Assembly (NCBI GenBank): GCA_003166855.1
Contig: PMUM01000351.1
Location: 1-33,805, forward strand
From: Acidobacteriaceae bacterium
GTDB lineage: Bacteria > Acidobacteriota > Terriglobia > Terriglobales > Acidobacteriaceae
Direction: 5' to 3'
DNA: 33,805 bases
Every line of letters begins with the position of its first letter. Within the stretch, counting starts at the first letter, position 1. The notes under the pieces are model-generated. The model made no database searches, was not told the DNA's origin, and saw nothing but the letters and a program-made list of their open reading frames with translations. Both the position numbers and the translations under genes were made by a program. Shown here one piece after another: positions 1 to 33,805 of this stretch.

Positions 1-15
1 GCTCGGAAAAGATCC

Positions 16-31
16 GGCGCAGAGGTGCGCC
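16..31 (-). terminator. Possible weak hairpin terminator
   Basis: A perfect 6-base inverted repeat (GGCGCA / TGCGCC) surrounds a 4-base loop. Read on the minus strand it is followed by GGATCTTTTCC, a short T tract. It lies about 50 bases beyond the stop of the small minus-strand ORF ending at 81 and could end that transcript. The T run is only four bases long and offset from the stem, so this is a weak candidate. Confidence 0.2.
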
Positions 32-80
32 CTCTCCAACGGCAAGGGGCTTGCGTTGCGCAATCGGGACGAGGACTGGG

Positions 81-236
81 CTAGCGGCTTGCAGTGGAAG
101 CGACAGTCCCGCTAGATGAACTCTTCTGCGAGACGAGGCCGACCCCCAGACCTCCGAGCGCTCCGGCCAGGAGGCCGATGACCGCAAGCATGGCGAGGCT
201 CTCGCACCATGGATTCTTGTGGCGTCTGCGACGCAT
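81..236 (-). CDS. Possible small membrane protein (51 aa), unknown function
   Basis: A 51-codon ORF on the minus strand. The ATG at 236 is preceded by GAGGTG at a 4-base spacing, a credible ribosome binding site; a longer version from 305 has no such support. The product starts with a strongly basic segment (MRRRRHK), followed by one hydrophobic segment rich in Leu, Gly and Ala at about residues 14-35 and a short Ser/Thr/Ala tail. This fits a single-pass membrane peptide or a short exported peptide. I do not recognise the family. It is transcribed away from the EPS operon and shares its upstream region. It may equally be a chance ORF. Confidence 0.35.
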   Translation of the reverse strand: MRRRRHKNPWCESLAMLAVIGLLAGALGGLGVGLVSQKSSSSGTVASTASR

Positions 237-610
237 AGGGCACCTCAGTAGTAGTTTTGTAAGGGTTTTATGAACGAGCGCGATTCTATTGCTGGCGCCG
301 GGCATTGAAGGTTACAACCCGGTTAATTTTCAGCCTGTGGAACTGTCTTTCAGTTCTAAGATCCAGGATGCATGAGATACTGCGTCCGCGAGCGCGGGTG
401 CAAGGGACGAGTCCCACTCGGTTTGGAGAGGCGAGGAGCGGTGCAAACTCTGATCACCGGACGCGGCTTACGGGGGTAACTTTCGAAGTATGATACGCGC
501 GCAATATTCCTACACCTCTACAGCAGTCCGCGCAGCATTCCAGCAAGTGACGCAGTTCTTGACAACCAGATGCTTCAGAACGGGTGCGCTACGAACTGGG
601 CGGAAGCCCG

Positions 611-648
611 CCTAAAGTGAGAAAAAGTTTTCCCACAAGTCCTAAAGT
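611..648 (+). repeat. Direct repeat CCTAAAGT x2, 30-base period
   Basis: CCTAAAGT occurs at 611-618 and again at 641-648, exactly 30 bases apart, close to three helical turns, so both copies face the same side of the DNA. Between them lies GAAAAAGTTTTC, a small A/T inverted repeat. The spacing and position upstream of the operon suggest a pair of activator or repressor sites. No regulator is assigned. Confidence 0.45.
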
Positions 649-678
649 AGCAGGGGGACTTGAGACGGATTCATCCGT
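636..678 (+). promoter_or_regulatory. Two adjacent inverted repeats upstream of the EPS operon
   Basis: CAAGTCC (636-642) pairs with GGACTTG (656-662) around a 13-base loop that contains most of the second CCTAAAGT copy. Immediately after it, ACGGAT (665-670) and ATCCGT (673-678) form a compact hairpin. They could be protein-binding dyads or, if transcribed, consecutive RNA stems. I compared them mentally with the cyclic-di-GMP-I riboswitch and did not find its conserved core, so no riboswitch class is claimed. Confidence 0.4.
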
Positions 679-740
679 TGAATTTCCCCACCCGGAAGTG
701 CCCGTACCGATATAAGCTACTGAAAACATGGAGTGAACTC

Positions 741-776
741 ATGAAGCTGGCGGCTTTATCGGGCGAAATCCTCTAG
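741..776 (+). CDS. Possible 11-aa leader peptide (uORF)
   Basis: ATG at 741 follows GGAG (730-733) at an ideal 7-base spacing and opens an 11-codon ORF reading MKLAALSGEIL, ending with TAG at 774-776. It ends 35 bases before the likely start of the regulator gene. The TATAAG hexamer at 711-716 would place a transcript start shortly before it. It has no obvious run of one amino acid, so classical amino-acid attenuation is not indicated. It could couple translation or time RNA folding, or be accidental. Confidence 0.3.
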   Translation: MKLAALSGEIL

Positions 777-792
777 TGGCAAGCTTCGTGCT
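777..792 (+). promoter_or_regulatory. Sigma-54-like -24/-12 promoter element
   Basis: TGGCAAGCTTCGTGCT has the invariant GG and GC dinucleotides separated by exactly 10 bases and otherwise follows the known sigma-54 consensus (TGGCAC-N5-TTGCW) closely, with mismatches at the sixth base and the first T of the -12 block. Transcription would begin near 803-805, too close to the GTG at 812 but compatible with translation from the ATG at 854. A chance match is possible. Confidence 0.4.
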
Positions 793-811
793 CTGAGAGG
801 AGTTGGGCCTT

Positions 812-1825
812 GTGGCCGAGGGGTTGGCCTGCGTTAAACCGGAAAAGGCAAAAATGGGTAAATTATTGCCTAATGTAGAAAAAGACGGCGGAGATCGATC
901 CAATGCCCGGCCAGCAGGGCTGGCGTTCGTAGAGGGTATCAGTGCGAGCATGCGTCCTGTGGAAGCGGTGATCCGGGAGCTTGCGCAGAGTGATGTTCCG
1001 GTGCTGGTGTTGGCGGAGGCGGGTGCGGGCAAGCATGCCACAGCGCAGCGCATCCATCAAATGTCGCAACGCAGCTCACAACCTTTCCGCTGGTTTCAGT
1101 GTCTAGGTCTTGAACCCCAAGAGCTGGAGGTTTTGCGAGAGCGAGAGGACAAAGGGGAACCGCCGAGCGCGGGAACGATCTATCTTCAGGAACTGGCCGA
1201 TCTGAGTTCGGAATGCCAGGCTTGTTTGCTGGAAGCGCTGCCGCAATCGCCGGGGAATGGGATCGCGGGCAACGAGCGTGCCCGGCTCATCTGTGGCAGT
1301 GCCCGCGACCTCGAGGTTGAAGTAAAACGCGGCCGGTTGCGCGAGGATCTTTATTACCGCATCAGTGGGGTGTGTTTGCGCGTGCCGCCTTTGCGACAGC
1401 GGAAAGAAGACATTCCGTTTCTGATGGGGTACTTCCTGCGCAAGTACGCGCGGGATTTCCGCCGCACGGTTCCCGACTTGAGCGCCGAGACGCTGCGCTT
1501 GTTTCTGGATTATTCGTGGCCGGGGAACCTGCGGGAACTGGAAGATGCCGCGCGGGTGCTGGTGGCTCTGGGAGATGAGCACGTGGCCCTGGGTGGTCTG
1601 CGCGCTCTTTTGCGCAAGCCGGAAGCCAGCGTTAATGGAGCGGGTGTTTCGCTGAAAGCGGCGTCGAGGGCGGCCTCGCGCGAGGCGGAAAAAGAACTGA
1701 TCCTGAATACATTGACACGCACGCGCTGGAACCGGCGGCGGGCCGCAGAGGAATTGCAGATCAGCTACAAGGCATTGCTTTACAAATTGAAACAAATCGG
1801 ATTTGAAGGATACGGAGCGTCCTAG
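812..1825 (+). CDS. Sigma-54-activator-like regulator lacking GAFTGA (337 aa)
   Basis: AAA+ central domain of the NtrC/enhancer-binding family with a C-terminal Fis-type helix-turn-helix, probably the DNA-binding regulator of the EPS operon. Visible motifs: a degenerate Walker A (AEAGAGKHA, about 68-76), a Walker B region reading GTIYLQEL (121-128) in which the usual D of DE is Q, an arginine-finger segment (RLREDLYYR, 175-183), sensor II GNLREL (238-243) and the HTH at about 294-331. The stretch between Walker A and B is shortened and the GAFTGA loop that contacts sigma-54 is absent. There is no receiver domain. Start choice: GTG at 812 lies 9 bases after AGGAG (798-802). TTG at 803 abuts that site, and ATG at 854, behind GGAAAAGG, is the alternative if the promoter at 777-792 is used. 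It lies 15 bases before the export gene. Confidence 0.85.
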   Translation: MAEGLACVKPEKAKMGKLLPNVEKDGGDRSNARPAGLAFVEGISASMRPVEAVIRELAQSDVPVLVLAEAGAGKHATAQRIHQMSQRSSQPFRWFQCLGLEPQELEVLREREDKGEPPSAGTIYLQELADLSSECQACLLEALPQSPGNGIAGNERARLICGSARDLEVEVKRGRLREDLYYRISGVCLRVPPLRQRKEDIPFLMGYFLRKYARDFRRTVPDLSAETLRLFLDYSWPGNLRELEDAARVLVALGDEHVALGGLRALLRKPEASVNGAGVSLKAASRAASREAEKELILNTLTRTRWNRRRAAEELQISYKALLYKLKQIGFEGYGAS

Positions 1826-1840
1826 CTTCGCGGAGAGGGT

Positions 1841-2458
1841 ATGAAGAAAGCGATAAAACTCGCGGTGTTCATGGGGATGGTTCTGCTGGCGGCATCCATA
1901 CTGGCACAGACCGCCGACGTCACTAAGAGCGAGGAATCCAAGACGGACAAGGCAGCGGATGCAGCCGCTGCAACTCCGTCCGACTATGTCATTGGAGCCG
2001 ACGACACGCTGCACATTTCGGTGTGGAAGGAACCGGATCTTTCCGAGACTCTGCCGGTGCGTCCCGATGGCAAGATCTCGATGCCGCTGTTGAACGACGT
2101 GATGGCCGCTGGATTGACCCCATTGGAATTGAAAGATTCGATTACAGAGAAGCTGAAGAAATATATTGCCGATCCGCGGGTGACCGTGGTGGTGACGGCG
2201 ATGAACAGCCGGCGGATTTTTGTGACGGGAGAGGTCACACACACGGGACCCATGGCGCTGCTGCCACATATGACCATGTTGCAAGCGCTGGCTGAGGCCG
2301 GCTTCACGCAATTCGCCAATCTCAAGGCGATTTACGTGCTGCGGACAGAGAACGGAAAGCAGGAGAAGCTTCCGTTCAATTACAAGGAAGTCGTCAAAGG
2401 GAATCGTCCAGAACAGAATATCGTTTTAAAACCTGGCGATACGGTGGTGGTCCCGTAA
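1841..2458 (+). CDS. Polysaccharide export protein, Wza-like (205 aa)
   Basis: Periplasmic/outer-membrane polysaccharide export protein that forms the exit channel of Wzy-type EPS systems. It has a basic N-terminus and hydrophobic signal peptide (residues 1 to about 22, AQ junction) with no lipobox cysteine. A poly-export domain follows (about 46-121, starting DYVIGADDTLHISVW and with the typical RPDGKISMPLL), then one SLBB-type domain (about 124-204) ending in KPGDTVVVP. At 205 aa it is a short, single-SLBB form, smaller than E. coli Wza. ATG is preceded by GGAGAGGG. It sits 15 bases after the regulator and 8 bases before the barrel gene, which suggests co-expression of the two envelope parts. 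Confidence 0.93.
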   Translation: MKKAIKLAVFMGMVLLAASILAQTADVTKSEESKTDKAADAAAATPSDYVIGADDTLHISVWKEPDLSETLPVRPDGKISMPLLNDVMAAGLTPLELKDSITEKLKKYIADPRVTVVVTAMNSRRIFVTGEVTHTGPMALLPHMTMLQALAEAGFTQFANLKAIYVLRTENGKQEKLPFNYKEVVKGNRPEQNIVLKPGDTVVVP

Positions 2459-2466
2459 GGAACGCG

Positions 2467-4017
2467 ATGAGCAAACTGCAGAGCATCTTGACCCTGAGCA
2501 TGTTGGCCTTCGCGCTGAGTGGCGCGTGGGCCCAAGACACTTCGACGCCACCTGCGTCGACCGAGCCGGTTCCGCAGAGCGGCCAGCAGGAGCCTATCCC
2601 GGCCTATGGTCAGGACAATGCGCCGCCTCCGATCAGCGAGAATCCGCCGCTGTCAGGATTAGACCTGCCGTCTCTTGAGCCGCACGCGGCGCCGTTGAGT
2701 TATATCCAACCGGGCGCGACGTTCAGCGAGTCGGCAAACTGGAATGCCGCCAACCTGATCGGAGGTAGCGGGGTCTCCTCCGTCACCCGTGGCTTGGGAA
2801 GCGTAACCCTGCAACGCTTATGGAGTCACTACGACCTGGCCCTCGATTACATGGGTGGGGTCGGATATTACAGCGAACCGGGAGTCGGCCTGAAATCGCT
2901 GCAACAAGCGGATGTCGATCAGAAGATTACCTGGAAGCGGGGACAATTGTCGCTCCGCGACAGCTTCAGCTACCTGCCGGAAGGAAACTTCGGCGCGTCG
3001 TATGGGTCCTTGGGTTCGGAGGGGATCGCGTCCCTGGGCACTACAGCCTTTGGCCTCTTCTCGAGCGGTGCAGCTCTGGGGACGCTGGGACTCGCACCTC
3101 GCATTCTGAACGTCAGCGTGGCGGATATCTCCGAGAACCTTACACCGAAATCGGCGGTCACGGTTGCCGGCGGGTACGCCTTCACCCATTTTTACGGACC
3201 CGACGAGCAGACGGGAACTTCTTTCATTGGCAGTTCGCAGACCTCGGCGCAGGTGGGCTACAACCGCATATTGACGTCGCATACACAGATCGCGCTGGTT
3301 TACGGGTATCAGGCGTTCGACTTTTCAGTGCTGGGAACCGCATTTCATTCCAACATCATCCAGGGAATGTACGGGCACCGGATTTCGGGGCGGATGGATT
3401 TACTCCTCGGGGCTGGACCGCAATTTACCGCGATCGACACGCAAAGCGCAGCGTGCAGCGATCCTTCAGTTCCGGCTTTCTTCTGCTTAGCAGCGGGGGA
3501 TACCCTGATTCCCACAGTCATTAAGAACTCAAAGGTCGGGGTCGCGGCGCAGGCTCGTTTGCGCTATAAGTTGACGAGAACATTGCTGGATCTGACGTAC
3601 CAGCGCTTCATTACGAGCGGTTCGGGACTGTTTGCAGGCGCGGAGAGCGATATTGTGCGCATGGATGCAACCCGCCCGCTGTCAAGGGTGTGGAGCGCCT
3701 TTACCGATATCGGATATTCACACAACTCGCGGGTCCAACCGCTCTCACTGCAGCAATTGACTCAGTGCAATAACTCTCAGTCGTCTGGAAGCACCTGTCC
3801 GGCCAACGATGCGATTGTTTACAGCTCCTGGTTTGCGGGCGCTGGCGTGCACCGTGCGTTTGGACGAGACTTCCACGGTTATGCGAGCTACCAGTTCAAT
3901 GTGCTGGCTTTTGATCATTCGTACTGCGGAGTGCTTTCGGCCTGCAACCGCATCTCGAACCGGAGCGTTTTGACGTTTGGATTGGATTGGACTCCCCGGC
4001 CGATCCGAATCGACTGA
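2467..4017 (+). CDS. Outer-membrane beta-barrel protein of the EPS system (516 aa)
   Basis: A signal peptide (residues 1-22, ending AWA before QD) is followed by a Pro/Glu/Ser-rich linker (to about 75). The rest alternates polar and hydrophobic residues, rich in Gly, Tyr and Ser, typical of amphipathic beta strands. The chain ends in a strand reading LTFGLDWTP but without a terminal Phe. Three cysteine pairs lie in loop-like stretches (SAACSDPS...FFC; TQC...STC; YCGVLSAC) and probably form disulfides outside the membrane. Position between the Wza-like and Wzz-like genes suggests an outer-membrane partner for polymer export or secretion, like EpsL of exosortase-associated loci; that equivalence is inference. 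The Shine-Dalgarno AAGGA overlaps the previous stop codon. Confidence 0.85.
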   Translation: MSKLQSILTLSMLAFALSGAWAQDTSTPPASTEPVPQSGQQEPIPAYGQDNAPPPISENPPLSGLDLPSLEPHAAPLSYIQPGATFSESANWNAANLIGGSGVSSVTRGLGSVTLQRLWSHYDLALDYMGGVGYYSEPGVGLKSLQQADVDQKITWKRGQLSLRDSFSYLPEGNFGASYGSLGSEGIASLGTTAFGLFSSGAALGTLGLAPRILNVSVADISENLTPKSAVTVAGGYAFTHFYGPDEQTGTSFIGSSQTSAQVGYNRILTSHTQIALVYGYQAFDFSVLGTAFHSNIIQGMYGHRISGRMDLLLGAGPQFTAIDTQSAACSDPSVPAFFCLAAGDTLIPTVIKNSKVGVAAQARLRYKLTRTLLDLTYQRFITSGSGLFAGAESDIVRMDATRPLSRVWSAFTDIGYSHNSRVQPLSLQQLTQCNNSQSSGSTCPANDAIVYSSWFAGAGVHRAFGRDFHGYASYQFNVLAFDHSYCGVLSACNRISNRSVLTFGLDWTPRPIRID

Positions 4018-4062
4018 TTTCAGGGCCTCGTACAAAGCGACGGGGCCAGAAGGAATACGAGC

Positions 4063-5622
4063 ATGATTCAGAATCGCGAATTAACGATGGACGATTACCT
4101 GTCGATGTTGCGCCGACGGGCGAAGGTGATCCTGATTCCCGCCCTGGTGGCGCCGCTGGTGGGATTTCTGGTTTCGTTCGCCTTCACCCCGAAGTACACC
4201 TCGCAGTCGTTGATCCTGGTGGAAGGGCAGAAAGTGCCGGAGAGCATGGTGCAGCCGGTGGTCTCCGAGGACCTGGCCGCACGCATGGCGACCCTGCAAC
4301 AGCAGGTGATGAGCCAGACCAATCTGCAGCCGGTGGTGGATCGGGTTTTCCCGGGCAAGAATAGCCAGGAAGTGGGCGAGATCATCGACGATATTCGTCT
4401 GAACATGACGGTGGAGCCGGTGGTGACGGATCTGTCGCAGGCGTCTGGCAAGAAGAAGGGCGGGCAGAGCACGGAGGTGCCGGGCTTCTATGTGAAATAC
4501 ACCACTTCAAGACCGCGCGACGCGAAACAGATTTGCGATGAACTGACCAACTTGCTGGTAAACGAGAATATGAAGTCCATGCAAGCTGCAGCGACCGGCA
4601 CGAGCGATGTACTCAGCAAGGGACTGGAAGACGCGAAGCAGCATCTCGACCAACTGGATTCCAAGCTGGCGGAATTCAAGAAACAATATGTAGGGCAGCT
4701 TCCGGGAGACGAGGAGAACAACCTGAAGATCCTGATGGGCCTAAACTCGCAATTGGAGTCGAACACCCAGACGCTAAACCGGGCGCAGCAAGACAAGGCA
4801 TATACCGAGTCGTTACTGGCCCAGCAGTTGGCAACGTGGAAATCGACGCAATCCTCGACCAATCCGCAGACGCTGGAAAAACAGTTATCCGACCTGCAAT
4901 CGCAACTTCTCAGTCTCCAGGCACGCTATACCGAAGACCATCCCGATATGATTAAGACGAAGGCGGACATATCGGAAGTAAAGAAGAAACTGGCAGAGAT
5001 CAACAAAGCATCCTCCGATGCTGCGGACACCAGTGCTGATAAGGCTTCGGCGACGGAGCCGCCTGAGATTCGCCAGTTGCGGATGCAGGTCCATCAGTAT
5101 GGAGCCCTGATCACGGCGGCCACGGCCGATCAGAAGAGACTCCAGCGTGAAATCGCCGCGTACCAGGGCAAGGTGTCGCTGAGCCCAGCCGTGGAGGAAC
5201 AGTACAAGGGGCTTACGCGCGACTATGACAATGCTCAGAAGTCATATTCGGATTTGCTGGCCAAAAAGAGCACGGCCGATCTTACCGTCAAAATGACCAA
5301 TCAGTCGGAAGGGGAGCGGATGTTTGTCCTGAACCCGGCCGACGTGCCGGACTCGCCAAGTTTCCCCAACCGGTTGCTGTTTGCGGCCGGCGGACTGGCC
5401 GCTGGGCTGGCACTGGGTGGCGGAATAGCCATGTGGCTGGAGTTGCGGGATAACTCCATCCGCACCGAGGCCGACGCTGAGGCGGCTTTGCAGTTGCCTA
5501 TGCTGGTTTCGGTGCCATGGGTGGGTGTGGCGACGGCACCCGAGAACAACAGCAAGCTCAAATTCTGGAATCGCAACAAGAATCCGGAAGAACCCAAGAG
5601 CAAGGAAACGGTCGGAGTTTAA
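4063..5622 (+). CDS. Wzz/EpsF-like chain-length determinant (519 aa)
   Basis: Inner-membrane polysaccharide co-polymerase that sets chain length and links polymerisation to export. Residues 1-20 are cytoplasmic (a DDYLSMLRRRAK entry typical of Wzz_N). TM1 spans about 21-41, and a long periplasmic part is rich in Gln, Lys and Glu with coiled-coil character (about 170-400). The conserved Pro-rich segment PDSPSFPNR (about 429-437) comes just before TM2 (about 438-460). The 59-residue cytoplasmic tail has no kinase domain; the kinase is encoded separately downstream. AGGA at a suitable distance precedes the ATG. The length and design match the chain-length proteins of exosortase-type EPS loci. 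Confidence 0.93.
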   Translation: MIQNRELTMDDYLSMLRRRAKVILIPALVAPLVGFLVSFAFTPKYTSQSLILVEGQKVPESMVQPVVSEDLAARMATLQQQVMSQTNLQPVVDRVFPGKNSQEVGEIIDDIRLNMTVEPVVTDLSQASGKKKGGQSTEVPGFYVKYTTSRPRDAKQICDELTNLLVNENMKSMQAAATGTSDVLSKGLEDAKQHLDQLDSKLAEFKKQYVGQLPGDEENNLKILMGLNSQLESNTQTLNRAQQDKAYTESLLAQQLATWKSTQSSTNPQTLEKQLSDLQSQLLSLQARYTEDHPDMIKTKADISEVKKKLAEINKASSDAADTSADKASATEPPEIRQLRMQVHQYGALITAATADQKRLQREIAAYQGKVSLSPAVEEQYKGLTRDYDNAQKSYSDLLAKKSTADLTVKMTNQSEGERMFVLNPADVPDSPSFPNRLLFAAGGLAAGLALGGGIAMWLELRDNSIRTEADAEAALQLPMLVSVPWVGVATAPENNSKLKFWNRNKNPEEPKSKETVGV

Positions 5623-5645
5623 GCGAAGCAGTTCTAGGGACACCT

Positions 5646-6602
5646 ATGTACAAAGAGTTCTACGGACTACGGGCGAACCCGTTCAACGTGAATCCGGACC
5701 CGCGTTATCTGTTTCTGACGCGGCATACGGAGGAGGCGCTGGCTTGCCTGACCTATGGAATCCAGAGCCGCAAAGGTTTTGTTCTGCTGACCGGGGAAGT
5801 GGGCACAGGCAAAACGACGCTGATCAACAAATTGCTGGAGTGGCTGCGTCTGCAGCAGGTGGCGACGGCATTCATCTTCAACTCGCGCCTGAACACGCCG
5901 CAGTTTCTGGATTACATGATGGCCGATTTCGGTATCCCATGTGATTCGAAGGCCAAGAGCCAGATCCTGCTACGTCTGTACAACTGGCTGCTGGATCGCT
6001 ACCGGGCAGGGGAGACGGCGGTGCTCATTGTCGATGAGGCGCAAAACCTGTCGGACGAAGTGCTGGAAGAGATCCGCATGCTGACCAACCTGGAGACGTT
6101 CACGGAGAAGCTGCTGCAGATCGTCCTGGTGGGACAGCCGGAACTGGAACAGAAATTGAAGCAGCCGCAATTGCGGCAATTACGGCAGCGCCTGACTCTG
6201 CGGGCCAAGACGCATGCCCTGACCCTCGACGAGACCAAAGCGTACGTGCAGCAGCGGCTGCGCATCGCCGGGTCGAATGGGCAGCAGATTTTTGAACCCG
6301 AGGCGCTGGTGTCGATCCACCGCTACGCGTCGGGCATTCCTCGCGTGATTAATCTGCTGTGCGAGCATTGCCTGGTAAGCGCGTTTGTCGATCAGCAGAA
6401 GATCATTGGGCCGAATGTCGTGGACGGAGTGGCGCGGGACTTCGATCTGGGGGACAACACGACGTCCGGTGCCCTCACGGTGCCCCCGTCAAGCCCGACG
6501 GCAGAAAAATTTGATTTGGTGGATGCGCTGCGGTCGCTGGCCACGCTGGCCGATCGCTTGAAGCAGGAAGAAAAGGACCTCCCCGACGAAAGGAAACTAT
6601 GA
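5646..6602 (+). CDS. ExeA-like AAA ATPase of the EPS system (318 aa)
   Basis: AAA+ ATPase of the ExeA/GspA type that accompanies exosortase-linked EPS loci; it probably works at the inner membrane with the chain-length protein and kinase. Start MYKEFYGLRANPFNVNPDP is the family signature; longer in-frame starts upstream would overlap the Wzz gene and are rejected. Walker A GEVGTGKTT is at 50-58, Walker B LIVDEAQ at 127-133, a sensor strand ending VLVGQPEL at about 160-167 and an arginine-rich LRQLRQR at 177-183. The C-terminal 60 residues are less conserved and contain no membrane segment. It lies 23 bases after the Wzz gene and overlaps the kinase by ATGA (6599-6602). Confidence 0.92.
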   Translation: MYKEFYGLRANPFNVNPDPRYLFLTRHTEEALACLTYGIQSRKGFVLLTGEVGTGKTTLINKLLEWLRLQQVATAFIFNSRLNTPQFLDYMMADFGIPCDSKAKSQILLRLYNWLLDRYRAGETAVLIVDEAQNLSDEVLEEIRMLTNLETFTEKLLQIVLVGQPELEQKLKQPQLRQLRQRLTLRAKTHALTLDETKAYVQQRLRIAGSNGQQIFEPEALVSIHRYASGIPRVINLLCEHCLVSAFVDQQKIIGPNVVDGVARDFDLGDNTTSGALTVPPSSPTAEKFDLVDALRSLATLADRLKQEEKDLPDERKL

Positions 6603-7531
6603 GCCGAATTCATGAAGCGTTGAAGAAAGCCGAACAGGAGCGGGCAGCGACCCAGGGAGGGGCGGTGCAGCCCAGCTTCGCGACGGCTCCGGTGGCGGAT
6701 CCTCCGGTGTTCACTGAGACCCCGGCCGATCCGGCGCCTGCAGCCCCGTCGACGGCGCGTGTGGGAATGCCCGCTTTCGCCAGCCCGTTCAGCATCGATA
6801 CTCTGCTGGCCCGATGCCCGCAGAGGGACTGGAAACCAGACTTGTCGACCATGTTGTTTATGAACGACGACGACAGCATGCGCGGCACCGAGGAGTTTCG
6901 CACTCTGCGTTCGCGGCTGTACCACATGCGGGAGAAGATGACGCTCAAGACTTTGCTCGTGACGAGCGCCCTGCCCAAGGAGGGCAAGACATTCACATCC
7001 GCAAACCTGGCCCAGGTTATCGTGCGGCAGCACGGCCGGAGAGCCTTGCTGATCGATGGCGATTTGCGCGGACCGCGGTTGCATCTCTCGTTGGGAACGG
7101 CGGCCGGGCCCGGTCTCTCGGAATACCTGCAGGGCAAAAATGATGAGTTTTCCATCATGCAGCGTGGACCGATGGAAAATCTTTTCTTCATTCCAAGTGG
7201 TACCGGCATCGAAGATCCGGCAGAACTGGTGGGCAACGGACGGTTGAAGATTCTGTTGCAGCGGGTAGAGCCGCTGTTTGACTGGATCATCATCGATTCG
7301 CCGCCCGCCATCCCGGTTTCCGATGCCAGTCTGCTGGCGAAGGCTTGCGATGGAGTGCTGCTGGTGGTGCGCTCGAATTCGACCCCTTCCGACATCGCCC
7401 GCAAGGCTCGACAGGAGTTTCCCGATCAGGTGCTGGTGGGCGTTGTACTGAACGGGACGAGTGAGGAGGCAGCGCCTTACGCGCGCTATTACTACGAGTC
7501 CTACAAGACCCCAACCCCGGCCAAGTCCTAG
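6599..7531 (+). CDS. Bacterial tyrosine kinase (CpsD/CapB type), 310 aa
   Basis: Cytoplasmic BY-kinase that autophosphorylates on a C-terminal tyrosine cluster and regulates polymer assembly through the membrane chain-length protein. Start MSRIHEALKKAEQERA is a family signature. A Pro/Ala-rich linker (about 20-60) precedes the kinase domain. Walker A is SALPKEGKT (123-131, Lys where Gly is usual in PGEGK), Walker A' LLIDGDLR (150-157) and Walker B WIIIDSPP (229-236). The tail has Tyr at 294, 297, 298, 299 and 302. The kinase is split from its activator, as in Gram-positive and exosortase-type systems. It overlaps the ATPase gene by four bases. Confidence 0.94.
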   Translation: MSRIHEALKKAEQERAATQGGAVQPSFATAPVADPPVFTETPADPAPAAPSTARVGMPAFASPFSIDTLLARCPQRDWKPDLSTMLFMNDDDSMRGTEEFRTLRSRLYHMREKMTLKTLLVTSALPKEGKTFTSANLAQVIVRQHGRRALLIDGDLRGPRLHLSLGTAAGPGLSEYLQGKNDEFSIMQRGPMENLFFIPSGTGIEDPAELVGNGRLKILLQRVEPLFDWIIIDSPPAIPVSDASLLAKACDGVLLVVRSNSTPSDIARKARQEFPDQVLVGVVLNGTSEEAAPYARYYYESYKTPTPAKS

Positions 7532-7543
7532 GAGAAGTCAGAA

Positions 7544-8944
7544 TTGATCCGGCTTTTCAAAGTCTATTACCCGGCGCGAACCCTGGTGCTGTTGACGGTC
7601 GAGACGCTGATCGTCTGGGCTTCGTTTGTACTGGGAACAATGGTACGAAGCCGGGAAGACTGGCTGCTGCAACTCAATAACGAACTGTTCATCGAGGGCG
7701 GATTCTTCAAGATCCTGGCAGTGACCGCGATTGTGCTGCTCATCTCCCACGGCCTGGACCTCTACGATTCTTCCAGCCTCGGCGCCAGGTGGGATCAAAT
7801 CTTCCGTCTCTTGTTGGTGCTGGGCTTCGTGGCGCTGGCTTTGTCTGGTGTGGGTTACGCATACCACGTTTTCCTGCCGGGTCGTGATTTTCTGCCTCGA
7901 GACTCCGCGCTGGTGGGTCTCGTCATTCTGACTTTTGCGCTTCTGGGCTGGCGTGGGGTCTACTCCTGGCTGGTGCAGCAGAAGTATTTTCGCGAGCGGG
8001 TCTATGTGCTGGGGACGGGAGATCGGGCCCAACGGCTTCTGAACGGGCTGCGGCAACGCTCTGAACTCGGCATTGAAGTGGTGGGATGGACGGGGGACCT
8101 TGAGGGAGAAGTGACTCGCGAGTCGGTGGGTGCCCACTTGTTGGATCTGGTGCGGGAGAGCGGAGTGCACCGAGTCATCGTGGCGATGCCGGATCGGCGC
8201 GGCACGCTTCCCGTGGACGAGTTGCTGAACCTGCGGCTAGACGGAGTGAAGGTCGAGGAAGCAACCTCGTGGCTGGAAAGAATTAACGGAAGAATCGAAG
8301 TAGAGAATTTGAATCCGAGCTGGCTGATATTCGCCGACGGGTTCCGCTTCAGCACGTTCTTCCGGCTCGTGCGTCGTGCGTTGAACTTTTCGGTGGCGCT
8401 CGTCGGACTGATATCTTCGCTGCCGCTGCTGCCGTTTATTGCCATAGCCATAAAGTTCGGCTCTCCAGGGCAAGTTCTCTATCGCCAGGAACGCGTGGGC
8501 AGAGGAGGCAAAACCTTCCTCTGCTATAAATTCCGCACTATGCGACAGGACGCGGAGGCCGATACGGGTGCGACGTGGGCAACTGATAACGATCCCCGCA
8601 TCACGCGCGTCGGGAAATTTCTGCGCACCTCCCGTCTCGACGAGATTCCACAGCTTTGGTGCGTTTTGAAAGGCGACATGCATTTTGTGGGTCCCCGGCC
8701 GGAGCGGCCGGAGTTCGTAAAAATGCTGACCGAAGAGATCCCCTTTTATGGGGTCCGCCACACGGTGCGGCCGGGAATCACGGGCTGGGCCCAAGTGCAA
8801 TACAAGTACGGAAATACATTGGAGGACGCGCGCGAAAAACTGCAATACGACTTGTTCTATATCAAGAACGCTTCGGTCGGGCTGGACTTCTGGATCGTCT
8901 TCCAAACCATCAAGATCGTGTTGCTGGGGCGGGGCGCGAAATGA
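7544..8944 (+). CDS. Undecaprenyl-phosphate sugar phosphotransferase (466 aa)
   Basis: Polyisoprenyl-phosphate hexose-1-phosphate transferase (WbaP/EpsB type) that starts repeat-unit synthesis by loading a sugar phosphate onto undecaprenyl phosphate. The N-terminal half has about four membrane helices (from VLLTVETLIVWASFVLGTM) followed by a CoA-binding-like Rossmann region (VYVLGTGDRAQRLL). The C-terminal bacterial sugar-transferase domain starts with the helix at about 280-303 and carries KFRTM (329-333), DEIPQLW (366-372) and GPRPERPEF (383-391). TTG start at 7544 with GGAG (7531-7534) 9 bases upstream. The substrate sugar (Glc, Gal or GlcNAc) cannot be told from sequence. Confidence 0.94.
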   Translation: MIRLFKVYYPARTLVLLTVETLIVWASFVLGTMVRSREDWLLQLNNELFIEGGFFKILAVTAIVLLISHGLDLYDSSSLGARWDQIFRLLLVLGFVALALSGVGYAYHVFLPGRDFLPRDSALVGLVILTFALLGWRGVYSWLVQQKYFRERVYVLGTGDRAQRLLNGLRQRSELGIEVVGWTGDLEGEVTRESVGAHLLDLVRESGVHRVIVAMPDRRGTLPVDELLNLRLDGVKVEEATSWLERINGRIEVENLNPSWLIFADGFRFSTFFRLVRRALNFSVALVGLISSLPLLPFIAIAIKFGSPGQVLYRQERVGRGGKTFLCYKFRTMRQDAEADTGATWATDNDPRITRVGKFLRTSRLDEIPQLWCVLKGDMHFVGPRPERPEFVKMLTEEIPFYGVRHTVRPGITGWAQVQYKYGNTLEDAREKLQYDLFYIKNASVGLDFWIVFQTIKIVLLGRGAK

Positions 8945-9010
8945 CGGCCGGGAGCGGCGGCGCGGACAAACGTGGCGTCAGAACAAAACAGATCGGCGCA
9001 GCGCCTATCG
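7544..9010 (+). other. Translationally linked sugar-transferase/GT2 junction segment
   Basis: This stretch groups the sugar-transferase gene (7544-8944) with the mini-ORF that starts in its stop codon. It is noted only because the chain of overlaps (ATGA at 8941 and again at 9036) probably makes translation of the following glycosyltransferase depend on ribosomes leaving the sugar transferase. Each part has its own entry. Confidence 0.25.
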
Positions 9011-9039
9011 GGGCGCGAAAAACGGAAGAAGTGGCATGA
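8941..9039 (+). CDS. 32-aa mini-ORF joining sugar transferase and GT2 genes
   Basis: A 33-codon ORF (with stop) whose ATG overlaps the TGA of the sugar transferase (ATGA at 8941-8944) and whose TGA overlaps the ATG of the next glycosyltransferase (ATGA at 9036-9039). The peptide is basic and low in hydrophobicity (begins MTAGSGGADKRGVRTK) and looks like no known domain. The two overlaps suggest it carries ribosomes across an otherwise untranslated 91-base gap. Alternatively it is the remnant of a longer N-terminus or simple coincidence. Confidence 0.35.
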   Translation: MTAGSGGADKRGVRTKQIGAAPIGARKTEEVA

Positions 9040-10160
9040 AGTACTTGTTCTGGCTGGCGGCAGGGCTCATCGTCTATACCTATTTGGGGTATGCCTGCTG
9101 GTTGCGCGTGCGGATGCTTTGGCGTTCACGGCCGGTTCAGCGCGGCTCGTCCACTCCGTTGCTGTCGATTGCCTTGGTGGTGCGCAACGAGCAGCAGGTT
9201 CTGGAGACGAAGCTGCAGAACTTGATGGGACTTGACTACCCCACGGATCGATGCCAGATCATCGTGGTCTCTGACGGATCGACGGATCAGACAGAGAACA
9301 TTCTTCGTTCGTATGCAAGCGATTCGCGAATCCATATCGTCTTGAACCAGTTGGCGCAAGGCAAAGCGTGCGGGCTGAACGATGCGATCGATCTGGCTCA
9401 GGGAGAAATTGTGGTGTTCACAGACGCGCGTCAGGCCATCGAACCCGAAGCCGTGCGCCTTTTAGCGGAAAATTTTGCCGATCCGGAAGTGGGATGTGTG
9501 AGCGGGGAACTGATGCTGGGCGATGCTGGTCAAGGAGAGAGCAGTCAGGGACTGAGTCTCTACTGGCGTATAGAGAAGCAGGTTCGGAAACTGGAATCGG
9601 CCTCAGGCTCGGTCGTCGGAGCCACCGGGGCGCTGTATGCAGTTCGGCGAGAACTGCTGACGCGAGTTCCACCGGGAACGATTTTGGATGATGTCTATTT
9701 GCCGATGCAGGTTGTGCGCCAGGGGAAGCGGGTGGTTTTAGACGAACGGGCAAGGGCCTGGGACCGTCCCAACCTGGGGACGGAGCGGGAATTCTCACGC
9801 AAGGTCCGCACGCTGAGCGGCAACTACCAGTTACTGCAACTGGCGCCCTGGTTGTTGAGGGGCAGCAATCCGATCCGATTTGAGTTTGTGAGTCACAAGC
9901 TGTTGCGTCTGGCGGTTCCGTTCGCGCTGGCGGTTTTGCTCGCGGCATCGTTCGCGATCAGTGCTCCGTTCTATCGTGTGGTTCTGATTTTGCAACTGGT
10001 TTTCTATTCCCTGAGCGTGCTGGCGCTCAGCCGGTTGGTGAAAGGCGGAATCCTGGCGCGTGTAGCCGACGCGGCGGGTACATTCGTGCTGCTAAATGGG
10101 GCGGCAGTTGTCGCTCTGGCGAACTTCGTTGGGGGGAGACGAGCAGCATGGAACCGGTGA
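9036..10160 (+). CDS. GT2 family glycosyltransferase, membrane-anchored (374 aa)
   Basis: Processive-type GT-A glycosyltransferase that likely adds a sugar to the lipid-linked repeat unit at the inner membrane. One N-terminal helix (about 2-22) is followed by the GT2 fold: SIALVVRNE (44-52), SDGSTD (79-84, nucleotide binding), TDARQ (129-133, DxD-equivalent) and LDDVYLP (217-223, likely catalytic base). Two or three C-terminal helices follow from about 290. A true QxxRW is not present; RKVRTLSGN (255-263) sits in its place. ATG at 9036 with GGAAG upstream is chosen over longer starts that would run into the sugar transferase. Confidence 0.9.
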   Translation: MKYLFWLAAGLIVYTYLGYACWLRVRMLWRSRPVQRGSSTPLLSIALVVRNEQQVLETKLQNLMGLDYPTDRCQIIVVSDGSTDQTENILRSYASDSRIHIVLNQLAQGKACGLNDAIDLAQGEIVVFTDARQAIEPEAVRLLAENFADPEVGCVSGELMLGDAGQGESSQGLSLYWRIEKQVRKLESASGSVVGATGALYAVRRELLTRVPPGTILDDVYLPMQVVRQGKRVVLDERARAWDRPNLGTEREFSRKVRTLSGNYQLLQLAPWLLRGSNPIRFEFVSHKLLRLAVPFALAVLLAASFAISAPFYRVVLILQLVFYSLSVLALSRLVKGGILARVADAAGTFVLLNGAAVVALANFVGGRRAAWNR

Positions 10161-11842
10161 GCGGCGCGCAAGTGCAAGACCGCGAGACTCCGCTAGTGAC
10201 CGGCGGCCTGGGACGGGAGATCGAGCCTCGCCCGGCAGCGGCCGGTCGCTGGTTGCTGTTGCTGGCTGCGATCGTGCTGGTTTGCATCATCATCGCCCGC
10301 GACATCCACACCGGGGAATTCGACTACAACGTGGACGAGGCGCAACATGCTGTCACGGGTCTCTTCGTTGCGGACGCGCTTCACGACCTTCCGATTCGCC
10401 ACCCCGTGCAGTACGCCTACCGCTATTACGCGCAATACCCTGCTGTCGCGATTCTGCACTGGCCCCCGTTGTTTTATCTCTTTGAGGGTTTGAGTTTCAT
10501 GCTGTTTGGACCCTCGGTGGTGTCGGCGCGGCTGACCGTGATCTTCTTTGCGGTAGTGCTGCTCTATCAATGGTTCTTATTGGTGGAAGAACTGCAGGAC
10601 TCCTACACGGCCTTCGTCTGTGCGGTTGTGTTGGGGCTGCTTCCGACCATGCTGGTGTTCGAAAAGACCATCATGCTGGAGATTCCGTCGTTGGCGCTTG
10701 GTGTAGCCGTCATTCGGCACTGGATCCGGTACCTTCAAGAAGGCCGCAGAAGCTCGCTTTTCTGGTTTGGCTTTTGGTTGGTGGCGGCGCTGTTGTGCAA
10801 GCAAACGAGTGTGTATCTGTTGGTCTTCTGCTTGCTCACAGTTCTGGTGACAAAAAAGTGGGATCGGGTTTTCCGCCGGGACATGTTGTGGGTTGCAGTA
10901 CTGGTTACGGTGCTCGCAGGACCCTTTCTGGTGCTGATGCTCTTACTACAGGGAAACGCAGTCGCGAACGACCTGAGTTCGCACCGCATGAACGGCATCG
11001 AAAGACTTACGTATTACGCACGTACCCTGCCGGCCACATTTCCACCAGCGTTGCTGGCGTTGGCAGTGCTGGGTCTGCTGCTCGCCCGGAAATGGAATAC
11101 GCGAGGACAAGCGACCATGATGGTTTGCTGGATCGTTGCCGGGTACGTGACGTTCTCGTTCTTCGGGCAACGAGAGTCGCGATTTGCGATTTACTGGTTC
11201 CCGCCGCTCGTGTACTTCGCGGTGGGACTGCTGACTGAATTTTTTCAAAAACCGAGGCTCCGCTGGGCGATGCGAGGGGTGGCGGCGCTGCTGGTCGCAA
11301 TCGTTGCATTACCGGCGTGGAGTCAGCAGCGGCCTTACATTTCCGGCTACAAGGACATAGCTTCCCAACTCGTGAACCAGTATCACGCGGGCATCGTTTT
11401 ATTTGACGGAAGAGTGCCGGGGAATTTCGTTTTCTACATGAGGGCGCTCGACCCGAAGCGACATTTTGTGGTTTTGCGAAAGTCGCTGTATGCGGACGAC
11501 ATACGGCCTGGTCAGAATAGTGAAGAATTGCTGCACAGCCGGGAAGACTTGGCGGACGCGTTTCGGCGCGATGGAATCCGCTTCGTCGTGGTATCGGAAA
11601 ATACTCCCCTCCGTTTTGGAGTGCAGCGGATTCTGCGTGAACAGTTGCAAAGCGATCAATTCCAGTTGTTGGGGCGCTTCCCGATCTCGAGTAACGAGGC
11701 CAGTTGGAAGGGAGAAAGTCTTCTGCTTTATGAGAACAAACAGTGGAACCCCCCGGCCGACAAGGTGCTCAGGATCCGGATGTTGACGCTTCCTTACGAT
11801 ATAGTCGTACCCATTGACGACTTTGATCTCGGAAAACACTGA
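10148..11842 (+). CDS. GT39/ArnT-like membrane glycosyltransferase (564 aa)
   Basis: Polytopic GT-C enzyme of the PMT/ArnT superfamily that uses a polyprenyl-phosphate sugar donor on the periplasmic side. After a cytoplasmic N-tail (1-34) the first helix (about 35-51) leads into the first periplasmic loop with DYNVDEAQHA. The Asp-Glu pair at 63-64 occupies the place of the catalytic acidic residue of the family. About ten further hydrophobic helices follow to residue 400, then a soluble periplasmic C-terminal domain (about 400-564). It may attach a side sugar to the lipid-linked or growing chain. It overlaps the GT2 gene by 13 bases. Confidence 0.88.
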   Translation: MEPVSGAQVQDRETPLVTGGLGREIEPRPAAAGRWLLLLAAIVLVCIIIARDIHTGEFDYNVDEAQHAVTGLFVADALHDLPIRHPVQYAYRYYAQYPAVAILHWPPLFYLFEGLSFMLFGPSVVSARLTVIFFAVVLLYQWFLLVEELQDSYTAFVCAVVLGLLPTMLVFEKTIMLEIPSLALGVAVIRHWIRYLQEGRRSSLFWFGFWLVAALLCKQTSVYLLVFCLLTVLVTKKWDRVFRRDMLWVAVLVTVLAGPFLVLMLLLQGNAVANDLSSHRMNGIERLTYYARTLPATFPPALLALAVLGLLLARKWNTRGQATMMVCWIVAGYVTFSFFGQRESRFAIYWFPPLVYFAVGLLTEFFQKPRLRWAMRGVAALLVAIVALPAWSQQRPYISGYKDIASQLVNQYHAGIVLFDGRVPGNFVFYMRALDPKRHFVVLRKSLYADDIRPGQNSEELLHSREDLADAFRRDGIRFVVVSENTPLRFGVQRILREQLQSDQFQLLGRFPISSNEASWKGESLLLYENKQWNPPADKVLRIRMLTLPYDIVVPIDDFDLGKH

Positions 11843-11860
11843 TTCCACAAAGGCAGAAGA

Positions 11861-13240
11861 TTGGATTCGCAAGAGCGCAGATTCATGAACACTCAGAGCA
11901 CATGGGCGAAAGGTAAAGAGGGTTCCACGGGCTGGATGGCGCGGGCTCAGGCCGTCGCAGCGCAGGGACGCCGCCCTTTTGTCTATGGCGCGCTGGTGAC
12001 ATTCTCTGCTCTTTACTACTTCCGGCCCGAGGATTTCATTCCCGGACTGAACTACATTCCGATGGCGAGGATTGCCGGAGTCATTGGAGCAGTAGCGCTT
12101 ATCGTCGGAATGATGGGCAGTGGCAAAGCGAACGTGCCGCGAGCGGTGAAGTTCTTGTGGTTGCTTCTGCTGCAAATGTCGTTGTGCGTGCCGTTCGCCC
12201 TGTGGCGAGGCGGTGCGTTTTCGACAGTTTTCGAGAAGTTCGCCAAGGCAGTCATCGTCGCCATGCTGATCAGCATGGCTGTGGTGACCGTTCGGGAACT
12301 CCGCAAACTACTGTGGATCCAGGTGAGCGCGATTGCGCTCGTAACCTTTTTTTCCATCGTTCTCCATCACGTCAGGGACGGACGGCTCGAAGGTATCCAG
12401 AAGAGTATTTTGGAAAATCCCAACGACCTGGCCATTAATATTGCCATCAGCTTTCCGCTGGGGCTGGCGTTCATGATTCATGCCCGAGGGTTTAAGAAAG
12501 CGCTTTGGGCGATTGCGTTGCTGTTCATGGCGCTCGGGGTAGTAATGACATACTCGCGAAGCGGATTGCTGGCTTTCATCCTCAGTCTCATCGTTTGCGT
12601 TTGGGAATACGGAATCAAGGGGAAACGCGGCTACATTGTTGTGGTCACAGTGGTGGCTTTGGTGGTTGGTTTGGGGGCTGCCCTCTCGACCGAGCACTAC
12701 CGCGTGCGCGTGGAGAGCATTCTCATGGGGAACATTGAAGGCTCGGGCGACAAAGGCTCCCTCGACGCAAGAAAGGCTCTGCTGAAAAAGAGCATTATGG
12801 TCGCGGTCACCCATCCGATATTTGGTGTGGGCCCGGGATGCTTCGTGCTCGTGGACCAGGGCTGGGTCGTCGCGCACAACAGCTACACGGAACTCGCTGC
12901 GGAAGCGGGTTTCCCCGCACTGATTCTGTTCCTGTTAGCGCTCGGAGCGGCACTAAAGAACGTTTCTCAGTTACGGACGTCGCGGCCATATCAAGAGGAC
13001 CCGGAGTTCAGGCTTTTCACCCAGGCCCTCGGGGCCGGACTTGTAGCGTATCTCATGGGTGCATGTTTTGCTTCCACAGAATACAACCTGTATCCGTATT
13101 TCATGGTGGCGTATACGTGCGCGATGATTCGCATCGCCAATCAACCGCTACCCTCCCACGGGCAGGGCGGCAAAGAACAGAGTTTAGAGAAACCAACCTA
13201 TGACAGTGTCCCTAGACCGCAACCAATCTGGAGTCGCTGA
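11861..13240 (+). CDS. O-antigen ligase/polymerase family protein, Wzy-like (459 aa)
   Basis: Multi-pass inner-membrane protein with the Wzy_C/WaaL domain; in this context the probable polymerase that joins repeat units in the periplasm. About ten hydrophobic helices are visible. Family signatures include YSRSGLLAF in the middle and, in the large periplasmic loop, HPIFGVGPGCF followed by AHNSYTELAAEAG, which resembles the conserved HNxYL-E-G pattern. Start: TTG at 11861 behind AAAGG; ATG at 11885 is an alternative. The C-terminal tail is hydrophilic and its last 41 bases overlap the methyltransferase gene. A ligase role cannot be excluded, but no LPS genes are nearby. Confidence 0.88.
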   Translation: MDSQERRFMNTQSTWAKGKEGSTGWMARAQAVAAQGRRPFVYGALVTFSALYYFRPEDFIPGLNYIPMARIAGVIGAVALIVGMMGSGKANVPRAVKFLWLLLLQMSLCVPFALWRGGAFSTVFEKFAKAVIVAMLISMAVVTVRELRKLLWIQVSAIALVTFFSIVLHHVRDGRLEGIQKSILENPNDLAINIAISFPLGLAFMIHARGFKKALWAIALLFMALGVVMTYSRSGLLAFILSLIVCVWEYGIKGKRGYIVVVTVVALVVGLGAALSTEHYRVRVESILMGNIEGSGDKGSLDARKALLKKSIMVAVTHPIFGVGPGCFVLVDQGWVVAHNSYTELAAEAGFPALILFLLALGAALKNVSQLRTSRPYQEDPEFRLFTQALGAGLVAYLMGACFASTEYNLYPYFMVAYTCAMIRIANQPLPSHGQGGKEQSLEKPTYDSVPRPQPIWSR

Positions 13241-14213
13241 CGAAGTGTTGTCTGTGCTCCGTTGCCTTTCCTGTCGCGGCCACCTCGAAGACAGAGAGAG
13301 CGAACTGATGTGTGCCGGTTGCAACCGGAAATATCCCCTGGTGAATGGCATCGTTCGCTTTGTGGATGCGCAACAGTACGCCGGCAGCTTTGGCTTCCAG
13401 TGGCAACTACACGCCCGCACCCAGTTGGACAACAATGAGAGCCAACGCTCGGAGCGCGCCTTCCGCAGGCGTACCGGCTTTCGTCCGGAAGACCTCGCGG
13501 GGAAGTTGGTGCTCGACGTGGGATGCGGCATGGGGCGTTTTGCGGACGTGGCCACACGTTGGGGAGCCCACGTGGTCGGCATTGATCTCAGCCTGGCGGC
13601 GGAGGTCGCGGCTCGCAATCTGGCGGGACGCACGGCCACGATCTTCCAGGCAGATGTTTTCCAGCTTCCGTTTGCTCCCGGAAGTTTTGATTTTATTTAC
13701 AGCATTGGTGTGCTCCACCACACACCGGATTGCGAGCGCGCATTCAAGATGTTGCCAGGACTGCTGAAGCCAGGTGGGCGAATCGCCATCTGGCTCTACA
13801 GCGGGTACAACAACTGGTACAAGATGAGCGACGTATACCGCAAGGTGACGCGGCGCATGCCGCCGAAGTTGTTGCATAAATTGTGCTGGGGCGTGGTTCC
13901 GCTGTACGGCGTTCATCAGGTGCTGAGGAAAATTCCACTGGTGGGCCGTCCGGCGAGCGGTGCGCTGGCGTACATGATCCCCATGGCTTTTCACCCCGAT
14001 CGAACCTGGCGGATTCTCGATACGTTTGATTGGTATTCACCGTGGTACCAGTCGAAGCACACCTATGAGGAGGTGTTTCGCTGGTTTGAGAGCAGCGGAC
14101 TCCAGGATCTGCGAGTGATCGAACAGCCCATTGCGGTGCAAGGGACAAGGCCTCTCTACCAGGACGCAGGCAAGGCACAGGATGAAAAGGAGATCGGCCA
14201 GTGTGTGGAATAG
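13200..14213 (+). CDS. SAM-dependent methyltransferase with N-terminal zinc ribbon (337 aa)
   Basis: Class I methyltransferase with Rossmann motif I LVLDVGCGMGRF (103-114) and an acidic motif II (GIDLS, 127-131), followed by the post-I strand ATIFQADVFQLPF. The first 55 residues carry four cysteines (C22, C25, C38, C41) and KYPLVNGIVRF, a Trm112/UPF0434-like zinc ribbon often fused to methyltransferases of this group. It probably methylates a sugar of the EPS or a lipid-linked precursor; the acceptor is not known. ATG at 13200 lies inside the end of the Wzy-like gene, and the gene ends 13 bases inside the asparagine-synthase-like gene, so translation is probably coupled. Confidence 0.88.
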   Translation: MTVSLDRNQSGVADEVLSVLRCLSCRGHLEDRESELMCAGCNRKYPLVNGIVRFVDAQQYAGSFGFQWQLHARTQLDNNESQRSERAFRRRTGFRPEDLAGKLVLDVGCGMGRFADVATRWGAHVVGIDLSLAAEVAARNLAGRTATIFQADVFQLPFAPGSFDFIYSIGVLHHTPDCERAFKMLPGLLKPGGRIAIWLYSGYNNWYKMSDVYRKVTRRMPPKLLHKLCWGVVPLYGVHQVLRKIPLVGRPASGALAYMIPMAFHPDRTWRILDTFDWYSPWYQSKHTYEEVFRWFESSGLQDLRVIEQPIAVQGTRPLYQDAGKAQDEKEIGQCVE

Positions 14214-16171
14214 CGGGCATCGTCGGGAAGAGGGGCGAAGTCGTCGAAGCCGCCGACGTGCACCGGATGTGCCAGACGATCGTTCACCGCGGGCCCGATG
14301 ATGAAGGGATCTACGCCCAGGGTCCGGTGGGGTTGGGTATGCGTCGGCTCAGCATTATTGACTTGGCCGGCGGGAAGCAGCCCATTCACAACGAAGACCG
14401 GACAGTCTGGGTGGTCTTCAACGGAGAGATCTACAACTTCCCGGAACTGCGCCGCGAGTTAGAGGGGCGAGGCCACCAGTTCTACACCCACAGCGATACT
14501 GAGGTGATCGTCCATCTCTACGAAGAGATGGGTGCGGATTGCGTGAAGAAGCTTCGCGGAATGTTCGCGATTGCGCTCTACGACACAAAGCGAGACACCC
14601 TACTGTTGGCTCGCGACCGATTGGGCAAGAAGCCCTTGCACTACGCGTTGCATCAGGGGCGGCTTCTGTTTGGATCAGAGATCAAGACGATCCTCGCTTT
14701 GCACCCAGAACTGGCGGAGATCGATCCTGAAGGTGTGCTCCAGTATTTCTATTTCGGCTACATCCCCGATCCGCACACCGCGTTCCAGCGCATCCGCAAA
14801 TTGCCCGCAGGGCACTTGATGGAATTCCGCCACGGCGAAATGAAGATTCGCCAATATTGGGACCTGCCCGAGTACGGCACGCACCCGCCGATCAGCGAAG
14901 AAGAATGCCTGGACGAGTTGGAGCGGCGGCTGGAAGAGGCCGTACGCATCCGTCTGATCAGTGATGTGCCTTTGGGGGCGTTGCTGAGCGGAGGCGTAGA
15001 TTCCTCCATCATCGTGGCGCTGATGGCGCGTACGAGCGCCAAGCCGGTCAAGACATTTTCCATCGGTTTTCGAGCGGAGGAGTTCAACGAATCGGAGTAC
15101 GCGCGCCTCGTCGCGGAACGATTTGGCACTGAGCATCACGAACTGATCCTCGAGCCGGATCTGGAAGAGACATTGACCTATCTTTCCGGAATGATGGAGG
15201 AGCCGTTTGGTGATTCCTCCATGCTTCCCACGTATTACGTATGCCGGATGGCGCGGCGACAGGTAACGGTCGCGCTCTCGGGCGACGGTGGGGATGAGCT
15301 ATTTGCCGGGTATGACCGCTATCTAGTGGCCATGGAACGGCGGAAATTCGATTCCCTCTCGCGCTGGTTGGGACCAATCTATCGCGATCGCATTCATGGC
15401 CTGATCCCGGCCGGAATGTACGGGAAAAACCTGGCATGGAATGCATCTCTGACTGATCGTGATCGTTATCTGGACGGAATCTCGTTTTTGCCCGCTTTGC
15501 ATCGTGAACGGGACCTGTTCACGCGAGAGTTTCTGGACAGTGCAGAGCGCCTTCCTGATCCTCTGCTGGAATGGCAGCGGATCTACGATGGTGCTCCAGC
15601 CCGGGACCGGCTGAGCCGCTTGCTGTACCTCGATACCAAGACATATCTGAATTCCGACATTCTTACCAAAGTCGACCGAATGAGCATGGCGACGTCGCTC
15701 GAAGTGCGCGTGCCCTTGCTCGACCATGAACTCGTAGAGTGGGTGACTTCTCTTCCGGTGGAATGGAAGTTTCGATCCGGAGTCCGGAAGCATATTCTGA
15801 AAAAGCTGGCAGAACGGCTGGGGATTCCTCCCGCGCTGCTTCATCGGAGGAAACAGGGCTTCCAGTTGCCGCTGGTGGAGTGGATGCGGAGCGAAACTAA
15901 AGCCAAGTTTTGGGGCGTGTTGCTGGAATCTCGCACACTGCAGCGAGGCTACTTCAAGCCGGAGGCGGTTAGGACGGTCATCGATGAACATGTGCGTGGT
16001 CGACGCAACCGCTCGGGTATGTTGTGGCGCATGTTGGTGATGGAACTGTGGCACAGGAATTTCATGGAGGCTCGATCGAACTGGGGTGTCACGACCAGAG
16101 CTCCTGACATCTTCGCGAGTGAATCCGGTGCGCCTCCGCCTCGGGCGGCCACCGTGCAGGTGCAGCCGTAG
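14201..16171 (+). CDS. asnB: AsnB-type glutamine amidotransferase, copy 1 (656 aa)
   Basis: Glutamine-hydrolysing asparagine-synthetase family. Cys2 of the MCGIAGI start is the N-terminal nucleophile of the glutaminase domain (2 to about 210), with RGPDDEG at 31-37 and FNGEIYN at 73-79. The synthetase domain carries the ATP pyrophosphatase loop SGGVDSS (263-269) and later SGDGGDELFAGYDRY. Both halves look intact, so ammonia transfer to an adenylated carboxylate is expected. In EPS loci such proteins are thought to amidate uronic acid groups rather than make asparagine; that is inference here. GTG start at 14201 behind AAGGAG; overlaps the methyltransferase by 13 bases. The C-terminus extends beyond E. 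coli AsnB by roughly 100 residues. Confidence 0.92.
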   Translation: MCGIAGIVGKRGEVVEAADVHRMCQTIVHRGPDDEGIYAQGPVGLGMRRLSIIDLAGGKQPIHNEDRTVWVVFNGEIYNFPELRRELEGRGHQFYTHSDTEVIVHLYEEMGADCVKKLRGMFAIALYDTKRDTLLLARDRLGKKPLHYALHQGRLLFGSEIKTILALHPELAEIDPEGVLQYFYFGYIPDPHTAFQRIRKLPAGHLMEFRHGEMKIRQYWDLPEYGTHPPISEEECLDELERRLEEAVRIRLISDVPLGALLSGGVDSSIIVALMARTSAKPVKTFSIGFRAEEFNESEYARLVAERFGTEHHELILEPDLEETLTYLSGMMEEPFGDSSMLPTYYVCRMARRQVTVALSGDGGDELFAGYDRYLVAMERRKFDSLSRWLGPIYRDRIHGLIPAGMYGKNLAWNASLTDRDRYLDGISFLPALHRERDLFTREFLDSAERLPDPLLEWQRIYDGAPARDRLSRLLYLDTKTYLNSDILTKVDRMSMATSLEVRVPLLDHELVEWVTSLPVEWKFRSGVRKHILKKLAERLGIPPALLHRRKQGFQLPLVEWMRSETKAKFWGVLLESRTLQRGYFKPEAVRTVIDEHVRGRRNRSGMLWRMLVMELWHRNFMEARSNWGVTTRAPDIFASESGAPPPRAATVQVQP

Positions 16172-16187
16172 CCGGTGCGAAGAGGTA

Positions 16188-16212
16188 GGCTGCTGTCGAC
16201 AGACTGCCAGCC
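16188..16212 (+). other. Nested palindrome before the sulfotransferase gene
   Basis: GGCTG (16188-16192) and CAGCC (16208-16212) flank CTGTCGACAG (16193-16202), a perfect 10-base palindrome. In RNA this would form a hairpin just ahead of the ATG at 16221, which lacks a clear Shine-Dalgarno sequence. It may modulate translation of the last gene of the block or be an attenuator. There is no T run, so it is not a standard terminator. Confidence 0.3.
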
Positions 16213-16220
16213 GTGAACGG

Positions 16221-17237
16221 ATGATGCAAAGCATGCCAGAGGTCTCGATTGACACGCAGTCCCGGGCGCGAAGCCAAGCGCCGGTGTTTGTGCTGGGCTG
16301 CGTACGTTCGGGAACGACTCTGCTCTATCACATGCTGCTGTCGGCCGGGAACTTTGCGGTGTACAGAACCGAGTCCTGCGTGTTTAACCTCCTGGAGCCG
16401 CGATTTGGGAACCTGTCATTCGGACCGAACAAGCGGAAGCTGCTGGAGGCGTGGTGCGACAGTCGCCTGTTTACTCTCTCCGGCCTGGACAAGCACGAGA
16501 TCGAGACGAAAGTGATGGATGAGTGCAGGAACGGTGGCGATTTCCTGCGGATCGTTATGTCTGAAATCGCTATGAAACAAGGCGTCAACCGCTGGGCAGA
16601 CACGACACCGGAACACATCCTGTACCTGCACCGGATTAAGGAAACCATTCCCGATGCTCTGGTGATCCACATTATTCGCGATGGGCGGGATGTCGCGTTG
16701 TCGACGGACAAGTTGGGGTACATCCGTCGCCTGCCGTTCGATCGCAAGCCATCGAAGATGGCGGCTGGTTTGTACTGGGAATGGATGGTGAACAAAGGCC
16801 GCAGGGACGGGCGCGACTTGGGTGCTGACTATACCGAAGTGCATTTCGAAGAACTTGTCAGCCAACCAAGAGAAACGCTCGCGAAGCTGGGCCAGTTCAT
16901 CGAACAAGACCTGAACTACGATCAGATCCTTCGAGTGGGAATTGGTTCGGTCAGCGCTCCGAACACATCTTTTGGGGGCGGAACTGCGGAGGACTTCAAC
17001 CCGGTTGGACGCTGGCAGAGCGGATACTCAGCCGAGGAACTCGCGATGTTTGAAGGGCTTGTCGGGCAGACGTTGAAGGATACAGGCTACGCGCTGGCTG
17101 CGGAAGGTAGGGAAGCCAAAGACCGCATCGATCTCAGGCTCATGCGCGCCATGTACCGGACTTACTTCGAGACGAAGCTGTATCTGAAGGCGAAGACACC
17201 GCTCGGAAAATTGCTGGCCACCCGCGATCTGTCGTAG
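16221..17237 (+). CDS. Sulfotransferase family protein (338 aa)
   Basis: Cytoplasmic sulfotransferase that would move sulfate from PAPS to a sugar hydroxyl of the repeat unit. Near the N-terminus PVFVLGCVRSGTTLL (21-35) is the PAPS 5'-phosphosulfate-binding loop. IIRDGRDVALS (151-161) is the 3'-phosphate-binding segment, with the Arg and Ser conserved in the family. The middle has WADTTPEH, typical of the bacterial sulfotransferase_3 group. Start: ATG at 16221 (second ATG at 16224, third at 16233). The in-frame extension back to 16086 overlaps the asnB gene and has Arg/Cys-rich out-of-frame character, so it is rejected. It is the last gene of block A, ending 10 bases from a convergent gene. 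Confidence 0.87.
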   Translation: MMQSMPEVSIDTQSRARSQAPVFVLGCVRSGTTLLYHMLLSAGNFAVYRTESCVFNLLEPRFGNLSFGPNKRKLLEAWCDSRLFTLSGLDKHEIETKVMDECRNGGDFLRIVMSEIAMKQGVNRWADTTPEHILYLHRIKETIPDALVIHIIRDGRDVALSTDKLGYIRRLPFDRKPSKMAAGLYWEWMVNKGRRDGRDLGADYTEVHFEELVSQPRETLAKLGQFIEQDLNYDQILRVGIGSVSAPNTSFGGGTAEDFNPVGRWQSGYSAEELAMFEGLVGQTLKDTGYALAAEGREAKDRIDLRLMRAMYRTYFETKLYLKAKTPLGKLLATRDLS

Positions 17238-17247
17238 GTTTGAAAGC

Positions 17248-18318
17248 TCAGCCTAAACACCCGGGCCTCAGTTGTTCTTTTCCCGCCAGCAGTTCCTGAT
17301 AGAAATCGAAAACAGCCTGCAGATTGCTGTCGTCGCCACGCGACAACTCCTTAGGATGTTCAGGTTGTGCGAGTTGCTGCTCGATGGCACGCAGAAGGGC
17401 GTGCAAGTCTTGTTTTGGTATCAGCCTCACGCCAGCGGGGCGCATGGCGTTATCGGTGGCGATTACGGGAGTACCGAGTTGCAGAGCCTCGCGCACGGAG
17501 ATGGCATCACCGTCGTAGAGCGTAGTGCGCAGCAATATCCGCGCGTGGAAGATTGCTTCCATCGCAGCTGCGTGGGAAACATCGCCCGGGAGCAAAATGT
17601 GTTCTCCGCAGGGATGCTGTTGGATTCTTGCCCGTAGTTCGTCCTTGAGACTGCCGGATCCAAGCATCACCAGACCGGCATCTGGAAATCTCTTCCGAAT
17701 GTGCGGCATGGCCTCGATTTGCAAAGGGAGGTCGTACTCGGGCTCGAGTTGACCCGCGGAAATCAGGACCGGGTTATGTGCAGCAAAGAAAGCGGCCAGG
17801 GGCTCCGGAAGTGCGCCAGGCGCTTGCTCGGTCAGGAAGGAGTATGGAGAGATGAGACGGGTGCGGTGTGGTGAGACTCTCATCTTCTGGAAGAAGGTCA
17901 TGATCTCCTGATTCACGGCGATCAAGCCATCAAAGCGCCGCAGGACGAAACCGCCGAAGGAGTTGGGGCGGAGCGACTGGCCTTCTGGCGTAGAGGGATA
18001 TCCACCGGAATGAAACGTCATGACGGACTTCGCGCCCGGCCTCGAGGTGCAAGCGAGGCTCAAGGCGAGAATGCGGTTGGTGAGCATCCCGCCGAAGTGC
18101 TGATGGATCACGTCATATCGCAACCGTACGAGGAGTTGGAGGAGTTGAGCGGGGCCCTGTGGATAATACACCTCATCGGCATTCGGTCTGCGATGACGGG
18201 TGACGTTGATGACCGCGCAGGGGACACCACGGCTCCGTAAGAAAGACCGGATGGCGACCAGATTCGTTTGCACACCACCGTGCGGTGGCGGATACGGCCC
18301 AAGCTGAAGAACTCTCAT
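17248..18318 (-). CDS. GT4 family glycosyltransferase (356 aa)
   Basis: GT-B glycosyltransferase of the GT4 class, cytoplasmic and probably membrane-associated, adding a sugar to the lipid-linked unit. The start MRVLQLGPYPPPHGGVQTNL carries the Gly-Gly loop of the acceptor domain. The C-terminal donor domain begins near LISAGQLEPEYDLP and has VMLGSGSLKDEL. The family E-x7-E region reads DAISVREALQLGTPVIATD, where the first acidic residue is Asp rather than Glu. It is the last gene of minus block B, 58 bases downstream of the first beta-helix gene, and converges on the sulfotransferase gene with only 10 bases between stop codons. Confidence 0.88.
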   Translation of the reverse strand: MRVLQLGPYPPPHGGVQTNLVAIRSFLRSRGVPCAVINVTRHRRPNADEVYYPQGPAQLLQLLVRLRYDVIHQHFGGMLTNRILALSLACTSRPGAKSVMTFHSGGYPSTPEGQSLRPNSFGGFVLRRFDGLIAVNQEIMTFFQKMRVSPHRTRLISPYSFLTEQAPGALPEPLAAFFAAHNPVLISAGQLEPEYDLPLQIEAMPHIRKRFPDAGLVMLGSGSLKDELRARIQQHPCGEHILLPGDVSHAAAMEAIFHARILLRTTLYDGDAISVREALQLGTPVIATDNAMRPAGVRLIPKQDLHALLRAIEQQLAQPEHPKELSRGDDSNLQAVFDFYQELLAGKEQLRPGCLG

Positions 18319-18376
18319 TGTGGGTCAGATGTTCATCATAGCGAGGGTTTCGCGAATGCGGGAAGGGCTTTTGCGA

Positions 18377-20212
18377 TTACTGGACTCCCACCAGTGCACG
18401 GTCGATGGCGTCAATATCTGCACCCGGGTCCTTCTGATCAGACCCTGCGTGTTTGAACTTGCTGGCGGGCGCCAGCCGGTAGTCGCCTCCGTTCCCGTCT
18501 TTATAGTTTGAAAAACCGATCTCGGCTATGTTCTTGGGAGTCTTGTTGTCCTTTGGCCAGCCTCCTCCTCCCCCGACAATCAGGTTGTGGTGAAAGGTGT
18601 AGGAGGAGAAGCAATCGTGGAATAGAGCTTCGGGAGTCTTGGAGTCTGGCATCGCGGCGCAGTTCCTCTCGACACCACCGCCGGTGGTGGCGATAGGCTT
18701 CACGCCCGTCACGAAAACACTGTTCGTAATCGAGAGGCCCGACATTCTAGGGTCGTTACGGGGGCCTCCCACGATGAAGACGGCGCGGACGGCAAAGGCG
18801 GTGACGTGGTCAATGGCGACGTCATGTAGGGGAGGGGACGCGGAACTGCCGGGCGTAGTGGAAATCTGAGCGACCGTGCCAAACCCCCGATAGAGATCCG
18901 GCTGGATGTCGTCCACAATGACGTCGTGAATGCTGTAGCGCCCGCCGTCCTTCGCCGCCCCTCCACTGTCGGAGGTTCCATTACCTAACTGGAATCCGCT
19001 GCCGACATGGCTTATGACGCATTTTCGGATCGTAATGTCGGTCACGAGGCAACTGGGGCAAACATTTTCTTTCCCGTTAGCCTGGTTCTTGGGCGTCAGC
19101 AAAATCGCGAAGCCGGTTTGGGAGAATCCGCCCCAGTTGTTTTCGAGGAGATTGTTTTCAAACAACACGCGCTGAGCATTCTTAAGTTCAAAGAAATTCT
19201 TCACAACAAAAGGGCTGCCATCTCCGCCACCAACGAATCCGGGCTGCCCCTTCATCCAGGTGATGGGCTTAAACAGGTGGTTATGGCGAATTTCGATATC
19301 ACTCGGGTTAGCGGTGGCCTCGCCACCTCCCAGGAGGATGCATTCGCCGGCAGCTTCGAGGAAGTTGTTGACGATCTTGAATGGGCCCATGGCGTCTTCG
19401 CCGAGCCCGCCAGCGATGGCCTGGGAGTCTACACACGCTCCCGTTTTCGCCACACAGTGGAAGTCGGAAAAATAAGAATCGACCACTGCCACGTAGCGGA
19501 GATGGCTGAGCATGATGCCTCGCACGGTCTCGTCATGCGCAGTTCCGTGAATCCACATGCGGTCGAAGATAATGTGATCAGCGGTTCCTTTGGTGCGGCC
19601 GATCAGGTTGTAGACGGCCGCCGGCGACGCCGCGCGCGTGATCTCCAAGCCGATTAAGCGATAGTGGTTGGCGCCCGCCGCAAGCAAAATTGGTCCGGAA
19701 CCGCCCTTTCCGTTGAACTCCAGCTTGGCGAGCACATTTTCGGCCGAAGCACAGTGCAGAGCAGGTCGGCCTGGAAGAGAAGGCACACTTGCGTAACACG
19801 GTGTCAACCGTGTGCCCTCTGGAGGCAATTTCGAGTCAGGGGCACTGGTTCGAACGATAATCCAGTGCGAGTCGTCACATTTTTTCTCAGGAAGCGTGAG
19901 AGTACCGAAGGTAGCTCCTGCTTCCAATTGAATGGTGTCTCCGCAAGCCGCTTTGGAGAGAGCCTGCTGGGGATCGTCCCCGGCATGTACCGCCAAGACC
20001 CTGCCGGGCGAAGGAGTAGCTCGCAAAGAGCTTTCCACGTGCGTTCTAGGCAGTTCGGCAGGGCTGTCAAAGTCGCCGGCCTGCGACGTAGTTGAGGTTT
20101 GAGGAGGATCCTGGGCGCGAATCCGACAGAAAGAAATCGAGAGCAGAACGCACAACAGCAGTACGAGCCAAGGGGTTGGTGGGGCAATGCGATTCGTGAA
20201 GACGCTGATCAA
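18377..20212 (-). CDS. Secreted parallel beta-helix protein A (611 aa)
   Basis: Signal peptide (residues about 5-34 from the TTG start, ending RAQ) followed by a short linker and a right-handed beta-helix fold of the pectate-lyase/Inosine-hydrolase-like superfamily. Evidence is the repeated short strands with Asn/Asp turns (IIFDRMWIHG, VVDSYFSDFH, KIVNNFLEA, EIRHNHLF, LFENNLLENNWGG, ITNSVFVTG). Several cysteines are shared with paralogue B. It ends GADIDAIDRALVGVQ. Start: TTG at 20212, 5 bases after AAAAAGGGG, gives a normal signal peptide; a GTG at 20362 would add 50 residues of unusual sequence. A lyase, epimerase or polymer-binding role is possible, but no catalytic set can be named. Long range similarity to the adjacent protein B indicates tandem duplication. 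Confidence 0.85.
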   Translation of the reverse strand: MISVFTNRIAPPTPWLVLLLCVLLSISFCRIRAQDPPQTSTTSQAGDFDSPAELPRTHVESSLRATPSPGRVLAVHAGDDPQQALSKAACGDTIQLEAGATFGTLTLPEKKCDDSHWIIVRTSAPDSKLPPEGTRLTPCYASVPSLPGRPALHCASAENVLAKLEFNGKGGSGPILLAAGANHYRLIGLEITRAASPAAVYNLIGRTKGTADHIIFDRMWIHGTAHDETVRGIMLSHLRYVAVVDSYFSDFHCVAKTGACVDSQAIAGGLGEDAMGPFKIVNNFLEAAGECILLGGGEATANPSDIEIRHNHLFKPITWMKGQPGFVGGGDGSPFVVKNFFELKNAQRVLFENNLLENNWGGFSQTGFAILLTPKNQANGKENVCPSCLVTDITIRKCVISHVGSGFQLGNGTSDSGGAAKDGGRYSIHDVIVDDIQPDLYRGFGTVAQISTTPGSSASPPLHDVAIDHVTAFAVRAVFIVGGPRNDPRMSGLSITNSVFVTGVKPIATTGGGVERNCAAMPDSKTPEALFHDCFSSYTFHHNLIVGGGGGWPKDNKTPKNIAEIGFSNYKDGNGGDYRLAPASKFKHAGSDQKDPGADIDAIDRALVGVQ

Positions 20213-20427
20213 ACCGGACCCCTTTTTCGACCTGAGGTAAGAAAGGGCGTTGCTGGGCTCAGTCACCCCAAGGTTAGCGAACGGAAACTCGATCACTTTA
20301 TCAGATATCGAATCGTTCGAGAAGCGCACGACGGCGCCAGGGCAAAGGATAAGACCCTGCACTCGCGCCCTAGATCAGCAAGCAGATTCGAGGTAGGGTC
20401 CGTGAAAATCAGGTACAGAGGCAGTCT
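20213..20427 (-). promoter_or_regulatory. Spacer between the two beta-helix genes
   Basis: 215 bases between the stop of protein B and the chosen start of protein A. On the minus strand it contains CTGATAAAGT, which could act as an extended -10 but lacks a clear -35. If translation of protein A began at the GTG at 20362, most of this would be coding. No terminator hairpin with a T run was seen, so both genes may share a transcript. Confidence 0.25.
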
Positions 20428-23088
20428 CTACAACACACCTGCAATCGCCGTGTCGATGGCATCGATGTCAGCTCCCAAGTCTTTGCCGTCGGATCCGGCA
20501 TTCTTGTAGGGGCTGGAACTTTGCAGATGATAGTCGCCGCCGTTGCCATTGTTGTAATTCACAAAATTAACGGCAGAGGCGGTGGCAGGAAAGAAGTTTC
20601 CCGTGGGATATTTGCTGGGAGGATAGTTGGTGGAAGTTGCAATGATGGCATTCTGCGAAAAGGTGTAAGGCTTGAAGCATGCCGCGAGGGAAGTCAGCGG
20701 AGCACTGTAATACGCACAGTTTGCCGTGCCACCGCCGGTAGTCTGAGTGGGGGATGTGCCCGCGTTTACGATGTTATTCGTGAACACGAAGTTGCTCATC
20801 GGCAGGTTTATCGTGGTCTTGTCTCCCAGGTTCAGCATGACGTTGGGTTGAAACGCAGTGACGTGGTTGATGGTGACGCTTTGCAGAAGAGGTGCCCCAT
20901 CGCCCATAGAGACCTGAGCAAAAGTGCCATATCCATCATATTTTGTCGCGTCTATGTCGTCGACGGTGACGTCATGGATGCTGTAGCGCTCACCGGCCAG
21001 AGGTATGCCGTTATTGTCCGACAGCCCATTGGCGATCTGCATGCCCCCACCCACATGGCTGATCGTGGTATAGCGAATCGTTACATCTGTGACCTGACAG
21101 ATGGGGCAAACGTTTCCGGTGCCGCTCGCTTGGTTCTTTGGAGTGAGTACAATCGCGAAGCCGGCCTGGGAGAATCCACCCCAAGCGTCCTCGAGCACAT
21201 TCCCTTCTAACAAGACGCGTTGAGCATTCTTGAGTTCCATCAGATTCTTGACGATGAATGGGTTGCCGTCGGTTCCTCCAACGTATCCGGGCTGGCCGAC
21301 CAGCCAGGTCATGGGCTTGAACATGTGGTTACGACGGATTTCGATGTCGGCAGGCGTGACCGTAGCCGTCCCACCTCCCAGCAAAATGGACTGAGATGCG
21401 GCCTCGAGAAAGTTATCCACGACCTTGTAGGGCCCCATGGGTAGGCTACCGAGCCCACCGGCGATCGCCTGCGAGTCTCCACAGGCGCCGGTCTTCGAGA
21501 CGCAATGGAAGTCAGTCAAATACGAATCGATGACCGCAGCATACTGAGTTCCGGTCAGCATGACACCGCGGTTGGTTTCATCCTGGGCTGTGCCATGAAG
21601 CCAGGTTCGATCAAAGATGATGTGATCGGACGCGCCGCCGGACTGAGTCATGACGAGGTTGTAGACAACCCCGGTAGCGGGCGTTCGAGTGATTTCCAGA
21701 CCGATGAAGCGGTAGTGGCTAGCGCCATTTGCGAGAATGAGGGGTCCACTCCCCACTGCAGAAAACTGAAGTTTCGCCAGCACGTTCTTGGTGGAGGTGC
21801 ATTTGAGGGCAGGGCGCCCAGGAAGGGATGAGACGCCGGCGTAGCACGGAGAAATCCGCGTACCCTCAGGAGGCAGGCTACTATCGGCTGCGCTGGTGCG
21901 GACGATAATCCAGTGAGCGTCGTCGCACGCTTGCGCAGGGACCGTGAAGGCTCCCGTGAAAACTGCCCCGGCCTGGAGTGTAATCGTGTCTCCGCACTTG
22001 GCGCTATCCAATGCCTGCTGGACGTCTCCGCCGTTGGCTATAGAAATTACGCTGCCGGGAGCAGGCGTGTCGACCAGGTCACTCTGAACATAGACTCGCG
22101 GAAGTTCCGCCGGGCCGTCAAAATTTCCCGTCGTCGACAGGCTTATTGCAATGCTAAGGGAACTGCTGGTGGTCGTGGAGGTTGCGTCCGTCACCGATGC
22201 GCTGAAGGGGAACGTTCCAGTCTGTGATGCGATGCCTGAAATGACTCCGCTGCTTTTGTCGAGCGAGAGGCCTTGGGGCAAGGTTCCCCCAGAGATTTGC
22301 CAGGAGTAGGGTGCTGTACCTCCGGTGGCTGACAGAGTCGTGCTGTAAGGAATCCCAGTTGTTCCCGTCGGCATTGTGCGTACGGAAATGGAGAGCTTAA
22401 CCAGAGGCGCGACCGTGACTTGGGAAGTGGCAATTGCAGTCTTGTCTGCCGCGCTGGTGGCCGTTACGGTCACCTTGGTCGAAGAGGTTACGGACGGAGC
22501 GGTGAACAGACCGCTCGTTGAAATCGTTCCCGCACTTGCCTGCCAGGTGACTGCCGTATTGCTGGTGGCAGTGATGGTGGCGGAGAATTGTTGCTTGCCG
22601 CCAGAAGAGATCGTCGCCGTCGCAGGCGAAAGATTAATAGCGACCTTGTTAGACGGCACAATTGTGACTTGAGAAGCAGCAACGCTGCTCTCGTCTATGG
22701 CACTTGTCGCCGTTACTGTGACCACGGTCGATGCGGTTACAGAAGGTGCCGTAAACAGCCCGCTGTTGGAGACAGTACCTGCGGTTGTGTGCCAGATGAT
22801 CTGAGAATTCCCGGACTCGGTTCCCAATTTCGTTCTACCGGTCGAGGTGACAGTTGCGGCGAACTGCTGTTGGGCGCCGGAAGAGATCGTGATCCTCGCA
22901 GGCGAAAGACTAACGCTGACGTTTGAGGTGGCGGCGGTGTTGGACGAGTTCGCTGCTGACGTGGGAAGTCCCGCGCAGCCGAGGGACAGGCATGCCAATG
23001 TTGCGAGAAGAATCGTGGCTCCAACTTGCCAGACCAGAGTTGCAGTTGCATTGCCGCGTTGGTAATCGGGGGACGATTCCAGGAACAT
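20428..23088 (-). CDS. Secreted Ig-like/beta-helix protein B (886 aa)
   Basis: N-terminal hydrophobic export signal (about 18-38) with cysteines at 33 and 38. LSLGC is a poor lipobox, so lipoprotein status is uncertain. Two Ig-like repeats follow (about 57-144 and 149-227; each has SLSP/NLSP, SSGxxQQF and GLFTAPSV), then a putative cadherin-like Ig domain (about 236-315: GIPYSTTLSATGGTAPYSW, LPQGLSLD, GVISGIA). From about 322 comes a beta-helix domain closely similar to protein A, ending GADIDAIDTAIAGVL. Ser/Thr-rich Ig stalks usually hold a domain away from the cell. ATG at 23088 has GAGGG 7 bases upstream. It may bind or modify the EPS; a polysaccharide lyase activity is possible but no active site can be asserted. 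Confidence 0.87.
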   Translation of the reverse strand: MFLESSPDYQRGNATATLVWQVGATILLATLACLSLGCAGLPTSAANSSNTAATSNVSVSLSPARITISSGAQQQFAATVTSTGRTKLGTESGNSQIIWHTTAGTVSNSGLFTAPSVTASTVVTVTATSAIDESSVAASQVTIVPSNKVAINLSPATATISSGGKQQFSATITATSNTAVTWQASAGTISTSGLFTAPSVTSSTKVTVTATSAADKTAIATSQVTVAPLVKLSISVRTMPTGTTGIPYSTTLSATGGTAPYSWQISGGTLPQGLSLDKSSGVISGIASQTGTFPFSASVTDATSTTTSSSLSIAISLSTTGNFDGPAELPRVYVQSDLVDTPAPGSVISIANGGDVQQALDSAKCGDTITLQAGAVFTGAFTVPAQACDDAHWIIVRTSAADSSLPPEGTRISPCYAGVSSLPGRPALKCTSTKNVLAKLQFSAVGSGPLILANGASHYRFIGLEITRTPATGVVYNLVMTQSGGASDHIIFDRTWLHGTAQDETNRGVMLTGTQYAAVIDSYLTDFHCVSKTGACGDSQAIAGGLGSLPMGPYKVVDNFLEAASQSILLGGGTATVTPADIEIRRNHMFKPMTWLVGQPGYVGGTDGNPFIVKNLMELKNAQRVLLEGNVLEDAWGGFSQAGFAIVLTPKNQASGTGNVCPICQVTDVTIRYTTISHVGGGMQIANGLSDNNGIPLAGERYSIHDVTVDDIDATKYDGYGTFAQVSMGDGAPLLQSVTINHVTAFQPNVMLNLGDKTTINLPMSNFVFTNNIVNAGTSPTQTTGGGTANCAYYSAPLTSLAACFKPYTFSQNAIIATSTNYPPSKYPTGNFFPATASAVNFVNYNNGNGGDYHLQSSSPYKNAGSDGKDLGADIDAIDTAIAGVL
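22408..22920 (-). repeat. Two tandem Ig-like coding repeats
   Basis: Repeat 1 is encoded by 22657-22920 and repeat 2 by 22408-22644 within protein B. They share the order SPA.. TISSG..QQF.ATxTxT.. W...AGT.S.SGLFTAPSVT.ST.VTVTATSA. Repeat 1 carries an insertion of about ten residues (RTKLGTESGNSQ region). This is an internal domain duplication, not a mobile repeat. Confidence 0.75.
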
Positions 23089-23325
23089 TAGGGGGCCCTC
23101 ACAGAGTTAAATTCACAAAGTTAGATTCACAGTGAATCTCAGATTGCGATTCGTCAGAGTTCACTCTAGAGAAGGAGGCGAAAAGGGTGTAGATAACGGA
23201 GGGCACTGGCCACTTGGCGCACGAAAGTACATACTTCAACGGGACGGACGGACAACGGACTTCTGGCGACGGCCGAAACGGAATCGTTTTAGCGTGGGGA
23301 AAGAATCATCTAATCAGCGGTGAGC
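23089..23325 (-). promoter_or_regulatory. 237-base intergenic region upstream of protein B
   Basis: Non-coding region between the deacetylase stop and the ATG of protein B. It contains the palindrome and direct repeats listed separately and, farther up, a small hairpin AAACG/CGTTT (23276-23289). No clear sigma-70 pair was found on the minus strand, although TTATCTA near 23185-23195 could be a -10. The size and the operator-like dyad suggest the beta-helix genes have their own control. Confidence 0.4.
23106..23139 (-). promoter_or_regulatory. 17-base perfect palindrome plus direct repeat (operator-like)
   Basis: AGATTCAC-A-GTGAATCT (23123-23139) is a perfect 8+1+8 palindrome. Its left arm is part of GTTAGATTCACA (23120-23131), which repeats GTTAAATTCACA (23106-23117), 11 of 12 bases identical and 14 bases apart. 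The dyad centre lies 43 bases before the ATG of protein B. The layout is typical of a dimeric repressor site; as RNA it would make a short hairpin. Confidence 0.5.
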
Positions 23326-24117
23326 CTAGCCGGAGTCTTCTTCTCGACCGAGGATCAGACTGCGCAAGGAGTCATACGTGGAGTTGCCCAGCACAAGCCT
23401 GGCGGCTTCCCGTGCTCTTTCTTTCATCTGCGTTCGGAAGAGGCCCTGGCCGCGACACTCAAGCCTGAATACTTCGACGCTTGTGCCATTCAGCACAGCG
23501 ATACGGGTCAGTCGAAGTGGATTTGTGCTCGCAAAATTCACTCCGGTTCGGCTTGTCGCCATGGTTCGAAATCTGGCTGCCTTCACCGCTGCGATGACTC
23601 GCCGATCCCAGCGGCCGCCGGGGCACGAAAAATGCTCAACGGAGCCGCCAGTGATCTGTTCCAGCCTACCCTTTGCCCCCGCGGTCTCGTCCCGAAGGCG
23701 ACGATCGTCAAGGTCAGGGAGATAGGGATGGGTCAGAGAGTGGCAACCGATTTCAAATCCGAGCGCACTCAAATTGCGAACTTGCGCCTCAGAGAGATAC
23801 CCGGGTGTACCCAGGAATCCGACGGTGATGTAAAAGGTGGCGCCGAATCCCAACTCCTTCAGAATGGGTGCTGCGGCAAGCAGGTCGGTCTCACAGCCAT
23901 CGTCGAAAGTGACGCAAACGGTTTTGCCATTGAAAGACTGGATCGCGCGCGACACATCGGTGGCGCGCCAACCCCGGTGTGCGAGGTCTTCCATGTGACT
24001 GTGAAAGTCGGAGGCTGATACGACGTAGCGCGTGTATCCCGGCTCGCGGTGGCACGGTGCCCGGTTGGGCAGAGCGAGTTCGTGATACATGAAAAAAGAG
24101 GTGCCTGGTTCAGCCAT
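23326..24117 (-). CDS. Polysaccharide deacetylase, NodB/CE4 family (263 aa)
   Basis: Metal-dependent deacetylase removing N- or O-acetyl groups from the polymer or its precursor. The NodB motifs are all visible: TFDDG (70-74, catalytic and metal-binding Asp), HSLTH (126-130, metal-binding His pair) and CPGGRW (165-170, motif 3 region). Start MAEPGTSFFMYHELA is typical of the deacetylases in exosortase-type EPS loci; the ATG at 24117 leaves a 26-base gap from the ATP-grasp gene. A longer frame to 24558 runs antisense to that gene and is rejected. There is no signal peptide, so the enzyme probably acts in the cytoplasm on lipid-linked sugars, unless exported by another route. Confidence 0.9.
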   Translation of the reverse strand: MAEPGTSFFMYHELALPNRAPCHREPGYTRYVVSASDFHSHMEDLAHRGWRATDVSRAIQSFNGKTVCVTFDDGCETDLLAAAPILKELGFGATFYITVGFLGTPGYLSEAQVRNLSALGFEIGCHSLTHPYLPDLDDRRLRDETAGAKGRLEQITGGSVEHFSCPGGRWDRRVIAAVKAARFRTMATSRTGVNFASTNPLRLTRIAVLNGTSVEVFRLECRGQGLFRTQMKERAREAARLVLGNSTYDSLRSLILGREEDSG

Positions 24118-24143
24118 CGAGATGATCTCGTTGTCGAAGTGAC

Positions 24144-25343
24144 CTAGAGTTTGGCCTTTTGGAATGCGCGTTCCATGAAACTCAGCCAGTCTCCCAATTC
24201 TGGCAGAGGATCGGCCCACTGAAAGTTGTCGTGGAAGGTGCCGGGCACAGGTGTCATCACTGCTAACAGGGTGTGCCATCGTCCCGGATAAGGTCTTGGA
24301 TAGCCAGTCGGCGCACCGCGCCATACTTCCACAAGATGGCGAAAATCTCCGAGAAGCCAGCGGCAGGTGACGCCGATCAGGGCTGGACTCTGCTTTTCCA
24401 CATCGCCTGTCTCGGCCATCTGCGCCAGCAGGGCAGGGAAATCTGCTCCCGCGTAGCAGGCGAGCGGCAGGGAATTCCAGAAGCGGCCATTGACCTCCAT
24501 GAAGAGCGGCGGCCTGCCTGGGATCTGTCGAAACTCCACCATAGCCACCCCGTGCCAATGCAAAGCTTGGAGAATCGCTAGAGATGCACTGCGAACCTGC
24601 GGATCGGGTTCGACGCTGATGCGAACCGCGCTGCCAGAACCGGTCGGATGAACATCCCGGATGCGCCGGTGCGCGAACTCGGCTCGGAGCTCGCCGTGGT
24701 GCATCAATGCAAAATAGCCTGTACCTTCACCGTCGACAAACTCCTGCACCAGGATCCGGGAGCAGGTCCGGCTCATCTCCCGATAGAGGGCCTGAAGTTC
24801 TTCAGCATTCTTGGCGTAGCGCGGCCGTCCGGTAACCTGCATCGCACCATCGGATCGAGCTTCTACCGAACTGCGCGGCTTCAGAACAACGGGGAACGTC
24901 GCCTCTTGTGCCGCGTTGAGAGCCTCCTCTGCGCAACAGACGACGGTGGTCTTCGGGACTGCGATCCCGAGAGAAGTAGCCAATCGAACCGTTTCCTCCT
25001 TGTTGAAAGCACGGAGAACCTCGGTATGTGAAGGCAATACCAGCCTGCCGCCAGCCGTCAGCAACGCATCGCGCTGTTCCGACAATGGGAGCGTCGTAGC
25101 CTCCGTCATAGGAAGGACCAGGGTGCCGGACTGCTGCCCCGCCACTTCCGAAATACGGGCGACAAAGCCAGCGGCGTCACGGTGCGGGTCAGGATACTGA
25201 AAGGAGCGGTGGCAAGAGCGAGACCAGCCAGCCTTCGACCAGGACCTCGACTCGCCTACCAGAACCTCGTGGCCGGCCTTCGCGAGCGAACGTACGGAGG
25301 CCACGGCTTGATTCTGGTTGCCGTCGAGTACCAGAACTCTCAC
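24144..25343 (-). CDS. ATP-grasp carboxylate-amine ligase-like protein (399 aa)
   Basis: ATP-grasp enzyme related to the carbamoyl-phosphate-synthase large-chain fold; such enzymes activate a carboxylate as acyl phosphate and join it to an amine or thiol. Visible parts: N-terminal Rossmann-like domain (MRVLVLDGNQNQAVASVRSL), FNKEETVRLATSLGIAVPKT (about 109-128), the nucleotide-binding strand VVLKPRSS, the hinge ILVQEFVDGEG and the metal-binding segment FMEVNGRFWNSLPL. The C-terminal 90 residues are family-specific. The GTG start at 25343 overlaps the stop of the GT4 gene (GTGA). In an EPS locus it could attach an amino acid to a uronic acid or amino sugar; substrates are unknown. Confidence 0.85.
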   Translation of the reverse strand: MRVLVLDGNQNQAVASVRSLAKAGHEVLVGESRSWSKAGWSRSCHRSFQYPDPHRDAAGFVARISEVAGQQSGTLVLPMTEATTLPLSEQRDALLTAGGRLVLPSHTEVLRAFNKEETVRLATSLGIAVPKTTVVCCAEEALNAAQEATFPVVLKPRSSVEARSDGAMQVTGRPRYAKNAEELQALYREMSRTCSRILVQEFVDGEGTGYFALMHHGELRAEFAHRRIRDVHPTGSGSAVRISVEPDPQVRSASLAILQALHWHGVAMVEFRQIPGRPPLFMEVNGRFWNSLPLACYAGADFPALLAQMAETGDVEKQSPALIGVTCRWLLGDFRHLVEVWRGAPTGYPRPYPGRWHTLLAVMTPVPGTFHDNFQWADPLPELGDWLSFMERAFQKAKL

Positions 25344-26587
25344 GGCTGCACCGGCAAAACTGCGGCGCGCTGAGGATTGCGGCTGGCCCGAAAGTTGGCA
25401 GAAGCCTCGCGAAGTACGTCGGCGAAGCGCCGCGCGATCTGCGACCAGTCAAAGCGTGCCGCCAGGGCTGCGGCGTTGTGCTCGTACGTTCGCCGCAATT
25501 GGGGATCGCGCAAGAGCAAGAGGATGCTGTCAGCAAATGCCTGGGCGTTATCGGCGATCAGTACATCGCGGCCATGGGTTACGTCCAATCCTTCCGCTCC
25601 GATAGAAGTGGAAACCATGGCCTTGGCCATGGCCATCGCTTCGAAGATCTTGAGCCGGGTACCGCCTCCAATGCGCAGCGGCACGATTACGACCGTCGCC
25701 GTGCGCAAATAGTCGATGACGGAAGCCACAGTTCCCGTCACCTCGACGGATGACGAGGCCAGGCGTTGCACGCGGGGATGAGGGTTCCGGCCCACGATCT
25801 GAAACCGCGCGTCCGGAAAAGCACCTAGGACTGCGGGCCAAACGTCGCGGCAGAAGTATTCCATGGCGTCAATGTTGGGTTCCCAGTCCATGGAGCCAGT
25901 GAAGACAATTAGCGGAGGACGCCCCGAAACCGAAGGCACGACTTGATACTGCTCCGTATCGACGCCGGTTGGGACTACCGTGATCGGGCAAGCGGGAGAT
26001 AACGTCAGCATGGCGTCGCGATCATGGTCGGAAACGGCAATGACATGCTGAAATCTGCTTAACGTGCGGGTTTCGTAAGCCGACATCTTCCGCGCTTCAA
26101 TACTGTAGGAGAGCTTACGCAACGGTGTCTTTTCGGTTTCTGCCATGCGCCGCCAGAGCATGGTCTCGACATTGTGTTGAAAGAGAACAACGGGCGCGGA
26201 CAAAGTCTCAGGAAAATTCAACGAAGCCGAGAGGAAATCGCACACCACAACGTCCAGACTGTCGTCGCTTAAGCGCCTCGCGACCTCCTGGCGAACCCGG
26301 CGATCTGTGAACTTTCGCACCGCATACGGAGCGATAGACGGCAGCTGAAGAATGTAGTCCAGAGACTGAGCCAGGGTACCCTCGGGTCCAGCTGTATAGA
26401 TGGTGTGGGCTCCGGGGAGTCGCTGGGCGATAGCCGCTTCGTAGTCTGAATCGCGCGCCCCGCCGTAGTAGGAAAGCAGGGTGACCTCATGCTCTTTCGC
26501 CAAATGACGGAGGATGTTGTAGGAACGAATCTTGCCGCCGGTATCGACCGGCAACAACTTTCCTGCTTTCACCCAGAGTATTTTCAT
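25340..26587 (-). CDS. GT4 glycosyltransferase, exosortase-locus type (415 aa)
   Basis: Retaining GT-B glycosyltransferase. N-terminal domain from MKILWVKAGKLLPVDTGGKIRSYN, with the Gly-Gly acceptor loop; QHNVETMLWRR about residue 140; the linker strand HVIAVSDHDRD; donor domain starting IVFTGSMDWEPNIDAM. The final motif reads PLRIGGGTRLKIFEAMAMAKAMVSTSIGAEG, where the E of IFEAMA is the conserved nucleotide-sugar contact. The overall pattern matches the sugar transferases that accompany exosortase-A loci (stp1 type), by recollection of that family. It lies 11 bases after algD and overlaps the ATP-grasp gene. Confidence 0.9.
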   Translation of the reverse strand: MKILWVKAGKLLPVDTGGKIRSYNILRHLAKEHEVTLLSYYGGARDSDYEAAIAQRLPGAHTIYTAGPEGTLAQSLDYILQLPSIAPYAVRKFTDRRVRQEVARRLSDDSLDVVVCDFLSASLNFPETLSAPVVLFQHNVETMLWRRMAETEKTPLRKLSYSIEARKMSAYETRTLSRFQHVIAVSDHDRDAMLTLSPACPITVVPTGVDTEQYQVVPSVSGRPPLIVFTGSMDWEPNIDAMEYFCRDVWPAVLGAFPDARFQIVGRNPHPRVQRLASSSVEVTGTVASVIDYLRTATVVIVPLRIGGGTRLKIFEAMAMAKAMVSTSIGAEGLDVTHGRDVLIADNAQAFADSILLLLRDPQLRRTYEHNAAALAARFDWSQIARRFADVLREASANFRASRNPQRAAVLPVQP

Positions 26588-26598
26588 TGGTCACTGGC

Positions 26599-27924
26599 CT
26601 ACCAGCACAACCCCTCGTAGGACGTCCCCGCGGCGGGCCGCCGGGACTTCTCCAGATTCACCAGATCCACGACGAAATGAGTAGGCCGAAGATGAGACTC
26701 CAGAGTCTTCCGGTCAATTCCACGAGTGCCGATGACTACCACTTCCACGTCGTTCAGTACCTGCTCCAGATTCGAACAGAGCAGGGAACCGATGTGTGGG
26801 ATCACGGTTTCGATGTATTGCCGGTTGGAACCGATGAGGCGCCCCAAGGACACGTTGTCATCCCATATCTGCAGCTTGCAACCTTCGCCGATCAATCGCT
26901 TCACGAGTTGTACTTGAGGACTCTCACGGAGATCATCGGTTGCTGCCTTGAAGCTGAGGCCAAGCATGGCGACATTCTTCTTGCCCGTGCTCAGTACCAT
27001 CTCGATTGCGCGATCAAGATGCGCATCATTGCTGGGCAGGATCGATTCGAAAAGCGGCAATTCAAGATCGAGTTCTTTGGCGCGATAGTTCAGAGCACGC
27101 ACGTCCTTGGGCAGGCACGAACCACCGAAGGCAAACCCCGGTTTGAGATACCTCGCGGAGATGTTCAGTTTGGTGTCGGAGGTGAAGATCTCGACCACGT
27201 CTTCGGCGTCTACTTGCAACTCTTTTGCCAGTGTCCCTACTTCGTTGGCGAATGAAACCTTCACGGCATGCCAGGCGTTGCACACGTACTTCGCCATCTC
27301 CGCCGAGCGAAACGACGTTTCAAAGACGCGTCCGGGAACCCAGGCATATAGATCGCGAAGAATTTTGCTGTGCGCGGGATCGGCCGCTCCGAGGATGGTA
27401 ATGGAAGGCTCCAGGAAGTCGGCAACCGCGGTGCCTTCGCGCATGAATTCGGGATTCACGCAAACGCCGAAGTCCGCTCCCATCTTTTTCCCGCTCGCTT
27501 TTTCGAGGGTGGGGACGACGATGGTCTCGGCTGTTCCCGGCAGCACAGTGCTGCGCAATACGACAAGATGAAACGCGTCTTTCTTGCGAAGCGCCGTTCC
27601 AATCTCCTGGCAGACGGGCCCGATGTGTCCAAGGTCCAGCTTGCCATTGCGCATGCTCGGAGTACCGACGCAGAGAAAGGAGATTTCAGTCTCCAGTACG
27701 GCCTTCTCCGAGTCGGTCATGGCGTGCAAGCGGCAGGCCTTCTGAGATTCAGCAATCAGATCAGCGACCGCAGGCTCCACAATCGGACTGCGGCCGCTGT
27801 CGAGAGCCTCGACCTTCGCGGCACTGAGGTCGACTCCTGTAACCCGGTTCCCCTGATGCGCCAGGCAAGCCGCAGTGACCGTACCCACGTAACCCAAACC
27901 AAAAATGCTGATCGCCCGGCTCAT
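26599..27924 (-). CDS. algD: GDP-mannose 6-dehydrogenase (AlgD type), 441 aa
   Basis: NAD-dependent oxidation of GDP-mannose to GDP-mannuronate, supplying an acidic sugar. The N-terminal Rossmann motif is ISIFGLGYVGTV (5-16). The central domain has SFLCVGTPS, VLRSTVLPGT and NPEFMREGTA. The catalytic cysteine is C270 in FAFGGSCLPKDVRALNYRA, and LGLSFKAATDDLRESP follows. The residue pattern follows Pseudomonas AlgD throughout, including the final GLCW, more than UDP-glucose dehydrogenase, so GDP-mannose is the likely substrate; the UDP-glucose reaction is the alternative. It heads minus block B with a good promoter upstream, and the first gene position suggests that precursor supply controls the block. 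Confidence 0.93.
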   Translation of the reverse strand: MSRAISIFGLGYVGTVTAACLAHQGNRVTGVDLSAAKVEALDSGRSPIVEPAVADLIAESQKACRLHAMTDSEKAVLETEISFLCVGTPSMRNGKLDLGHIGPVCQEIGTALRKKDAFHLVVLRSTVLPGTAETIVVPTLEKASGKKMGADFGVCVNPEFMREGTAVADFLEPSITILGAADPAHSKILRDLYAWVPGRVFETSFRSAEMAKYVCNAWHAVKVSFANEVGTLAKELQVDAEDVVEIFTSDTKLNISARYLKPGFAFGGSCLPKDVRALNYRAKELDLELPLFESILPSNDAHLDRAIEMVLSTGKKNVAMLGLSFKAATDDLRESPQVQLVKRLIGEGCKLQIWDDNVSLGRLIGSNRQYIETVIPHIGSLLCSNLEQVLNDVEVVVIGTRGIDRKTLESHLRPTHFVVDLVNLEKSRRPAAGTSYEGLCW

Positions 27925-27969
27925 GCGCAGTCTTCACCCTTTCGATTTCAGTTCGATTCTCGAAGTTCT

Positions 27970-27998
27970 AAGATAGCCCACGGGGATGGTGGCGGCAA
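27970..27998 (-). promoter_or_regulatory. Sigma-70-type promoter for algD block
   Basis: On the minus strand TTGCCG (27998-27993) and TATCTT (27975-27970) are separated by exactly 17 bases, each matching 4 of 6 consensus positions. Transcription would begin near 27963, leaving a leader of about 38 bases before the ATG at 27924. Confidence 0.5.
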
Positions 27999-28026
27999 AC
28001 CGCGCTGGCAATAACCGAGCCGTTGC

Positions 28027-28056
28027 TTGCGGCATGATTTGTTAGGTCTTTATTTT
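28027..28056 (+). promoter_or_regulatory. Possible sigma-70-type promoter for block C
   Basis: TTGCGG (28027-28032) and TATTTT (28051-28056) are separated by 18 bases. Each matches about 4 of 6 consensus positions. Transcription would begin near 28063, giving a leader of about 115 bases that includes the hairpin at 28075-28092. Confidence 0.4.
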
Positions 28057-28074
28057 CAATCACTTGCAGCAGTG

Positions 28075-28092
28075 CGCTGATGGTGATCAGCG
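28075..28092 (+). promoter_or_regulatory. 7-base inverted repeat CGCTGAT/ATCAGCG
   Basis: CGCTGAT, a 4-base spacer GGTG, then ATCAGCG. It sits just downstream of the predicted block C transcription start, a common position for a repressor site, or would form a stable hairpin in the 5' leader. Confidence 0.45.
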
Positions 28093-28177
28093 ATTGGATG
28101 CAACTCCCGCATAGCGAGTGACTAACGAAACCCGCCACATGTGCAGCGGCAAAGAATTGCCATTACTATGAAGAGGC

Positions 28178-29416
28178 ATGGATTCGTCGAACGAGCAGGC
28201 CCTTGAATCTCTGGCCGTTGATTCAGCTACGGCGCCGGGATCGCGGGGCGGCCGGGCTTCCGGCGGCGGCCCGGGTGTGGTCCGGCGAAAGGTGTTTTTT
28301 TTACTGGATTCCTTGAACGTCGGAGGCACTGAGACTCAAGCGGTCGAACTGGCGATTCGGCTCGACTCCGAACGCTATGCAGTGACTCTGGGATGTCTTC
28401 GCGCTCGTGGCCCGCTGCTGGAAAGGCTGGCTGGGTCGGCTGTTTCGGTCTGCGAGTTCTATCCTAAGGGCGGGTTTGACTCGATCCGCGGAATGTATCA
28501 GATGTTTCGTCTGGCGAACTTTCTGCGACGGGGCGGCTTCCAGATTGTTCATACCCATGATTTGTACGCGAATTTGCTGGGCATCCCAGCTGCAGTGATC
28601 GCGCGCGTGCCCGTGATCATTTCCAGTCAACGCGATTTGTCTCATCTCGGCTTGTACCAAACGCGGCGACGAGTCTGGCTTCGGCGTCTGCAGAAACGTT
28701 CGACTGCCGTGCTAACGAATGCGGGTGCGGTGCGTGATGCAGTTCTGGCCGAGAACCATTTTGCGCCGGAGAAAGTTCGCGTGATTCACAACGGCGTGGA
28801 CATGCAGAAATTCGCTTATGGATCGCGCGATCGGGAATGGCTTAAGCAGGCCAGTGCGCGAGAGAAGTGGATCGCACTCGTAGGAAACATGCACAGCGAC
28901 GTGAAGGGGCATCCCTGGTTGATCGCTGCTGCGGGGACGATTACGAGAGAATTTCCTGAGACGCGTTTTCTGCTAATGGGCGATGGGGAGCAAAGGAAAG
29001 ATTACGAGCGCCAGGTTGCGGAACTGGGACTGGGCCGCCACTTCCTCTTTCTCGGGCGCCGCGACGATGTTCCGCGCGTCCTCGCCTGTTGTGATATTGC
29101 TGTTCTCCCGTCCAAAGCGGAGGGGTTGCCCAACGCTGTTTTGGAATATCTCGCGGTCGGCTTGCCAACCGTGGCCACTCGAGTCGGAGGCAACGCCGAG
29201 ATCATCCAGGATGGCAAGACGGGATTGTTGGTTCCACCTGAGGATTCATCCGCTCTTGCAGAAGCGATCCTGCGTCTGCTGCGTGATCCTGGATTTGCGA
29301 CAAGCCTGGGGAAGAATGGACGGGAGTATGTGGCTGCGGAATTCAGTTTTCAGAAGATGATCGAGAACACCGACCAGCTTTACACGGAACTACTGCACTC
29401 GCGGGGTGCGGAATGA
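28178..29416 (+). CDS. GT4 family glycosyltransferase (412 aa)
   Basis: GT-B glycosyltransferase, probably stp2 type of exosortase-associated EPS loci (by family recollection). After a variable Gly/Ala-rich N-tail (about 1-35) comes VFFLLDSLNVGGTETQAVELA with the Gly-Gly loop, then VHTHDLYANLLG and VIHNGVDMQKF. The donor domain starts IALVGNMHSDVKGHPWLI. The E-x7-E region reads LPSKAEGLPNAVLEYLAVGLPTVAT, and both Glu residues are present. ATG at 28178 lies very close to AAGAGG, so a later start cannot be ruled out, but the first domain strand begins only at residue 37. It overlaps the heparinase-like gene by ATGA. Confidence 0.9.
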   Translation: MDSSNEQALESLAVDSATAPGSRGGRASGGGPGVVRRKVFFLLDSLNVGGTETQAVELAIRLDSERYAVTLGCLRARGPLLERLAGSAVSVCEFYPKGGFDSIRGMYQMFRLANFLRRGGFQIVHTHDLYANLLGIPAAVIARVPVIISSQRDLSHLGLYQTRRRVWLRRLQKRSTAVLTNAGAVRDAVLAENHFAPEKVRVIHNGVDMQKFAYGSRDREWLKQASAREKWIALVGNMHSDVKGHPWLIAAAGTITREFPETRFLLMGDGEQRKDYERQVAELGLGRHFLFLGRRDDVPRVLACCDIAVLPSKAEGLPNAVLEYLAVGLPTVATRVGGNAEIIQDGKTGLLVPPEDSSALAEAILRLLRDPGFATSLGKNGREYVAAEFSFQKMIENTDQLYTELLHSRGAE

Positions 29417-31803
29417 GTTCTGAGACGGCGGCCCTGAAGCGCGTTTACCGGCGCGTCCTGGCCATGGACCGCGCTGAGATTGCGGACCGCGTTCGCCAGC
29501 AGTCTATGGCCCGTCTCGACCTGGCGCGCTACAAGGCAGGAATGGGTTTTGCACCCCGAATGCTCGCAACTGTTTCGGGCGCGCAACCGCGTTTTTTCTT
29601 CTCGCCAGATGCCGTTCCGGAACTGTGCTCTAGACTGCGCCAACTTTTTCCGGAAACCGCGAAACAGATCATCGAGCGAGCAGAACGAATCTGCGAACAC
29701 CGCTTCGACCTGCTGGGCTACGACGCCGTGGACTACGGGTCTGAGATCGACTGGCACTGCGATCGAATTCACGGAAAGCGCGCTCCCCGTAAGCCGTGGT
29801 TCCAGATAAAGTACCTCGATTTCGCCGAAGTGGGCGATAGCAAGGTCACGTGGGAAGTGAACCGGCACCAGCATCTGGTCACGCTGGCTAAAGCTTACCG
29901 GCTGAGCGGCAACGAGAAATTCGCTGCGGAGTTGTTTCGTCAGTGGGAGCACTGGCACGCCGAAAATCCATATCCCATGGGCATCAACTGGGCCAGCAGC
30001 CTGGAAGTTGCTTTTCGCAGTCTTTCCTGGCTCTGGATCTATTTTCTTCTATCGGATTCTCCCGCGATGCCCGGAGGATTTCGAGCAGCATGGCTTCGAG
30101 CCCTGGCGATTTCCGGCCGTCACATTGACTGCTATTTATCTACCTACTTTTCTCCGAACACCCATCTGCTCGGAGAAGCGGTTGCCCTCTTTTTCATCGG
30201 TACCCTGTGCCCGGAGATCCCTGCGGCGCGGCGATGGCGACAGCGTGGCTGGGACATCGTGCAACAGGAGGCGGACCGGCAGATACAAGGGGACGGGCTG
30301 CATTTCGAGCAGTCCCTCTATTACCACGTATACGCTCTGGACTTGTTCATACACACTGCCGTGCTGGCTTCCGTGAACCAGCGTTCCATGCCAGCTGAGT
30401 TTGATCGGACCTTGGAACGAATGCTGGAAGCTTTGTCGGTTCTGGCGCGCGGGGGAACCGTACCGCAACTCGGCGATGACGATGGTGGCCGCCTGTTTGA
30501 TCCTTCGCGGAACCGAAACCTGCATATGCACGATCCGCTGGCGACGGGCGCGGCCCTGTTCGGACGTGGAGACTTCAAAGCCCTGGCCGGAGGGCTGCGG
30601 GAGGAGACGCTATGGCTGCTGGGCGAGTCCGGTGTCGCGGAATTTGAACGCCTGCCGCAGGTTGAACCCGCACGCAAGTCAGTTGCGTTCCCAGTCGCAG
30701 GGTTGTACGTGATGTCGGGAGATGATCCGAAGCGGCAATTGGTGATCGATGCTGGTCCGCAAGGCGCACACACCGCGGGTCACGGCCATGCTGATGCGCT
30801 CAGCTTGACGGCGAGCAGCGGTGGCTGCGAGTTGCTCATCGACTCCGGAACTTTTGAATATGTGGGAGCGGACGGTGAGCGTAACCATTTCCGCGGCACG
30901 AGGGCGCACAATACGCTGCTCGTGGCAGGCCGCAATCCAGCGGAGCCGAGAGGTCCTTTCAGTTGGGGCAGACTGCCCCATGTCCAGGCGGAGGGCTGGA
31001 TTTCGGGAAAGACCTTCGATCTTTTTGCGGGGAGCCACGATGGCTACTGTCGATTGCCCAATGCGGTGGTTCATCGCCGCTATGTTTTCGCGCTCAAGTC
31101 TGGCGCTTGGCTCGTTCGGGACCTGGCTCTGGGGTACGGGGAGCATCAACTCGAGCTCTTTTGGCATCTCGGGCCCGAGTTGAACCAAGTAAACGGAGAG
31201 ACGAATCTGTTCATGCGTGACGGCCGGGGATTGCGGTTCCTGACCGTTGAAGGAAGCGAATGGACGCAGACTGTTGAGCGCCAGTCGTACTCTCCTGTGT
31301 ATGGCAGGAAGGAAGATCATGACGTGCTGCACTTTACCACTCAGGCGCACCTTCCGGTCGAGTTCGTAACGTTGATGATCGCAGGAGCCAATGCGACTCT
31401 CTCGGAGCAGCGCTTGACAAGAATCGCATCGCACTCTTCTGTCGCCGGATACGGCTACCAAGCGGCTCAAGACGAGCATTCCATCGTATTTGGTGACGGC
31501 AAGCCTTGGAAGCTGGATCGCTGGAGCAGCGATGCGGAATTTCTCTATTGGGGACCTGGAGGAAGCGATTCGAAGCGCACTCTGATCTGCTGCATTGGCA
31601 CTTATGTCGAATGGTCCAGCCAGACCATCGTAACAGCCAAGCGAGCCGTGTTGCGGTGCGAAGCCATCGAGAGTGGGAATCAATTCGAACTTGTCTCCTC
31701 AGACCCCGATGCAGTTGTTGTCAATCGAGAAGGATGGAAGATGCTTGTGTCTAAGGACAGTCCGCAACTGGCAGGCAAACTCACCTCGGAAGAGAAGAAC
31801 TGA
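29413..31803 (+). CDS. Heparinase II/III family protein (796 aa)
   Basis: Polysaccharide-lyase-like protein of the heparinase II/III superfamily. The N-terminal alpha/alpha toroid (about 1-380) has WEVNRHQHLVTLAKAYRLS, NWASSLEVAFRSLSW and a later LGDDDGGR. The beta-sandwich domain (about 415-620) has AGPQGAHTAGHGHADALSL (His457 and His459 in HGHAD), IDSGTFEY and RGTRAHNTL, which are hallmark segments. No signal peptide is visible (MSSETAALKRVYRRV), which is odd for a lyase of external glycan and suggests either cytoplasmic action on precursors or an unrecognised export route. Such proteins are frequent in exosortase-type loci. It is followed after 3 bases by the second asnB. Confidence 0.9.
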   Translation: MSSETAALKRVYRRVLAMDRAEIADRVRQQSMARLDLARYKAGMGFAPRMLATVSGAQPRFFFSPDAVPELCSRLRQLFPETAKQIIERAERICEHRFDLLGYDAVDYGSEIDWHCDRIHGKRAPRKPWFQIKYLDFAEVGDSKVTWEVNRHQHLVTLAKAYRLSGNEKFAAELFRQWEHWHAENPYPMGINWASSLEVAFRSLSWLWIYFLLSDSPAMPGGFRAAWLRALAISGRHIDCYLSTYFSPNTHLLGEAVALFFIGTLCPEIPAARRWRQRGWDIVQQEADRQIQGDGLHFEQSLYYHVYALDLFIHTAVLASVNQRSMPAEFDRTLERMLEALSVLARGGTVPQLGDDDGGRLFDPSRNRNLHMHDPLATGAALFGRGDFKALAGGLREETLWLLGESGVAEFERLPQVEPARKSVAFPVAGLYVMSGDDPKRQLVIDAGPQGAHTAGHGHADALSLTASSGGCELLIDSGTFEYVGADGERNHFRGTRAHNTLLVAGRNPAEPRGPFSWGRLPHVQAEGWISGKTFDLFAGSHDGYCRLPNAVVHRRYVFALKSGAWLVRDLALGYGEHQLELFWHLGPELNQVNGETNLFMRDGRGLRFLTVEGSEWTQTVERQSYSPVYGRKEDHDVLHFTTQAHLPVEFVTLMIAGANATLSEQRLTRIASHSSVAGYGYQAAQDEHSIVFGDGKPWKLDRWSSDAEFLYWGPGGSDSKRTLICCIGTYVEWSSQTIVTAKRAVLRCEAIESGNQFELVSSDPDAVVVNREGWKMLVSKDSPQLAGKLTSEEKN

Positions 31804-31806
31804 CCT

Positions 31807-33747
31807 ATGTGTGGAATCTGCGGGATCTTCTTCTCCGATCGCGACTGGCACGTCAAGGGCGACGTGTTGGCGGGCATGAACCGCCGCATCGTGCACCGCG
31901 GGCCTGATGACGAAGGCTTCTTCGTCGAGGAAAATGTTGGCCTGGCCATGCGGCGTCTCAGCATCATCGACGTCAAGAGTGGTCATCAGCCTTTGGCCAA
32001 CGAAAATCAGGACGTCTGGATCGTATTCAACGGTGAGATTTATAACCATGCAGAGCTGAGAGTCGGGCTGGAGGCTAGGGGCCATACCTACCGCACGCGC
32101 AGCGACACGGAAACCATCGTCCACCTGTATGAGGAGTATGGCCGTGACTGCGTGAAGCACCTGCGTGGCATGTTCGCCTTCGTGATTTGGGATCGCCGTA
32201 AGCGCATGATTTTTGCGGCGCGGGACCGCCTTGGAATCAAGCCCCTCTACTACCGCTGGGACGGCAAAGCCTTCCTTTTCGGATCGGAGATCAAGACGAT
32301 TCTCGCGTATCCCGGCGTGGAAGCGGAATTCAATCGGAGCGCTCTGGCTGAGTATCTCGCGTTTGGTTACATCACCGGCCAGGAGACGATGTTTGCGGGT
32401 GTTCGCAAACTCATGCCTGGTCACACCCTGGAACTTTCAGAGCACGGCGAGCCCAGGATCGAGCGTTACTGGGATCTGACGACAGAAGTGGATGCGGAGC
32501 CGCGTCCGCACGAGTATTACGTGAAGACCTACCGGGAACTTCTCGAAGATGCGGTGAAGTCGCATTTGATGAGCGACGTGCCCCTGGGGGTGTTTCTGAG
32601 CGGCGGACTGGATTCGAGCGCGGTGGCCGCGCTCACCACAAAGATTCGCGGCAACCAGATTCAGACTTTTGCGGTCGGTTACGGCGAGGAGGAGTTCAGC
32701 GAACTCCGATATGCAAAGCAGGTCGCCGAACACATTCGTTCCGATCATCATGAAGTACGTCTGAGCCGCGAGGAATTCTTTGCCAGCCTGCCGCAGCTGA
32801 TCTGGCACGAGGACGAGCCGGTAGTGTGGCCGTCGAGCGTTTCTCTCTATTACGTGGCACGCCTCGCGCGAGAGCGAGTCACGGTGGTGCTCACTGGTGA
32901 AGGCAGCGACGAAACTTTGGCCGGATACACCAGGTATGCGTGGACGCTGTTGAATTCGAAGATGGACCGAACCTATCGCGCGCTCACTCCTGCATTCTTG
33001 CGCCGGATGTTGCGTACCGCGGTTGGAAAGGCTCCGCTGTCAGCCAGCGTGCACCGCAAACTGGAGCACACGTTCCTGATGAGGGACGGCGAGGACTGGC
33101 CTTCCTTTTACTTCGACAACTTCTACTCAGCGTTTTCCGCGAGTGAGTTTCCCGAGCTGTTGACCCCGGGGGCGCTCGTAGCCGCGGGACAGGCATATGC
33201 CGGGTCCATGGGTGCGTGGGAACGATCTCATGGCGACTTGCTGCATCGCCTGCTTTACACCGACATCAACAGCTATCTCATTGAGCTGTTGATGAAGCAG
33301 GATCAGATGAGCATGGCTGCCTCGATCGAAAGCCGTGTGCCATTTCTGGATCATCCGCTTGTGGAATTCACCGCGCGAATTCCAGTGAAGGAAGAAATCA
33401 AAGGGATGGCCGGCAAATTCATTCTGAAGGAAGCGGTCGCGGACCTTCTGCCCGAGGACATCGTATACCGCAAGAAGATGGGCTTCCCAACGCCTTGGGC
33501 CTATTGGCTGGCCGGTTCGCAACTGGCGGAGATTGAACGCCTGTTGTCGGAGCCGCGAAGCCACGCCAGAGGACTGTTCCGACCCGAGGCGATCCAGCGT
33601 ATCTTTGCCGAGCACCGCGCGGGATATCGCGATCATGGCAACCGCATCTGGCGGCTGCTGAACCTCGAACTCTGGCAGAGGGTATTCCTCGATGGTGAGG
33701 TCGATGCGGTGGTGAGCAGTTCGCGGACAGGCGGGCTTGTTCGCTAA
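31807..33747 (+). CDS. asnB: AsnB-type glutamine amidotransferase, copy 2 (646 aa)
   Basis: Second complete asparagine-synthetase-family protein. Cys2 (MCGICGIFF) is the glutaminase nucleophile, with RGPDDEG (31-37) and FNGEIYN (74-80). SGGLDSS (265-271) is the ATP pyrophosphatase loop and TGEGSDETLAGYTRY matches the second synthetase motif. The pattern fits the amidotransferase 1 type of exosortase loci more than housekeeping AsnB. It differs from copy 1 in its synthetase half and tail, so the two are likely to amidate different acceptors. ATG at 31807 lies 3 bases after the heparinase-like gene. Only 58 bases remain after the stop, with no terminator visible. Confidence 0.92.
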   Translation: MCGICGIFFSDRDWHVKGDVLAGMNRRIVHRGPDDEGFFVEENVGLAMRRLSIIDVKSGHQPLANENQDVWIVFNGEIYNHAELRVGLEARGHTYRTRSDTETIVHLYEEYGRDCVKHLRGMFAFVIWDRRKRMIFAARDRLGIKPLYYRWDGKAFLFGSEIKTILAYPGVEAEFNRSALAEYLAFGYITGQETMFAGVRKLMPGHTLELSEHGEPRIERYWDLTTEVDAEPRPHEYYVKTYRELLEDAVKSHLMSDVPLGVFLSGGLDSSAVAALTTKIRGNQIQTFAVGYGEEEFSELRYAKQVAEHIRSDHHEVRLSREEFFASLPQLIWHEDEPVVWPSSVSLYYVARLARERVTVVLTGEGSDETLAGYTRYAWTLLNSKMDRTYRALTPAFLRRMLRTAVGKAPLSASVHRKLEHTFLMRDGEDWPSFYFDNFYSAFSASEFPELLTPGALVAAGQAYAGSMGAWERSHGDLLHRLLYTDINSYLIELLMKQDQMSMAASIESRVPFLDHPLVEFTARIPVKEEIKGMAGKFILKEAVADLLPEDIVYRKKMGFPTPWAYWLAGSQLAEIERLLSEPRSHARGLFRPEAIQRIFAEHRAGYRDHGNRIWRLLNLELWQRVFLDGEVDAVVSSSRTGGLVR

Positions 33748-33805
33748 GGCAATGCGAACATCTGCATACAGCGTCCAATGCAAATTCTAAGAACAGCCAA
33801 ACTCG

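Follow-up and report, generated by a model that had tools for sequence, protein, structure and literature searches.

VpsR, a regulator of exopolysaccharide (EPS) genes in Vibrio cholerae, has a receiver-like N-terminal domain. It carries a deletion within GAFTGA (PMC3162934) and works independently of RpoN; BerB, by comparison, acts with RpoN and c-di-GMP (PMC5552954). Among other enhancer-binding proteins (EBPs) without GAFTGA, TyrR, DhaR, and HupR are reported to act at sigma-70 promoters, and the same source lists VpsR together with YplP as defective (PMC3162934). Caulobacter and Rhodobacter NtrC, which are without the motif as well, are likewise reported to act at such promoters; the Caulobacter protein both activates and represses, its own operon being repressed, and its deletion leads to mucoid colonies (PMC10274813). 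GAFTGA-less EBPs are usually taken as having moved to sigma-70. The PrsR circuit of Proteobacteria is characterized by an upstream motif and a sigma-54 motif before PEP-CTERM genes (PMC1569441), while the Azotobacter bEBPs VnfA1 and VnfA3 are interacting paralogues that share the same promoters (PMC9542535).

Loop-less EBPs such as TyrR, VpsR, and Caulobacter NtrC are already known, but the setting of the one described here is new. Its gene lies in a window of 33,805 nucleotides, the whole stretch of DNA analyzed, from an Acidobacteriaceae bacterium (contig PMUM01000351.1 of assembly GCA_003166855.1, genome G000). Like VpsR, the protein lacks GAFTGA and is found in an EPS setting, and the two have AAA+ homology (phmmer 1.1e-24 to 7v2b). 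Unlike VpsR, it has no N-domain, and two conserved sites, a sigma-54 element and a palindrome, precede its operon. With NtrC of Caulobacter and Rhodobacter capsulatus it shares an L1 deletion that includes GAFTGA (PMC10274813). Those proteins, however, are nitrogen-gene response regulators, and decay of Walker B, as seen here, is not described for them in the available text of the same source (PMC10274813). The EPS/exosortase setting is also that of the PrsR/PEP-CTERM circuit, and gene clusters linked to a canonical paralogue of the present protein hold PrsT, PEP-CTERM, and exosortase genes; PrsR itself possesses a receiver and a sigma-54 interaction domain, whereas the loop-less protein has neither receiver nor GAFTGA. 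For the VnfA1/VnfA3 pair, in distinction from the loop-less EBP, the available text of PMC9542535 mentions no loop-less or ATPase-dead partner. Full-text search of a limited literature collection found no paper in which GAFTGA and "acidobacteri" occur together.

The open frame runs from TTG 803 to 1825 on the forward strand, as do the gene parts, promoter sites, and EPS genes described below between 617 and 8944, and encodes 340 aa. The original prediction had set the gene at 812–1825, of which the frame and the end were borne out. The start was not: TTG 803 and GTG 812 are both unlikely start codons, because a −24/−12 element at 777–792 sets the predicted transcription start near 803. Translation likely begins at ATG 854, where ATGGG is retained in all 12 aligned rows, giving a putative gene at 854–1825 and a product of 323 aa, only ~25 residues of which precede the AAA+ core. 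The architecture is PspF-like, composed of an AAA+ core, a lid, and a Fis-type HTH, with no sensory domain. Pfam recognizes Sigma54_activ_2 (PF14532; 80 bits, cut-off 25) and Sigma54_activat (PF00158; 79.1 bits, cut-off 20.2), with AAA_lid_14 and HTH_8 also above gathering score; it gives no Response_reg match, hence no N-terminal receiver domain. At the Walker A place (1013–1036), the usual GESGTGKE is replaced by AEAGAGKH, followed by a further alanine, so that the lysine of AEAGAGK is retained and the first glycine has become alanine. The expected L1/GAFTGA position is occupied by a seam from QCLGL to PSA (1097–1171), and inspection of the translation between Walker A and Walker B revealed no GAFTGA-like remnant. 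The Walker A lysine and the Walker B position lie 52 residues apart, compared to 65 in 25/25 canonical rows. Walker B itself is degenerate: IYLQEL (1178–1195), within GTIYLQEL, has glutamine for aspartate and keeps the glutamate. The arginine-finger segment GRLREDLYYRISGVCLRVPPLRQRKEDI (1331–1414) is intact, sensor II reads WPGNLRELE, and the HTH, with NRRRAAEELQISYKALLYKLKQIG, matches Pfam HTH_8 over residues 293–331 of the 340-aa frame (1679–1795). What had been read from the letters, namely the absent GAFTGA, AEAGAGKHA for Walker A, and QE for Walker B beside a retained arginine-finger segment, sensor II, and Fis-type HTH, is thus all present in the translation of frame 803–1825.

Assignment to a named family did not follow. 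Of NCBIfam models, 24 match the protein and none above its curated cut-off; those for PrsR (TIGR02915; 150.5 vs. 502.6 bits) and TyrR (NF008085; 115.9 vs. 576 bits) are among those not reached. An AlphaFold2 model of moderate quality (pLDDT 74.6, pTM 0.61), used solely for fold confirmation, has VpsR (7v2b) among its fold matches at rank 49. The genome G000 holds 29 Sigma54_activat matches, two of which look Clp-type. Besides the window protein, 25 of its EBPs carry GAFTGA or a 1–2-letter variant, and among those showing the region the window protein is the only loop-less form. Another of the 29, the EBP-like frame L027 (G000:C135:29953-30084), does not show this region and is missing a recognizable first AAA+ half before its lid and HTH.

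An assembly or frameshift artefact can be rejected as the source of the deletion, as the loss is common to 27/37 searched genomes of the genus and to 94/94 relatives. Within genus g1 (Ca. Sulfotelmatobacter, Terriglobia), the gene is present in 27 of the 37 searched genomes at 58–100% identity and was not found in the other 10; the 37 are distinct from G061–G068, eight further genus genomes. The loop is missing in all 27 copies, none of which has an internal stop. A profile built from 12 rows and run against 299 Terriglobia genomes, followed by inspection of the fetched loci, places the loop-less gene in at least 66 genomes, a count that leaves out G169, whose gene is a fragment beginning at Walker B. 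The alignment compares 94 loop-less rows: 29 at genus level, another 8 from the sub-clade to which these belong, and 57 from the rest; G286, G325, and G289, beyond these rows, are loop-less too. GAFTGA-like motifs occur in 0/94, and in 25/25 canonical comparison rows, which count one G000 protein twice, include L248 (placed beside a response regulator in the tree), and have Walker B Glu changed to Gly in two. The Walker A lysine is invariant (94/94), and the first glycine is alanine in 29/29 genus rows. For the genus, the other sub-clade members, and the rest, respectively, the Walker B aspartate is kept in 2/29, 0/8, and 54/57 rows, the Walker B glutamate in 29/29, 5/8, and 37/57, the first arginine finger in 29/29, 8/8, and 54/57, the second in 29/29, 4/8, and 55/57, and the sensor II arginine in 20/29, 6/8, and 56/57. 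Because the loop is gone everywhere while many members have intact catalytic residues, the catalytic losses would have come later and more than once; judged from the alignment, loop loss is universal in these rows and Walker B damage is later and recurrent. The aspartate was lost mainly in the window's sub-clade and the glutamate in 20/57 rows outside it. Two other accounts were rejected: that Walker B is broken only in the window's sub-clade (aspartate is lost in 3/57 and glutamate in 20/57 rows elsewhere), and that it is lost in all members of family f1 (L173, of f1, retains DE). With the loop at 0/94 and the aspartate at 2/29, the residues themselves argue, as originally predicted, against sigma-54 open-complex formation in the ordinary way. 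In the wider phylum, 6/396 sampled genomes match at 1e-84, all of family f1, which is a weak test of absence outside the class.

A tree built without the L1 and L2 columns, by a quick method with no bootstrap, unites 52 loop-less rows in a single clade (SH-aLRT 98), and 18 rows with the broken Walker B aspartate form a sub-clade (SH-aLRT 96). The clade nests in a supported group (SH-aLRT 100) together with the response regulator L024, L220/L222 with their GSFTGA, and a lone AAA+/HTH EBP found in the same genomes, here labeled EBP353 (L020; L131:6914-7975). Across six close orthologues, a simple counting method with dS near 1 gives a mean dN/dS of 0.095 for the loop-less gene. By part, the HTH has the lowest ratio (0.036), followed by the arginine-finger/lid (0.041), the Walker A half (0.053), and the stretch between Walker B and sensor I (0.117); the seam, at 0.38, has the highest of the parts compared. 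EBP353, by the same method over four genomes, has 0.053 overall and 0.014 in L1. These ratios indicate that purifying selection maintains the loop-less protein, above all its DNA-binding and arginine-finger parts. GAFTGA-bearing forms do occur near or at the same operon position: GSFTGA and DE homologues (L220-L222; G139, G134, and G111) lie ~600–720 bp upstream of an export gene, and EBP353-type GAFTGA genes L268 (G088) and L270 (G138) lie 137 and 204 bp upstream of one. Intact motifs at this place had been proposed as the mark of a sequencing or assembly deletion. They are present in these five genomes, but they are not taken as a sign of error in the window, because the loop-less clade is supported (SH-aLRT 98) and its gene is under purifying selection (dN/dS 0.095). 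The GAFTGA-bearing forms are read as the ancestral or an alternative state.

Another EBP lineage in the genus has no GAFTGA either. It comprises L145, L146, L147, L149, L150, and L151 (G033, G002, G001, G016, G011, and G026), lies directly upstream of another EPS-export operon, mostly keeps Walker A and B, and, in members whose N-terminus is covered, reads as receiver-bearing; the fragment L148 (G006) is also of this type. This second lineage also falls in the SH-aLRT 100 group, where the tree sets it beside the GAFTGA-bearing response regulator L024, and its GAFTGA would accordingly have been lost independently.

Directly downstream of the loop-less gene, and next in the presumed operon, is a Wza-like EPS export gene (1841–2458; TIGR03027, 153.5 bits vs. 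a cut-off of 180). Further genes resembling those of XrtA systems, presumably of the same operon, follow at 4063–8944, and include a chain-length determinant and an ATPase, both under their own cut-offs, a tyrosine autokinase above the eps_fam cut-off, and an EpsB_2 glycosyltransferase above cut-off. The export gene is downstream on the same strand in 27/27 genus copies (26 at 19–176 bp, L032 at 0 bp). At class level it lies 22–266 bp downstream on the same strand in 56/60 loci (L162-L219, L223, and L228) and was not seen in the fetched stretch of L206, L209, L210, and L217. As to the proposed check on conservation of the deletion in homologues beside EPS loci, 94/94 rows have no GAFTGA and most genes directly precede an export gene. 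Where the gene is missing, the export gene can persist alone, as in G030 (74%). The closest export genes at L141-L143, from genus genomes without the loop-less gene, have 74–77% identity; by eye, L143 retains a palindrome-like site with a −24/−12 that looks broken, L141 has both degraded, and L142 has another coding sequence upstream of the export gene. Promoter module and loop-less gene may have decayed jointly in these three cases.

The −24/−12 element is TGGCAAGCTTCGTGCT (777–792), with GG at 778–779 and GC at 790–791, and most orthologues have one at the matching position. An enhancer-like palindrome, GTGAGAAAAAGTTTTCCCAC (617–636), has its center ~150 bp before the −24 element, and the genome also contains rpoN. 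Both the sigma-54 element and the palindrome were scored with simple weights of our own, and controls are first-order Markov resamples. The sigma-54 score reaches at least 17 in 84/91 loop-less loci with sufficient upstream sequence. The best palindrome falls 129–153 bp upstream of the −24 element in 57/84 loci, compared to 10.1% of resampled controls, and outside that spacing in 27/84; L033, L167, and L202, with too little upstream sequence, and seven loci under the sigma-54 score were dropped. Spacing played no part in building the palindrome consensus, but the nominal p of 1e-36 is inflated, because the rows share kinship and some of the sites had been seen before the consensus was drawn. 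Individual loci give modest signals: the −24/−12 element has p < 0.05 against resampled sequence in 39/72 loci, a few of the 72 being canonical or GSFTGA-bearing, and the palindrome has p <= 0.05 in 31/95 loop-less-side loci, L220-L222 included. The short pattern TGRGNAAANNNTTTNCC is found upstream of 22/27 genus genes, one miss (L033) having hardly any upstream sequence, and is unspecific, matching somewhere in 43/45 genus genomes and usually at more than one place. The full-length pattern has one exact place in G000, before the protein's own sigma-54 element, and one other with two mismatches. Between palindrome and promoter, most aligned genus members have a second conserved block, ATATAAGCTACTGAAAACATGGAGT at 710–734 (TAAGTTATTGAAAATA in relatives), which may be another promoter or a site for a bending protein.

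EBP353 is the canonical counterpart. It shares architecture, HTH, palindrome type, and the supported tree group with the loop-less protein and is linked to it in several genomes, and differs in having GAFTGA, Walker A, and Walker B intact, both in G000 and in nearly all rows compared. It lies ~5–7 kb upstream of the loop-less gene in L119, L120, L121, L122, L131, and L132; in G000, EBP353 and a PEP-CTERM cluster are on another contig (C380). The L131 cluster includes PEP-CTERM protein, PrsT-type TPR protein, PilZ, histidine kinase, and response regulator genes, and the L120 cluster an exosortase gene. The PilZ gene (L131:6336-6713) adjoins EBP353 (L131:6914-7975), which hints at c-di-GMP input to the EPS circuit, and L120:5652-7250, which is oriented divergently to the loop-less gene, encodes an exosortase fused to an EpsI/DUF3485 domain, above the XrtD cut-off. 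At E 1e-95 or better, EBP353-like matches occur in 59/66 checked loop-less genomes and 71/232 others, which may contain further loop-less genes (Fisher p 2e-18, ignoring kinship and computed with G169 as loop-less, 60/67). None was found in seven checked loop-less genomes, some genomes being incomplete. Three of the seven (G295, G086, and G119) nevertheless fall within the spacing window, which calls for a different activator in those genomes. The HTHs in G000 nearest that of the loop-less protein are those of L024 (28/50) and EBP353 (L020, 25/50).

A sigma-54 element precedes the EBP353 gene and, by eye, the PEP-CTERM gene, and the palindrome TGCGCANACATTTTCAC stands before both; this pattern has two exact places in G000 and one with two mismatches, and its reversed control has two matches. 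That the window palindrome is exactly the site of EBP353 in G000 is unsupported. The EBP353 site there, GTGTGAAAATGTTTGCGCAT, differs from the window site, and shared sites in G000 therefore rest on resemblance. In other genomes, sites of canonical paralogues come close to that of the window, for example GTGGGAAAATGTTTTCCCAC in L225. The palindrome reaches p <= 0.05 upstream of 23/31 loci fetched as canonical paralogue, which include L247 and L248 from genomes without an EBP353-like match. Nor is the module confined to operons with the loop-less gene. Twenty-five genomes were chosen for having an EBP353-like match and no recognized loop-less gene, 22 of which have the export gene; a palindrome lies 123–181 bp upstream of a sigma-54 element in 14/25 export loci examined. 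Among the best export loci of genera g20 and g22, none with a recognized loop-less gene, 13/14 have the palindrome/sigma-54 module by our count, in a grouping made afterwards in which L261 fails and L253 has a weak palindrome (9/14 positions). No EBP frame was seen within 1.5 kb upstream of these loci. The module is thus independent of the loop-less protein, and the enhancer can serve a normal activator; the loop-less protein would have joined, or been dropped from, an existing sigma-54 circuit.

Together, the conserved −24/−12 element, the palindrome, and the g20/g22 module place the loop-less protein inside a sigma-54 circuit rather than departed from one, probably as a brake on, or partner for, a true activator. 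More specifically, the chances are about even that it acts on the true activator at this enhancer, its own gene included, with a restraining or tuning effect, either as a competitor that binds DNA or as a subunit of mixed rings. The protein would be a paralogue of a sigma-54 activator that kept DNA binding and the AAA+ subunit-contact residues and lost the loop that touches sigma-54, with the Walker B aspartate lost additionally in the window's lineage. It would bind the palindrome upstream of its own sigma-54 promoter, an enhancer type also found before EBP353, where EBP353, or the response regulator L024, may be the activator. Activation would be held back or tuned either by occupancy of the enhancer or by entry into mixed AAA+ rings. 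The conservation of the arginine fingers despite loss of the Walker B aspartate would favor mixed rings. Since the loop-less gene comes first in the EPS operon, the outcome would be negative feedback on that operon. Enhancer competition or mixed rings is the most economical role because sigma-54 activators have both the closest HTHs in its genome and the sites most like its own.

The sign of the effect could conceivably be the opposite. The loop-less protein might tether or stabilize a canonical activator, in a mixed ring or as a DNA-bound scaffold, and provide site recognition while its partner provides ATPase and GAFTGA. Such a role would explain retention of the arginine fingers and Walker A lysine though Walker B is broken, as well as the co-occurrence with EBP353 and the linkage in several genomes, and it has a parallel in Azotobacter VnfA1 and VnfA3, which bind the same promoters and co-activate (PMC9542535). 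It is nonetheless rather unlikely: the g20/g22 EPS operons have the module without a recognized loop-less gene, suggesting that a positive partner is not generally needed, and the gene is missing from 10/37 searched genus genomes. Those absences, together with the G030 export gene (74%) that persists alone, could also be taken for a gene in decay with little function. That reading is very improbable in the face of a dN/dS of 0.095 overall and 0.036 in the HTH (dS near 1), 0/27 internal stops, and a position before the export gene maintained across the class.

The original prediction offered three roles, namely sigma-70 regulator, repressor, and co-assembling partner. The latter two are favored by the present analysis, and the first is weakened, because the protein's own operon is preceded by a sigma-54 element and, at nearly constant spacing from it, a conserved palindrome. 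Departure from sigma-54 to regulate sigma-70 promoters classically, in the manner of TyrR, VpsR, or Rhodobacter and Caulobacter NtrC, has the precedent of several GAFTGA-less relatives (PMC10274813; PMC3162934), and polysaccharide genes are also under VpsR. Yet the sole exact match to the palindrome in G000 precedes the protein's own sigma-54 element, and the enhancer-like spacing holds across the class, which makes such a departure unlikely. A degenerate AAA+ domain might instead bind a nucleotide or c-di-GMP and thereby switch DNA binding, as in VpsR, FleQ, or BerB. The EPS context, the PilZ gene beside EBP353 in L131 (L119, L121, and L122 have homologues of it), the Walker A lysine in 94/94 rows, and VpsR among the fold matches (7v2b, rank 49) all point in this direction, but PilZ adjacency is indirect, and a ligand sensor seems quite improbable as the main function. 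It is compatible with the preferred competitor or mixed-ring reading.

Although GAFTGA-less EBPs are generally assigned to sigma-70, the genes of this loop-less clade stay first in an operon that has a sigma-54 element and, at a nearly constant distance, an enhancer-like site, and most of its genomes also carry a GAFTGA-bearing paralogue. With this clade, the question of whether dead subunits are tolerated or put to use in sigma-54 activator rings can be asked in a natural system, and exopolysaccharide switching in soil Acidobacteria gains a testable scheme. A bolder and somewhat doubtful extension is that a dedicated dead subunit for sigma-54 rings evolved in Terriglobia, encoded by the operon it controls and sharing the enhancer type with its active paralogue, whose rings it would enter as a rheostat; EPS output would then depend on how many dead subunits there are relative to active ones. 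If so, the separate loss of GAFTGA in the second lineage before another EPS operon would mean that EPS control came by this design more than once. The same EPS region of the window also contains, by sequence reading, two asparagine-synthetase-like amidotransferases, at 14201–16171 and 31807–33747.
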